NCBI GenBank assembly: GCA_010093705.1 | Contig: MU006095.1 | Location: 872,315-936,314, forward strand | DNA from: Patellaria atrata CBS 101060 | Lineage: Eukaryota > Ascomycota > Dothideomycetes > Patellariales > Patellariaceae | Length of the DNA stretch: 64,000 nucleotides | Direction: 5' to 3' | Shown here: piece after piece, positions 1 through 64,000 of the stretch | Position numbering within the stretch: position 1 is the stretch's first letter | How the letters are laid out: the number at the start of each line of letters is the position of its first letter | Notes under the pieces: generated by a model | Databases searched by the model: none | What the model was told of the DNA's origin: nothing | Seen by the model: only the letters and a program-made list of their open reading frames with translations | Program-made: the position numbers and the translations under genes

Positions 1-844
1 GCTATTCAATTTGGTAATTGATTCGAACATAGGCCAGAATGAGCATTTAAGTCACAGTCACTGTTAAGATACCTTCTCTGTCACATATTCTGTACGTCTT
101 CTTTCGATTTATTGCATTTTATTTCCACGCTGATCTACAACTGTTGTTCACCGATCCTTGCGGTTTCATATATCTGTTGCGGGAGCATGCCAGCTGAGTC
201 TACGTGTAGGGGAACATATGCTAAGTCAATCCGAATTTTCGGGCGAGTAGAATACCGTTCGCAAATCTAGTCCGATTGCCATTCGCGTACGATATGCAGC
301 CCATGCAGCGAGCATTGTCACTGGTACTTGGCAATGCACAAAGCTAGCTGAACCTGCACCGTATGCCTCCTTTGACCCGTTCCCTCTCCATCCTCCCTTC
401 ACACATTTATTCAAACTTTCCAAAGTCACGAGTCGCTGCGATGCACATATGTTACCAGCACATCTCTTTTAGGTAGTTTTAGACACCCCTGCTCAGCTGA
501 GTATGCCTGCATTCTAGACTAATCGAGCCGTTGTTACAACGTCCCGTCCGTGTGGGTCTACGGATTAGGTTTGCAGCGAGCTGCGATTCACGCACGATGT
601 TGAGCATATGTGGGTGATCTTTGTCCAATCAGATCGGCTCAGCAGGGGATGGACAGACGGTGAGGTATCGAACGGGCTGGAACTGGAACAGTAAGCAAGG
701 AAGACAGATATACACCCTCATAGTCTCATTATCATTATAACCTACTCGTAGCACGCTTAACCGCCATTTCTATATCTCTAAACTTTGTTGTGATATCGCG
801 GTGTAGTTCTAGCTCTCAGTTCCCCCCTTTTCTCACTCACCACC
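1..844. other. Non-coding, start of window
   Basis: I see no supportable gene here. The only open frame is a short, unremarkable minus-strand one at 226-429. The last part presumably holds the promoter and 5' leader of the gene that starts at 845. Confidence 0.6.
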
Positions 845-1457
845 ATGGGTCCCGAGATCAGAACTCCAACTCCAGAAAAACATCTCCCACTCCGCTATCT
901 CAAAGTGCAGAATTCCATCCCCAAAGACGAAGAGAAAAACCTCAAATTCAGACGCGCCATCTTCCCCGCCGAGCCCGAGAAAAACAAGAAGACGAGAAGA
1001 CAGCCCGTCTGGGTCGAACCGGTAGGCGAGGGTATCGATTCAGGTCCGTCCGCTTCCTCCCATCCCCTTCCCCCACTCTTATCACCACCACATCCCCCGT
1101 CTCCAAACCCCCATCACCTAACCAACCCCAGCCGACATCAAATGGCTCGACCTCGCCCTCGACACCTGCGCCCTCATCAAGCACAGCCATCAATACCGCC
1201 TCGGCGGATATGTCTCCAACGACCCCATGCCCGTCCTCTCGAGCACCATCTTCACCGCTGATTTCTGCTCGGACGTTAAAGTCGGGTTTGAGATCAGGGA
1301 GAGGATCAGCAGGAAGGGGAAACCGAGGTTTGTGGTAGAGATGGTGGAGGAGGAAGGGGGGTTTGTGGATCCGTTTTGTGGGGTTGGGGTTAGGAGGGAG
1401 GGGGAACGGGTTGTGGTGAGGCAGATTAGGTCGTTCGTGGGGGGAGGTATTGTGTGA
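845..1457 (+). CDS. Orphan protein, two exons, 174 aa
   Basis: I do not recognise this protein. Exons 845-1043 and 1132-1457 join across an 88-bp intron (donor GTCCGT, a CTAAC-like branch, acceptor CCCAG). Splicing replaces a proline/serine-rich shadow frame with sensible protein. The product starts MGPEIRTPTPEKHLP, is lysine/arginine-rich over residues 20-60, and ends in a compact beta-strand-like domain with FEIRERISRKGKPRF and a glycine-rich tail. The ATG context (CACCATGGG) is strong. No signal peptide or membrane segment is visible. It lies about 280 bp upstream of another orphan gene on the same strand. The gene model is fairly likely; the function is unknown. Confidence 0.6.
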
Positions 1458-1736
1458 GTGTATTGAACAATGTGAGTCTAATGATAGGGCGTATTATTTC
1501 GTGACGAATTGCGTATGTGGGTAGGGAAGGGGGTGGGGAGGGGAGGGGAAAGTTTTGACATGCGACTCTCTCTTTCTTTGGGCGTTTGCACAATGATGAC
1601 ATTGTTTACGATTTTTCTTTAGGTATGATTGGTATAAATGGCTGTTCTATTTGTCTGTTCCTTCACTCGACTTCATACCATTCCATCTACTCCATTCGCA
1701 CACACAATACGCTCAATCCATCAAAGCATTCTAACC

Positions 1737-2810
1737 ATGTCCCTAACCACGAACTCAACCACCCGAACGAGCAAGCGTACCAACACCATGATCTCAACAA
1801 GCTCAAGCACCATCTCGACAACCAGCACTCCCCGCCGAAGCGCAAGCAGCAACAGAACCCGATCGCGCTCCTCAAGCACGCGAACCCCTTTCTTCTCCCA
1901 AAGCCCCAATCACCGCCTCCCCGCACTCTCCGACAAACCTGACCTCACAACCACAATCGCCGAACTCCACGACAGCCTAGGCCTCTACATCCGGCACCAC
2001 ATCTCCACCGCCTCTCCACAGACCTCCGACACTCTATCCAACGGCGCCTCAGACGCCCTAACCCTCTTCTCTTCACCCGAGGCCTGGTCCTTCCACCTCC
2101 CGGACCTCTGCGTCCTGCGAGACGCGGAAGCAGAACCAGAGTCTGGATGGACGCGCACGTCGTCGCTGCTCAGGGTCCTCAGAAAAGACTACACGGACGC
2201 GACGTTCCCGAGCGCGACGATAACGGTGACGGAGCAGGTGTTGAATAACCTGGTTGTGTTCCCCACGCTCTGGGCACAAGAGTTCGGGTACGCGGGCTTT
2301 GAGTGGCATCCCGTGATGCGGGCCGCGCACGCTGCCATGGTGGGGTGGGTGGAGGAGGTTAGAAGCGGGGAGTGCGTGGGTCTTACGCTTGGAGCGGAGA
2401 TACCGCCTGTGCATCTGTATGCGTTGCTGATACGGCTGTTGCGCGCGGCTGTTTTGTCGGCTGTTTTGTCTATCTTCATTTGGGCGCGGGAGTTGGAGAA
2501 GGAGAGGAAGGAGAGGCCGTGGAGGAGACGGAGGGATGATGCTGCTTGGCCGACGTATAGGAAGGGGGAGGCGTGGTATGCGTTTGTGGACGAGTATCTC
2601 AAGGGGTTGGAGAAGGATGAGAGGGCTATTGGGAAGATATTTGGGCTTGTGGATGGGAGGGATGCGGATGGGGAGACGTTGAGGTTTTTGGAGGGCTGGG
2701 TGAGGTGGTGTGTGCTTTGGGAGGAGTGGTGTCAGGGTGGGACGTTGGAGAGGGAGGTTGAAGAGGTTAAGGAGGGCATGGATTCTTTGATGGGAACCAT
2801 TGAGGGATAG
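1737..2810 (+). CDS. Orphan protein with a basic Ser/Thr-rich N-terminus, 357 aa
   Basis: This is a single-exon frame that I cannot assign to a family. I chose the ATG at 1737 (AACCATGTCC, good context); an in-frame ATG at 1638 would add 33 residues. Residues 1-60 are almost entirely Ser, Thr, Arg and Asn, so probably disordered. The rest is helical, rich in Trp, Leu and Glu. A hydrophobic stretch at about residues 224-247 (ALLIRLLRAAVLSAVLSIFI) is followed by a very basic segment (KERKERPWRRRR), which could be a membrane anchor with a cytoplasmic basic flank or a buried helix. It may be a secondary-metabolism or lineage-specific protein; nothing in the sequence decides this. Confidence 0.6.
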   Translation: MSLTTNSTTRTSKRTNTMISTSSSTISTTSTPRRSASSNRTRSRSSSTRTPFFSQSPNHRLPALSDKPDLTTTIAELHDSLGLYIRHHISTASPQTSDTLSNGASDALTLFSSPEAWSFHLPDLCVLRDAEAEPESGWTRTSSLLRVLRKDYTDATFPSATITVTEQVLNNLVVFPTLWAQEFGYAGFEWHPVMRAAHAAMVGWVEEVRSGECVGLTLGAEIPPVHLYALLIRLLRAAVLSAVLSIFIWARELEKERKERPWRRRRDDAAWPTYRKGEAWYAFVDEYLKGLEKDERAIGKIFGLVDGRDADGETLRFLEGWVRWCVLWEEWCQGGTLEREVEEVKEGMDSLMGTIEG

Positions 2811-3687
2811 GGTAGATGAGAGGAATTTGCGATTTGGTTGCAAGATGTAGAAATGATATTGAGTTGATACTATATTTAGACTGATGGAGTGATCAGAATG
2901 GTTTTGAGATTGATTGATTGAGATATGGTGATTTTTAGATCGGAGAATAGATACGAAAGTGATATTGTAACCTTTCCTAGCTGGACACCAATGTGCTAAT
3001 AAGTGTATGCTGAATACAAACCGAGTTCTGACTTGAGTTGTACTGAGTAAGGTATACAGCCATTAGGTCTCCTCAACAAGTTATCAACTGAGGAACGCTA
3101 ACAAAATAGGATAGCTTTGGAGTCGTTCTTCATTGCGTCATCGCAGTGTTCCGGAATAATTGAGAAGAATAGCCGCGGTAAAATGAAGAGACATTAAAAA
3201 TGATGGTTATGACGAATGTAATACTGTAGATGATGAAGAACAAGGAAAGTAATTAAGGTTGCAATAAAGGAAAGGTCACCCTTGATGGATACCCAAAGTC
3301 CAATTTCACCGCTTTGGGCTCCTAATGAGAAGGTAACACCGACAGTTTAGGGTAGATGTATCCGGAAAGCCCCCACGTGTTCCCTAACAGTTAGGGGGTT
3401 AGGCGCCCTTTTATCGGGGTATTTTTCTGCCAGATCTGCTCTAGCGGATCCCTGAGGATAGGTTGGGTATCGCCGTAATTCTACCGAAGATCTTGTGATT
3501 CAGACTGTGAATGACGTCAGTTACATGGAGACTACATACGCTGCTACAAAACCACATTGAAAGCTCCCAAAGCCCAGCTTTCAAACTGACAATCAACAAA
3601 CTTCCATACACTCACAGATAACTCAAATCAATCTACCAAACTATCAAATTTTTTTCAAACTACACACAAAACCTCATACCAAACACC
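2811..3687. other. Intergenic, promoter of the Rtc3-like gene
   Basis: No gene is visible. The distal part is AT-rich. The final 350 bp form the promoter and leader of the gene at 3688, with the stress-type elements listed separately and a CA-rich leader directly before the ATG. Confidence 0.6.
3361..3420 (+). promoter_or_regulatory. Possible stress-response elements (STRE and E-box)
   Basis: An E-box core CACGTG lies at 3374-3379 and an STRE core AGGGG at 3393-3397, about 290-315 bp before the ATG of the Rtc3-like gene. In yeast, STREs bind Msn2/4 and RTC3 is stress-induced; that the same control applies here is inference from these short motifs only. Confidence 0.3.
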
Positions 3688-4147
3688 ATGAAGGGAAACG
3701 TACAGCAAACTAAGGTTCACTTCAAGGGCAAGGACGAGGATTTCATCATCTTTGTCGACAGTGCACAGGCCGTGAAGAGCTGGAAGGAGGACAAGAGCAC
3801 ACCTCTAGCTCAAGTTGTAAATGGATGGAAGGTGTTCGTCACCCAAACGTACGTTTGACGACCACTTCACCACCTCACGGATTTGTAGGGCTGGCTAATT
3901 TCTCAAATAGTGGAGGTAATCAAGGCATACTGGACGGTGCATCCCACTCTCAGTTAGAGAATGAGTTTGGAACGCACAAGGAGGAAGACGTTGTTACCCA
4001 GATCCTAGAGAAGGGTGCTCTCCAAGAGACTGAGGTTCGTCAACACTTACGTAACCCACTATCGTATACCAGCTAAAAACATCTCTACAGAACTCAGAGC
4101 GTCAAGGAGACACGAACCCATCGCACGGCCCTTCAGTCGCGCATTAA
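3688..4147 (+). CDS. rtc3: SBDS-domain protein, Rtc3-like, 113 aa
   Basis: Exons 3688-3848, 3911-4034 and 4091-4147 (introns 62 and 56 bp) give a 113-residue protein. It consists of the stand-alone N-terminal Shwachman-Bodian-Diamond domain seen in yeast Rtc3/YHR087W (111 aa). Visible family marks are VHFKGKDEDFIIFVDS at the start, GWKVFVTQ, the loop GILDGASHSQLENEFG, then EEDVVTQILEKG, and the C-terminus ERQGDTNPSHGPSVAH. Yeast Rtc3 is a cytosolic and nuclear protein linked to RNA metabolism and stress; a direct ribosome-maturation role like that of full SBDS (Sdo1) should not be assumed, since the other SBDS domains are absent. The first intron donor is GTACGT. All three exons keep frame. 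Confidence 0.85.
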
Positions 4148-4883
4148 TTGTGCAAATTCGAATCCTTATGTTGCATGGTCGGGTTAGACCTAAGCATGGT
4201 TCAGAGATGGGCGATGGGATACTTCGTCCGCCAGCATGGCGACTGGCAAGGGTAGCTCTTAGTGAGCGTAGTCTCTGAGAATGAATGGAATTTGTAAAAA
4301 TCCATCATGCGTCTTCTATCTTCGGTGATTGATACCCTGACTGAACCATAAGCCCAATCCCCACGTGAGACTGAAGAACTTTGATAACCCACCGGATCAT
4401 ATTTAGGTCATGACATAAGGACTCCCGCGGTACTCCCAATTGTCGACCCAGCGAACGTGACTATTCCAAAGTTCAAGCTCCCGAAGTCATCACTACTTCC
4501 CCAGGACGACCTTCACCGTCCGAAACGAAATATTGTGGGAGATTCCCGTGACTTTGGTCAAAATCGTAAGTATCGTGACTTATATAGGGAGGCTGGGCCT
4601 TCATGAGGTTGGTACTGTTCAACATCGCCTGTAGCCAGTAACATTAGCGCATCGCCTTTCTGGCCGTCATGCTTCGAAAGTCTGGTGGCCGGTAGCAAAT
4701 TTTCGACCTGCCTTCTCGCTACACTTATTCTTTACTCTCAATTTTGAAAAGAAAACTTCTTCGGACTTGACATCTTCTTAATTCGCTTTTCTCTCTTCGA
4801 AAAAAGCATACCACTCAAACTTGCTCATTCGACAGCTAATTTCCTTCTCGCTTCGTTCGGCCGTTTGCACTCCCAAAGCAGAG
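4148..4883. other. Intergenic, promoter of the F-box-like gene
   Basis: No gene is seen. A TATATA occurs near 4582 and a pyrimidine-rich stretch ending in CAAAGCAGAG lies directly before the chosen ATG at 4884, so a 5'-UTR intron is possible. A frame open from 4821 starts with TTG, not ATG. Confidence 0.5.
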
Positions 4884-6767
4884 ATGCACCCAGCTCTTCT
4901 TTACCTTCCAATTCCCAACGAGCTTAAATTCGAAGTTCACAAATACATTGCGGACATGAGAAATCAATCCCCTCAGCGTGCTACAATGACTTACGGCGGA
5001 CACCCTGCTGCAATTCCCCCGAAGAATGGATCATGCCCCCTATTGGAGCGCGTCCCAGCAGAAATCCGGCGTAAAATCTTCAAGATGGTGATGCCAGACG
5101 CCGATACTGTCATCCAGCCGATCAACGCCGAGCGCATCAGGAAGGAGCGAGAGGAGGCTGAAGCATCACGCGTGGCAACAGTTCCTCAGGCCCGACAACA
5201 CCTTCCCAATTGGCAACTGTGGGTCGCTCCTGCTAATCAGACAGCTCGACGCACGTCAGTCCGCTCCGATTCCGCGCATGACATCTGGGACTTGCGCGAC
5301 CCCGCGATTCCAATGGGCTCGAATACCATCAACCTGATGAGAACCTGCTACACGATCTGCAAGGACGTTTCACGTATCATGTATAGCGAATACACCTTCG
5401 CCGTCCATATTCACCCAGATGGCGTCGACTACTACACTGAGCCGCGCATCCAGCATCTCAATCAATACTGCTTCAAACTCCCCAGTGGAGAAATGAAGTT
5501 CAACAAACGTGTCGAATCAAACAAGGCTACCGGTTTCGACTGGATCTTCAACTTCTGCCGTCACAAGAAGCTGAAGATTACATTTTTTGCGCCTAAGGTC
5601 GGACATGCTTTCGCCGAACGCCATGCTTCAATTCCGATGTACGTCTTAACAAAGCATTTGGCGGAATTGCTCAAGGCAAATGTCGAAAATGAACAACAAC
5701 GTTTCAATAAGTTGACCGTTGAGTTCAATTACGAAGAGAAGCAGAACACACATCCCGCAAGTGCTGGTCGCGCCTGTTTCTGGTGGAATGCTGATGGTGA
5801 GCCGCAAAAGAACAGTACATTGCACGGCTATGCCAATTCGGACCTCATACTACAACCATTCTCCGCTCTCTATGGCTTGTCGTCCGTTGCTTTCAAACGA
5901 GACGGCGTCCATGACACACAGCTCGAGATGCTCGAATCACGCTACGAAACAATGTTGACGTGCGAGGACGCACCACCGGCCAATATCGACATCCTGCTCC
6001 AACTCGAGAACATGGTTGAGAAGTATGATGAGTGGAAGATGAAGCAAGCGTACGGCATCACTTGGAACGAGGATGATAAGATGGATGTCTCGGAATTAGA
6101 CATGCCCGAGCGCTCCACTGCAGTTGAAGCCGAAGACTCAGACTTCGACGACACCCCGGCCGATGACGACGATGATGCGTTCTTCTTCAGTTCTCCTGTC
6201 GTTCCCAAACACAAAGATCTAGGAATGGACTTTCCTTGTTCCGGCAAGCACTATTTCGACGCCCCTATTTCAGTCGCTCAGCCATCTTCACCTGACTACC
6301 CTCCTCGCAAACATAGAGATGCCGCATCCGATTCCAACATCTCCTACGTTTCTCATAACGCCCACGATTGGCCTATGGATGACGGAGAAATAAGCCCATG
6401 GTCATCCATCTTCGGAATTGCAGAGCCCAGGAGAGCTCCTATCACCGTGCCTGTCCATACTCAGGAGACTACTTCAGGACCGTCTTTTGCACGCACATAC
6501 ACCACCCCGACTACACCCGCTCATCGCGCTAGCCAACCAATCATCAACTTCTCAACCCCCAAGAAAGCGAAGAAGCAGGTGAAGGAAGAAGAAATCGATG
6601 TGGATGCCGATAGCCCCTTGGACGCAGCGCTACGTGCTTTCCGCAAAGAGGAACGTGAGCGCCTCGGATTGGAAAAGAAGAAGAGGCGCAACAATGATAA
6701 GCCTACTAGTAAGAACGTGACCCCCATGCAAGAGAATGGTCTGGATGCTGTGTTTGGCTCGATTTAG
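4884..6767 (+). CDS. F-box-like (2EXR-type) protein with acidic, basic-patched tail, 627 aa
   Basis: One long exon. The first ATG of the frame is at 4884 (MHPALLYLPI). Residues about 50-75 (LLERVPAEIRRKIFKMVMPD) match the start of the F-box/2EXR helices common in fungal proteins (PxEIRxKI). This is followed by a typical second element at about 150-180 (NLMRTCYTICKDVSRIMYSE). A middle region of about 200-330 is globular. From about 410 the protein is disordered, with an acidic run (DSDFDDTPADDDDDAFFF) and basic patches (KKAKKQVKEEE; EKKKRRNNDK) that could serve as nuclear localisation signals. F-box proteins usually recruit substrates to SCF ubiquitin ligases, but 2EXR proteins lack proof of this, so substrate and role are unknown. 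Confidence 0.75.
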   Translation: MHPALLYLPIPNELKFEVHKYIADMRNQSPQRATMTYGGHPAAIPPKNGSCPLLERVPAEIRRKIFKMVMPDADTVIQPINAERIRKEREEAEASRVATVPQARQHLPNWQLWVAPANQTARRTSVRSDSAHDIWDLRDPAIPMGSNTINLMRTCYTICKDVSRIMYSEYTFAVHIHPDGVDYYTEPRIQHLNQYCFKLPSGEMKFNKRVESNKATGFDWIFNFCRHKKLKITFFAPKVGHAFAERHASIPMYVLTKHLAELLKANVENEQQRFNKLTVEFNYEEKQNTHPASAGRACFWWNADGEPQKNSTLHGYANSDLILQPFSALYGLSSVAFKRDGVHDTQLEMLESRYETMLTCEDAPPANIDILLQLENMVEKYDEWKMKQAYGITWNEDDKMDVSELDMPERSTAVEAEDSDFDDTPADDDDDAFFFSSPVVPKHKDLGMDFPCSGKHYFDAPISVAQPSSPDYPPRKHRDAASDSNISYVSHNAHDWPMDDGEISPWSSIFGIAEPRRAPITVPVHTQETTSGPSFARTYTTPTTPAHRASQPIINFSTPKKAKKQVKEEEIDVDADSPLDAALRAFRKEERERLGLEKKKRRNNDKPTSKNVTPMQENGLDAVFGSI

Positions 6768-7921
6768 GGCATCATGGCTTTGGATGGAGTTTCATGGGTA
6801 TACATGGCTTCTTTACTCATTTGCTAGGCGTTGGACGGCTTTGCATATATCTGATACCCCTAGTAGATGGATATGGCGAGTTGGCGAAAATGGCGAATGG
6901 CGATCTCTTCCATTACTCTATCTGATCTCTTTGTCTCTGGGTCCATGTTCACTTCTCTCTAGAACCAGCTCTATGAGCCCTGGGTTCTTTTATCTGTTCA
7001 TACCCCTATCGTAGAATTTGGGGTTTATCTGTCTCCTAGTGTCAGGTTTGTTAGTTAGTTAGTCGTGTTTCTTGCGCATTGTGCTCCTAGGTAGAAAATT
7101 GAAATGTGCAGTTCACTGTACTTACTGTCCTCCGTGAGGTGGTTGTGATATTATACCGTATCCTAAATCCCACCTCCGACTAATTCTATTTACTCCTCAA
7201 TTTGCCAACATCCGCCCGGAGACACGATGCCAAGGTACGAATCGAACCAGGAAGTTTGAAGCAAATAGATTCAGCTCATACATCGCTCTACACCTCCACT
7301 TTGCTAGTTGTAAGGAGGAGCCAGGAGTGTTGTTTAGATGGGGAAAAGGATATTACGACACTTGTCTCCCAGCCATCTATCCACTCCGTCCTCCGCCGGT
7401 TCAGAATACTGTGATATACTGTGCTATAGTACGGTACAGTACAGCCACCTTGGAAACCCAAAACCGAAGAACCACAACAAACCCACCACACCAAGCCAGT
7501 CTCAATCGCAACCTAGCCTCGCCCTCGATCCCGGTACATGGGTACCAGTATCTCTAGACCGGGTGGGTGTATCCCGCTTTCCCCAAATCCCCATCAAAAG
7601 AACTCCTGTCTTTACGGTAGAGTGGAGTAGACCAGAATACGCCGGACCAGACATCTTGAAGTGTGGAAAAGAGGGTAGATTCACAGGTTATGTTGCGGTT
7701 ACGATTCAGGGGGCCCGGGAGGGCGTGGGAAGGGGAGGTGCGGTAGTAAAGGTATGATGGTTTATAATGGGAATGAGAGGATTACGAGGTCTCGAATTTG
7801 ATATAGTGTACTGTAGTATGTATTGATACATTTTTGACATATCCTATGAAATACCTTTACGTCTACGTTTATGACCAACATCCCCAAGCCCCCAGTCCAC
7901 ACCCATGCCCCAACCACACCA
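6768..7921. other. Intergenic between convergent genes
   Basis: The flanking genes converge. Open frames up to 139 codons exist (for example 7338-7757) but have no recognisable sequence. A GTACAGTAC palindrome lies at 7434-7442 amid several ATACTGTG/ATAGTAC variants. Confidence 0.5.
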
Positions 7922-9105
7922 TCAATGATTCTTCTCCACAACCCTCCTCGCCCACTCCGCAAACGCCATCCCGCCCTCTTCATCCATGACCTCCCAAAGA
8001 TTCGGCTGCGTAAACACCGCAAGCGTATTCCTCGCGACCTGACCTTCGCCCCTCGCTCCCCGCACAAAATGCGGCACGGCTCTAAATTTGCCGCGCGTGA
8101 TGACCTCAAGCGCCTCGCCGGTCTGGAAAGCGAGGCAATCTCTCGGTATGGCGACCTTCGTGACGGAGCCGGCACGGGAGTGGATGTAGAGGCCTGCCTT
8201 GGGGTCGGGGGAGGAGGGGAGTTCGGGCAGCGGGGCAGGGGGAGAGGTGAGAGGAGAGGGAGGCAGGGAGGGGGGGTATGTGGATTCGTCGACGAACATG
8301 GCAGATGTGAGACCGGTAAGGCAGCCGTGATCGAGGTGGGTGGCGCACCAATCGTCGTCGTCATCCTCGTCTTCGGCTGCAGGGGTTGGGGTAGACTCGG
8401 GAGATTGAGGGGGCGGGAAGTAGTGTAGGAGTCGTGCTTTGGTGGAGATGGATGTCTGCACAACGTGTTCGAGATATCCGGGTTTGTAGTCTGGGATGTT
8501 GGATTGCGCGTATTGGTCGCATGCGCGGGCGACCAGGACGGCAACGTCTGTGATCAGGGTGCAGAGGTCTCTGAAAGTCTCCTCGAATCCGGGGAGCACG
8601 TCTTCTCCTGGCCACACGTTGGCCGCGGTGTACTCCTCGAATCCGGGATATGTCTCCCTCAACTTCTCCTGGGTCCCGGGTTCCTCAAAGCCCGGCGCGG
8701 GGTTGACATAATAGCTACCCTTCAGCGTATCGTAGCGACCGTCCTTGAGTGTTTCCTTGCCGCATGACCAGCCGGTGAGCCATTTCGCGGCTGGGATTTC
8801 TAGTCTGGCGAGCGTGGAGGCGGGGAGGTTGGCGAGGTAGGAGGAGTAGGACAGGAGCTTGTGGCGGAGGTCTGGAAAAGAAGGGGAAAGGTCACGGACA
8901 ATGAGGATACCGAGGGAAGAGGGACCGAATGCTGCGACGAGAGTCTCAGGGGAGATTGTGCCTATACAATCATGTATGTAAGTTCCAGGTGCTTGAGATA
9001 TAAGCTATAGGTGGGGAAGGAGGTGGGGTTGTACTTACCAGCTCGTAGCTCCTCTAAGCTGACTGAAACCGCCTGCTCTGAGCTTGAGGAGTTTTTAGTA
9101 GCCAT
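7922..9105 (-). CDS. 2-oxoglutarate/Fe(II)-dependent dioxygenase-like protein, 368 aa
   Basis: Exons 9105-9039 and 8961-7922, joined across a 77-bp intron with donor GTAAGT, give 368 residues. The protein belongs to the isopenicillin N synthase/clavaminate synthase-like superfamily. The facial triad is visible as HLDHG (His about 230, Asp about 232) and a distal His in VPHFVRG (about 319), with the conserved GEALEVITRGKFRAVPH stretch around it. An RNT follows in the place where family members have RxS for 2-oxoglutarate. Residues about 115-145 (ETYPGFEEYTAANVWPGEDV) match fungal clavaminate synthase-like proteins. A proline-rich insertion (SLPPSPLTSPPAPLPELPSSP) and an acidic run EDEDDDDD look disordered. 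The substrate cannot be told. The first exon (MATKNSSSSEQ) is short but keeps frame. Confidence 0.8.
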
Positions 9106-10129
9106 TTGATAGAAGTTTTGGTCTTTTGTGCAGCCAATGAAGAGGGGGTTCGTACCTTTTTATATCTGGTTTCAAAGGTGTGGTCCCGCATTACTCTAAG
9201 ATGTAACTGACCTTCCTAATGTTTATGTGATTCTGCCACCGCCGGCTGAATCCGAAGACCCAAAAGGTAATCAAAGGATTGAAAGTTTGAAGAGCATGTT
9301 ACAGAATTGAATAGCTTCCAGTTTATGCGTAGGGAAATAACTGCTTCAAGGTGACAGAACAACAAACTATACATCTGGTGCATGTTCGAATAACCTACTT
9401 TAAAGGACGGACCGCTATAATACAACACTATTATTTCCCTCTACCCTAGCCGCATGCTAGTGTACTGTACTTTATAGCTTGAAGCTCCTATGTGCATAGG
9501 TGGATAAAACCTAATACATACACCGTACTATATGGAAGGGCCTATCATAGCCGTGAAGGTCATGCGATCTTGAAGCTAGTATGCGAGCATATGGTTCGAT
9601 AGTTCTTGAAAGAACAATTAAAAAGATGGACTGGCTCGAGAAAATTGGGCGGATCGGTCCAACCATATGATAGCGCAGAATCTTGGGCTTGATAGTAGCA
9701 TGTGCTTGCACCGTCATCTTACATAGTATATGCGTCAATGAAGTTTCTTGATAGAGCATCATAATATGCATAAAGTCGTTGATCAGTTTGGTTAGAGGCA
9801 CAATACTCAATGTAATAAAAGGATCATCCGTTCAAACTGGCCTGTGAATCATAGAGCTCTGTAAAATGCCATTATGTATAACAATGGAATTTTGGAACCA
9901 ACCGAGGTTATAGAGTGCTTGAACATCATGCCATATGATGTAGATTGTGGAAACTCCAAGTGCATAGACACCATTCTTAGAGTTTGATTCCAACAGGATC
10001 CCGCGGAGAGCAAATCTACACCGAATTAGGAATTCCATAGCAGTGTAATAGTGCAAAACATACGTAGGTAAACATAAAACCCACAACTAGTCCTAAGTAT
10101 AGTTATCCTCGGTCCTCCCAGCGAACAGA
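9106..10129. other. Intergenic, AT-rich
   Basis: No gene is visible; all open frames are under 100 codons and unlike protein. A GTACTGTAC palindrome is at 9462-9470. Confidence 0.5.
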
Positions 10130-11337
10130 TTAAGGAATATTGGTTGGTTCATTGTACGTCTTTTGGACAAAGTCTGTAACAGCAACCTGAGCATCTCTTT
10201 TACTCAAAGCTTCACTATGCAGTGCTCCTGGTATGTCTTTACGAATAGTGTCAAGTCCAAGCTCATTACAAAGCATCTGTAACTCATCTGATTGACTTCC
10301 CGGGACCACTTCATCGCGAGCAGCCACTAGCATTAGTATGGGTATATGCACCCCTGAAGCTGCAATAGAGCGTAGCGCAGCATTATTGTCCCACCAATTG
10401 CGTAAGAATGGACCCAGATAGCGGTATGGGAGCCATTTTTGCGGGTAGAGAGCACCGAGCATGCTCCTGATGCTAACAAATGGTGTTTCTAGTATCAAGC
10501 CTGCGATTTTGACTCGATCCTGTTTTGAATTTAATGTATCAACATAGTGCGCGGCTAATCCGGTTGCAACGCCTGCACCAATACTTTGACCCCATATAAC
10601 TATTTTCATGTCTATGGAAGAGACCTGGTAGGTGGTTTGCACCCATTGCAGTGCTGCGATAGCATCCATCTCTATGCCGCGCTGAGATGCTCGGCCACGG
10701 GAAGTCCAAAAGCCGCGGTAAGATAGCCCGACAATCGTATGTTGAAGGTGTTTATCGTGGGTTTTAGAGACTGACGAAACGAGCTTTAGGGTGCGGGATA
10801 GCCCTGGGAGCCTTGGGGGCAGTGATGATGCATTTCTGTAGAAGGTAAGATGAAACATAGTTGAACAAGATCTAGAATTGGTGTAGGTTTGCCGTACCCT
10901 TGGAAGAACAGAATCACCACATGATTACGGTTCTGAAACTTTTCTTCCTGCTTAGAGCCATCCTCGATGGGCATATTTCCTACACATAGCGCTATCTCGG
11001 TTCCATCCAAACTCTTTATCCGTCGCTCCTTCCACAACACTGGTTTACAGGCTTCAGCATAGTCCGAAATCTTTTCTCTCCTAGAGAAGGGGGGAATTGA
11101 TGGCATATATATGATCTTGTTCTGGAACAGAACCAGCATCACGCTTTTGTAGGTCCAAAGTGTCAAAGTGAGTCCCATGAGAACAGTGGGTGGGAGGAGC
11201 ACAGAGGGGATTGCGTCGGTCCATATTCTGCGGTAATTTGTCGCGGTGGGTAATCTTCGTCTAACAGTATTATTTCTCAGATTTGTTATTGAAAGGCGAA
11301 GGGGTGTCAGAACTCGAAAGAATGGATGGAAGGCCAT
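10130..11337 (-). CDS. Membrane-anchored alpha/beta hydrolase, Bem46/ABHD13-like, 381 aa
   Basis: Exons 11337-10898 and 10835-10130 join across a 62-bp intron (GTACGG...CTACAG) that falls just after the beta strand HVVILFFQG. A hydrophobic segment at about residues 42-68 (VLLPPTVLMGLTLTLW) is a likely N-terminal membrane anchor, followed by FQNKIIYMPSIPP, a Bem46-type motif (the family has a FQ..LIY.P element). The nucleophile elbow is GQSIGAG (Ser about 229), the acid is probably the Asp in VAARDEVVP (about 319), and the His is in GALHSEAL (about 353), so the triad looks complete. Bem46-family proteins are single-pass serine hydrolases of the endomembrane system and cell periphery with poorly known substrates; in fungi they affect polarity and germination. 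The substrate is unknown here. Confidence 0.8.
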
Positions 11338-13662
11338 ACAGTACTTTTGTATGTAATTGTTTCACGTTTGTTTTCATATGCAGAACGCTAGCTAGAATAA
11401 AGCTTATTAAGCTTATTTGCACGACGACCAGTACCCTGGATAGAGAGCACACCCATCGGGGTAACCATTGACCTTTACCAACCGTGCCCTCATACAAATT
11501 TAATATACTTCATGCTTTGCTTTCGTCAGATGATAGTGTTGAAGTATGGGTCCTTTGGTGGATCTGTCAGCTATCTGTCAGCTGTTAGCCACGGAATAGT
11601 ATGGAGCACTGAAAGTCTATCTTCAAAAGTCATCTGTTTTCGATATCTGTTTCGTCCTCAAACGACTCCACTATCTCAACAGATATCTCAACGACTATTA
11701 GCTATATTGAGATTTGGATACGTGTCCTCTGTAGCTCTTCAGTATATATAGACGTTCCTTCAGTAGAGAGATAGAAATCAAGCGATTATCTTGATTATTC
11801 AGCACCCTCACGTCTGACGGATGGTCAAGTATCCCATTGGTATAGTCTATATCCTCACTTTGAGTGTACGCACATATCAAAGAAGAGTCTGGACTTATTG
11901 TACAAAAGAGAAAAGGGTTTCAAAGCGGCACATTTCAACAGAATACCATCATATGTACAGCAATGAGTATAGTGATTTAGGATTGCTTGCATTGACGGAG
12001 AGGATGATACTAGAGATTCAGTTCATCGTTGATGGATAGTTCCCACCTAGAGGAACTTGACTGAGACTACGGATTATGACTCATTGCAGCATGATCATTT
12101 GATATGCGGTGTACATATTAAGAGGAGAGTATGATCTTATCATTCAAGAGACCCAATTGTTCAATTCTTGACAAGCGACAACTACATCATCACAGAGTTT
12201 ACCCCGGTGTTTGATACCGGACAACCAGCGCACGAACAGGCCTCAGCGTCCCCTACACTACTGGTTCTAAGGTTGATCACTGATGTACTCTCGCTTGGGA
12301 AACTGTCGATCTCAACCAATGTCTAGATCGGGTCGGAAAGTGTATCCGAGTTGGAATTACGCGCTATCTCATAGGCTATCACGCACTTATTTCTTGCGAA
12401 AGGGTGCATATTTCCAAAGCCACGATCTGCTTAAATCCAACGACGAGGTCCGCTCGGGATCTTTACCTGGATATCACATGCACTGTCAGGGGTGTCCTTC
12501 TAAGAATGTTCCGAGACTTTTCTCTCGACGATCATTTAGGTTTGGTTAGCTCTAGCTCTACAGGAATGCAAGAATTGTCTCCTTTGTATAAATTTGAAGT
12601 TTAATGATTCCTCAAGATTAGTCTGTTCCATATCCTAGTCTAGCATTTAAAGAATCAAAATTTACCATATCATCGCTAAAATAGAAAGTCTTTACTCCGC
12701 AAATAGCAAAGCACGAGCCTGGACATAAACTTCATAGATATGAGTCCGGTTTACTTCGCGTATATAGGGCGAATAGTCCGTACAACCCCTACAGAGCGCT
12801 TATCGGCCAATCGGGACTTGAGAATCAAGCGGTCAGAGTGATATGTCTTTCAGAACTTCAGAAGACTGAAATCTTAAATCATTAACGCATCGATTCTGAC
12901 TGCATAAAAGAGTTACGGATGAGGAATGATAATGAAGGTCAAATAGCCCGGGTACGTCTCCCTTGAATATATCGGGCAAGTAGTTGCGGACTGATGAGCT
13001 CGCCGAATGAGTGTTCAAACTTTCAAAGGCACCGGACGGCTTGCGTGTACCTCTATCAACATAACGATTCCATTGTCGTGACCTGATGGAGGAGGTCAAG
13101 ATCTCTTATCATTCACTCCCGGCCGAGTACTTGGCAAGTTCTTGACGATGTCGCGGCGGAGCAGTGCGGAGCTTCAATTCTAAACGTGCCTGGTGGTCAT
13201 GGCGCGGGAAAAGCATGGCGCAAGGACCTTTAAGTCCTTGGCCGTTCTTGGGGCTTTTCCTGATTCGACCAAACCATCCCTTTATCAGTCTATCATATCA
13301 GTTCGCTTCGTTTCTCATCCCATTCCCGTCTTTTCCGTAACCATACTCATGGACTCCAAAGTTCATGGGCGGCTTTCTTGTGAGACACAAGAAGCATAAC
13401 CCACCGTGCCGTAAACTGTGCATGGTCGTTATCGGAGACAGGAATTCAGTGATCCAATGGTCTGAAGCCATAGTCGGTATCATATTCCTCCACGCTTCAG
13501 CCAAAGATAGTCTTTCTGTCCCTGCAGATAGCAGGGTATTCAGTAATAAATGGAGATGGGAATCCCAGCTACCCGGAGCCATCAGCTTCGTCTGAATACT
13601 TTCTCACACCTAGAGACTGTTCTGAGAATTACGTGAAGTTCTCTCATCTTTTTCACACTAAT
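11338..13662. other. Gene-poor spacer, 2.3 kb
   Basis: Both flanking genes face away from this spacer. No frame above 94 codons exists and none looks like protein. The last 560 bp are the likely promoter of the ammonium transporter. I see no terminal repeats or transposase remnants. Confidence 0.5.
13105..13531 (+). promoter_or_regulatory. GATA-factor sites upstream of the ammonium transporter
   Basis: HGATAR matches occur at 13105-13110 (CTTATC, minus strand), 13429-13434 (TTATCG, minus strand), 13505-13510 and 13526-13531 (AGATAG, plus strand), all within 560 bp of the start codon. AreA/NIT2-type GATA factors activate MEP/Amt genes under nitrogen limitation in other fungi. The match is short, so this is inference. 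Confidence 0.4.
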
Positions 13663-15496
13663 ATGACTACTCCTGTGCCTGTGGAAGAATGGCCCGAGTA
13701 CAACGTGGACCCAAGAGGAGGGGATCCTCTCACGCAAGATCTTAATGCCTTATACAATAAAGTAAAAATATGCTACTAGATATACACCGTTAAGATGGCA
13801 TTAACAGTTAAGTAGGGCGACTTGTGCTGGCTTCTAGTATGCACAGCTCTTTGCTGGTAAGTCATTAATCTCTCGAGAATTTAACTGTACTGACACACTT
13901 ACAGGCTAATCACACCAGTAAGTAATGACTGTAGTACTAACCGATACTGAGCTCACGAACCCGAAGGCTATCGGATTCCTTTACGCTGGTATGCATCGCC
14001 AAAAGCACGCGTTAACCATGATCTTTCAATCCCTCTTTTGCGCTTCAGCTTGCGGAATACAATTCTGGGTCTACGGATATTCGTTATATATGTCACATAC
14101 GGAAGGACCGTTTCTCGGAGATATGTCTCTTGCGGGCTTTCACAATGTGCTTGCATATCCCTCTCAAGCTAATTCTGGCATTCCTGATATTCTATACGCT
14201 TGCTTCGGTTTTACATTCGTAACAGCCACAGCTATGATCTTGGCTGGTGCTATGCTTGAACGAGGCCGGTTGTGGCCATCCATGCTGTTTTTGCTTTGTT
14301 GGACTACGTTTGTGTATTATGTGTAAGTATCTGAAATTGAGCCGCCCTCATCTTTTAGTGCCGCTAATAACGTCGTTAGTTTGGCATATTTTGAGTGGAA
14401 CCCGAATGGTTGGTTGTATAAGTTAGGAGTTTACGATTTCGCCGGTTCCGGACCAGTCCACATTGCTAGTGGCTTTAGTGCTCTTGCGTGGTCCATGATG
14501 CTTAAACCTCGCTCTGACCCGATGAGGGAGTCTCTGCATCCGAAGCTACCTCATTTCAAACCTCATAACCCTTTCTTAGTTGGACTTGGTACTGTGTTGA
14601 TCTGGTTTGGATGGTTCGCTTTCAATGGTGTGTATACCTAACTAATTAAGGGAATATCGTACTGATATGCTCAATTTAGGTGCCAGCACGGCTAATCTAA
14701 GTATTCGCAGCATTTACGTTGTCGCCAATACTAATCTCGCCGCATGCGGTGGAGGGGTTGCTTGGGTTCTCCTTGAATACTGCTTCTCGAAGAAATTCTC
14801 CATCATCGGTTTTTGCTCTGGTATCATTTGCGGTCTAGTCGGAATTACACCGGCTGCTGGTTATAGTAAGCTTATGAAATATTCGGAAGGCTGCTTTGCA
14901 AGTTACTAACCTATCAAAGTTCCCGTTTATGTTGCAAGTCTGGTCGGTATGCTAACTTCGACATGCTGCTTCTTTACAAATAGTATGTTCTAATCCCGTT
15001 CTTAGTATACTCGATCTAACTATGGATAGAATACAAGTACTTCATTGCAGTTGATGATGGCCTCGATATTTTCGCTATCCACGGTGTGGGTGGATTCGTA
15101 GGGGATATTCTCACAGGATTTTTTGCGGCCAAATTCGTCCCAGCCTTGGATGGAGTTTCTAACACCTATGCGGGTGGTTGGTGGGATCACCACTGGAAGC
15201 AAATGGGATACCAACTTGCCGCCGCTACCACCTGTGCTGTCTGGTCTTTCACCATTTCATGCATTCTTCTCTTCATCATCAATAAGATTCCTGGCATGCA
15301 TATCCGTGCTACGGAGGAGGATGAGCTTCGCGGTTTAGACTTCAAGTATTTGGCTGACGTGGAACTGGAACGTGCTGGCGTTGACTTGAGTCAATATCAG
15401 CTGAGCGGACTCGGATCTCCTATTGCTGGAGTGGCGAAGAGTGAGGCATCTTCGGAGGGAATCAAGCCTATGAAGGCTGGGGAGAAGACTGCATGA
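13663..15496 (+). CDS. Ammonium transporter, MEP/Amt family, 490 aa
   Basis: Eight exons keep frame: 13663-13761, 13816-13856, 13905-13917, 13967-14322, 14380-14627, 14680-14865, 14920-14982, 15030-15496. The product is a plasma-membrane ammonium permease with about 11 membrane helices. Family marks are GDLCWLLVCTALCWLITP (helix 1), GFLYAGMHRQKHAL, WNPNGWLYKLGVYDFAGSGP, the first pore histidine in GPVHIASG, and the second in FAIHGVGGFVGD; both twin histidines are kept. NTNLAACGGGVAW and GLVGITPAAGY are also typical. A long cytoplasmic tail ends PMKAGEKTA. Length matches fungal Mep2/MepA, but I cannot tell high- from low-affinity type. Oddities are a 13-nt third exon and several departures from consensus in the helix 3-4 loops (YPSQANSGIPDILYACFGF). 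The tail is where Npr1-type control acts in yeast Mep2. Confidence 0.9.
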
Positions 15497-16589
15497 ATAG
15501 CTGGGAGAGTCTGGCGTTGGTTAACTGGTGATGTCTCCGTGAGGTTTTTCGTCATTGCAAATTCAGTATATGTTTGAGCTTATGAAACATCGGTTCCTTG
15601 AGATACACAATCAGCAATCCATGGTTAAAAAAGGTCAGTAAGACCTTGATAGGATCTAACAGGGAATCACTGATTTCCATGTAAAAACGCCCTACATATC
15701 TCATTACTATCATGAAACCCCTTGGGTTATTTTGTTTGTTCTTAATTCGAGCCTTGAAGATTTGAACTCTGGACAACTCGGTTAAAGAATAGGCAAAGCT
15801 AAGGGGGCGTCCAGCGAACATCTGACCCCTACATCGATTCTAACTATTTTCGTACTGACCCCGCCCATCGTCCAGCCTCTTAAGGTCGCGTCCGTATATT
15901 TAATTGTATCTACCCTTAACAAAAGTATCAAATATCCTTCGCCAGAGCTTATAAACTGACTTTATCACTGATCCTTACGGCTTGAAGGAGCACAATTTGT
16001 GTGTCGCTGTTCTGTTACGCCCAGAAACTATACGAACGGTAGGAGAAATAAGATGATGCATTTAATGTACTGTGCTGTACAGTACTCGATTTGCGTGTAT
16101 GAGATGCTCAGCCTTCACAGGATTCTCGGCCATGTCGGCTTGTGAGCGAGCGGGATAGCCTCGCGGATGGTTTTCTACTGTTAAACCCTCTACCCTTCTC
16201 TTCCATTTCTTCATTAGTTTCCACTCTCTCGTGCGAACCTTTTGAATGCTTGCTGGACGTCATGTCTTCAAGTCCTGTTCTCGCTTCGTCAATGTATTAG
16301 ATGCAGAATTCTCATCTGGACACATTGAATCGTTGTATCCCACCTAATCTTGCCCCAGTGTAGGGAATCTTTCTTCTCAGTGCAATGCTACCTTCATATA
16401 CAGTCGTCTCTTACTAGAAGTTCTGTACAGTTCATACAACCGCCGGACGACCACACACTGAGAATTCATGAAGGGCAGATCGAGCTTCTGTAGTTCGGAG
16501 TCGATCGCGATCTTTGCGTCTGCTTTTCACGAATCCGTCATTCACTCATACCAATCGTCGTTCTCCCTCCCCTTGTACGCAGTAAAATC
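15497..16589. other. Intergenic
   Basis: No gene is visible. This spacer includes the 5' flank of the large kinase gene and a GTACAGTAC palindrome at 16077-16085 next to GTACTGTGCTGTAC. Confidence 0.5.
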
Positions 16590-19500
16590 ATGTTTGGAGG
16601 AGGGCAGGCGGGTGTGAACAGGGCTTTGTCCGACGGTCAAAACTATACAGAGCATAACTATGAGCAAGAACTATTGCCGTTTTTCCCCCCGGGATCAGGA
16701 GAAGCAAATTTTGGAGGAACGAAGTTCGAGGACAATGATTTCTTTGAGATTACTCAGATACTCGCAAGGGGCGGTAGGCGCTCCTGGAGCCGTCTACCGC
16801 GAACCTATACTATTCTACGTGTTATCGGAGCCTTGGAATACTTTGATCAAATAATTCGGGATAAGTCCACGGATCTAGCTATTCCGTATACTAAAGACAA
16901 TCTACCTAGTTGTTTGCCTCCCAACATGCGGGCCCAATTTTATTCCGCGCAGAACATTGTCTTGAGTGGAGTTCTTGAGCTTGAACAAGGTTATGCTGGA
17001 CACCACTGTCATATTTTGGACCGAGCCTCGCTACAGTTCATCACTAGAGCAAATCTTGCTCAGAATCGTGCCTCGGGTACCAGGGTAGAAAAGGTCTATA
17101 GTTCGTTAAGTGGTAGGACATTCGTCTTGAAAACGATTCGACGAAAAGGAAAGTTTTACATGGACCGAGAGACCTTAACCAACTTTGAAGCAGAACTCAA
17201 TGCTGCCAAAAAGGTGAAGCATGATCACATTGCCGTTATCGCTGGCAGTTTCACCTCTCCAACCCAAGTCGGGATAGTCATAGCGACTGTTGGCGATTGC
17301 GACCTTAGAACTTTCCTAGATGGCCAAATTGATGCTGACCGGAAATCACTACTACGGACGTGGTACGGTTGTCTAGCATCTGGATTACTAGCCCTCCATG
17401 ATGCTCAAATCCGTCATAAGGATATCAAGCCTGAGAATATACTGATCAAAAACTCCAAGGTATTTTATACCGACTTTGGCATAGCTCTGGATTGGTCCGA
17501 AAAAACCCGTGCCACCACCACTGGAAGACCTCTTCTCTTTTCCCCTCGATTTTGCTCACCTGAGGTCGCCAATTGGGACGGCCGGAACGAGTCTTCGGAC
17601 ATTTGGTCTCTTGGGGCTGTATATCTGGAGATGGTGACAAGGTTACACAATATGTCTATATCAGAATTTCGACGATTTCTCGACACCCATGGCGAACACA
17701 CCTCATCACAGTACTGCAGAAACGTTCCTGGTTTGCGGATGTGGATCTCGGAGCTTCAGGCTCGTGATTCCAGTTCCGAAAATAACCTACCGCTACCATG
17801 GATCTCGGAATGTTTTAAGGATCGAGAGGCTCCCCGGCCAACAGCTCGTAAGCTTTGGGAAATGATTGACGAGGATACTTATTCAAGTAAATTTTCCTAT
17901 GCTTGTGAACAATGTCATAAAACGCATGAATCATCCGATAGTGACACGTCTTCCGAAATGGAGCAAACCTCGTCTGAATATCCTGCACAGGCTTCCCAGG
18001 CTTCGATAAAATCGGTACCCTTCCCTACTCCTACCGGAGTGGTACAGTTACTCGATAGGAATAGAACTAGCGAGGAACTCCTCAACACAAGTGGTTTCCC
18101 ATTGTTACAACATGCTGTCCAGGCAGAAGATTCTACCTCACTTTCAGATACAACGGCTGTGGAGGAAATGGCATTTCAAGATAGCAGCTCACAGCCAGCG
18201 GGATTAATTACCGAAGCTATCTCGAGACTTGACTCAAGGAAACAGAATGCGGATATCGTTGGATCAATAAACAAACCTTCCGCTCCAGGGCTACATGTTC
18301 TTAAGCATGGAGGGATCGCAGATGACGAGGGCTATATTACTGGGTACGTTACCAAAGGTGATTTAAGGAGTCTTCAAGGTCTCGCCGTTACGCAGGATGG
18401 TCACATCCTTGACAAGCGTGGTAGAATTACAGGGTATGCTAATCTACTAGACGGAGCAGTAAAGGAGGGGGAAAACATGTTTAAGGGCATATTCAAATTC
18501 CCTAACGCAGGGTTTCTAGCACTTCGCGTCGGTGAGGAAGGCGAGATAAGAAGTGAAGATGGTATAATCGTTGGTATAGTCGTCATTGGAAACCTTACAT
18601 ATCTTACCGGTCTCTCTGTTGATGAGGACGGTCAAATTATTGACAACTACGGACATGTTAAGGGTCAGGCTAAGCCCTTAACATCCAGGAGGACAAGAAG
18701 GCGTTATCCAACATTGACATCCTCCACGGCCGAAACCGTAGGGAATGAGCGTATTAGTGAACGTAATCGTTCTTTGCCTAATTATAAGGATAGTACAAAA
18801 GATGATTCGTGGTATGCAAATCAAAAGGGCGAGAGGGCACTCTTTCCGAGTAATCATGTCGGAAATGCTAAGACTCTTGCACGGAAGATAGGTCTTCCGG
18901 TGGAAGCACAACAAGCAATTAATGATAACACACAAGGAACCCAAAAAGGCGCTGAAGAAGCTACCGAAAACCGTTTAAGACAAAAGAAAGAGACGAAACG
19001 TCAAACCGAAGCAAGACAACTTGCGGGACGAAGTCGACGAAAGGAAGAGGCAGGAATTCGTCGACGAGAGAAAATACAGGAAAGAAGAGACCAACGTCGA
19101 TGGCGAGAGGAAGAAGAAGAAGCAAGAGTCCGAGCTGAAGAAGGCAAAATAGCTGAACCTCGCCATAAAGACGAAGAAGACGCTCAACATGTTAAAAGAG
19201 AACATATTGTGAAAGAGAATGCGGAGATGCCCCCAGGAAAGCGGCATGCTCAGGACCGAAACGGCAAAAGCCGCGCCGAGTCATTTAAGGAAGAAGTGGA
19301 TGCACGAGAGAATTCGTCTGTTCTTGCAGACTCTACCGGACATTCCGCTGCTATTGTACAAAACACCGAACATGACGTGCCATTGCTCTCCGAAATTACA
19401 GATAAGATTGGAAGGCCGACTTTGGTACCATCTTGGACTGATACTAGAAAACTACCGAAAGACCACATGGAAGTCAGTGACACCATATATTTGAAAGTCG

Positions 19501-20717
19501 AAAACATTGAATACGAAGCTACGAAGGAAAATTTCAAAATCCTTTTCGAAGCATTTCCCTGTAGTGTCGCAGCCTGGTTAGGGAATACTTCTGGCTTTGT
19601 TCAAGTTCTTTATTTCAAGGAGATAGAGTCTTTTATCCGTTACTTCAACGTATTCAAGTTTATATGGAAAAAAGTTATCATGTACGGAACAGCAGATAGT
19701 GAGATCGAGGCCCTCGACCCTGAAGGTTGGTTTCAAATTGATGTCCATGACCCAGTTAGTCCTTGGGATGAACGCCGACATAACTCTATTTTGAAGGGGT
19801 ATCCGGAGTATCTGGAAAACGAAGTCTTTCCGAAATTTCGAATCGTAAACACCAATTCTGGTGACGGGTTTAAACGGGAGATTGAATCTGGATCTCCTCA
19901 GTCTTCCAAACCTCCTAAACCTAAACCTTCGCCAAACTCCCCGGCAGACAATAATACATATACTAGGCCGTCTTGGCAAGATAGATTCAACTCGTTGTTT
20001 TCCAGAAAAGACCGGCCGCCACATATTTCGACCAAATCAGATGTTACGCCGAAAGGTTCTGATACCACCTCGAAAGTATCAGATCATGAATATCGCCAGC
20101 CGCAGAGCTTTCTCCATGACGGTTCCTCAGCACGTTCACAGCCTCCTTTAATAGCCTCTGGGCATAGTAGGGCTTCAACGACGGTTTCTCAACCCATATC
20201 GACTTTGGATATAAGATTTGCAGGTGGAAGAAATTATAAAGACGATGAGGAATGGGCAAAAGCTAACCATTTAGGCGATATGTTAGATATGCGTAGATAT
20301 GATAACAATCTATCAGAGCAGCGGAAATATGAGATTCGTAAATATTATCTCGACTTAATATCAAAAGTGCGTAAAGAAATAGAGGACCAATTACTCCTAA
20401 AAGCTAGAGCGGAGAGCGCCCAACCTAAGAGCTTGTTGGATACCGAGAACTCGTTTGAGACCAAAAAACGTCAGACGTCGATGATAGAAAGGGGGACCCA
20501 ATCAAGCGACTTGTCTAATGAAATTAGCGTGGGGATAACGAATGAGTGGGATAGCTATGTATTATATCGTCACCAAAATGAGGAAGACAAGTTACCCAAG
20601 AGGCACTTGGTCAAACACCCAAGACCTGTGGTATCACATTCAGATGCCAGAACTAGGAGGATTAGAGAAACCGAACCGGAGAGGATGAGGTCCCCCCATT
20701 CGACGCGATGGACCTGA
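16590..20717 (+). CDS. Large protein kinase with DUF3659-like repeats, coiled coil and RRM-like segment, 1375 aa
   Basis: One intronless frame of 4.1 kb. Residues 1-150 resemble the N-terminal helical region of a fungal-expanded kinase family. The kinase domain spans about 160-430 with every key element: FVLKTIRR (Lys181), helix C Glu in NFEAELNAAKKV, HKDIKPENIL (His276, Asp278), TDFG (Asp295), SPEV, and DIWSLGAVYLEM. It therefore looks catalytically competent, with HKD in place of HRD. A CEQC pair follows near 440. Residues about 565-698 hold two tandem DUF3659 (LEA-like) units, seen as repeated DEDGQIIDNYGHVKGQA-type segments. Residues about 790-900 are a charged Lys/Arg/Glu coiled coil. 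Residues about 963-1037 have the strand-helix order of an RRM: IYLKVENI, then SGFVQVLYF. The C-terminus is disordered with a helical FAGGRNYKDDEEWAK block. Substrate and pathway are unknown. Confidence 0.85.
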   Translation: MFGGGQAGVNRALSDGQNYTEHNYEQELLPFFPPGSGEANFGGTKFEDNDFFEITQILARGGRRSWSRLPRTYTILRVIGALEYFDQIIRDKSTDLAIPYTKDNLPSCLPPNMRAQFYSAQNIVLSGVLELEQGYAGHHCHILDRASLQFITRANLAQNRASGTRVEKVYSSLSGRTFVLKTIRRKGKFYMDRETLTNFEAELNAAKKVKHDHIAVIAGSFTSPTQVGIVIATVGDCDLRTFLDGQIDADRKSLLRTWYGCLASGLLALHDAQIRHKDIKPENILIKNSKVFYTDFGIALDWSEKTRATTTGRPLLFSPRFCSPEVANWDGRNESSDIWSLGAVYLEMVTRLHNMSISEFRRFLDTHGEHTSSQYCRNVPGLRMWISELQARDSSSENNLPLPWISECFKDREAPRPTARKLWEMIDEDTYSSKFSYACEQCHKTHESSDSDTSSEMEQTSSEYPAQASQASIKSVPFPTPTGVVQLLDRNRTSEELLNTSGFPLLQHAVQAEDSTSLSDTTAVEEMAFQDSSSQPAGLITEAISRLDSRKQNADIVGSINKPSAPGLHVLKHGGIADDEGYITGYVTKGDLRSLQGLAVTQDGHILDKRGRITGYANLLDGAVKEGENMFKGIFKFPNAGFLALRVGEEGEIRSEDGIIVGIVVIGNLTYLTGLSVDEDGQIIDNYGHVKGQAKPLTSRRTRRRYPTLTSSTAETVGNERISERNRSLPNYKDSTKDDSWYANQKGERALFPSNHVGNAKTLARKIGLPVEAQQAINDNTQGTQKGAEEATENRLRQKKETKRQTEARQLAGRSRRKEEAGIRRREKIQERRDQRRWREEEEEARVRAEEGKIAEPRHKDEEDAQHVKREHIVKENAEMPPGKRHAQDRNGKSRAESFKEEVDARENSSVLADSTGHSAAIVQNTEHDVPLLSEITDKIGRPTLVPSWTDTRKLPKDHMEVSDTIYLKVENIEYEATKENFKILFEAFPCSVAAWLGNTSGFVQVLYFKEIESFIRYFNVFKFIWKKVIMYGTADSEIEALDPEGWFQIDVHDPVSPWDERRHNSILKGYPEYLENEVFPKFRIVNTNSGDGFKREIESGSPQSSKPPKPKPSPNSPADNNTYTRPSWQDRFNSLFSRKDRPPHISTKSDVTPKGSDTTSKVSDHEYRQPQSFLHDGSSARSQPPLIASGHSRASTTVSQPISTLDIRFAGGRNYKDDEEWAKANHLGDMLDMRRYDNNLSEQRKYEIRKYYLDLISKVRKEIEDQLLLKARAESAQPKSLLDTENSFETKKRQTSMIERGTQSSDLSNEISVGITNEWDSYVLYRHQNEEDKLPKRHLVKHPRPVVSHSDARTRRIRETEPERMRSPHSTRWT

Positions 20718-21770
20718 TAATTGTCATCCTTTATCTTACCGTCGGGCAGGTGGTTGGAGTCGATTGCGTAACCAGTGCAGTTGTACAGTATATCATATAC
20801 GTCTAGAGCGTGTGATATACTCAATTAAAACATGTTGTTGCGCTTGTAAGCCTTGTATACGCAGGTAGACTTCTTGGCCAATCAACCCATCAAGGCATCA
20901 TCACTTCATAGTACACCGCTGTATAAGGGATGGAGTGTCTAATTGGTTAATTTCGAGGAGGAGGTAAAAGCAGGAGTCTGCTCACAAAATTGACAAAACA
21001 GACGGAGTACTCGTAACCTTTACGGTAACGCGTTTAAGGTAGCGTTAGAGCAAGCCACCCTCTAGAGGAGTGTGAGGACCTGTATTTCTCCTATTCTAGA
21101 GCAGAGATTCACTGTAGTCGCTGGTGAATGATGTCAAGTGCGTAATATCACTGGATTCTCACGTTTATTTAACAACAGCTAATCACCTGAAAATATATCT
21201 CTAGCAATCCCTAGAACAATCATGAATTACCCTTTTCCTTCTCTCTACGCTTCACCTCTTAATCTTTCCACCGACAGTTCCCCATTGCATGAAGGAAAAA
21301 GAGAACTACAGGTCAGTGTGGAAAGGAGAGACATAAGTCTACGAGAGTAGTTGACGCGAACGTTTCAAGTGCCTGACTAGTAACTGTCCTCACAGTCGCA
21401 CCGTAACAAGGGGTCTGTGATATGAGTTGCGTAGGACAGGTCCCACGTCTAGCCGACATTAGATGTGATAATCTGCCTATCTTCGTAGGGACCCTAAAGC
21501 TTTTCCATATATGAAGTCTCCATAGCCCGAAACTGGCACTGCAATGCAGGAGTATGAGTATGTCAGGGTGTGATGGTGGCTAAATATATCAACTTCCTAG
21601 ACTGAGATGATCTCACATTGGAATCTCATATATAAGGAAGGAGCCAGATCGCTCTATGAGTTGGATAAACCTACAAATGTAACGAAACTTTTGTGAAATT
21701 GGGTATCTCATATGCCAACTCGCCTCCACTCTGTCAACCCTTCTCCAAAATCCTCTATCATCCCATCCCT
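20718..21770. other. Intergenic between convergent genes
   Basis: No gene is visible in this 1.05-kb spacer. A GTACAGTAT near-match to the window's recurrent palindrome lies near 20783. Confidence 0.5.
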
Positions 21771-22592
21771 CTAAGCAAACTTATCATGCTTCCCCTTAAC
21801 CTTAACATCCAGCATCTTCTCATAAAAGTCCCCCTCTCTCCTCGCCCTCTTCAGCGTCCTAACCTCCTCATCCCCCAACGTCCGTCCCACCATCTCCTCC
21901 AACTCCTTCCTCGAAATCTTCTCCGCAGCCTTCTGCACCCTACTCGCCTTCAAGCGGGGCTTAAACCTTGCCTGCATACGTATCCTCACCGTCGTCGAAA
22001 ACCCCATCGTCTCCGCATCCCCTCTAATCTCCACCGCCTTCCCCTCCTCCCCTTGAACCGCAACGAACCTCTCCCGCGCGGATTGCACGTGAAAACCCCC
22101 CGGGACATCGGCGTCCGAAATCACGATCCAGCTTTCCTCTGCCCCGACCGCTTCCCGCGTGCAGCTTAGCACGCCGGATCTGTCGCACGAGAGGTACCAT
22201 CCCGTGTGCGACTTGAAGCTAAACCCTTCGGTGCCGGCGACGCGGTTGGCGACGAAGACTTGGCGGACGTCGTGCGGTTCCGCGGTCGAGGGGTCGCCTT
22301 CGATGATGTTTTCAATGGGGAGGGAGAAGACGGTGCCGTTTGCATCGCTGGAGAGGAGGGTTGGGGGAACGGAGGGAAGGGTGAAGATGACGGGGCCGGA
22401 GATATCGGAGGGCGCCTCGGCGGAGACCCAGGAGTCGTCGGAGGGGTCGGTGGTGGTGGGTTGGGGAGCTGTTGACGGGTTGGTCGTGGTAAGAATTTTG
22501 GAGGAGGGAGAGTCTTCGGAGGGCTCGTCGGCGGGGACGCGCTTGCGCTTTTTGGCCTTTTTGTCGCCTTTGAATGTGAGGGCTTTGACCAT
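21771..22592 (-). CDS. FRG1 family protein, 273 aa
   Basis: A single exon on the minus strand starting MVKALTFKGDKKAKKRKR. It has the FRG1 architecture: a basic nuclear/nucleolar localisation signal at the N-terminus; a beta-trefoil (fascin-like) core at about 50-210, with VFVANRVAGTEGFSFKSHTGWYLSCDRSGVLSCTREAVG (split here for length: GFSFKSHTG, YLSCDRSG) and the AREREFVAVQ-type strand RERFVAVQGEEG; then a basic C-terminal helix KISRKELEEMVGRTL and GDFYEKMLDVKVKGKHDKFA. The known family acts in nucleoli and Cajal bodies in RNA processing and binds actin and RNA. The gene runs towards the kinase gene and is divergent from the dehydrogenase gene, with 498 bp between starts. A high-GC antisense frame is only a shadow. 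Confidence 0.9.
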   Translation of the reverse strand: MVKALTFKGDKKAKKRKRVPADEPSEDSPSSKILTTTNPSTAPQPTTTDPSDDSWVSAEAPSDISGPVIFTLPSVPPTLLSSDANGTVFSLPIENIIEGDPSTAEPHDVRQVFVANRVAGTEGFSFKSHTGWYLSCDRSGVLSCTREAVGAEESWIVISDADVPGGFHVQSARERFVAVQGEEGKAVEIRGDAETMGFSTTVRIRMQARFKPRLKASRVQKAAEKISRKELEEMVGRTLGDEEVRTLKRARREGDFYEKMLDVKVKGKHDKFA

Positions 22593-23090
22593 CGTTTAGT
22601 GACAAGAGTGGCTAGTTAAGTCTTGTGAATTGTTGTGGGATTCTTAAGATGGTAAGGTACTGATATGTAAGGTACATCTCTTGGCGGTAGAATTAGCTCT
22701 TATCGATAAGGAGATGAGACGACAAGGGGTAAAGCACTTGCCGAACGTCATGACGCCGTTGACTAGATCCACGGAAGCAAATGGGGTAAAAACGTTCAAA
22801 ATGTCATTTGCCCCTCTTAAAGATTCTGTAGCCTTTCTATGATCCACATGGCCGTCACCCTATGTTGCTTTCATCGAGCGGATTCGTGACGTCTGACGTA
22901 CATATGTTGTAACAACTTTCGGGCATAAATGCTAAGTATATAACATATTATAGCTGCTTTCTTTCTCTCGATATAATAAACACTTATATCGCTCTCCAAT
23001 TGAAAACTGTGACCCTTTCACTACAATTTCATACATTGCTTATTACAACCTACTACTACAGAAACAGAATCCAAACACTAACCCCTGATC
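22593..23090. other. Divergent promoter region (FRG1 / alcohol dehydrogenase)
   Basis: 498 bp separate the two divergent start codons. A TATATAA-like region lies near 22940-22980 on the dehydrogenase side. No gene is visible within it. Confidence 0.5.
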
Positions 23091-24641
23091 ATGGCGATGT
23101 CCCAAGCTGCCTACGCGGCCGAAAAGGCCATTGGCCACGATGATAACGCTGTCACCTCTCAAGATATCACGAATCCAGCCCTCGATCGAGAAAGGTATGG
23201 CGATTCAAGCGTGAAGATGAAGGCGTTGGCTTGGATGGGAAAGAACACGGTCAAAGTTGGTTCGTGATCCAGCCTCCAAAACCCTTCCCATGAAACGAAA
23301 AGAATAGCTAATACAGTCCATACAGTCGAGTGTCCAAAACCAAAGGTCGTAGAGGAAAAAGACGTCATATTGAAAGTGACGGGAAGTACAGTGTGCGGAA
23401 GTGATCTACATTTACTACACGGCAAGCTACACTTCCCTGGCATACAAAATCGCGGCATTAACATGTCTCCCCAGGCGTCGTTGTCCAACTCCAAAAAGGC
23501 GACATCCTCGGCCACGAATTCTGCGGCGTAGTCGACGACGTCGGCTCCGGCGTGACGAACGTCAAAAAGGGCGACCGAGTTGTAGCATCTTTCCAAATCG
23601 CATGCGGCAACTGCTACTTCTGTAAGCAAAAGCTCTCCTCACAGTGCGAGAAGACCAATTCCAACACGATCGAAAATGCAATGTACGGCGGCCGCACCGC
23701 TGGCATGTTCGGCTACTCCCACTTCACGGGCGGCTTTGCGGGGGGACAAGCCGAATACGTCCGTGTGCCGTACGGCGATGTCAATCTGCTCAAGTTGCCC
23801 GATGACGTACCGGACGAGAAGGGGCTGTATCTCTCGGACGTGCTGGCGACGAGCTGGAACGCCGTTGTCGACACAGGTGTGAACGAAGGCGACGTCGTGG
23901 CCATCTGGGGCGCGGGCCCGATCGGTCAGATGTGCGTCGATTTCGCCTTCGTCCAGGGCGCCAAGCGCGTCATCGTTATCGACTCGAACTGGCGCCTCGA
24001 CTACATCAAAGAGAAGTACCCGAAAGCCGAGACGCTCGACTACAGCAAACTACCCCGAGGCGAGAGCGTGACGAGCAAGTTGAAGGAGATGGTAGATGGG
24101 AGGGGCCCGGATGTGGCGATCGAGTGCGTGGCGGGCGAGTATGCGAAGGGCTGGGCGCATTATTTCGAGATCCTGTTGGGTTTTGAGACGGATACGAGTG
24201 AGATTGTTAATGAGATGATTACGAGCGTGAGGAATTTTGGACGGTGTGGTATCACAGGTGTGTATGTTGGATTTGTAAGTCCCCTATACTTCATACCTCA
24301 TCCCTATCCACCCCCTAAAACGCAAATACCCAAACAACAACAAAACTAACAATAAAATCTAGACCAACCACTTCAACATCGGCTCCCTGATGGAGCGCGG
24401 CATCCGCCTCATCGGCAACGGTCAGGCCCCCGTTCACCTCTACTGGGAAAATCTCCTCAAGATGATCCAGGAGGGCAAGATCGACCCGCTCAAGATGGTC
24501 TCTCATCGCGTCCGCATCGACGATTTGGAGAAGGTGTACGAGAAGTTCGAGAAGAAGGAGGATGGGATGCAGAAGGTGTATGTCGAGACGAAGTTTTCGG
24601 CGCCGCCGTGTACCGGGAGTCCGGGGTTGACGACTTATTAG
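23091..24641 (+). CDS. Zinc-dependent alcohol dehydrogenase, formaldehyde dehydrogenase-like subfamily, 447 aa
   Basis: Exons 23091-23259, 23326-23421, 23475-24274 and 24363-24641 keep frame. MKALAWMGKNTVKV begins the medium-chain dehydrogenase core after a 43-residue leader. Catalytic zinc ligands are the Cys in TVCGSDLHLLHG and the His/Glu in GHEFCG. The structural-zinc lobe has four cysteines in QIACGNCYFCKQKLSSQCEK. The NAD(P) loop is WGAGPIGQM. The SHFTGGFAGGQAEYVRVP stretch and NHFNIGSLMERGIRLIGNGQAP are typical of the formaldehyde-dehydrogenase-like branch of fungal zinc ADHs. It should oxidise a small alcohol or aldehyde with NAD(P); the exact substrate is open. The second intron (23422-23474) begins GCAAGC rather than GT, and no GT donor near it restores the conserved HG-xxxQLQKGD spacing. 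Confidence 0.88.
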
Positions 24642-25697
24642 AGGAAAGGGGTGGGGGCGGGGGGGTTCAGGGTGTGAGTTGAGCGGTATGAGTGATGAGT
24701 GATGATGGGAGCATGTTGATGGTGTTGAGGTGGTGTGAGTTGAGCTTTTGACAATAAGTCATTGTGGGTAAATTCGTATAGTAATGTACATGTTGAACGA
24801 AACTTAGGAAACGGTTATCGATATTCTTCATCAACATCAAGCGACCATCTCGTGGATGGCAATATACCTCCAATTGTGCATGCTGACATAAAAGGTACCT
24901 TAAGGGTATGTTATTAAATCGTGACAATCAGTTCAATCAATCCTCAAGACCACGCTGCGCTCCCTACCTGAACACACGCACCGACAAACCTAATCCAAAA
25001 TTCACCTCACTACAATACCTTATCAAGTATCCAAGAAGTGCAAAAGCCTCGCGTACCTTCCCTTCTACAAAAGGATCCAGTTCCACAGTACTGCCGGTAG
25101 CTCTTTCCCATTCCATTCCATTCCCGACTCACACCATCCCTTCCGCACATCCGACCGACGCACCCCGCACAGAAGCAACCTCAAACCTAAAGATACCCTT
25201 AAAGATTAATAAAGTACCTTGTTGTATTACCATTTTTTTTTAAAAAAAAAAAAGAATTCTGAACCCTGATGTCATGGTTCGAGGGTGAAACGGTACCTGT
25301 ATCAAAACCTGCAACAGCATGCGCCCTGCATCCCAAGGTGCGGGAGCCTCATCTCATCACGGTTCCAGGATGAAAATACGACAAGGGCCGATTTTAAAAA
25401 TGTGGTGTTCATTACTGCTATGAATGGGTGCTATGTAATGCACTGTTTATGCAAAGTGGCTCATGCTTGACGATAGATGGTTGATGAGATGGTAGTGGAG
25501 GGATATATCGTAACATGAAAAAAAACGCCAAACGCTATGCTGAACACAAAAACTGACTGCACGTCCAATCATAGTATGTCGTATCTACATGATTGATGAG
25601 TTGGAGCGTCGTCAAAGACCCAAAGTGGCTAAATACTGAAATACAACTGAAAAATCTTGATTCAAAAATCGCTGGCGTCAGGATCGAGGTGACTGTC
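24642..25697. other. Intergenic between convergent genes, with poly(T)/poly(A)
   Basis: The adjacent genes end towards each other. A run of nine T followed by twelve A at 25233-25253 is a perfect inverted homopolymer, a likely nucleosome-poor or termination site for both genes. No gene is visible. Confidence 0.5.
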
Positions 25698-26286
25698 TTA
25701 GACCTTCCCGGCTCCTCTGCTACTTCCTCTCTTGGGTAGTGTCCAAGGTTCGGCACAGACGACCTATAACTAAAATGTCAGCAACTCCGAAATTCGACCG
25801 GGTTTGCAGTGGGTAGGATTGATACGCACCTCTCCCTCGCTGTAAGCCCAGAAATAGACGACCATGCCGACGACGTAGTAGATGGCCGGGTTGGTGCTCT
25901 GGTACATGAGCGCCGCGGCGAGGGCGAAGACGGGGAATATGATCAGCCGGGCTTCGATGGAGCGGTGGATCATGCTCCCGGCGACGAACTTGAGCGGCCA
26001 CTCGTAGGCGAGGCCGATGATGCCGAAGAGGAGGTTCATGGTTTGTAGCACCGGGATCGGCTTGACGGCGCCGTCGAGGTTCTTGGTCAGGAAGTCCCAG
26101 AAGACTTTGGGCCAGAAGAACCCTTCGAGTGCGGCGGCGATTTGATCTGTAGTTGATTAGAGGAGTGGTGGGGGGGGGGGGGAGGGGGGGGAGGGGGAGA
26201 TGTAGGATGGTAGAGCAGTGGGACTTACAGGTTGCGGCAGTAAGCACAATGAGACGTGCCCAGTGGTTCTTGATGAGTTTGCCCAT
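25698..26286 (-). CDS. Small four-helix membrane protein (DUF7727-like), 146 aa
   Basis: Exons 26286-26229, 26146-25830 and 25763-25698 keep frame, with introns of 82 and 66 bp. The product begins MGKLIKNHWARLIVLTAATY and contains four hydrophobic segments, including the stretches around VKPIPVLQTMNLLFGIIG, RLIIFPVFALAAALMY and NPAIYYVVGMVVYFWAYSEG. It ends WTLPKRGSSRGAGKV. I recall near-identical proteins as conserved, uncharacterised membrane proteins throughout ascomycetes; the family name DUF7727 is from memory. Function and membrane are unknown. The first intron is C-rich on the coding strand (a G-rich run on the plus strand near 26167-26200), so its polypyrimidine content is unusually C-dominated. 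Confidence 0.78.
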
Positions 26287-29200
26287 TTTTGCGATATATG
26301 TACGTTCTTTTTTATTTTACTTCTATCTCCGAGCTTCTTGGTGGATACAGTGAGGGTAATTGGGGTCGGGATTTGAGTGAATGGAATGACCGCCGGCGGA
26401 CAGGTATTATTACAAGAGTAAAGACGATGAAAAGACCTAGAGATTGGAGAAGCTGTGAAGATTGGCTACCGCGCTGCGAGCTGGTCTCTAGAAAGAATCA
26501 TGTCCACTCGGCGCCGGGTCGTCGTCCTTATATCGCGCCTGATGGCAGGCTGAGGCGGAGTGGAGATTGATGTCAATGCCTGGGATATCTCATACAATGG
26601 TGAATCTGGAGATCGGAGGTTGAGAATAGGTTTGAATCGCGGATGAGGAGGGTCTTGGGTTTGAGAAGTATATGATGAGACGAACGGCACGGGTAGGAGT
26701 GTCAAGAGATGGAAGTGTTCATTATGCGAAAAGCTATCGGTAGAGTGGCAGAGTGGCAGAGTGGCAGTATACCTATCTTGGGCAGCGGGGGGGTACGGTA
26801 TGGGGCCTGGGGTACCTGGGAAGCATGAATGGCAGAATGCAGGAACAGGGATTCAGATTAAGCGCTCAGTGTGTTAGCGAACCTATCCGACGTTCAGGAG
26901 TCGCAGAGTGCACCGAGCTTTGTGCGTGACCCCAAGTTGAAATCCCTAATTCTTTACCATCCCGTACACGCCGTGAGCACAGTGCGGATTTCCTGCAGCA
27001 TCAAGGGCAAATAATCGTCTTCCCGCTTCCTTCCCTTGGTCCCTTTTTTTAGGCTTGTCTTGGGTTAGCCGCTAAGGGTCCTTGGGGTCCCTCCCTTGTT
27101 ACACCTATCGCTGCTGTGATACACATCAGACTCTTCCTATAGACCCTTTCTTGACATTTTTTGTCACATCAGAAGTCATGAGCTCAAGTCACCGGCTGCG
27201 AACTGTTGAGAGATCTTGACTCTTGACGTCTGAAGGGATGAGAGAAAGAGAGGTCTGGGGAAGAGACGGTAACAGCCGAACTGCAGCGGCGTAAAGAAGC
27301 TTCGCCTTATCCCATCTGAGGAATATCGATAGGGATTGAGGTTTTTGGGAGACTACTGTGTAAGGAAGTCACTTGTAGATGTATCGCGTGGGTCTCTCAT
27401 CACATACTAACTAAATATCACATCATGGTGATTCGAAGAACTTGTTTTTCGTCTACCGACTCTACCGAGTTATCCTACCACAAGCAGAGGCATTTGCCGA
27501 CAATTCCTTGAGCTACCAAGCTGGATTTATTTTTCAATCACAAAATATCTGATTTCAAAAGAGATGATTTGTTGATTGCAACCAATAGTACTATCGTTGG
27601 ACAAGAAATTGGCATTGTCAATATCAAGAATCTCTTCTGTAATCCGGACCCAGATCTAAGGAGATAACTGTTCCTCGTTAGAGCTGCCCAGATTCTTATT
27701 CATTATTAGTCATTATTATTCTTCATCCCTTCAGTTGAATCATGCTTCATCAATCAAGACCAACTTTACTTTAAGAGGATCGCAAATCAAATGCTGAGAG
27801 GCTGCGTATGGCAATAGCGTCAATTTTATCGATGGCGCTCCAGCACGTCTAGGTACCTGTATATAATTTCACAGTGGCCTGACAGTCAGCAAGATGTGCT
27901 TTTACTAGTCTTCGAGCAGCATCCTACTTCATGCACGGTGATTCGAAGCATCGTGAAAAGGGACATGATTTTATAACAGTATCCAGAACTGGGACCCAAG
28001 TCGCCCCGTTTTCCTAGATTGTATCCCGGTATAACATTTGCTTCCATTCACGGCGAAAGAAGTTCGAAAAGACTTCTACAATCTTAGGTGATACGAGTCG
28101 GAACGTGACCAGATACTTTGTTCTTTTGAGATCAACGACATTTCTTGTTGGTCGGCCTTTTCTTTTCGACCCAAGCCAAGATCCTCTACAGCGCGTAAAT
28201 TGAGAAAAAGATTGGTTAGGTGATTGGGATACAGACTCGCTAAGGTACGAATGGCTGTCGATTTGCTCCGCTCCAGCCATCCAAGATCCTCCGCCTTCAC
28301 ATACGCCCCAAAATGCCAAAAATGGTATGGCAGGATCTATTTTGAGGATTTTTCACTACCGATAGATGTGCTAAGGACGGGTATCACGAGTTTGCACGAT
28401 AGCAGGCGGGGCGAACAAAGACCTTTGTCGAGACCGAGGAGGTGATAAAGCTCCTAGCGGTGCATCGACGGGGCAGGATTATACCGTAGTCTTTGCTGCA
28501 TCTGAGACCCGAAGCAGATGCTCTCGAAAAAGTCGAAGAGGATCCCTGACTAGCATCGCGGCGGCAAGGGGAAGGCAAAGGCAAGGGACCAAGGCGGTGA
28601 ATCTCCATTGTCATACCTGATCGACACTTCGAAGGTGTTCGCAGGTAAGTGGACAGTTGGGACGGGTACTGTACTGCTGTACTGTAGAATAGTTTCTGCG
28701 ACTTGAACTTCAGTTCGCACATCTCAAAAAACATCAAGTTCAGAGTTGACCCACCGGCGACCTACATTATATCATTGTGTATGAAATAATCCCCCTTAGG
28801 CCATTCGCGACTTAAACGTTTCGTATCTGTTTCCACCGGTTTCGCCTATTCATAGTCCTCCCAACAAGGAGACATCCATCCTCTCCGCAATCCCTCGAAG
28901 ACCATATCGCAGCACCGCCGCTCTCCAGATAGAGTAGAAGTTTCCGAATTAGAGGAGGCAGTAGAAATTGATAGGTTATTGAGGAGGAGTTTCGACTTTC
29001 GCCAGAGCGTCTATCGAGGGAGCTTGGTGTTGTAAAAACATAAAGTACGAAGCCACCTCCGCAAACTCGCTGTTGTCAAAGTCGCATCAACGTCGCGCAT
29101 CGAGGAATACATCATAAAGACTGTTTCAACAGAGTAAAAGATCAGCAATTATAATACGGATAATAATTATTGAGGCGTTTATTCTTCTACTGCGGGCTCC

Positions 29201-29885
29201 TCAAAGTTTAAAGCTTCAAACGCTCATCTCTCTCCCAAGGGTTCGCTTCTACATGATGGTACTCAGGAGGTCGTTACACATCTGAAACGCTCCCTCGACA
29301 ACCAGCATTGCGATACACCGAATTCCTCTCCCTACACCAAAACCGACTTAGACCTTTCGGAATCCAAGGCTTCCTGTCTTCAACCAAACGCATAAGCTCC
29401 GCGCCCTTGTAAATACTCCTAAATATTCCCTCGGTCGACCCCCGATCCATAGCACCTAAGCCGGAACGGGCAGTATAATCAAGTTTGATCTCCGGATTGA
29501 AGCTTAAGGTTAGTTTCATCGTCTCCAGATCTTGCAGATCTTGCTTCAAAGAACTCCTCGCTCACACTTTATATCATCAGCATCAGACCACTTTGTTCCT
29601 CTTAACACTTGGTCATCCCTGGGAAAAAGCTTGAGCCTTTGGTAGTCGACCATAGTACCGCCTCTCTTTTGTCTTCCTCTCCTGGCAGGCCGGTGACTCC
29701 ATTCTATCATTACATTCTCTGCCGGTGCTGGGTCACTGATTTACGACTTTTACATTCTTTAATACTACCACGATCTTTTTTCGAAAGACATTCCTTCTCA
29801 CCGATACGACGTAGCCACGGTTGGGATAATCTGGGCGTATATAGGACTCGCAGAATCTCGAGTTAAAGAGCAGTAGTAATAGACC
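26287..29885. other. Gene-poor spacer upstream of noxA, 3.6 kb
   Basis: I see no gene. All frames are under 118 codons and unlike protein. Contents worth noting are a short 8-bp tandem at 26743-26766 and a GTACTGTAC palindrome at 28666-28674 with a further GTACTGTAG at 28679. The proximal part should hold the promoter and leader of noxA, which are often long in this gene family. Confidence 0.5.
26743..26766. repeat. Short tandem repeat, (GAGTGGCA)x3
   Basis: Three perfect head-to-tail copies of GAGTGGCA in non-coding sequence. Confidence 0.9.
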
Positions 29886-31706
29886 ATGGGAGGAAGGGGT
29901 TTAGCAGGCCATTTCACTGGCAGCAAAATTCTCTTCTACGTCCTCTTTCATGGCTTTCACTGGGGACTTTTCGCATTTGGCTGGTAAGGGGACTATCATC
30001 AAAATTGGAACCACATAATCGGACTCTAACAGTTGCGCGCATAGGTATAAGCAAGCAGCCGATGAGAGACTAGCAATTCTTAATGGATTAAGATTTTCCG
30101 TCTGGTTTTCTCGTGGTGCTGGTCTCGTTCTCAGTGTCGATGTTCTCCTCATTCTCCTGCCTATGTGCAGAACGATAATCCGTGTAATACGGCCCAAGAT
30201 TCGATGGTTACCACTTGACGAGACTCAATGGTTCCATCGACAAGTCGCTTATTCTATGCTATGGTGGACAATTGTACACACATCCAGTCATTATGTCAAG
30301 TACGTATTTTCGCCCTAGAGTTTGCGAATCAAGAAGACTAACCGAACCAGCTTCTTCAATGTAGAACTATTCCAAGCCCGTCCAGAACTAGCGGTTCAAA
30401 TCCATTATACCCAACCAGGTGGCATCACCGGTCATATTATGCTCCTATGCATGCTTCTCATGTACACCACTGCTCATCACAGGATACGACAGCAATCTTT
30501 CGAAACCTTTTGGTATACCCATCATCTATTCATCCCCTTCTTGCTCGGAATGTACACGCATGCCGTCGGTTGCTTCGTCCGAGATTCCGAGACTACCTCC
30601 CCTTACTCCCCCTTCGCCGGTGAACTCTTCTGGAAGCACTGTATCGGATACCAAGGCTGGCGTTGGGAACTTTTCGGTGGAGGGTTCTACCTCATCGAGC
30701 GCCTCTACCGTGAAGTCCGCGCACGCCGCGAGACAGAAATCGTCAAGGTCGTCCGTCATCCATACGGTAAGTTTCCTACCCCCTAAACTATCACGTGACC
30801 GAACACTAACCCAACCTCCCAGATGCCGTCGAAATCCAATTCCGCAAACCATCAATGAAATACAAAGCCGGCCAATGGCTCTTCCTCAACGTTCCATCAG
30901 TCAGCAAACAGCAATGGCACCCCTTCACCATCACCTCCTGCCCCTACGACCCGTACATCTCCGTGCACGTCCGCCAAGTCGGCGACTTCACGCGCTCCCT
31001 CGCCGACGCCCTCGGCGCCGGGCCCACGCAAGCCAAACTCTACGACGAACTCGACCCGATGGGCATGTACGAAGTGGCTCTCCAACACGGACAGAAAATG
31101 CCCGCCCTCCGCATCGACGGCCCCTACGGCGCCCCCGCCGAAGACGTCTTCGAGAACGAAATCGCGGTCCTCATCGGCACCGGCATCGGCGTTACCCCCT
31201 GGGCCGCCATCCTCAAGAACATCTGGCACATGCGGCTCTCGCCGAACCCGCCGAAGCGCCTCCGTCGCGTCGAGTTCATCTGGGTCTGCAAGGACACCTC
31301 CTCGTTCGAGTGGTTCCAGGCGCTGCTCTCCAGCCTCGAGACCCAGTCGCAGGGTCAGGGCCCCGACGGCCAGGATTTCCTCCGCATACACACGTACCTC
31401 ACGCAAAAGGTTGACGTCAACACCGCTAACAACATCGTGCTCAATTCCGTGGGGACCGATAAGGATCCCCTCACGGAATTGAAGTCGCGGACGAATTTTG
31501 GACGGCCGGATTTCAATCGCGTGTTGACGACTATGCGCGACGGCATTATCGATCGCACGTATATGAGCGGATTGGAGAGTAGTCTCAGGACGGAGGTGGG
31601 CGTGTATTTTTGCGGACCGAGTTTAGCGGCGAGGGATATCAAGAAGGCTTGTAAGACGAGTACGTGTCAGGAGGTTAAGTTTAAGTTTTGGAAGGAGCAT
31701 TTTTGA
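29886..31706 (+). CDS. noxA: NADPH oxidase NoxA (Nox1-type), 550 aa
   Basis: Exons 29886-29983, 30045-30299, 30351-30766 and 30823-31706 give 550 residues, the usual NoxA length. NoxA is a membrane flavocytochrome that moves electrons from cytosolic NADPH through FAD and two hemes to oxygen, making superoxide for hyphal differentiation, sexual development and infection. The four heme histidines sit in two pairs: H97/H111 (WFHRQVAY...IVHTSSHY) and H175/H188 (YTHHLF...MYTHAVGC). FAD binding shows as HPFTITSCP, NADPH binding as GTGIGVTPWAAILK and the CGP near the end, and the protein ends FKFWKEHF like other fungal NoxA. No EF-hand or long N-terminal extension is present, which excludes NoxB and NoxC. 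Partners known in other fungi are NoxR, Rac and NoxD. A strong GC rise in exon 4 explains long shadow frames there. Confidence 0.96.
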
Positions 31707-31732
31707 GCTCTTCCTTTGCTTTTGGCTTTTCT

Positions 31733-31764
<32 letters not shown>

Positions 31765-31773
31765 TGTGTGTGT
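31733..31773. repeat. Compound microsatellite (TC)n(TG)n
   Basis: An uninterrupted TC run passes directly into a TG run within the 3' flank of noxA, 27 bp after the stop codon. It probably lies in the 3' UTR and is a likely length-variable marker. Confidence 0.95.
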
Positions 31774-32167
31774 ATGCATAGAGCGGGATTGAGGGTTTTC
31801 AGACAAACAAATCGAGATGAGGGAACTTTGTATGTAGGATAATTGGGTCTTTTTTCGTTTCTCTGTGACGGGTTGGGTTGCATCAGGAGTGTCTATATCA
31901 AGTCATAGCGTCGTGTGCTAGGTCACAGTTTGATTTTATCAAAGAAAGATGAGAGGGATGTGTTAGGGATTTGAAAGTGTTTAGTTATATATCATGGGCA
32001 ATGGAAACTTTTAGTCATAATGAAGGTGGAGCTATATATGAGATATAATAAGTTACTTCGATCGAGATCATCAGGACTCCATGTTAATCCACCAACCGTG
32101 ATATCCCGAGTAAAAGAGGGAAATCGTAGACTCCCATGTCCTCCTGCTCCATGATTTGTTACGTCTC

Positions 32168-35100
32168 TCAAACGACCTATATAATATCGTTAGTAACAAA
32201 TTCTAGGACGTAGAGGGTAAAAGACCAAACTCACCTCCGCAATAGACTGCCTCTCGATAATACTCTTCTGCCTCTCATTCCTACTAACACGATAATAAGT
32301 ATCGCTGAAATCTGCACACTGCATATGTCTCAAAAACTCCTCATCATGCGTAATAACAATAAGCTGAAAATTGCTCTGCTGCCTCCTGACCCTGATAATC
32401 TCCGCCAAGCTCTCCGCGAGCGCCTTAATATTGTCCCTGTCGAGGTTGGTGGTCGGCTCGTCGAGAGCGATGAGGCCGCAATTGACGCCGAAGCACTCGG
32501 CAAGCGCAAGACGGATGATGATGGAGGCGAGAACTTTCTGCCCTGCCGAACACCGTCCCCGCATGTCCATCTCGGCGTCCTGTTTCACCATGCAGACGCG
32601 GTAGTTGTAGGATTTGTTGCCCTTGACGTTTTCGTTGTCGGAGCGGATGATGATGGTATCGACGTCGGTACCCTGATATGTCTTCTTCCACAACTCCTCG
32701 ATGATACGGTTGATTTCCTCCATTTTGAGACCGTGGTATCTCATAATTGCTTTGTCTAAGGCGCCGCCGTAGCGGCCGAGATCCTCGACGACGGCTTTGG
32801 TGGTTTCGACTTTGATGTGTGCTTCTCTGTACTTGTAGGCTGCATCTTGGTAGTCTGTTTCCCAGTCCTTGAGCAGACCGGCGAGTTGGTCATCTTTGGA
32901 TTTGAGCGTGCCGACGGTACTTGCTTGCTCTGCGCTGAGTTTGTTCCGTTCGTTTTGCCACCTGTTTCCCTCCCTCTCGTAGCGTTCTTTATCCGCATAA
33001 GCGTTGTGTGATTCGAGCTCCTCTATCTCTCCCCTCACACTTTGCAGATTGCGGGCACCGGCACGATATCGTAGATTATCTGAAATCTGCCGCTTCATAT
33101 CTGCGGTATTGCGGAGAGTATCATCGATCTTCTTGATCTCGGCGATAACATGACGCTGCTTATCTTCTCTCTTGATCACTTCCTCTTCCAGATGTTTGAT
33201 TTCCATTTCCGCATGATGAAGCTGGCTGTCACCTCCACGGCCTAAGTAACTGTTAACTTCTTGATCGGCCAATCGCAGCTGGTTCAGGCTGTCTGAGATC
33301 TTGGATGCATCTTGATTCAGCTCTCGTTGCCGATCGTTCCCGCGTTTTTCGATATCGTCATATTTTGCTTGAGCTTGAGATATCTGCGGAGCTAACGCTT
33401 GAATATCTTGATCAGCTTGCCGAATGTCTTCTCGTTGCTCTGTATTGAACGACTTTAACTCTTCCATCTGAGACATGAAGTTGGACTTTTCCTTGAGCTT
33501 AAATATAGCTGTACTGAGCTTTGTCCTCATCTGGTTTACTTCTGCCTCCAGTTGATGAACCTGACTACGTCCACGGTCCCTCTCATTCAGAAGCTGTGTG
33601 GTTCTTGCCTTCAACTCCCGTAATTGCTCGTTAAGTTTCTTCGAATCATTTTGGATGTCTTCGAGCCCTCTAGAGAGTCCAGTGTCTTGTCGCTTCTTAG
33701 ATAGTTCCTGGATTTGTGTCTGGAGTTGATGAAGCTCAGTATGATATCTGAGAATGCTCTGAACCGTTTTTGACAGTGCTTCAATCTCTCTCTTTGCCGC
33801 TTCCTTCTCTTTGACCACTTGATCATGCTCCTCGGCTTTTCGCAAGAGATCCTCTCGCCGAGACTCGTCGTTACGACATTCCTTTTCTAGTTTCGGGATA
33901 TCTTCCTCCTTGAGACGTAACCAGGTAACGTACGAAGGATTTGCTTCTCTTGCCTTGGTTAACCGTTCCTGGAAAGACTCAAGCTCACCTTCTGGAACCT
34001 GTCTCTCAGGGCTTGATATCAGCTTCTCTAGCCGTCGAATGAAATGGGTCTTCTCCGTTTCTCCCTGGAAATGCCTCTGGCATAGCTCACAGCGGGGTTC
34101 CACTGGTTTACCCTTAACGGGTCCTCCTTTTGCTATCTTTAGATACTGTTTAAAGAACTCCTTTTCTGCGCCAAAGCCAACAGTATCCCGTTTCACAGCG
34201 TCGAGATCCTCTTCAAACATGGCCACATCTTCTGGGTAATTGGCAGCATCTTCGTCCTCCATTACTTCCAAAATCCGTCGTTCATGTTCTTTAAGCTCCT
34301 GCTTCCTTTTCTTTAGTTCGTTTGAAGTGGATTTGATTTTGAAATTGATATGCTCAATCTCACGGTTAACTCCGTCGCGCTGGGCCTCAGATTCTTTCAC
34401 TTCTCCAGACCTTTGATCTGATGCTGACTGGAAGTCTCGCTCTAAGGAGCTTAGATTCAAGTCTACACCGAGTTCCGTGGTGATTTTGGGACCGTGTGCG
34501 CCGATCATAGTATCCAGCTTCTGTTGACGATCCTTTTGCTCTTTCTGAAGAAAGTCCAATCGTGCAGTGTCACCCGCCTGGCGAGTACCCTCGATGAGCT
34601 CAGCATCTAACCTTTCCTTTTGATCCTCAAGGGTACGTTGTTGAGAGTCCGCATCGGTGATCTTCGTATCCAAATTCGCCGCTTGAAGGTCTACCTTTGC
34701 TTTGTCAAGACGTTTCTCAACATCGTTGATACTAGACTCGAGCACAGCTTTTCCTCCTTCGTCAATATCAACCTTATCGAGTTGTGACTGGATAGACATC
34801 ATCTTCCGATCATTGGTACCGATTTGGCTCCTACTGTTTTCTTTCTTTTGTTGAAGTGCAGACTTTCGTTCATTGAACTGGTTAAGAACCTTCTGAGCTT
34901 GCTGCAGTGCTTCTTGCGTCTCCCTGCGTGCGCGTTCGAGAGCGTTGTTCTGATCGCGAGCCATCTTGCTAACTCGCTCTATGAACTCACGAACTTCGGC
35001 ATCGCCGACTTCGAGATCGTAACCGCGAATTCCGTGACGCCGAGCCGTCTCTTTCACCAAAATCTCCCGTTGCTGGACCTGACGCTCAAATTGGGCCTTT

Positions 35101-36161
35101 TCTGCTCGGAATCTTCCAACTTCACTCTGCTTGACACCAATTTCCCGTCGGGTCTGGTCAATGTCCTCCTTGATTTTTGAGTACTCTCTTCTCATCTCCT
35201 CAGCCTCGTCCTGATAATGTGAGACTCGTTCTTCATATTGGTCAAGTATCTTCTGGAGCTGCTCATCCGTGTCGGTCATCTCCTTAATGTGATGTTTAAG
35301 CTCATCCACATTACGTGCCAGAGTCTGTTCCTCTATGCGTTTGCCTTCTAGTCGAGAGACGATCTTAGTGAACCCATCTGCATGTGCCCAAGCTTCATTG
35401 GCTTTCTGTTTCGCTTCCTCCAGGCGCTCTGCTATTTTATCGTTGTGAGCCCTGAGTTCTTCAATCTCGGCATACAGTTCATTCGATTTCTTCTCTGCCC
35501 TGTCACCTCTATCCTTGTCCTCCTTAGCATGCTGTTCGATGATTTTGAATTTCGCTAGCTCCTCGTTCTGTTTCTTTTTGAGAACTTTGATGTTGTCTAT
35601 AGCTTTGGTGTATTTTAAAGCTTCGAAGATCTCATCGAACTTCTTTTTCAATACGCCTGGTTCACTCAATGGCCATAAACTTTCATCCTGGTGGCAAAAG
35701 ATGACATTCTCGAGAATAGACTTGGAGACGCCCAAGTACTGTGGCATAATTTGATCTAGTTCAGCAACTCGGGATGATATGGCAGTGCGCTCTCCATCTT
35801 TGATCATCAACAATTGACCTTCCAGAGCCTTCTGTGCCCGGGTGGTCTTCTTTACAGTGACCTGAAGACTTCTTGTAGCAACCATTTTGGCGCCAGAGGT
35901 CGCTTTGAATGAGAGTTTTACCTGTGCGAGTACTTCTTTTTCTCCACATAGTTTAGGATCGTGAATAAAAGCACCGCCTCGTGCGCTATTAGGTGGTAAT
36001 TCTCCTGTCGTGGCATATTTGAGACATTCAATGATTGTCGTTTTCCCCGACCCATTGAGGCCGACGATGAGTGTAAGTGGAGCATAGAATTGAATAGTCT
36101 CGCTCCTTTGATTGTCGAAAGAACGAACACCCAATATAGACAACTTATCGATTTTGGACAT
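32168..36161 (-). CDS. rad50: DNA double-strand-break repair ATPase Rad50, 1311 aa
   Basis: The main exon is 36161-32235. A 58-bp intron (GTGAGT...ATATAG) is followed by a 9-nt exon 32176-32168 coding only Val-Val-stop, giving the C-terminus RQSIAEVV. Rad50 is the SMC-like ATPase of the Mre11-Rad50-Xrs2/Nbs1 complex that tethers and processes broken DNA ends in the nucleus. The start MSKIDKLSILGVRSF is chosen because family members begin there; the frame is open 64 codons further upstream without homology. Walker A is GLNGSGKTT (residues 33-41), the Q-loop HQDESLWPLSEP follows, and long coiled coils flank the zinc hook CELCQRHF near residue 689. The ABC signature CSAGQKVLAS is near 1204, and Walker B/D-loop is LIALDEPTTNLD. 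All parts look intact. Confidence 0.96.
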
Positions 36162-36601
36162 CTTGAGTCCTCGAAATAGAAGGTGTAAGTCGCTGAAAAG
36201 TTGATGGAAGTTTCTCTGACTGAAAAGAAAAGTGAGAAGGAAAAGGAAGAAAGATATGGCGGGCGAAATGAAGATGAAGTTGAGATGGGATAGAGCTGTT
36301 GCCTCACGCGAGGCTGAAAGTGGGCTGCAGCGCGAACAGATCACGTCCGTCACGTGCTGTCAGAAAGGTGATTAAAACCAATTGGGAAGGACCGAGGTCG
36401 GCTTATTATGCATTATTCTCCGCTTCTTACAAGTTGTGAATACCGATTTACTATTTCTATCACGATCGTACAATCCCTTCTAGTTCCATCCATGATTTCT
36501 GGAAGGACTTCGTTACCTTAGTCTCATATGCGCGCCGTGGCCCTTTTCATGCACGATCCGCCTGCTACTAACCGTCTTTTCCCTGATCCGACGAACCGAA
36601 C
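36162..36601. promoter_or_regulatory. Divergent promoter between rad50 and wc-2
   Basis: 440 bp separate the start codons of rad50 (minus) and wc-2 (plus). The interval contains two CACGTG-like or CACGTC/CACGTGC elements around 36340-36357 but no gene. Whether the two genes are co-regulated is not shown by the sequence. Confidence 0.5.
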
Positions 36602-38071
36602 ATGTCGTACGGAATTGATACCAGCGCTATAACAGTATGATTTATGGCTAAACTATAACCATCAATATCTGCTAACATCCGAAAGATGGCAGGTCTTCCG
36701 GCCACGGGTGATCTGCAGCCTCCGATTCTGGACGGGAGCTTAAATGACCTTGGTACTCTTGATATGGACATCGACTTCTCCCAAGCTGAAGATCCCCTCT
36801 CACAACCATATCCTTCAGACATGTCGAAACAAATGTTACAGCAACCAAGCCCTGCTGGCTCTAACGATACATCCTCCGTCTCCCAGAAAAATTCCGGTAT
36901 TGGCGCCGGTCCTTTACCTACCGGCTTTGGTATGCCCAGTGCCAACAATTTGGGGAGCACCTTGACAGAGTTCACAAAAAGGAGGAACTGGTCTCAGCGC
37001 GTATTAGAAGAAATTCGTGATCTTTTGCACATTCTCACCCCTGGTGGTCAAATCCTCTACGTCTCCCCGGCATGTAAGCAGCTAACAGGCTATGAACCGC
37101 AAGCATTGGTGGGTCAGTATATTAAGGATTACATACATCCGGAGGACCTAGGGCTTTATGTTCGGGAATTCAACGAGTCCATCGCCACTGGTAATCCAAT
37201 GCGTTTTTTCCACCGTTTCAAAAAACCAGATGGGAACTATACTATATTTGAATCGCATGGGCACCCACACTACAGTGGGGATATTCCTCGTTTCCCGCAT
37301 GACAATGGGCTAAATATAAACCCAGTGTTACACGCATGTCAAGGCTTCTTCATGATGTCGCGACCGTTTCCGACCAAAAGCGCAACGCTTCTCGATTCGT
37401 TCCTCGAACACAAGACGGAGAACATGCGCCTTCTGAAAAAGATAGCTGATCTGAAGCGCGAAGAGCAAGAAGAACAAGAAGAAGATAACCAGACGCATTT
37501 TCAGGACAGGAGCAGTCTTCGAGACGGTATCACACCGGATACCAGAGGCTCAGTCAGCCCCAACTACGACGGCATGCCTCCTCCAGCCAAACCGGGAATA
37601 TCGAACACCGCTTTAACGCGTCAGAACCTCGACGAAGCACTCGCAGCGAGCCAGCCGGACTCTATAAATGACAAAATGGCGAGATACGAGGGCGCAACAC
37701 ATATTGAAACCATTGAGATGCTCACTGGTCTTCGCTATAGAGATGGTGAGCGGTCGATGGGTATATCTACAGGCGATACAAGTCCAAACTTGATAAGAGG
37801 TGATGCTGGTATTGCAATATTTGTAGACAAAGATGGTAGAAGAGAAGGCGACAAGAAGAAAAAACTCAAGGTATCGGATGAATACGTATGCACAGACTGC
37901 GGGACACTCGATTCCCCTGAGTGGAGGAAGGGCCCGAATGGTCCTAAAACTCTGTGCAATGCCTGCGGACTTCGATGGGCAAAACGAGAGAAGAAAAGAC
38001 AAGGGGTTCACGGGTCAGCCTCAGGATTAGTTCCTTCAAAGCTTCAACATTCTAATTCCAATGGCAGTTAA
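36602..38071 (+). CDS. wc-2: White collar 2 (PAS plus GATA zinc finger), 472 aa
   Basis: Exon 36602-36634 codes 11 residues ([11 protein letters not shown]); after a 51-bp intron, exon 36686-38071 carries the rest. WC-2 pairs with the blue-light receptor WC-1 to form the White Collar Complex, a nuclear transcription factor for light and clock genes. A single PAS domain spans about 105-235 ([58 protein letters not shown]), and [20 protein letters not shown] follows as in Neurospora WC-2. A putative coiled coil [10 protein letters not shown] comes next. The GATA zinc finger is at about 413-440 ([12 protein letters not shown]...LCNACGLRW). No LOV cysteine motif is seen, as expected for WC-2. If the tiny first exon is wrong, translation could begin at the ATG at 36686. 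Confidence 0.95.
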
Positions 38072-38224
38072 ACAAATCTCAAAAATGTCAGTCCAAGATA
38101 TCACATCTCTAAAGAAATGGCGTAGCGAAGATTTTGGACTCGACTCATCTAGGATTAAATCTCATTCAGACTACAAATGTTCCGACCTTTGGGGAGCACT
38201 GCTGGATTTAAGAGTTCATCCATC

Positions 38225-39114
38225 TCAGGAACCAGCACCGTACGGCAGCTCCCTCGGCATTCCCCTCCCATCACACGTAGCAAACTTCCACCACCCCCAA
38301 TTCCAGCACGTGAACACATTGCAAACTAACCACCTCATCGGTCCCGGCACGGGCGGGAACCCCTTATGCAACCCCCCCTCAAACCTCCACCTATCCAAAT
38401 TGAGCAGCAACATTGGTACATCTTCGAGCAAGGACGATTCAGCAACGGACTTTTCCCCTTCTTCGTGCATGATGGTCGTCATATCTATTTTATCACCAAA
38501 GCGCGTGAGCGAAAGGAGAGTGCTTATTTCATCCGAAAGGTGCGCTTCCATCACCTTTACGAAGGAGTCCATGATCCCGACAAGCTTCGTCCCAGAAAAT
38601 TTCGAAGGCTGGCTTTGCACGGAGCGGAGGTATTCCGCGTACATCTCCAGTCCTTGATGTAGCTCAGCGTGTTGGCCTACCTCTCTCTCCATGACCCCAA
38701 CTTCCCCACAATGTTCCGCTATCCTCCGGAAGAAACGCTCCTCCTCACCCCTGTGGTGATGCTCCAGATTGGTGTAGAAAAGCAGCGCGTACCCGATGAA
38801 GTTGCCGTATTCGGAGGGCGGAACGTGCTGTGCTTGCAGGTAGATGGAGTTGAAGACGCGGATGAACATGTTGTGCACGAGACACATCGCCGTCGCCGCA
38901 CGGGTGTATATATCGGCGGCCTTCGGGTGCAGGGTGTTAGAGGGTATCGAGAGTGATATGGGTGCACTGAGGGGTTGTGGAGAGAGCTGGGGAAACTCAC
39001 TCTTTCCGGGTATTTCAATTGTGGTGTTGCCATTACCGGTATAGGAGTTTCCTCCCAATTATACCTTTTCCTCTCCATATTGCTCTTCTCGTAGTCCCAG
39101 GAGTAGTCTATCAA
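38225..39114 (-). CDS. Hemerythrin-like HHE domain protein, 279 aa
   Basis: Exons 39114-39037 and 38986-38225 join across a 50-bp intron (GTAATG...CCCAG), which gives an ATG start (MIDYSWDYEKSNMERK). Without the splice the downstream frame has only a TTG start. A four-helix hemerythrin-like domain covers about 60-200. Likely iron ligands are the His in CLVHNMF, HHHRGEEE, HAELHQG and AHLSDE, matching the H-HxxxE-HxxxH-HxxxD order. A Cys/Trp-rich tail (VCNVFTCWNWGWWKFATC) follows. Such fungal proteins may bind a di-iron centre and oxygen, nitric oxide or iron; no function is known for this branch. It is convergent with wc-2, with 153 bp between stop codons. Confidence 0.8.
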
Positions 39115-39909
39115 CTACCGCAGAGCTTTCTACTCAAGTTGAGCTTCGGAACTTTACACGCAAAAGCCGCTTCGGCGGAACAGATATCGAAAAGCAGAAT
39201 AAGTTAGATTTCTACTCGATCTCAAGTGGGGTATTTAATGTAACATAGCTATAGATATAGCTTACATGACTTCAGCCTCGATCAAACACAAACGCTCGGC
39301 AGGAGCTGTTGCGTGGTGTCGATCCTTCCAGGATAGCTATCATCGGCTTATGTCGGTGATTACACTGGTGACACGCCAACGTAGCGAACAGCTTTATCAG
39401 AAATCCTCATGCTGCTATTGGGTATGAGGGGCGAGGTAAGACAGGGTGTGTTGCACGTGTCTGGGGTGGAACAAAAGGAAGGATGAGGTGGTCCGTGGCT
39501 GGGGGCCGTGGAATTTCAAAAGTCGAGGATGTAGTTCTGAGGTGGAGATATTGTATTGTGCTCTGCATATTTTCAAATGCAAAAGACATGTAGACACGCT
39601 AAGTCTCCTAATCCGATTGGTTGCGAGATCCTATCTATCAAAGAGTTCTATTTTTACATCTATGCTATGCTATAGTACTGTACTATTAACGCGACGCCGT
39701 CGTACATCCAAGCCTTGGAATACCTACAACATCCCTTTTTGATAGATTCGAGGTTTTTGTTGTCGTCATGGGCTCTACCAGAAGAACTAGATAATCACAC
39801 CCTCTAAACAGAAGCTCTATCCTCATCTTTCGGAGTAGCTCGGAGTATATCGGGTTTCTCTTTAACGAATACCGTCCTACATGGACTTATCTTGAGTGTA
39901 GAACTCCTC
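39115..39909. other. Intergenic
   Basis: No gene is visible. The 5' flank of the hemerythrin-like gene occupies the left part, and a GTACTGTAC palindrome lies at 39675-39683. Confidence 0.5.
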
Positions 39910-39975
39910 TTAAGTGTAGAACTCCTCTTGAGTGCTCTCCTCTTGAGTAGACTCCTCTCGAGTGGCCTCCTCTTC
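39892..39975. repeat. Short tandem repeat spanning the stop of the ABCD transporter gene
   Basis: Imperfect 15- and 18-bp units sharing CTCCTCTTGAGT (plus strand) run across the end of the coding sequence. On the coding strand they encode (STQEE)-type repeats, and the stop codon itself lies inside one unit. Confidence 0.75.
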
Positions 39976-42438
39976 AGTGTAAACAGGTGGTGGAAGCTCC
40001 TCCCCATCAACCCACGCTTTATTGAGTTCGTCGTCAATTTCCTGCTTCCGCCGCTTCCACTCTTCAACCTGTGCGAGGCGCTGTCGTAGTTCCGCCAACT
40101 CCTTCTCAACGCTTGACTTTTCTCTTTCGGTGCCAATGCGTTGGAACTCCCACCCGTCACCTTCTTCACCCATACCTAAAGTGAGGGTGAAGGTGTGATA
40201 GCGTCTCAGAGATGCGCGGGTTGAAATGGTAATGAGTGCTAAAGACCGTTAGTATACGCCATCATTAAAAAGGCTGTTAGTGTACGACTCACTTATCCCC
40301 TTGGCCTTGCAATTCTCATACAAGAGACCTTCTACATCGCTGCTAACCGCACTTGTGCCCTCATCGATAAACGCATATCTCGGCTCATGATATAAGAGTC
40401 TTGCGATACCCATTCTTTGCTTCTCACCACCGCTCAGGACGTCTTTCCAATCCTTTCGCGTATCCCATCCACCTTCACGGTCTGGGAGATATCCGAGTCG
40501 AGCTTCTTCAAGTATCTTACTCAGTTCAATATCGCGACGGCCTGCGTCTTTCATATCCAGCTCCGTATGCGGGTATATGACCTGGTCTCTTAGTGTCCCG
40601 GTGCTAAGATACGATCGTTGTGGTAGGAACATGATACCGTCTGTTCCAATAGTGCGAGGGCGACTGACTAGACCGCGGTAAACTGGCCATAAGCCGGCAA
40701 GTATGCGTGATACGGCACTTTTACCTACTCCGTTTGGACCAGTAATCAGGAGATGTTCTCCGGAATGCACGACGAACGATAGAGACTCGATCAACTCGTC
40801 CCCTCCCATAGGATAAAGGGATGGTGCAACTACAGGCACATGTTCAAGTCGTACGCCGTCGAAGCCTTTATGAACGGTACCCTGAACATCAGAAAGCGAG
40901 AACAGTTCCGGTCTTGTTCCTGGTGCCGGTACATACGCGTCTGCATGCACGCGATGAAGCGTACTGATAAGCGTGTAAACGCGTGATGTGTACCCCGCGA
41001 GCTCAGAGAGATCTTTGATAGAATACATCATCCTTCCTCCCGCATCCGCTAACGACAGCATCAGTCGCTTGTTAGTGATGAATTCCTTCATCCGGCTCCG
41101 CTCGCGGCCCCCTTTCTCGGCAATCTCAACGAGCTCGCCAACGCCACCGAGACCTCCCCATGCAGGTAAGTATACAGGGAGGGAAGTGATTAGATAACCG
41201 AATGCCGACCAGGAGTACTTCAATACAAAGTCCTCAAGCATGTTATATCGGATCTTGAGGCTGTAGATACCCTCCATCCATCCTTTGAGCTCTCGGAAGC
41301 CTTTGTCTAAGAAGGTTCTCTCCATTTGGTCGCCGCCGTAGAAAGCAACTTCTTCGGCATTTGCGATTAGTCGCGAATGTAGGTACCTGAAATCTCCTTC
41401 TTTGCGACCTTCTACTGCTTTCAACTTTCCAAAGGGAGGAGATAGCCTTCGAAGAATGGCAGCGGTTAAGAAGTAGTTAGCTAGAAGACCACTCAACGCA
41501 ATGGGACCTAGTGATCGGAACAGTTGATAGTTGAAAACGCAGAGATCCACGAATGGTTTTCCAAGTGACGAATATAACGAGGCGGCTGATGCGCAGAAGA
41601 GCGTAAGATCTTGTGTGATGAACTGATCGGCACCTTGCCCAACTCCACCATCCAGGTTGGACAGCTTGTAATAGTTCAGATTCTCGTTTAGGTACAGATC
41701 GTGTATGTACCTGGTGAGTCTGGTTCTGAAGGCGATTGATACCTTCGATTGCAGGAATTTTATCATGGCATTCGTATAGGAGGCAAGACTCCCTACTCCT
41801 AGCCATTTGAGTATGCCTAGCAAAAATGCTCTTCCATTTCCTGCAACCAGATCCCGCACGATTTCACCATCAAGTCTGGCGACGACCAGTGACAGATATG
41901 TTCGCAGCATCAGGAACATGCCATGACTCAATAGCAAGCCCGTTTCTTTGCTACTCCAACGCGGTATCATAATGTTTAATAAACTCAGGAACTGGTGGAG
42001 AAAGGCTAGGTTGAGACCCGGCTTTGTCTGTGGCGGCGGTACCTGCGGCATATACCCATCGCTGAGACCAGAAGCACGCGGTGGTTGTAGGAACAACCGC
42101 CTGTGCGCATCGAAAGTCGTAGGTTTGGTAGCATATATCGTTACTTTCGACGTAGAGTCCTTGTACGGTACGTATATCGTCCTGGATCCATCTTTCCCCT
42201 TCAATCCCGAATTTCGCCGCAGTAACCGCCTCCCTGTCTCTTTCTCAGCTTTCCTTCTCTTCCACCAGCTATGTCCGCCATATCCAGATGCGATGATTGA
42301 GAGTGTGAGGGCAAGGGTGCTTAGAAGTTTCGTTGATCTTGAGGTACGTTGGAATCGGGTCTTGAGTACATCCAAGTATCGATTATAGAGTAGAAGGAGT
42401 GGGTCTTCACCGTGTCGAAGAGAAGACTGCGCAGCCAT
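39910..42438 (-). CDS. pxa1: Peroxisomal fatty-acyl ABC half-transporter (ABCD, Pxa1-like), 824 aa
   Basis: Exons 42438-40293 and 40238-39910 join across a 54-bp intron (GTGAGT...TTTAG) in the H-loop region, giving KGITLITISTRASLRRYH. ABCD half-transporters dimerise in the peroxisome membrane and import long-chain fatty acyl-CoA for beta-oxidation. The N-terminus (about 30-60) is hydrophobic, and FDAHRRLFLQPPR and the membrane domain (about 120-470) follow. The EAA-like motif is NAEEVAFYGGDQME. The nucleotide-binding domain has Walker A GPNGVGKSA (about 562), signature LSGGEKQRMG (about 663), Walker B YAFIDEGTSA. A C-terminal coiled coil (VEKELAELRQRLAQVEEW) is typical of fungal Pxa1. The true ATG is at 42438. 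The end is a low-complexity EESTQEE repeat. Confidence 0.93.
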
Positions 42439-42999
42439 CACTCAACCCATAGCGTATATGCGACTAGGTTTACGATTTATAGTATTCCAAAGAGGCTCAC
42501 GGGAGCACGAGGAAGTGTATGTGTTTTTGGACGTCTTGTTCACTTGACATCATGAACCTCGGCCTAACAACATGTGAATCCACACTTCAACTCTACAAAA
42601 GCACGGACTATATATTGCCACATGTCAACGTTGTACATAAAAACTATTATTATTCACTAAGTCAGTTTGTATCATTTCATTCGATGAATATAAGCACAGT
42701 ATCATGACGCACTGAATGCAAAAGTTGACAAGGCACGCTTTTTGGCGCTAAACAATGAACCACCGGTTTATATATCAATCTAATTTAGGTAGGAATGAAG
42801 TAACAATCACACATCTATCTAAATTCAAAACAGCATGATGGTACCCGTGCTACTCTCAGGCAAGGAGAACTTTACAGAAAAACAGTAGTCACAGACCATT
42901 GATCCACATATCATAAAGAAGAGCAAATGCTGTGCGGCAAGGTACCAGTCTACTCCGTAGACATATGAGAAGCACGCTTCATAGCAGTCTTAAACCCTC
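42439..42999. other. Intergenic
   Basis: 561 bp of AT-rich sequence between the ABCD gene's start and the P450 gene's stop, with no gene visible. Confidence 0.5.
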
Positions 43000-44532
43000 T
43001 CAATCCTTGTCGTCATTCATCTTCTCAAATTGCCGTTTGGTAATAGTCAAACTCTGATAGGCGTCTCGGGAAGAGTCTAAAGGTATGTCAACCAAGGGAT
43101 TATCACCCTCATCTTCATAGTCCAAAGTATAACGGTCTCCTATTGCTTCAGATAGAGATGCCACGATGATAGCGATAATGTGTGGACCAAAATATGGCTT
43201 CGCCGGACACACGAAAGGCTTGGTCCCGAAAGCCATAAAAATCCTCCTCAGGACACCCTCTCTCAATTCAGACCACCGTTCCGGTACAAATTTGGTTCGG
43301 TCTTCGCCCCATGCTTGCTCGTTCCGTTGCGAGCTTTCAATATCCGCGGCAAGCATCGTAAGCTCGTAATTGTCGACGTTGATATATTCGGCGTGATAAG
43401 GGCGGTGGAGAAAGTGCCGGTAGACACGGCGAGTTGGTGGATAGAGACGCAACGCTTCCATTGCGATCCACTGCGCAGAAACGTTGTCCTCCTTGCGCAA
43501 TAGGTTTGCTCTAGTAGGTTCTCTGAGGAAGTTTCGAAGAATTGAGCGCCAAATCTCCTTATTAGGGCTGTCTCTTGAGACAACTTCGATGAAGCAGCGG
43601 AGCACAACGCGCCAAAGTGTCTCGTACGCTGGGAGTATTAAATTCATCGGATTCTGTCTATCCAGGAGAGGATTGAGGTTTGGTAGGATATTCCGTAATG
43701 CCTGATGAATATCACCCTGAGCGACCCAGTTCTCCAACGTTTCTGGTTCCTTTGATGCGAGCCAAATACGGTTGATCTCCTTCGCGACTATACTAACGCT
43801 AATATCGTTTACGCTGTGCGGGTTGACATCGAAAAGGACAGCGAGTGATAGTTTAAGCGTCAAATTTTGAACTATTGGTACGAGCGGGAGCTTGATGTCG
43901 TTCTCGGGAAGTTTCCCCAGTAAAACTTTACTGGCATCTCCAGCGATAATGTACCATTCCTCGTCTGTAATCTTAATGAGCCTTTCCGTGAATGACCTGA
44001 ATTGTTTATTGTAGTCGTTGTTCACAGTTGTGAAAGAATTGTTTATGCCAAAAGCTGCAACCAAGCGCTGATTAGGTCCAGAACGAGACTCGAGTTGTGA
44101 AAGGATATTGGGGGTATTAATAATGTGCTGTGTCTGCATGATGCTTTGACAGCTGCCTACATCGTCGCGAATAATTTGGCTACTTGGATGTGTAGGCCGA
44201 TAGTGTATGATAGGAAGCGGGTTTGAGAAGATATGGTTTCCATAAACATGGCGTGTATGCGTCCACATCAAAGTATAGAAAGGGATTGAACAAATTAGGA
44301 GTGTTGCGAGGCGATTGACAATGCTAGGCCCACAATTGGAGCAGTAGAATTCGCCAATGATAGACGATGTCCACATAAGACATTGCCAAAGTGACAATGC
44401 AAAGCAGTAATCTAAGAAGAGATGTTTATGTAAGAAATGTTTTTCTAGCCTCACGTGCCTCATCAGCACCTTTGCTGATAGTAAGGCCAGCAACATGAGG
44501 AGTGGGAAGTGGGTGATTAAGGAATCGACCAT
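43000..44532 (-). CDS. Atypical cytochrome P450, 510 aa
   Basis: A single exon. I start at the ATG at 44532 (MVDSLITHFPLLMLLALL), because the longer frame to 44712 opens with TTG. An N-terminal hydrophobic anchor fits an ER-bound enzyme. P450 marks: the K-helix ExxR in EALRLYPPTRRVYR, the PERW motif in KFVPERWSE, and a heme loop FGTKPFVCPAKPYFGP with the axial Cys near residue 445. The loop lacks the second glycine and the usual Arg/His before the Cys, and the I-helix AGxxTT signature appears as LPAYETLWRVVLRC. These changes are shared, as I recall, by a group of fungal P450-like proteins, so this is probably a divergent monooxygenase rather than a pseudogene. The substrate is unknown, and no biosynthetic genes lie beside it. 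Confidence 0.78.
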   Translation of the reverse strand: MVDSLITHFPLLMLLALLSAKVLMRHVRLEKHFLHKHLFLDYCFALSLWQCLMWTSSIIGEFYCSNCGPSIVNRLATLLICSIPFYTLMWTHTRHVYGNHIFSNPLPIIHYRPTHPSSQIIRDDVGSCQSIMQTQHIINTPNILSQLESRSGPNQRLVAAFGINNSFTTVNNDYNKQFRSFTERLIKITDEEWYIIAGDASKVLLGKLPENDIKLPLVPIVQNLTLKLSLAVLFDVNPHSVNDISVSIVAKEINRIWLASKEPETLENWVAQGDIHQALRNILPNLNPLLDRQNPMNLILPAYETLWRVVLRCFIEVVSRDSPNKEIWRSILRNFLREPTRANLLRKEDNVSAQWIAMEALRLYPPTRRVYRHFLHRPYHAEYINVDNYELTMLAADIESSQRNEQAWGEDRTKFVPERWSELREGVLRRIFMAFGTKPFVCPAKPYFGPHIIAIIVASLSEAIGDRYTLDYEDEGDNPLVDIPLDSSRDAYQSLTITKRQFEKMNDDKD

Positions 44533-45087
44533 TTTGTAAATGATTATCAGATTTGTAATGACTGCAGCAGATGATAGCGAGTTATGGATTGAGACAATAA
44601 AGACGGAGAATGAGGGCGTATATATGTGAGAAATAAGGGAACTTCGATGATTGTCCAAACAGTATCCAAACATTGACAGGAAGAGAACGTGAATGAGAAT
44701 ATTTGAAAGCAAAGACCATGAGAGAGGTTTTATTATTCTTTATGTTGAAGTTGTTTTGTGCTTTGAAAATCTATGCTCCCGGACAGCGATTACTCCCTAA
44801 GCTGGTGTGAGTGAGGTGGACTACCGTGCTAGCATGGGACCTGGTTTACTATTTTGAAATCAATTCCTCTTCTCTATTGGCTGTAAATCATTCCACGTAT
44901 AGCAACCACGAAGCAAGAGAGTAGTGTTGACTATGGCAAAGAAGCAGGTTTAGATAACGCATATTATTTGTTTCGGGAATGTTTCATAGATAAAGGTATC
45001 ATTGAACATTTCTTTAAAGCACACTTAGGACAAATATACATTCATCGCAAAAATTCATTTTACATATAATAAAACACATACCAGCAA
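44533..45087. other. Intergenic
   Basis: AT-rich sequence between the P450 start and the SDH4 stop. The open frame extends upstream of the P450 ATG to 44712 but without an ATG start. No other gene is visible. Confidence 0.5.
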
Positions 45088-45897
45088 TCAAGCGTGCCAA
45101 ATCCTCTTTAGAGCCTCTGTCAGTCCCACGTCGTTTGTCTCAAACTCATAGAAACCCACTCCAACAAGCACGGTAGCTGCGTTAAGAAGCCACATCAGAC
45201 CCTTGCGGGTCTTTGGGGTCCTCTTACTTGGAAAGTAATCAATAATGCACGACCTGACGCAATTAGAACCTAGGTTGGCTTTATGTGAGGGGTTTGTAGC
45301 ATACTGGAAACCGATATGAGAATGGACGAGAATGAAAGCACAAAGCACCCCATCTGTAATAGGATTCAATGAACCCGCCGCGAATGGTGCAACTGTCAAC
45401 GGTACCAGCCCAGCTGCCATGATTCTAAATCCCAACTCATCAGCTATGACCTACAGGAGGGTCTAAAATGGTCTCCCACCTCTCGAATGTCCAATGATAT
45501 GCTCCATGGAAGGCAGATGGGTCGGGTACAGGCGCAGGATCATTCGCTATAGTATCGTAAGTAGGGACGTATGCAGGTAGTTGGAAGAGTAATCAAGCAC
45601 CTGTTCCTTGGATTCGCTCTGTACCAATCGTCAGCAATTGGTGATATGTACGATGTTCGACAGGAGCTACCACTTACGTGGAGGTGGAGGGAGAATAGGT
45701 CGACTAGCTGTAGCATGAAATGATGCAACTTTTGGTAGAGTTTCTCTAATGATGGTAGATGGTGTAGGGCGGCTTAAGGGCTTAGATGTTCGGAAGGCGG
45801 AGGTTATGAGGGGTGTCGTTCTGGTGGAGAAGACCCGTTTGCTTGGTGCAGCAGTACAGACCTGTCTAAATACCGCCGGGCGAGCGATCGAAGCCAT
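45088..45897 (-). CDS. sdh4: Succinate dehydrogenase subunit 4 (CybS, membrane anchor), 196 aa
   Basis: Five exons keep frame: 45897-45678, 45618-45601 (only 18 nt), 45546-45480, 45424-45305 and 45253-45088. This is the small membrane anchor of respiratory complex II in the mitochondrial inner membrane; with Sdh3 it holds heme b and the ubiquinone site. Residues 1-60 are a basic, Ser/Thr-rich mitochondrial presequence (MASIARPAVFRQVCTAAPSK). The mature part starts near QRIQGTANDPAPVPDP and has the family blocks YHWTFER, PFAAGSLNPITDG, the heme/quinone region HSHIGFQ and IIDYFP, and the C-terminus ETNDVGLTEALKRIWHA. Three membrane helices fit. The 18-nt exon supplies part of RIQGT, conserved in relatives, which supports the model. 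It is divergently paired with the MPP-beta gene. Confidence 0.93.
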
Positions 45898-46168
45898 TGT
45901 TATTGTTACCGTAGCTCGTCAACCTGATGAATTGCGAATGTACGGAGAGTTGTATGTTAATGATCTATGGCCGAGGTCAAACCCGCGATTACAATATGTG
46001 GCGCTGATTGGCTTGATTCTGATCGATTGGGAACAGCTCAAGGATACGGAGCTTTCATGCCCGGTAAATCTTCGAACGTCGAACCTCTTTGCTATTTCGT
46101 GCTAGGTACCTCCAGAGCTTTCCCATCCATATTCCCATCCGCCTATCCTCTTTTCCTCCTCCCGAAAA
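45898..46168. promoter_or_regulatory. Shared bidirectional promoter with two CCAAT boxes
   Basis: Only 271 bp separate the start codons of sdh4 (minus) and the MPP-beta gene (plus), both mitochondrial. Two CCAAT boxes in the same orientation (ATTGG on the plus strand) lie at 46006-46010 and 46026-46030, spaced 20 bp. HAP/CBF complexes bind CCAAT in respiratory-gene promoters of fungi; binding here is inference. Confidence 0.55.
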
Positions 46169-47841
46169 ATGGCTTCACGGCGCCTGGCTCTCAATTTGCA
46201 GCAGAGCCTGCGCAACCGCGCAGCCTTGAACTCAATCCGGCATCCGTTGACGAGGGGACTCGCAACGCCGGTCAGCCATGGAAGCAAGACGGAGAGCACA
46301 ACGTTGAGCAATGGCTTTACTGTAAGCTATCGAATTCATGATTTGGGTAGTCTCCTAGCTAATGGAGATGATAGATTGCAACGGAACATTCCCCCTGGGC
46401 CCAGACGTCGACCGTCGGTGTTTGGATCGATGCGGGAAGTCGCGCAGAGACAGACAAGACCAATGGCACAGCTCACTTCCTGGAGCATCTTGCTTTCAAG
46501 GTACAGTGATAATGGTGTCATGTAAGATTCATTGCTGATGAATTGGAATGCAGGGCACCCAGAAACGGACCCAACAACAGCTAGAGCTCGAAATCGAGAA
46601 CATGGGAGGACATCTCAACGCATACACATCCGTGAGTTCATACAGCAATTGAACTTTCAATAGCGGAAACTAAATACTGTATAGCGAGAAAACACCGTAT
46701 ACTACGCCAAATCTTTCAACTCTGACGTCCCTGCTACCGTCGATATTCTGTCTGATATTCTTCAAAACTCAAAACTTGAAAGCTCTTCTATCGAGAGGGA
46801 GCGTGATGTCATTTTACGGGAACAGGAGGAAGTTGATAAGCAAATAGAGGAAGTTGTTTTTGATCATCTTCACGCCACCGCATACCAGGGCCAACCGCTT
46901 GGACGTACCATCTTGGGCCCTAGGGAGAATATTCAAAGCATTCAAAGAACAGACTTGGAAGACTACATCAAGACCAACTACACAGCTGACCGTATGGTCC
47001 TCGTTGGTGCTGGTGGTGTTCCTCATGAACAGCTTGTCGAACTAGCGGAAAAATACTTCTCTAAGATCCCTGCGCAACCTCCAAATGCAACCTCGTCTGC
47101 GATTGCCGCTGCCCAAAAGGCGACACCGGACTTTGTCGGGTCCGAAGTGAGAATCAGAGATGATACTATGCCAACTGCGAACATCGCCATCGCCGTTGAG
47201 GGTGTGAGTTGGAAAGACGATGACTACTTCACCGCACTCGTCACCCAAGCTATCGTTGGAAACTGGGACCGCGCGATGGGCAATTCACCATATCTAGGAA
47301 GCAAGCTCAGCACTTTCGTTCACCAAAACAATCTTGCCAACAGCTTCATGAGCTTCTCTACCAGCTACAGCGATACCGGGTAAGTCTATGATAAGATCAC
47401 ATTACCTTTCTGTCTTCCTCTTTATCGTCAAACTAATCATAAATCTGCAGTCTCTGGGGTATCTACCTCGTCACAGACGCCTTCACCAAAATCGACGACC
47501 TCGTCCACTTCTCCCTCCGTGAATGGTCCCGCCTCTCATACAACGTCACAGAAGCCGAAACCGAGCGCGCCAAAGCCCAGCTCAAGGCCTCCATCCTCCT
47601 CTCCCTCGACGGCACCACCGCCGTAGCCGAGGACATCGGTCGCCAGATCGTCACCACCGGCCGCAGATTGTCACCGGAGGAGGTCGAACGCGTCATCGGC
47701 CAGATCACGGAGAAGGATGTCATGGATTTTGCGCAGAGGAAGCTGTGGGATCGTGATATCGCCATCTCGGCGGTGGGCCCGATCGAGGGCTTGTTGGATT
47801 ATTCGAGGATCAGGGGCGATATGAGTAGGAATGTGTCGTAG
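46169..47841 (+). CDS. mas1: Mitochondrial processing peptidase beta subunit, 480 aa
   Basis: Exons 46169-46321, 46375-46500, 46554-46631, 46685-47379 and 47451-47841 keep frame. MPP-beta is the zinc-binding catalytic subunit that cuts presequences from imported proteins in the matrix; in Neurospora the same protein (PEP) is also the core 1 subunit of complex III. The inverted zinc motif HFLEH is at residues 85-89, followed by the distal glutamates in EREEDVIL-type sequence ([16 protein letters not shown]). A basic presequence ([18 protein letters not shown]) leads to [10 protein letters not shown]. Further family blocks are [34 protein letters not shown] and the C-terminal [12 protein letters not shown]. 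Whether it also serves as core 1 depends on whether the genome has a separate gene. Confidence 0.95.
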
Positions 47842-48493
47842 AGTGGAGGGCTGATTGAGGTGAAGGGGGGAACTTGTAAGTATTTAAGGGCGAGAAAAGG
47901 GTTTGTACGCATAGTTGAGAATTAAAGGCTTTTATTACTGTAAAGTGTTGATAGACGTATCAGTATTTTCCAAACATTCCCCCATGTGCTTGTGAGAAGT
48001 GATGGTGAAGTGTTTGCAAGAGTTATGCCCTATCTTACACCCCATGACATAGTATCGGGATACCCTTTTACGACACCTTGCTTCTTCCGGTTTCATAAGT
48101 CTTCGTACGAAAAAGTGACCCTAAAGCTTAATTACACGTCCTGCCATGGCGCAACCCACCACAACGCAGGCGAATCCGCGTTTCACTCAGTTCCTTATCG
48201 TATGCCAATTCAACCGGTTTCTTCGAGGGTGCAGATAGCCTCTAGAATCACAGTGCTGCCACAGGTCGTCGAAGATGCGGTATACGGCACAGGACGATGG
48301 GATTGTACTCCCGTAGCGGGATGCGCGATATATGTATTGTATTGTACATACTTACCGCGTCGTGCGAACCGCAAAGGGGCTGCGTGGAAGGAAGGGGGAC
48401 TTGTAGTATGTGCAAAACCACGGCGCGTATGTGTGGGAGGGGGGTGTGATGTGATGTGGGCGGTGTTGAGGGGAGGCGAATGGGGGTATGGCA

Positions 48494-48527
<34 letters not shown>
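48494..48527 (+). repeat. Poly(G) run of 34
   Basis: Thirty-four consecutive G residues preceded by other G-rich clusters. Such a run can form G-quadruplexes, and its exact length is unreliable in sequence data. Confidence 0.9.
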
Positions 48528-48529
<2 letters not shown>

Positions 48530-51500
48530 GGTGAGGTACGGTGAGTATTTTGAGTCTGGATATCAGAGTATGATGTACGGAAGTGTACGGTCGTTTAGAG
48601 GGGGACCGTGGGTTGACTTGAATCTTGTTCGGGGCGGTGTTGTAGAGCGGTGTTCTGGGTCGTGTTGAGAGATGGGTGTATTGCGGGTCTATAGAGAGAG
48701 GGAATGTGGATGGAGTTAGTGGGTGTTATGAGTTGCTTGAGTGGTATACGTACCCTTAATGCTCGGAGGGAAGGTGTTGTGTGTGGTCTTGGTGCTCCCA
48801 TCCGCGCGGGGAGCTTAAGCGTATGTATCAGAGGAAATTCGGGCCCATTGTTCTGCTGACGTTGAGGGCGCTGGTGAGAATAGGGGCTGTAGCTGGTGTT
48901 CTCTCTACTCTGACACCTTTCCATTTGTTTTGAGCGTTTAAATTTGACAGACATGATATGGCTTGTAGTATTGAGGAGACCGTCATGTACGATGCCATCC
49001 TATCATGTCACACAGGGGATTTTGTGGGTCCAGTAGATCAACGTGGTGCATCCTGATCTACCTCGCACGTGTGAAGATCTATACGGGAATACGGATATTG
49101 TTGCCGGTTTACGACAGCAGCAAGTTCCGTCCGTGATCATCGACATTATCATTTCTCTACCGGTCCATAGTAAGATGCCGTTATTGAAGCCAGGAAGAGG
49201 GTATCGTCGTCACTGAGACGGGCATCCAGCGCACCACAAGCCCGTCCTCGTCTTTATGTCATATACAAGTTCGGTGAGATATGTGTTAGTGGTGTAGATA
49301 GCGTTTAGCTCTTGATCATCGCCGGTTTCGGATGGAATTATAAGCACAATGAAGTTGACTATACAGAGATACGAACGATAGAGTTCAGGGCTTGTCCATC
49401 GTGCATAGATATCAGAAACATGTGCCGCTTGGAGGGAGCAGATCTGTCAGCCCTACCGTTCTTACCACCATTGTGGTGCTCAGTATAGGAAATGAGATAC
49501 AGGACTACCAGACGCTAAGGGTGGTTATAAGGTTGGTGATGAACAGACGGGCATGAGGGGGTTCAAGAGACGATAAACGAGAATATGGGATTATCAAGGG
49601 TCTGAGAGCACATGGTGATAAAGTTTTGATCGGCCGGAGTGCATGATGAGATGGAGTGGATAGATAGAGTAGAGATTTGCGCAGACTAATCGCTTGGAAG
49701 AAAGAAGATCTGTGGAAAATAACGGGATTGGAGATAGACTAGAGAGTAGAGCGAATTCAGTATGAATACTGCCGCAGAAATAGAGAACTCAGGTTGAAAG
49801 AAAGATGTAAGGTCCGCTTAAGGCTGGAAGTCGATAAAATTGTGAAGAAGTTGGAGGTTCACCTTTTATGAGTCTTATTTGATATTATCACTGGTGTAAA
49901 AGACTTGATCGAAAGATCTCTTACTTTACTACTCAGCATGGAGTGTTGATCATGTTATTCCAACCCGATAATGTAAAAAGAGGGAAGAGACGGTTGACAG
50001 AGATGAATCCGCGTATGTACGGAGCAGTGTCCGGAATACTGCAATAGTGTACAGTACAATCCAGGTTTTGCCTGTCAAGAGTAGATTCTTGTGCAACCGG
50101 AATATCACACGGAACGTCGTACTAGGAAGGTCTTTACGAGGAGTCCCATTTCAAATTATCAACAAAGTCTCCTATCGTGTATGTCTTGTTCAGGAACGTG
50201 GGGGTACGTGAAGTTTCCTTCGTTCGATGCGACATGCCCCTCCATAAGCTTGAATGTACAGTCACTGCCAGCACAGAACAGGGTAAAGCTTAATTCATGT
50301 TATACCAACGCTTGGATCTCCGCAGGAGAGTTGTGAATTGCAGGAATAAAGATCAGGTACTCACATGGTACTTACTGTACTGTACCTTACTCGGTACAAA
50401 TTATCTTTTTGTCAGCCTGTACGAGTGCGGGACGGCAATCTTCGGTTTATGTGCCGGGGTTCATGTACGGACGGTTTGAAATTATTACGGGACCCGACAA
50501 GCACTTTGAGATTCATGTATTTGATTTTATGGCTCATCATGATTTTACCAAAGAGCTTTGAGTGTGATCTTCAAGCTGCAGGGCACGCAGGGTAAGTCTT
50601 ACTGACAAGTCGGATTTTTGTGCCGAATACCAAGGCCATATCTGCAACTCAACAAGGTACCGCTACCTTAAAGAATGAACACTTACTGTGTATTGAATTG
50701 GCTAACCAGCTGTATTGCGTTACAGAAAGCCTTTGGGGCCATCTTATTATCGTCATAACTGTCCCATATTCCACCATGTTGTCTGCCAAGGCTCAAACGG
50801 AAAGCTGACGAATGGCATAATGGAACGTATGGAGTTCGATATAATGAAATGTCTCATTCGTGATATGATGTGGTAGGTCCACGAACTCCAACCTCACCTC
50901 AATAATACTAAGGTCGTGGTTAAATAGACAGATAGAACTAAAGACAAGGAGAAGATCCAAAAAAAAAAAAAAAGTCGAGGGGATTTTAAGACTAAAGAAG
51001 CAACCAGCCCCAGATTTTAGCTGCATGACGTGTTCCAAGAAACCGGAAGCTCATTACTGTCCATTCAAACAAAGGTCTCCTTGGTAGGTTGTTACATCTT
51101 TGGTGATCTCTTCTTTAAATCACACCGACAACCGCCAATCCATAAGCTATCTCTTCGCTGGTTGCCATGCTTTGCCCCCCTCTGACAACATCACAGCCGC
51201 CAGAACGGATTCCCTCTTGAGCTTGTTGGTGTCGTTGCCGTGGTTGCACACTCGCCACGCCTTTTCATTCGTCTTCTCACCCTCTAGCCCCGCTGATTAA
51301 GGATTGATACACTATCCGCGGTGAGCAACAACCTGTCTACGACTATACGCGACATTTGTCCGGAGTGTGGATGCGGATGCTCCTTTCGAAGGAGGGGGGG
51401 GATGAAAAGATTGTCGCGTTTCGCTCTGTATGGGTCATACTGCTCTCCTTCCGCCATGAGTCGATCTTGTTAAGTTTGAGCTTTGTATTGCCCCGTTAAA

Positions 51501-51892
51501 ACCCCTTCTTACATCCCCACAGTTCGTAAAATGACGATATTCGTGACCCACAGTTGTTTGGTGTGTAAAAGGGTTGCTGACTCACGGAATAAGTTGTTTT
51601 GTGCTATTTTGATATTTTTGTTACAGCAAAGTACGTCAAAGGAGGGCGGCTTGGCGCGTGATTATAGGCACGCTAGAGGCTCAAGGGGGAAAGATCTACC
51701 TGCACCGGCCCAAGGATTTGAGTGGCTGGGATCGCTTGTCCACAAGGGCTTTGATGCAAGATCTGACGTCTTTCGCCGAATTCCTCTTTGCACTCTGCGA
51801 TCAGTGCCGCTGCAACTTGTACAAGGAGCACGGTAAGATACTTCTGTAAGGGGGATTACGGTACAGGGAATATTCCTCACAGAGTCACAGAT

Positions 51893-51924
51893 ACAGATTC
51901 ACAGATTCACAGATTCACAGATTC
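51893..51924. repeat. Tandem repeat (ACAGATTC)x4
   Basis: Four perfect 8-bp units, preceded by a degenerate CACAGAGTCACAGAT and followed by TCAGAATCAC variants. Confidence 0.9.
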
Positions 51925-52676
51925 GGGGACTCAGAATCACTGCCTGTGAGAGCAAAAGAGCGACACAGAAGCGGCACAGGACACAGGAGCGATACAAGAG
52001 CGACAACATTACACCCGAATTCAGACAGTTCAGCCTCCTCGCATGATTCCCAACGTCTCCTCACCTTTTCCTCAGTTCCCCGAAAATCACATTCCACCAC
52101 AACTACACAAAACTTTCTAAACTCCTTCTATATCTGCGTCCCCGTCGACTTTTTACCACTACTGCATCTTCGTTACCCATCCCCATTTTCAAAGCAACAG
52201 CCCTATTCGGCTATTACTGCAACCATACTTTCAGCTGGTATCAGGGTCTTGGCTTTTTATTAGTTCCCCTCCTGGTAATTAGCGAAATCCGAATCAGCTG
52301 TTACAAAACTACTTTTACCCTACCCTCCTAACGCCCACATGATTTGGATACTTCCGCCTTGATCAGCCCACTTTTAGTATTATAAGGTAGTCAAGCAAGG
52401 AACTCTAAAAGGGAATCAGGTACTGTGTAAGCGAAGCTGTCGCCGTACTACTACTGCACAAGTAGCTTCGCAGCGCATTGAAACAACCAAAAACTGCCCT
52501 GGGCCCGTCACAGCCGTCTACCTACTCTAATCTCTAGCGACATCCCGCCTTCTACCCTGACCCAACTTGGGCCCAAGCGAAGCCGTTCGTGCCGGTGGCT
52601 TAATATCGCTGCAACACTCTTCCTCTCCGTTTCCCGATTTTGCGTCCATCTCACCACCAGAAAAAGGACCCAACAA

Positions 52677-53305
52677 ATGTCGTTATCCCAGGACGAGTTC
52701 ATCCCGTCGGTACCAAGTGTACAGGAGCCTCATATCAGGATTTCAGGTGACGAGGTAGACCTAAGTCCATCATCGTCGTCATCTTCAATAGACGACCGGG
52801 AAGAGGTTAAGCAACCACAAGAACGACTTCAAAGGCCTCCCTTGGGAAGCCGGAAGTCAAGCGGAACCATCATCGTGCCTCGAGATAGCGAGAAAGTAGA
52901 GTTGGAGGAGGAAGAGTACGATCCAGAAGATGCCAGGACCATGAGCCCAAGAAGAAGCAGTGAAGATATCGAGAGGATGAGTGAGGATGCTAGAGCCCAA
53001 TTAATAGAGTCAGTTGCAATCTCATCTTTGTTGGCATGGTGATATCAAGCTAATTGGAAAATAGGCAAGCAAAGCAACTACAAGCGAGTCTTCAAGACAT
53101 CGTAGATCGTGTTGAGAGTGTACGCTCCGAACATGAGAAACTGGAAGGCGGAAACAGATTTCTGCAATCGTAAGTTTGTCTGAGCGTGAATCTTTTTTGC
53201 GTGTAACTGACGTCCAAGTAAAGATACATTGGCGAGTTAATGCAGACAAGCAAGATCACGACTACTGGCGTGAAAAGTAAAGGCAAGAGCCGGGCGATGA
53301 AATAG
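52677..53305 (+). CDS. Short coiled-coil protein, SCOC/Slo1 family, 172 aa
   Basis: Exons 52677-53008, 53065-53169 and 53224-53305 keep frame. The first 110 residues are disordered and Ser/Glu-rich (DLSPSSSSSSIDDREE). The C-terminal part is the family's short coiled coil: QAKQLQASLQDIVDRVESV, SEHEKLEGGNRFLQSYIGEL, with the characteristic NxxLxxYIxxLM ending. SCOC in animals and Slo1 in yeast bind Arl1-type GTPases at the Golgi. That role is family knowledge; here only the coiled-coil signature is seen. The basic end SKGKSRAMK is short. It stands alone in a long gene-poor stretch. Confidence 0.8.
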
Positions 53306-54659
53306 GCAAGTCGCAGGCCATGTATGCCGACACCTCAGTCACATCAAGGTCGGCCATCTACACCAACACCCATCTAATATCGCCACCGTCAATTACATCC
53401 ATCTCGACAACTCCGTATAACTTCCGAATTCCTTTCCAGGCCTAAACTTTTAAGGAACTGAGACGACAAACTTACCGAATGAGCACACAGGCACGTGTCC
53501 ACGATTCTCCTTTATGACATGAACATGTCTCCATCCTAGTCACCGGGACTCTTTACTTGTTCCGCACTTTACGCTTAAAGAAATTCTCAAAACTGTCCAT
53601 GGCCCTCGAGAGCTTCCAAGACGATTGACCTGGCAATACGTCATCAATCGTAATTTCACTCAACTACAACAACATCACGGCTATCAGCGAGTTTCTACCA
53701 GGACCAAGAGGAAGAGTAACCATCAATTGCATTTTTTTTTTCGGCCAACACTCTTGCATCGGCATCGGATCCGGATAACGGCGTTCTTCTGTTTTTTAAC
53801 CCAAAAAAATCGATATACCCGGTTTTGGACTTGAGTCTTCTTTCAATCAGCGCCTGAGCGCACGGGTAGCGAACGTTCTCCTCCTCTTTTTCATCATTCT
53901 ACTTTTCTACTTTCTTCACTTTTGATCCATTCGGAAGCGCAGCATTATACTCTTTCTCTTCTTCTTCTCCTTCCCTCTTACACACGCTCTCGGGATCAGG
54001 GATTTTGTTCACTTCTTCACTCACACTGTAGGGGGGTCAAGGGCTTTTCTTTCTTTTATTCAAACTTCGGTGCACGGTGTTCATCGGCTTTTTGCAAGGT
54101 TCTAACCGCGCTGAGGACTGGACTCGCATCGTCTGGCGTGGGCGCACGGCGTTCCAAGTCCACACTCGCTTACCTTTGGGATGTGGGTAAATAAGGTAGA
54201 TAGGTAGACTGTCTATACACATGGGTCACCGCTGCAGAAGCGATGACCCCGTTTCAAAATACTTTGGGTGCCGTGTGCGCCGTGATGTCATCTCATGTTG
54301 GTTCCTCCATGTCCGAGACTTGTTATCCCGCATGGTATTTCTGGTATGAGTGATCACCTCTCGTCCGTCCTGTGCAGATGACTGATGAGTGAACTATCGA
54401 GCAAATTCTTGGTTTGCGGTGATCGACTGAAGAGAATCCTCCCGATATCGGAAGGGCACTCAGCACTAGAATCAAATCTGAGTCCATAAGTGTATCTTGC
54501 TCATACATCTATTCCTTTTTCTAGGAGAGTTTGCATATTATGGCTGAGATACTCGTTGGTTATGGGAGGTTGTGTGGACGATCCGGCTGGTTTGGAGAGT
54601 TGAGTTAGAGTGTATCGTGGAAGTGGAGTTTATAGTGAAGTTTACAGTGTATAGTCCAG

Positions 54660-54850
54660 TCTTTTTAATCGGTCTTATTGTTTTATGTGATCTAGTCACT
54701 TCATATAGTCTAGCCATGCTATACAGTCTAGTTATTCCATAGGGTATAATCTGGTCATTCCGCATAGTCTGGTCATTCCGTATAGTCTGGTCATTCCGTA
54801 TAGTCCACTCATTTCGTACAGTTCACTTAAAGTGTATAGTCCACTCTTCG
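54660..54850. repeat. Degenerate 18-bp minisatellite
   Basis: Units of the form TATAGTCTGGTCATTCCG recur at 18-bp steps; the middle copies are near-identical and the outer ones diverge (TACAGTCTAGTTATTCCA, TATAGTCCACTCATTTCG). Confidence 0.75.
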
Positions 54851-54945
54851 CACCTTATATATACTCCATTACGCACGCTGCATATACTCCTAACCTCGTC
54901 ATACTTTACTCCTTCTATACCCTTCAGGCTTATACCTTCTATCCC

Positions 54946-55294
54946 TCTATATCTCCTATCCCTTAATACCTCCTGTCCCTTAATACCTCCTATCTCTTAA
55001 TACCTCCTATCCCTTAATACCTCCTATCCCTTAATACCTCCTATCCCTTAATACCTCCTATCCCTTAATACCTCCTATCCCTTAATACCTNNNNNNNNNN
55101 NNNNNNNNNNNNNNNNNNNNNNNNNNNNNNNNNNNNNNNNNNNNNNNNNNNNNNNNNNNNNNNNNNNNNNNNNNNNNNNNNNNNNNNNNNCCTATCCCTT
55201 AATACCTCCTATCCCTTAATACCTCCTATCCCTTAATACCTCCTATCCCTTAATACCTCCTATCCCTTAATACCTCCTATCCCTTTATATCTTC
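54946..55294. repeat. 17-bp minisatellite interrupted by an assembly gap
   Basis: Near-perfect tandem copies of CCTCCTATCCCTTAATA flank the gap on both sides. Edge units are degenerate (CTGTCCC, TATCTC, CCCTTTATATC). The real copy number is unknown because the array is not fully assembled. Confidence 0.95.
55091..55190. other. Assembly gap of 100 N
   Basis: Exactly 100 N inside the 17-bp array. The round number suggests a gap of unknown size rather than a measured one. Confidence 0.98.
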
Positions 55295-56915
55295 TAATCC
55301 ACTACTTCTACACTCTACACCTTTTCCACATCATACCTTCTCCACCATACCTTCCACACCACACCTTCCCCATCGCACCCAACACATCTCTAACACACTC
55401 CACCACCCTATCCAAACCATCTCAAACCCACACCCAGGGCCTCCACTCAACCTTTACCCGTAACACACTCTAGACCATACCCCACGCCGAGAGTATAAAG
55501 TCCAGTATAACTATACCCGACCCTGTGGAATCCAAGACTGCGTTAGGATGAGAGGGATACGGCACAGTACGGTAAGAGGAGGGGTGGTGAGTGAATGAGT
55601 GAATGGGGTTTAGAAGGAGAAAGAGGAAGTGGGGGAAATTGGGTTTGGCGATAGGGTTGATGAATACTAATTTACTGAGCTGGGAGATGGTGATCAGGGT
55701 TAGGAGACGGGGGATGGGGGATGGATGGGGGATGGAGGATGGATGGAGACTGGAAAGTACACTTGGACGGTTGGGTGGGGTAGTAATTAAGAGGGAGTCC
55801 TGGGAGGGAGACGGTTGGTGATTCGAGAGACGAGAGCGGAGGTTGGCACTGTACTTGGGTAGTTAAGGAGACGGTTACTGTTAGCAAGGATGGAAGCAGT
55901 AGGGAAGTTTTTTTTTCTCTTTTTCTTAGTGCTTCAGTTTATATAAATCACTTTCTATCATCGCCAATTTACCATATCAAGAAAACTGGGCCATCACATA
56001 GGAAACACCCCCCTAACCAAACGTCCCCCATACATCCAGCCGATATCCTCTCCTAGATCCTACTACCCAAACCGCAACATATGCATAGACAAGTGTTTCT
56101 TCAGTAGCACCGACAACCTAAGTACGTCCAAACCCCCCCATATCCGCAGAAATCGTTAACGGCGTAGTCCATCAAGACAAGCCTCAAGGCCATTAAGAAT
56201 CTTACCTCAATTGTCGGGAATTTTGATACGTACCTCAACTTCCCAACCTTCCAACGCATCCGTTTGATTCCAAACCCTACTCCCCCACCTCAAGTATCTA
56301 CCGACGCAATGAATACTTTGGGAAGGAAACAAAGGTTTATCTGACCCAAACGTAACCTGGAGATATCGAAACGGATGAGGTGGAAAGAGCGTCAAATGGA
56401 CGAAGGGTGGTAGAAGGTAGAGTAAATGGTGTAATGCGTAAATGGTTTGCAAGACTGAAAGGCACGTGGAGCTTTACTTTGAGACCGGGTGGGAGGAGGC
56501 TAACCTGGCAATAGTTGCAAAACCTCAAGGGCATAATAAACCTTTACAACGAAACCTTAAACATCACGATAATTACAAGTAATAAGTCATAGAGAAAGGT
56601 CTTTTTTTTTATTCCGCCATACAATCGTAAAGCCATGGAAACATGAGCTAAAGCAAGCCAATGTATGCCGATTAAGGCAAGGTCTACCTACGAGCCGAGA
56701 CGAACAGGAGGAGGATTAAGGAAATGACATTGCTGGGAAGACATGCTCAGGTTTGAATGTTGACTTTTTAAGGAGCTGTTTACCGCATGTCAATTGAATC
56801 GCACACTGCACCCATGGCCTTTCCCACCCATACACTCCACATGCACTCCATCATGATGCCAAGCCAACTGTGGAATCGCAGTTATGCGTCCATCGAAACA
56901 GGAGAAACAAAGAAT

Positions 56916-57944
56916 CTACTCTGGCTTCTGCTCCTCAGCAGCAGCGGGAGGAGCGTCTGTTGTCTCCTTGGCCTCTGTCGCTGGCTGCTCATTTGATGGC
57001 TCGGCCTCGGAGGAAGTCCAGAGAGTCTATAATAGGTTAAAATTTTGATAGTTTGCAATAAGGAGCTCAATACATACCAAATTATCCCTGAGGAGTTGCA
57101 TGATCAAAGTGGAATCTTTGTAGCTCTCCTCGCTGAGAGTATCGAGTTCTGTAACCATGTTAGGTGGATATGCAAATCTCATTTGATAACGGAGAATATA
57201 CATACCAGCAATGGCATCATCAAAAGCTTGTTTGGCGAGATGGCAAGCCTGATCTGGAGAATTAAGGATCTCGTAGTAGAAGACAGAGAAGTTAAGAGCG
57301 AGACCAAGGCGAATTGGGTGGGTCGGGGCAAGATCCGTCTGAGCAACTTCAGTAGCGGCCTTGTAAGCTTCGAGGGACTTGTCGGCGGAAGTCTTGCGCT
57401 TCTCGCTCGTGGCGAACTCAGCAAGGTAGCGGTGATAGTCACCCTTCCTAAAGTGGGAGCCTCAATTAGAACTCTGCTGATGCAACTACCCATGCAAGTC
57501 AACTAGGGCTCACTCACATCTTGTGGTAGAACACCTTTGATTCACCGCTCTGCGCAGAGGGGATCAAGTGCTTATCTAGTACGACCAAGATATCTTCGCA
57601 GATGTTTCCAAGCTCTGACTCAATCTTCTGGCGGTATTCCTTAATGAGTGCAACCTGCGACTCATTGCCTTTAGATTCTTCCTTCTGTTCGATGGATGTG
57701 ACGATTCTCCAAGACGCGCGACGAGCACCGATGACGTTCTTGTAGGCAACGGAAAGAAGGTTTCGCTCCTCAACGGAAAGCTCTTGATCAGCGGATGCGA
57801 CGGTCTTCATGTTCTCGACCATCTCTGGAAATGAGGTTAGACTGGTCTTTCGTGTAAGAAATAATCATAACCAAAAGGCCTACCTTCATATCGCTCGGCC
57901 TGCTCGGCAAGCTTTGCTAGGTAGACGGAGTCCTCGTAACCCAT
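56916..57944 (-). CDS. bmh1: 14-3-3 protein (Bmh1/2-like), 263 aa
   Basis: Five exons keep frame: 57944-57884, 57824-57518, 57447-57206, 57148-57078 and 57026-56916. 14-3-3 proteins are dimeric phosphoserine/threonine adaptors in cytosol and nucleus. All family blocks are present: [40 protein letters not shown] (basic phosphate-binding groove), [60 protein letters not shown] and [20 protein letters not shown]. The acidic tail ends AAAEEQKPE, shorter and less Gln-rich than yeast Bmh tails. The 1.4 kb of non-coding sequence upstream may include a leader intron. Confidence 0.96.
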
Positions 57945-59340
57945 TTTGACTGTGATATTCTGTCGAGATTGGATTAGTTATGATGATATTGGATATTCGA
58001 AGAATATCAGATCGCACGGAGATACTGAGGGTTCCAGTGAGAATGCGCGGTTGGTTGAGAAAGTGTGTTGAGTTGAGAATGAGAGGTAAGAAAACAAAGA
58101 GAAGAGCTAGCTGTGGAGTTAAAGAATACGCTAGCGTGACTTGTGAGGCAGTGTCCGAGACGACTTCACTTTGGATGACTGAATGTGAGTGTGTCTTTCG
58201 TCAATGCATGGACAATGCGAAAGTGAGGTTGGTTTATGTGCATGAGAAGCACCGGCTGATTACAGGGAGTTGAATCTGAGACATGAGACATCCAAAGAGG
58301 CTCAATATTCCTTAATCGTCAAGCGAACAGAAGCCGTCAAGAAATACTAAGAGACTCAGGCATGAGATAGATAGCATTGTCCGACAACCGCGATCTCGAG
58401 ACACTGCAAACACACACTGCAGTGTCGATGAAGGCGGGTGGCATAGGATGACGAAAGGGACATCAACCTCACCTATATATGACAAAGTAGGAATCGGCGG
58501 TGATGCGTAGGGTAAAATGGTAGATGCAGGACTTCGATGGGGTATAGACAGCGACAGCAATAGTTGAGAGATCGAACGTACGAATAATGGAGTATTGTCG
58601 AGGAGGAAGAGTTTTTGTTTTGGAGATTGAGGTAATGGAAGATTGAAAGTCAAGTCTTTGGCTGGCAGGAAGATTGGGAAAGCGGGACTTGGATTAGCGA
58701 CAAAGTCTTGGCAGTAAGACCGGGGCTTAAAAGGATGTGCAAACAGTTGCAGTTTGACCACCACTCGTCCACTTCCCACTCTGAGATGTCATTTAAGGTG
58801 GATGCCGCACGGGATCAAGAGGACTTGCGCATTTCCAGTCCTTTACTGGTACATCTTCAAAGATACAACAATACCTGCGTAAATCTGCTATGACTTATAA
58901 CCAACCAATAATTTGACCAGCTTTAGTAGCCTTGTGACATGTCATTGCTACCTATCCCACGTGTAGAAAGTGGGATGAATCAATCTTGCTTAGCAGTTAA
59001 ATGTGTAGTAAGGTAGTTAAGATCTAAGAAATACAGAATGCTATCTATTAATACCATGTCTCTAATTCATGCTGAGACCAAATGCATCTAACCACTATAG
59101 ATTCCCTGTATGAGATCATGTCTGTTGTTAATATTTCTTTACTATCTGAACAAAAGTCACGTGCTGTAACTCCGTCCCTCTTTCCTCGTGACGCCAGGGT
59201 AGGTGCATCATACCTTCCTCAAAAGCTCCTCACGATTGGATCACCCCATCTCCAATATACCGTACAGCAGACCCATTTAAATACCTACAACTCCCGTCCA
59301 ACCCCAAGTATCCTTCCAATTCAAAACAAACTCAACAACA
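57945..59340. other. Intergenic, divergent promoters of 14-3-3 and IF1
   Basis: 1.4 kb between two divergent genes with no gene visible. The minus-strand frame at 58312-58779 lacks protein-like sequence. Confidence 0.5.
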
Positions 59341-59839
59341 ATGATGCGAACATCCATCATCCGATCAATTCGCCCACTTCAAGCTACCCGTGCTCTATCC
59401 ACCACCGCGAGAGCTATGACAGAGGGTGCAACTGGCTCCGGGTCGTCACGCCCGGGAGGTATGCGTTCAGGGTGAGTGTATAACGTAATTCCACCACATG
59501 AGGTTGTAGTACTGATGGTGTTCCCTTCACAGCGATGCCTTCAGCAAGCGTGAGCATGCCAGCGAGGAATTGTATATCCGAGCGGAAGAGAAGCAGAAGT
59601 GAGTTCATCCAACGACTTCGATGAGGATTGGAGGATCATATACTGATCCTGTTGTAATATAGGCTCCGTGCTCTCCAAGAGAGACTTAAACAAAGCGAGC
59701 AACACATGAGGGAGATGAGAGAACATCTGTATGTTTTATCCTCGGGCTTGGCATCGTTTCCGACAATTCAAAAAGATTGGTTCTAACATACATATACAGT
59801 GAAGAGCAAGAGAGGAAAGCAGGTGGCGAGCAGAACTAA
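59341..59839 (+). CDS. inh1: Mitochondrial ATP synthase inhibitor IF1, 100 aa
   Basis: Exons 59341-59471, 59533-59598, 59663-59728 and 59800-59839 keep frame. The protein blocks reverse ATP hydrolysis by F1 in the matrix when membrane potential falls. Residues 1-25 are a basic presequence (MMRTSIIRSIRPLQATRAL). The inhibitory segment begins with the Gly-rich GSSRPGGMRSGDAFSKRE, where AFSKREHASEELYIR matches the family's conserved FxKRExAxE core. A C-terminal dimerising coiled coil follows (RALQERLKQSEQHMREMREH). Introns at successive short exons are typical of tiny fungal genes. Size is close to other fungal IF1 precursors. Confidence 0.9.
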
Positions 59840-60274
59840 ATTCATAGACGACTCGCTGTATTGTAAACTGCGAAAATGACCGCCAGGGAATCCTAGATCG
59901 AATCTGTGACCTCTGTGGACTGGACTATTGGTTATGTATACTAAAACAGACATCTCCCAAGTTTCGAAATACATCAAGTGTTTGTACTCGAAAGCTTTTC
60001 AAGTACCTTATTCTGCTATCGTACATTTTGCACTACTTATGCTTATCTGTTCTGGACTAGCGTTACGGCATTCTCCGTACGACTGCTGTTACGCTCAAAC
60101 CGTGTACAGAGCGGTAGCAGATATTTCTATACCTTTCCCTTGGTGACTGTGATGCGTACCTTCAGTAATTAGACCCAAACTGAACTGTGGGACTGGATCA
60201 AACCCTGGCACCAGAGGTTTCCCACTGAATCCCAGTAAACACAACAACACAAAAGTAACATAAAAGGGATCACC
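59840..60274. other. Intergenic between convergent genes
   Basis: 435 bp with no gene visible. Confidence 0.5.
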
Positions 60275-62441
60275 TTATCTCCCGCCTCTGAAACTCCTAT
60301 AGAAGTCATCAGCAGGATCACTTCCGACCCCATTCCAACCATTATGGCGAGCAATCCCTGCACCCTCCCTTTGAGCAGCTGCGATCTTGCCCTTCAACTC
60401 CGCAGCACCACTATCGATGACTTGGAGCTGTGCAAGATGAGAGTTTAGGACGCGGATGACTTGAGAAAGCTGTTATATATTAGTCTAGTAGTTCAATATT
60501 ACCAAAAGAAATTAACTCACAGGATCATCTGACTTGTTACTCCTGCTCACCGAAGCAGAAATGGAGTTCGTCTCTTCGACCATCTCACCAAGGCTTTGAT
60601 TAAGCTCGTTAAGACGAGATGAGAGCTTTTCGGCCAGTTTATATCTGTTTGTCCAAGTCAGCCAACACTCTTCAACTATGACATAAATGGAAAACGGTCA
60701 CATACGTCTTTTCCCTCTCCGAATCCGGCCCTTGTCTCTCCCCACCCATCTGCTTCTCTAATAACGCATCCACCTCACCCTCATATCTCGTCAACCATGT
60801 ATCTAGCTCATGTTGCTGCATTTCTACATTCGAAAGCTGCCTCTCAACCTCTGCCGCATCCCTCTCGGCCTGAAAGGTCTTGTTGAACAGAGTAGTGATC
60901 TTATCACTATTCTCAACCAACAGACGATCCCAAGCCGCAACCTGCTCGGCCTGCTTCTGGAAGTCCTTTTGGTACTTTGAAAGGTCAGAGGCCCAACGCG
61001 TGATGATCTCGTCCATAGATTTGTTCTTTAGCCTCGACTGAGCAGGAGGTGGTGGGCCGGTGGTGGAACCGCCCAGGTTGCCCAGGGTCGGACCAGAAGG
61101 CTGGTTGCCATCTCCACGCGTAGTTGTGGGGGTAAGGATACCGGCAGTTACAGAAGTATCAGATGATGCTACAGAAGCGGTCGTAGTTGTAGCTGGCTGT
61201 ACTCTTGGCTGGCCCAAGCTAGGGAAAATACTAGGCATTGATGAAGCAGGCATACTTGTCGCAGGCTTTGCTCCACCAATACCACCAAATAGTGACGCTC
61301 CAGAAGTTCCAGGAGCTGTGGTTCCCTGCGATGTGCTTTGCTGCCCAGACGTAGATGGTGCTGAAGATGTAATACTAAATGACAAAGAGCTAGGTTGAGA
61401 AGTTGAAGAAGCTCCAGCAAAGGAGAACGTTGGCTTGGGAGCTTCTGTCGCTTTGGTAGATGCTGGCGTAGTTGAACCAATGTTGCTGAACAGGGATTGC
61501 CCGGTAGTAGAGGTAGCGGGTGTGGAAGACGGTTGTGCTGGTGCTGATGATGTAGCTGTGGAGGTAGGCTTGAATCCGGAGAAGGATGGGGTCTGAGGAT
61601 TAGACTGACCTGACTGTCCACCGAAAAGAGATGAACCACCCTGGGGAGTTTGCGGTTTTCCTAGATTGCCGAACAATGCTGATCCACCAGACGTCGCGGG
61701 CTTTTGCTCTGAGGAAGCAGAGCTTGATGCTGGAGTCTGTTGATTATTTCCTTGACTAACTGAGCTGAAAAGAGTTGTTGGAGGTGGAACAGCAGGCGTG
61801 GTGGAAGTATTTCCAAACAATGATGGCTTATTGGACGCTGGCGTTGACGCACCCGCTGGAGCAGACGAAGTGTTGTTGGATCCTGAAGTTCCAAAGCTAG
61901 GAGTTCCAGAAGTTCCAGTCGAACCAAAGAGACTGCTGGTAGTCTGCCCCTGTGTTGTAGCAGGAGCGCTGCTCTTTGCTCCTCCGAAGAGAGCAGAAGC
62001 TGAAGACACTTCAGTTGGTTTCGGTCCAAAGTTGAAGCCCGAGCCTTCAGTTGCTTTGGGTGTACTAGTTCCACCTGTTGTTCCAAATAAACCTCCACCT
62101 GAAGTTCCTGTAGAACTAGGAGTAGTAGGTTTGCTGAACAGACTGCTACCAGTATTGCCTGAGCCACCTGTTGTACTAAACAAGCTGGGACCGGTAGAGC
62201 TACTTGTTGTGCCTGAGCCAGCATTTCCCCCAAATAAAGTATTACTTCCACCTGATGCTACTGCTCCAAACAAAGGCTTTTGACCCTGTGCTCCGGAAGC
62301 GAGAGGTGATGAATTGTTCGGTTGGTTGAACGAAAAGCTACCAAAAGAACCGAATGTCGATGTCTGTCCTGAACCTGATGTAGCCGATGAACCTGGCGTA
62401 CTTGTGCCGGTGGATTTTGGAAGGCCGAAGTTGAACGACAT
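60275..62441 (-). CDS. nsp1: Nucleoporin Nsp1 (Nup62 homologue), 684 aa
   Basis: Exons 62441-60706, 60644-60521 and 60469-60275 keep frame. Nsp1 is a central-channel nucleoporin that works with Nup49 and Nup57 (and with Nup82). The N-terminal 450 residues are low-complexity Ser/Thr/Pro/Gly with many FG motifs (GSLFG-like SLFG, ALFG, PLFG, PSFG), the cohesive transport barrier. The C-terminal Nsp1 coiled-coil domain starts near LKNKSMDEIITRWASDL (about 475), goes on with KYQKDFQKQAEQVAAWD and ELDTLTRYEGEVDALL-type heptads, and ends DPADDFYRSFRGGR. Repeats in the first part give long antisense shadow frames. Confidence 0.95.
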
Positions 62442-62934
62442 TGTGATTGTTACTCTCTACTCTTGCTCGAGAAGAGTATGCAAGGGATAGGCAGTTTAAA
62501 GGTTAGAGCTTCAGCTCCTTGAAACCGCGGCGAAAGTCCAATCGAATGAACCTGGAAGTTGATTGCGATTGGGTGATCAAGCTGATCCTGAAATATTCGA
62601 TCGGAAACCGATGTGGTTGTTGACGTTCGTTGGAGTTGTGGATAGAGAGAGGTAACAAGACGCGCTTGGAAGCTTTCGTTGCTCGTGTCTGTTCTGCGAA
62701 AGGCAGTGCCAAGACTCCGCGGTTCAGGGACCCCTCCGTACCCTTTGCTGTAGATAACCTCTACTCCATGCGGTACGGAAGTATCACAGCCACAAATGTG
62801 CTTTATCGCCTGAGGTGCCGCTGACATTCACGTGCAGTGGAGTGATTGAGCTGGCTCAGGCTTCATGACTTAATATACTTAGAAGCAACTAACTTCGAAA
62901 TTCCCAAGCAGTATCTTAGAATTAAGAACACACA
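62442..62934. other. Divergent promoter region (nsp1 / downstream gene)
   Basis: 493 bp between divergent starts, with no gene visible. Confidence 0.5.
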
Positions 62935-64000
62935 ATGGCAGACCTCACACCACCTAGGAAGAGGGTCGAGCTTGAAGATCCAGGAGCACACGAGTTAGGT
63001 ACGAGCAGATATGTCACTTTAAAGCCAATCAAACACATTGCTGACTACTATCCTTCAGACTCCTCTGGTGACGAACACTTTTCTGATGCTTCAGAGGGTC
63101 GAAAACCTACTTTAGACCAAGCGGGCGCCGACCGATCAAATGCCACATCCCCCATTCCTGTCACTCGGGTAGAAAGAGTCGATGATATACCCGCACATGG
63201 CGAAGTGCCCAACACTCCCGCCTACAAAATGCGTATGGCCGACGCCGTTCCGGACGAAGTAGAGGTTGTCCCAGAAGGGCAAAGGAGCCGTAGTGCTTCA
63301 TCGTTAAGGGCAGGAGACCGCCCCTCGGCGCCCAGCAGTCCAGTACCAAAGACAGTCGTCGAGAAGGTAGATCCAGATGTCCCGGGTCATGGTGATGTTC
63401 CTGGTACAGATGCGTATGAGCTACGTAAGGCGGATGCTATACCAGATTTGATACTCAAAGCTCCGCCAACCCCGCGCGGGGATGCGTTTCCAGAAGGTAA
63501 GATAGGTTCTTCGTTTTCCTTACAGCGAGTCAATTGACGGAAGAAGGATCACCAACTGTTTTGAGCAGATCAGAACACGAATTAGACGAGCCTCCTAGCC
63601 ACGATAACGACGAGGAGGATGAGGCTGAGGAGGATGGAGACGGCGAGGGCTTCGGTGATGACTTTGACGACTTCGAAGAAGGCGAGCAAGGGAACGATGA
63701 CGATGATTTCGGGGATTTTGATGATGGGTTTGCAGAGGATTCAGGGGGTGGTAGGGAAGATGGGACGGCGTTTGCTGAAGAGTCTTTTCAACCTTCCCCT
63801 GTTCCTCTTGCTGCTCCCCCTTCTCTTGTAAGTCATTTAGCTCTACAGTCTGAAATAAAATCTATATCTTCAATGCTCAATGTTCCCAAAACACGCATCT
63901 ATCCTCTTCCTCCCCCGTCCCAAACGCCTCTATTACAAAACCGAAACCTCCACTAACATCTTCTCTCCCTAGCGCCTTCTAGACTACTCCAACCTCCACT
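62935..64000 (+). CDS. Acidic FGDDF-motif protein (possible AP-1 accessory, Laa2-like), partial
   Basis: Exons 62935-63496 and 63526-63827 are clear, joined across a 29-bp intron (GTAAGA...TTACAG), which is at the short limit. A third exon probably starts at 63973 after a 145-bp intron (GTAAGT, branch CTAAC at about 63955, acceptor CCCTAG); otherwise the frame stops at 63956. The protein has two internal repeats ending in PGHGDVPGTDAYELRKADAIPD and AHGEVPNTPAYKMRMADAVPD. A strongly acidic stretch follows with GFGDDFDDFEEGEQ and DFGDFDDGF, which are Phe-acidic motifs that bind clathrin adaptor ear domains. Ascomycete proteins with this layout include Laa2-type AP-1 accessory factors (recalled, low certainty). 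The 3' end lies outside the window. Confidence 0.7.

Follow-up and report, generated by a model that had tools for sequence, protein, structure and literature searches.

A single-frame kinase gene with two DUF3659 units in Patellaria atrata: a candidate modular kinase docking on the partners of a resident DUF3659 protein

What might two units of DUF3659, a domain that Pfam lists as of unknown function, do in a large fungal protein kinase? The question is raised by a gene of Patellaria atrata CBS 101060 at 16590..20717 (+) of the window, the 64,000-nucleotide stretch of contig MU006095.1 analysed here. The gene runs from ATG to TGA, encodes 1375 amino acids and lies inside 1407 stop-free codons that are open from 16494, which bears out the original prediction of one uninterrupted frame. 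An intron scan covering the strict splice consensus returned a single candidate 5' site, which could pair with either of two ends; the resulting introns (77 and 86 nt) would both be out of frame. The single exon had been taken for an oddity; it is ordinary here, since the RAD50-like neighbour has a frame of 1389 codons and those of kinase paralogues extend over 1396, 819 and 779 codons. The spacers of about 1 kb beside the gene are likewise ordinary in this neighbourhood. The earlier picture of a gene standing alone, like a lineage-specific insertion, did not hold, as nine of the ten neighbouring frames scanned matched known Pfam families. An insertion or transposon origin is unsupported, because each flank matched itself alone in a search of the genome and the repeats found around the gene were short (20-24 nt). 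With a GC3 of 0.411, the gene ranks third from the bottom in a comparison of 15 genes or frames, above a Nup62-like gene (0.397) and the kinase L032 (0.409), and its GC3 is therefore not extreme.

The N-terminal part of the protein is a module shared within a kinase family. Residues 23-142 (16656..17015, +) align with five kinase paralogues, with 20 invariant columns across the six sequences, and together with the kinase domain they constitute the part common to all six. This N-terminal domain matched no Pfam family at E<=10, and the best E in a PDB profile search was just 0.95. The protein kinase domain (residues 165-422; 17082..17855, +) was recognized by PF00069 with an E of 1.3e-27 and 97.3 bits, against a curated cut-off of 31.7. 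The Pfam families listed for the protein at E<=10 were Pkinase, DUF3659 and PK_Tyr_Ser-Thr. FunK1 fungal kinases have a Pfam model, and no match to it was among these three families.

The kinase had been described as apparently active. This stands for the VLK lysine, HKD, DFG, SPE (at the APE position) and DIWSLG, all of which are kept, but the Gly-rich loop reads LAQNRASGTRV, and because this loop is degenerate, catalytic activity is uncertain on the sequence. LGxG occurs at the loop in nine of the 16 other kinase rows with letters there. The protein could accordingly be imagined as a scaffold, in which a kinase without catalysis would tether partners through DUF3659 and the C-terminal part. 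The altered loop would fit such a role, clear losses are found elsewhere in the family (L034 and L037 are without the HxD and DFG aspartates), and the available text of PMC3591445 raises the same question for the Ffk kinases; the retention of lysine, HKD, DFG, SPE and DIWSLG nevertheless makes a pseudokinase scaffold quite unlikely.

A kinase tree of paralogues from the same genome confirmed the predicted membership of an expanded kinase group. The shared N-terminal domain and kinase are followed by different domains in different paralogues, with ankyrin repeats in or beside L025 and L028, LIM domains in L023 and, in the gene under study, the two DUF3659 units. Its kinase lies near other rows that have the N-terminal domain; the six such rows are not one clade among the 25 in the best kinase tree, and a single clade for them was not rejected (AU p 0.463).

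Two LEA/DUF3659-type units had been predicted, and both were recovered with PF12396. Unit 1 (residues 567-621; 18288..18452, +) scored 52.5 bits and unit 2 (residues 645-698; 18522..18683, +) 57.9 bits, for 95.8 bits over both units and a curated cut-off of 24.8. The DUF3659 alignment has seven invariant columns (six Gly, one Asp), all kept in this protein. The search for DUF3659 and kinase relatives covered one fungal genome, of 28.3 Mb, in which three DUF3659 loci with 18 matches were found: 14 units in a resident protein with DUF6987 (C15), two in the gene under study and two in another kinase (C26). Two of the three loci are members of the same kinase family. The domain order of C26 is the reverse of that described above, with a DUF3659 unit at 140-197 and the kinase at 426-746. 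This second fusion, though in the same genome, lay outside the view of the original prediction, as did the likeness of the gene's own units to one of the C15 units.

We consider it likely that the two kinases acquired their DUF3659 pairs independently, because the fusions occur in different kinase clades and because the units studied here group with one type of C15 unit. In the kinase tree C26 groups with L032 and L041 (100/100), and a tree placing both fusions in one kinase clade was rejected (AU p 8.45e-5), so that the two fusions are placed in different clades of the family. In the unit tree, the two units and four C15 units make up a six-row set (99/99), in which the two are placed with C15_93600 (93/98); unit 1 is 45% and unit 2 59% identical to this C15 unit. 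On the unit tree alone, a shared origin of the DUF3659 pairs of the two kinases is not firmly rejected (AU p 0.0585), and a tree with the 14 C15 units constrained apart from all others gave an AU p of 0.0608. Long branches lead to the C26 units, one of which is odd in composition. Taken with the varied domains of the paralogues, these patterns suggest that the kinase family picks up parts of other proteins as docking or bait modules.

Structural searches with DUF3659 were less informative. A single-sequence AF2 model reached a pLDDT of 38 and found no Foldseek match at E<=0.001, and the matches from a PDB profile search were weak (best E 0.019), with no single stretch passing. The putative link of DUF3659 to beta-flower repeats comes from Pfam overlaps alone. 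At least one distant beta-flower-like protein is present in prokaryotic genomes, and no relative in viral contigs was confirmed among 366 pattern matches.

The remainder of the protein consists largely of segments defined by composition. Between the kinase and the DUF3659 units lies a linker (residues 423-566; 17856..18287, +), most of which is 20-30% Ser/Thr. Downstream of the units, a highly charged segment (residues 781-900; 18930..19289, +) contains 50-62% D/E/K/R. The charge of the predicted long coiled coil is thus evident and its heptads are not: residues 805-925 have no hydrophobic excess at positions a/d (0.343 observed against a shuffled mean of 0.326), a value reached in 391 of 1000 shuffles.

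The possible RNA-recognition fold of the original prediction fared ambiguously, with a borderline profile-profile signal at residues 968-1033 (19491..19688, +) and no RRM match in Pfam at E<=10 for the whole protein or for two fragments spanning the segment. A PF00076 scan of the genome gave 115 matches at E<=10, none of them to this segment. A sequence search of the PDB with the segment gave a best E of 8.3, and an AF2 model made without an alignment had a pLDDT of 48 and no Foldseek match at E<=0.001. The signal came from hhalign comparisons with RRMs of the same genome. In the first run, with a profile of nine RRMs and a positive control that belonged to its own profile, the segment scored 17.1; three of 60 shuffles were higher, as was one of 13 other 106-residue stretches (901-1006, at 18.1). 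The latter score arose from residues 968-989, which belong to the RRM-like segment itself. In later runs the controls were left out of the profile, and with ten profile versions the segment scored above all 219 decoys in six, while one to five decoys reached its score in the other four. Its scores ranged from 14.9 to 22.5; nine true RRMs that had been left out of the profile reached 58.5-108.8. The signal varies with the choice of RRMs in the profile, and the RRM-like segment is best regarded as borderline.

The protein ends in a tail (residues 1100-1375; 19887..20714, +) that is of low complexity and then charged. In Pfam the C-terminal part matched T6PP_N alone, below the cut-off (E 0.12), and residues 941-1375 have no confident relative in the genome, the best other match having an E of 0.75. 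A C-terminal part without relatives and a low, though not extreme, GC3 are what might be expected of a fast-evolving paralogue that has no settled role and simply carries its extra domains along. We hold this to be very unlikely: decay would have broken the open frame and the domain signatures, and 1375 codons are still open with the kinase and DUF3659 signatures intact.

The reading we prefer, at a probability of about one half, is that the gene encodes a modular kinase whose captured DUF3659 units dock on, or bait, the partners of the resident 14-unit protein. The DUF3659 pair would be used for targeting or sensing, bringing the kinase to the targets or assemblies of the 14-unit protein. Binding would relieve or localize the kinase, which might then phosphorylate the bound partner or a substrate further downstream. 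A spacer role is conceivable for the charged segment, and a second contact could be made by the RRM-like part if it is real. An addition that resembles a resident protein would give a kinase that is probably specific to filamentous fungi a concrete, testable partner, and the kinase fusions link DUF3659 to signalling.

The same resemblance admits a defensive interpretation, in which the pair would be an integrated decoy, a mimic of a resident protein under attack by foreign molecules, and binding would activate the kinase and lead to defence or cell death. The added domain does resemble a protein from one other, non-kinase locus, it was probably acquired in two clades and in both orders within an expanded family, and some family members are without catalytic residues. 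Two paralogues have ankyrin repeats, a usual sensor module of fungal NLRs in the available text of PMC10197012, and models of like logic appear in the accessible parts of PMC10260397 and PMC12258605. We nevertheless regard a decoy as doubtful, as no nucleotide-binding domain was found in the protein by Pfam, there is neither a known attacker of DUF3659 proteins nor a defence phenotype, and docking on a normal partner accounts for the same data.

One likeness among known systems is to the Ffks, a set of kinases from filamentous fungi. In the available text of PMC3591445, the Ffks of Aspergillus nidulans are described as specific to filamentous fungi and often expanded or lost, and as including possible pseudokinases; mutants had no identified phenotypes, FfkJ and FfkK not having been deleted. 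Three of the 11 (FfkA-C) are listed with ankyrin repeats, as in the kinase genes with ankyrin repeats among the paralogues here, and FfkD-K are listed without them. Pfam found no ankyrin repeats in our protein, which speaks against the FfkA-C subtype only, since FfkD-K also lack them. DUF3659 is absent from that description, and the likeness drawn here is one of description. The 14-unit protein has the same DUF3659 domain, and the best tree nests the units studied here within its own; it has no kinase, whereas our gene is without DUF6987 and has just two units. The available text of PMC2838846 treats fungal kinase-associated domains, DUF3659 not among them, and 'LEA domain protein' entries occur in A. 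fumigatus tables in the accessible parts of PMC6168859 and PMC10455693. Our literature search returned no paper naming DUF3659, PF12396 or HKDIKP, and none joining fungi, kinase, ankyrin and NLR-like/STAND.

Fungal NLRs offer a second comparison. Their extra domains are putative integrated decoys, one of them traced back to a core gene present once in the genome (PMC12258605, available text), and kinase domains occur among them (PMC10197012 and PMC12258605, in part). Our protein differs in having no NB domain, and whereas the addition there is a CHK2-like kinase (PMC12258605, same text), the kinase here is the recipient. The available parts of PMC10197012, PMC12258605 and PMC12881547 contain no description of this kinase family, and in PMC9815663 'kinase' occurs only in the reference list. 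Sr43, Lr9 and other kinase fusion proteins of cereals (PMC10260397, PMC10260399), for which the accessible text of PMC10260397 proposes a decoy model, also join a kinase to unrelated domains through repeated fusion events (PMC10260397); they are plant proteins with tested disease resistance, and the likeness is in logic only. It is conceivable, though we think it unlikely, that filamentous fungi have kinase-based innate receptors in which the N-terminal domain and kinase are combined with swappable sensors, here a decoy copied from a resident multi-DUF3659 protein and gained two or more times within one genome. Such a kinase-receptor repertoire, if real, would be a fungal counterpart of the cereal kinase fusion proteins.

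The frame at 16590-20717 of the window runs open from ATG to TGA for 1375 codons. In a Pfam search of its protein, residues 165-422 matched a protein kinase (E 1.3e-27) and DUF3659 was matched twice (95.8 bits against a cut-off of 24.8), which bears out the core of the original prediction; the only other match at E<=10 was a tyrosine-kinase-type model over the same kinase. Scored singly in a genome-wide scan, the DUF3659 units at residues 567-621 and 645-698 reached 52.5 and 57.9 bits, respectively. In a motif table of 25 kinase domains, the window kinase retains VLK, a glutamate of the helix-C stretch, HKDIKPEN, DFG, SPE and DIWSLG, but its Gly-rich loop reads LAQNRASGTRV. LGxG occurs in 9 of the 16 other rows having letters in the loop columns, and was also seen in the frames of two paralogues trimmed during extraction (L023 and L024). 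The HxD and DFG aspartates are both lost in paralogues L034 and L037, and the DFG aspartate in L031 and L042.

A coiled coil and a possible RNA-recognition fold had also been predicted. The former was not upheld, as no heptad excess was found in the charged segment. For the RRM-like segment Pfam gave no match (E<=10), nor do the genome's 115 PF00076 matches (E<=10) include it. It was compared by hhalign with RRMs of that genome, using ten profile versions (nine leave-one-out and one holding all nine RRMs) and 219 decoys (120 shuffles and 99 real segments). It scored 14.9-22.5, against 58.5-108.8 for the nine true RRMs when left out of the profile, and exceeded every decoy in six of the ten versions; one to five decoys reached its score in the other four. 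None of 400 shuffles or 211 real segments did so in an earlier run of one version, and 3 of 60 shuffles outscored it with the all-RRM version. An AF2 model has an RRM-like order of strands and helices at a pLDDT of 48, too poor for use. The hhalign signal is borderline, and the segment may have a divergent RRM-like fold.

At least 36 matches to the window protein were found in its own genome. Eight, on contig C15, cover DUF3659 only; the remainder fall in the window gene itself or in kinases at 23 further loci, all 23 of which were retrieved. Five of these share an N-terminal domain with the window gene (20 invariant columns in a six-sequence alignment), for which neither a Pfam family at E<=10 nor a convincing relative in a PDB profile search (best E 0.95) was found. 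After this N-domain/kinase module, L025 carries ankyrin repeats in the kinase's own frame and the next frame, L028 carries ankyrin repeats in separate downstream frames, and L023 carries two LIM domains in a separate downstream frame. The kinase and LIM domains of L023 (L023:1632-4430, contig C8), which adjoin directly, are likely one gene, as are the kinase and ankyrin repeats of L028. No Pfam families were found in frames scanned downstream of L024 and L026. Elsewhere in the genome, L029:3096-5432 (C5) has two tandem kinase domains in one frame, and L027:2521-6711 (C4) has a 1396-codon frame with the kinase mid-frame, C2H2-like cysteine/histidine patterns (by eye) before it and a long unmatched C-terminus.

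The genome scan gave 18 DUF3659 matches at three loci, and two of the three are kinase fusions, in opposite domain order. The resident C15 protein (L022:1957-7086; 1709-codon frame) holds 14 units and a DUF6987 C-terminus; its N-terminus is repetitive and LEA-like by eye, and one stretch of the protein matches Bflower_2, a beta-flower family, as well. Two matches belong to the window gene and two to contig C26, where the pair lies in one 776-codon stop-to-stop frame (L021:2764-5094) together with a kinase. A DUF3659 unit is at residues 140-197 of that frame and the kinase at 426-746, with HQD and DFS where the window kinase has HKD and DFG. A protein of 2255 aa from an alphaproteobacterial MAG (L045:3585-10352) is made up of beta-flower and DUF3659-like repeats; by eye, a hydrophobic stretch lies close to its N-terminus.

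The kinase tree has 25 rows, of which L026 and L040 are less than half filled, and 3 of its 22 inner branches are starred. In it the window kinase groups with L023, L024 and L026 (89/87), and these three, L025 and L028 are nearest to it by path. The C26 kinase groups with L032 and L041 (100/100), in which the genome-wide scan found no DUF3659. The six N-domain rows split from the C26 group at 100/100; as one clade among the 25 they are absent from the best tree, yet not rejected (p 0.463). Forcing the window and C26 kinases into one group was rejected (p 8.45e-5). The tree of DUF3659 units has 18 rows and 60 columns, and 2 of its 15 inner branches are starred. Here the two units of the window gene cluster with four from C15 (99/99) and group with C15_93600 (93/98); identity to the latter is 59% for unit 2 and 45% for unit 1. 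The C26 units are placed apart; their branches are long, and one of the units has an odd composition. Constraining the four kinase-borne units together gave p 0.0585, and constraining the 14 C15 units, which is the same split, gave p 0.0608, both near but not below 0.05. Because of these values, the case that the two kinases acquired DUF3659 independently, which we consider likely, depends chiefly on the kinase tree and on the opposite domain order.

The window gene had been described as a single exon standing alone between spacers of about 1 kb. The frame that stops 1093 bp upstream matches the terminal part of the ammonium-transporter family, an FRG1-like gene on the opposite strand ends 1053 bp downstream, and in own-genome searches neither flank matched anything but itself. 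Neither spacers nor single exon is unusual, since the neighboring RAD50-like gene has a frame of 1389 codons and stop-to-stop frames in paralogues reach 1396, 819 and 779 codons. Matches at L023, L025, L026 and L028 are broken or carry inserts, as by introns, and that at L024 (residues 31-405) is unbroken. Other genes in the window are ABC, M16 peptidase and Nsp1-like, and a PAS and GATA zinc finger protein (36659-38071), presumably WC-2-like. A 579-codon frame at 43000-44739 looks cytochrome P450-like by eye and has no Pfam match at 1e-5. Gene content suggests that the genome belongs to a filamentous ascomycete.

The architecture is modular, with two fusions and a likeness to a resident protein. 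DUF3659 (PF12396) is named by no paper in the literature collection searched. The DUF3659 pair may dock the kinase onto partners of the 14-unit protein. Alternatively, the pair could act as bait for an attacker of that protein. The same logic has been proposed for kinase fusion proteins of cereals (PMC10260397) and for the extra domains of NLRs in Sordariales (PMC12258605). Both fit the present data, and docking needs fewer assumptions. Fusarium genomes have a mean of 41 unclassified kinases (PMC6001611). Going by description, the nearest named group to the window kinase would be the Ffk kinases of A. nidulans, a set of 11 presented as specific to filamentous fungi, with ankyrin repeats listed for 3 of the 11 and no phenotype identified for the mutants made (PMC3591445).
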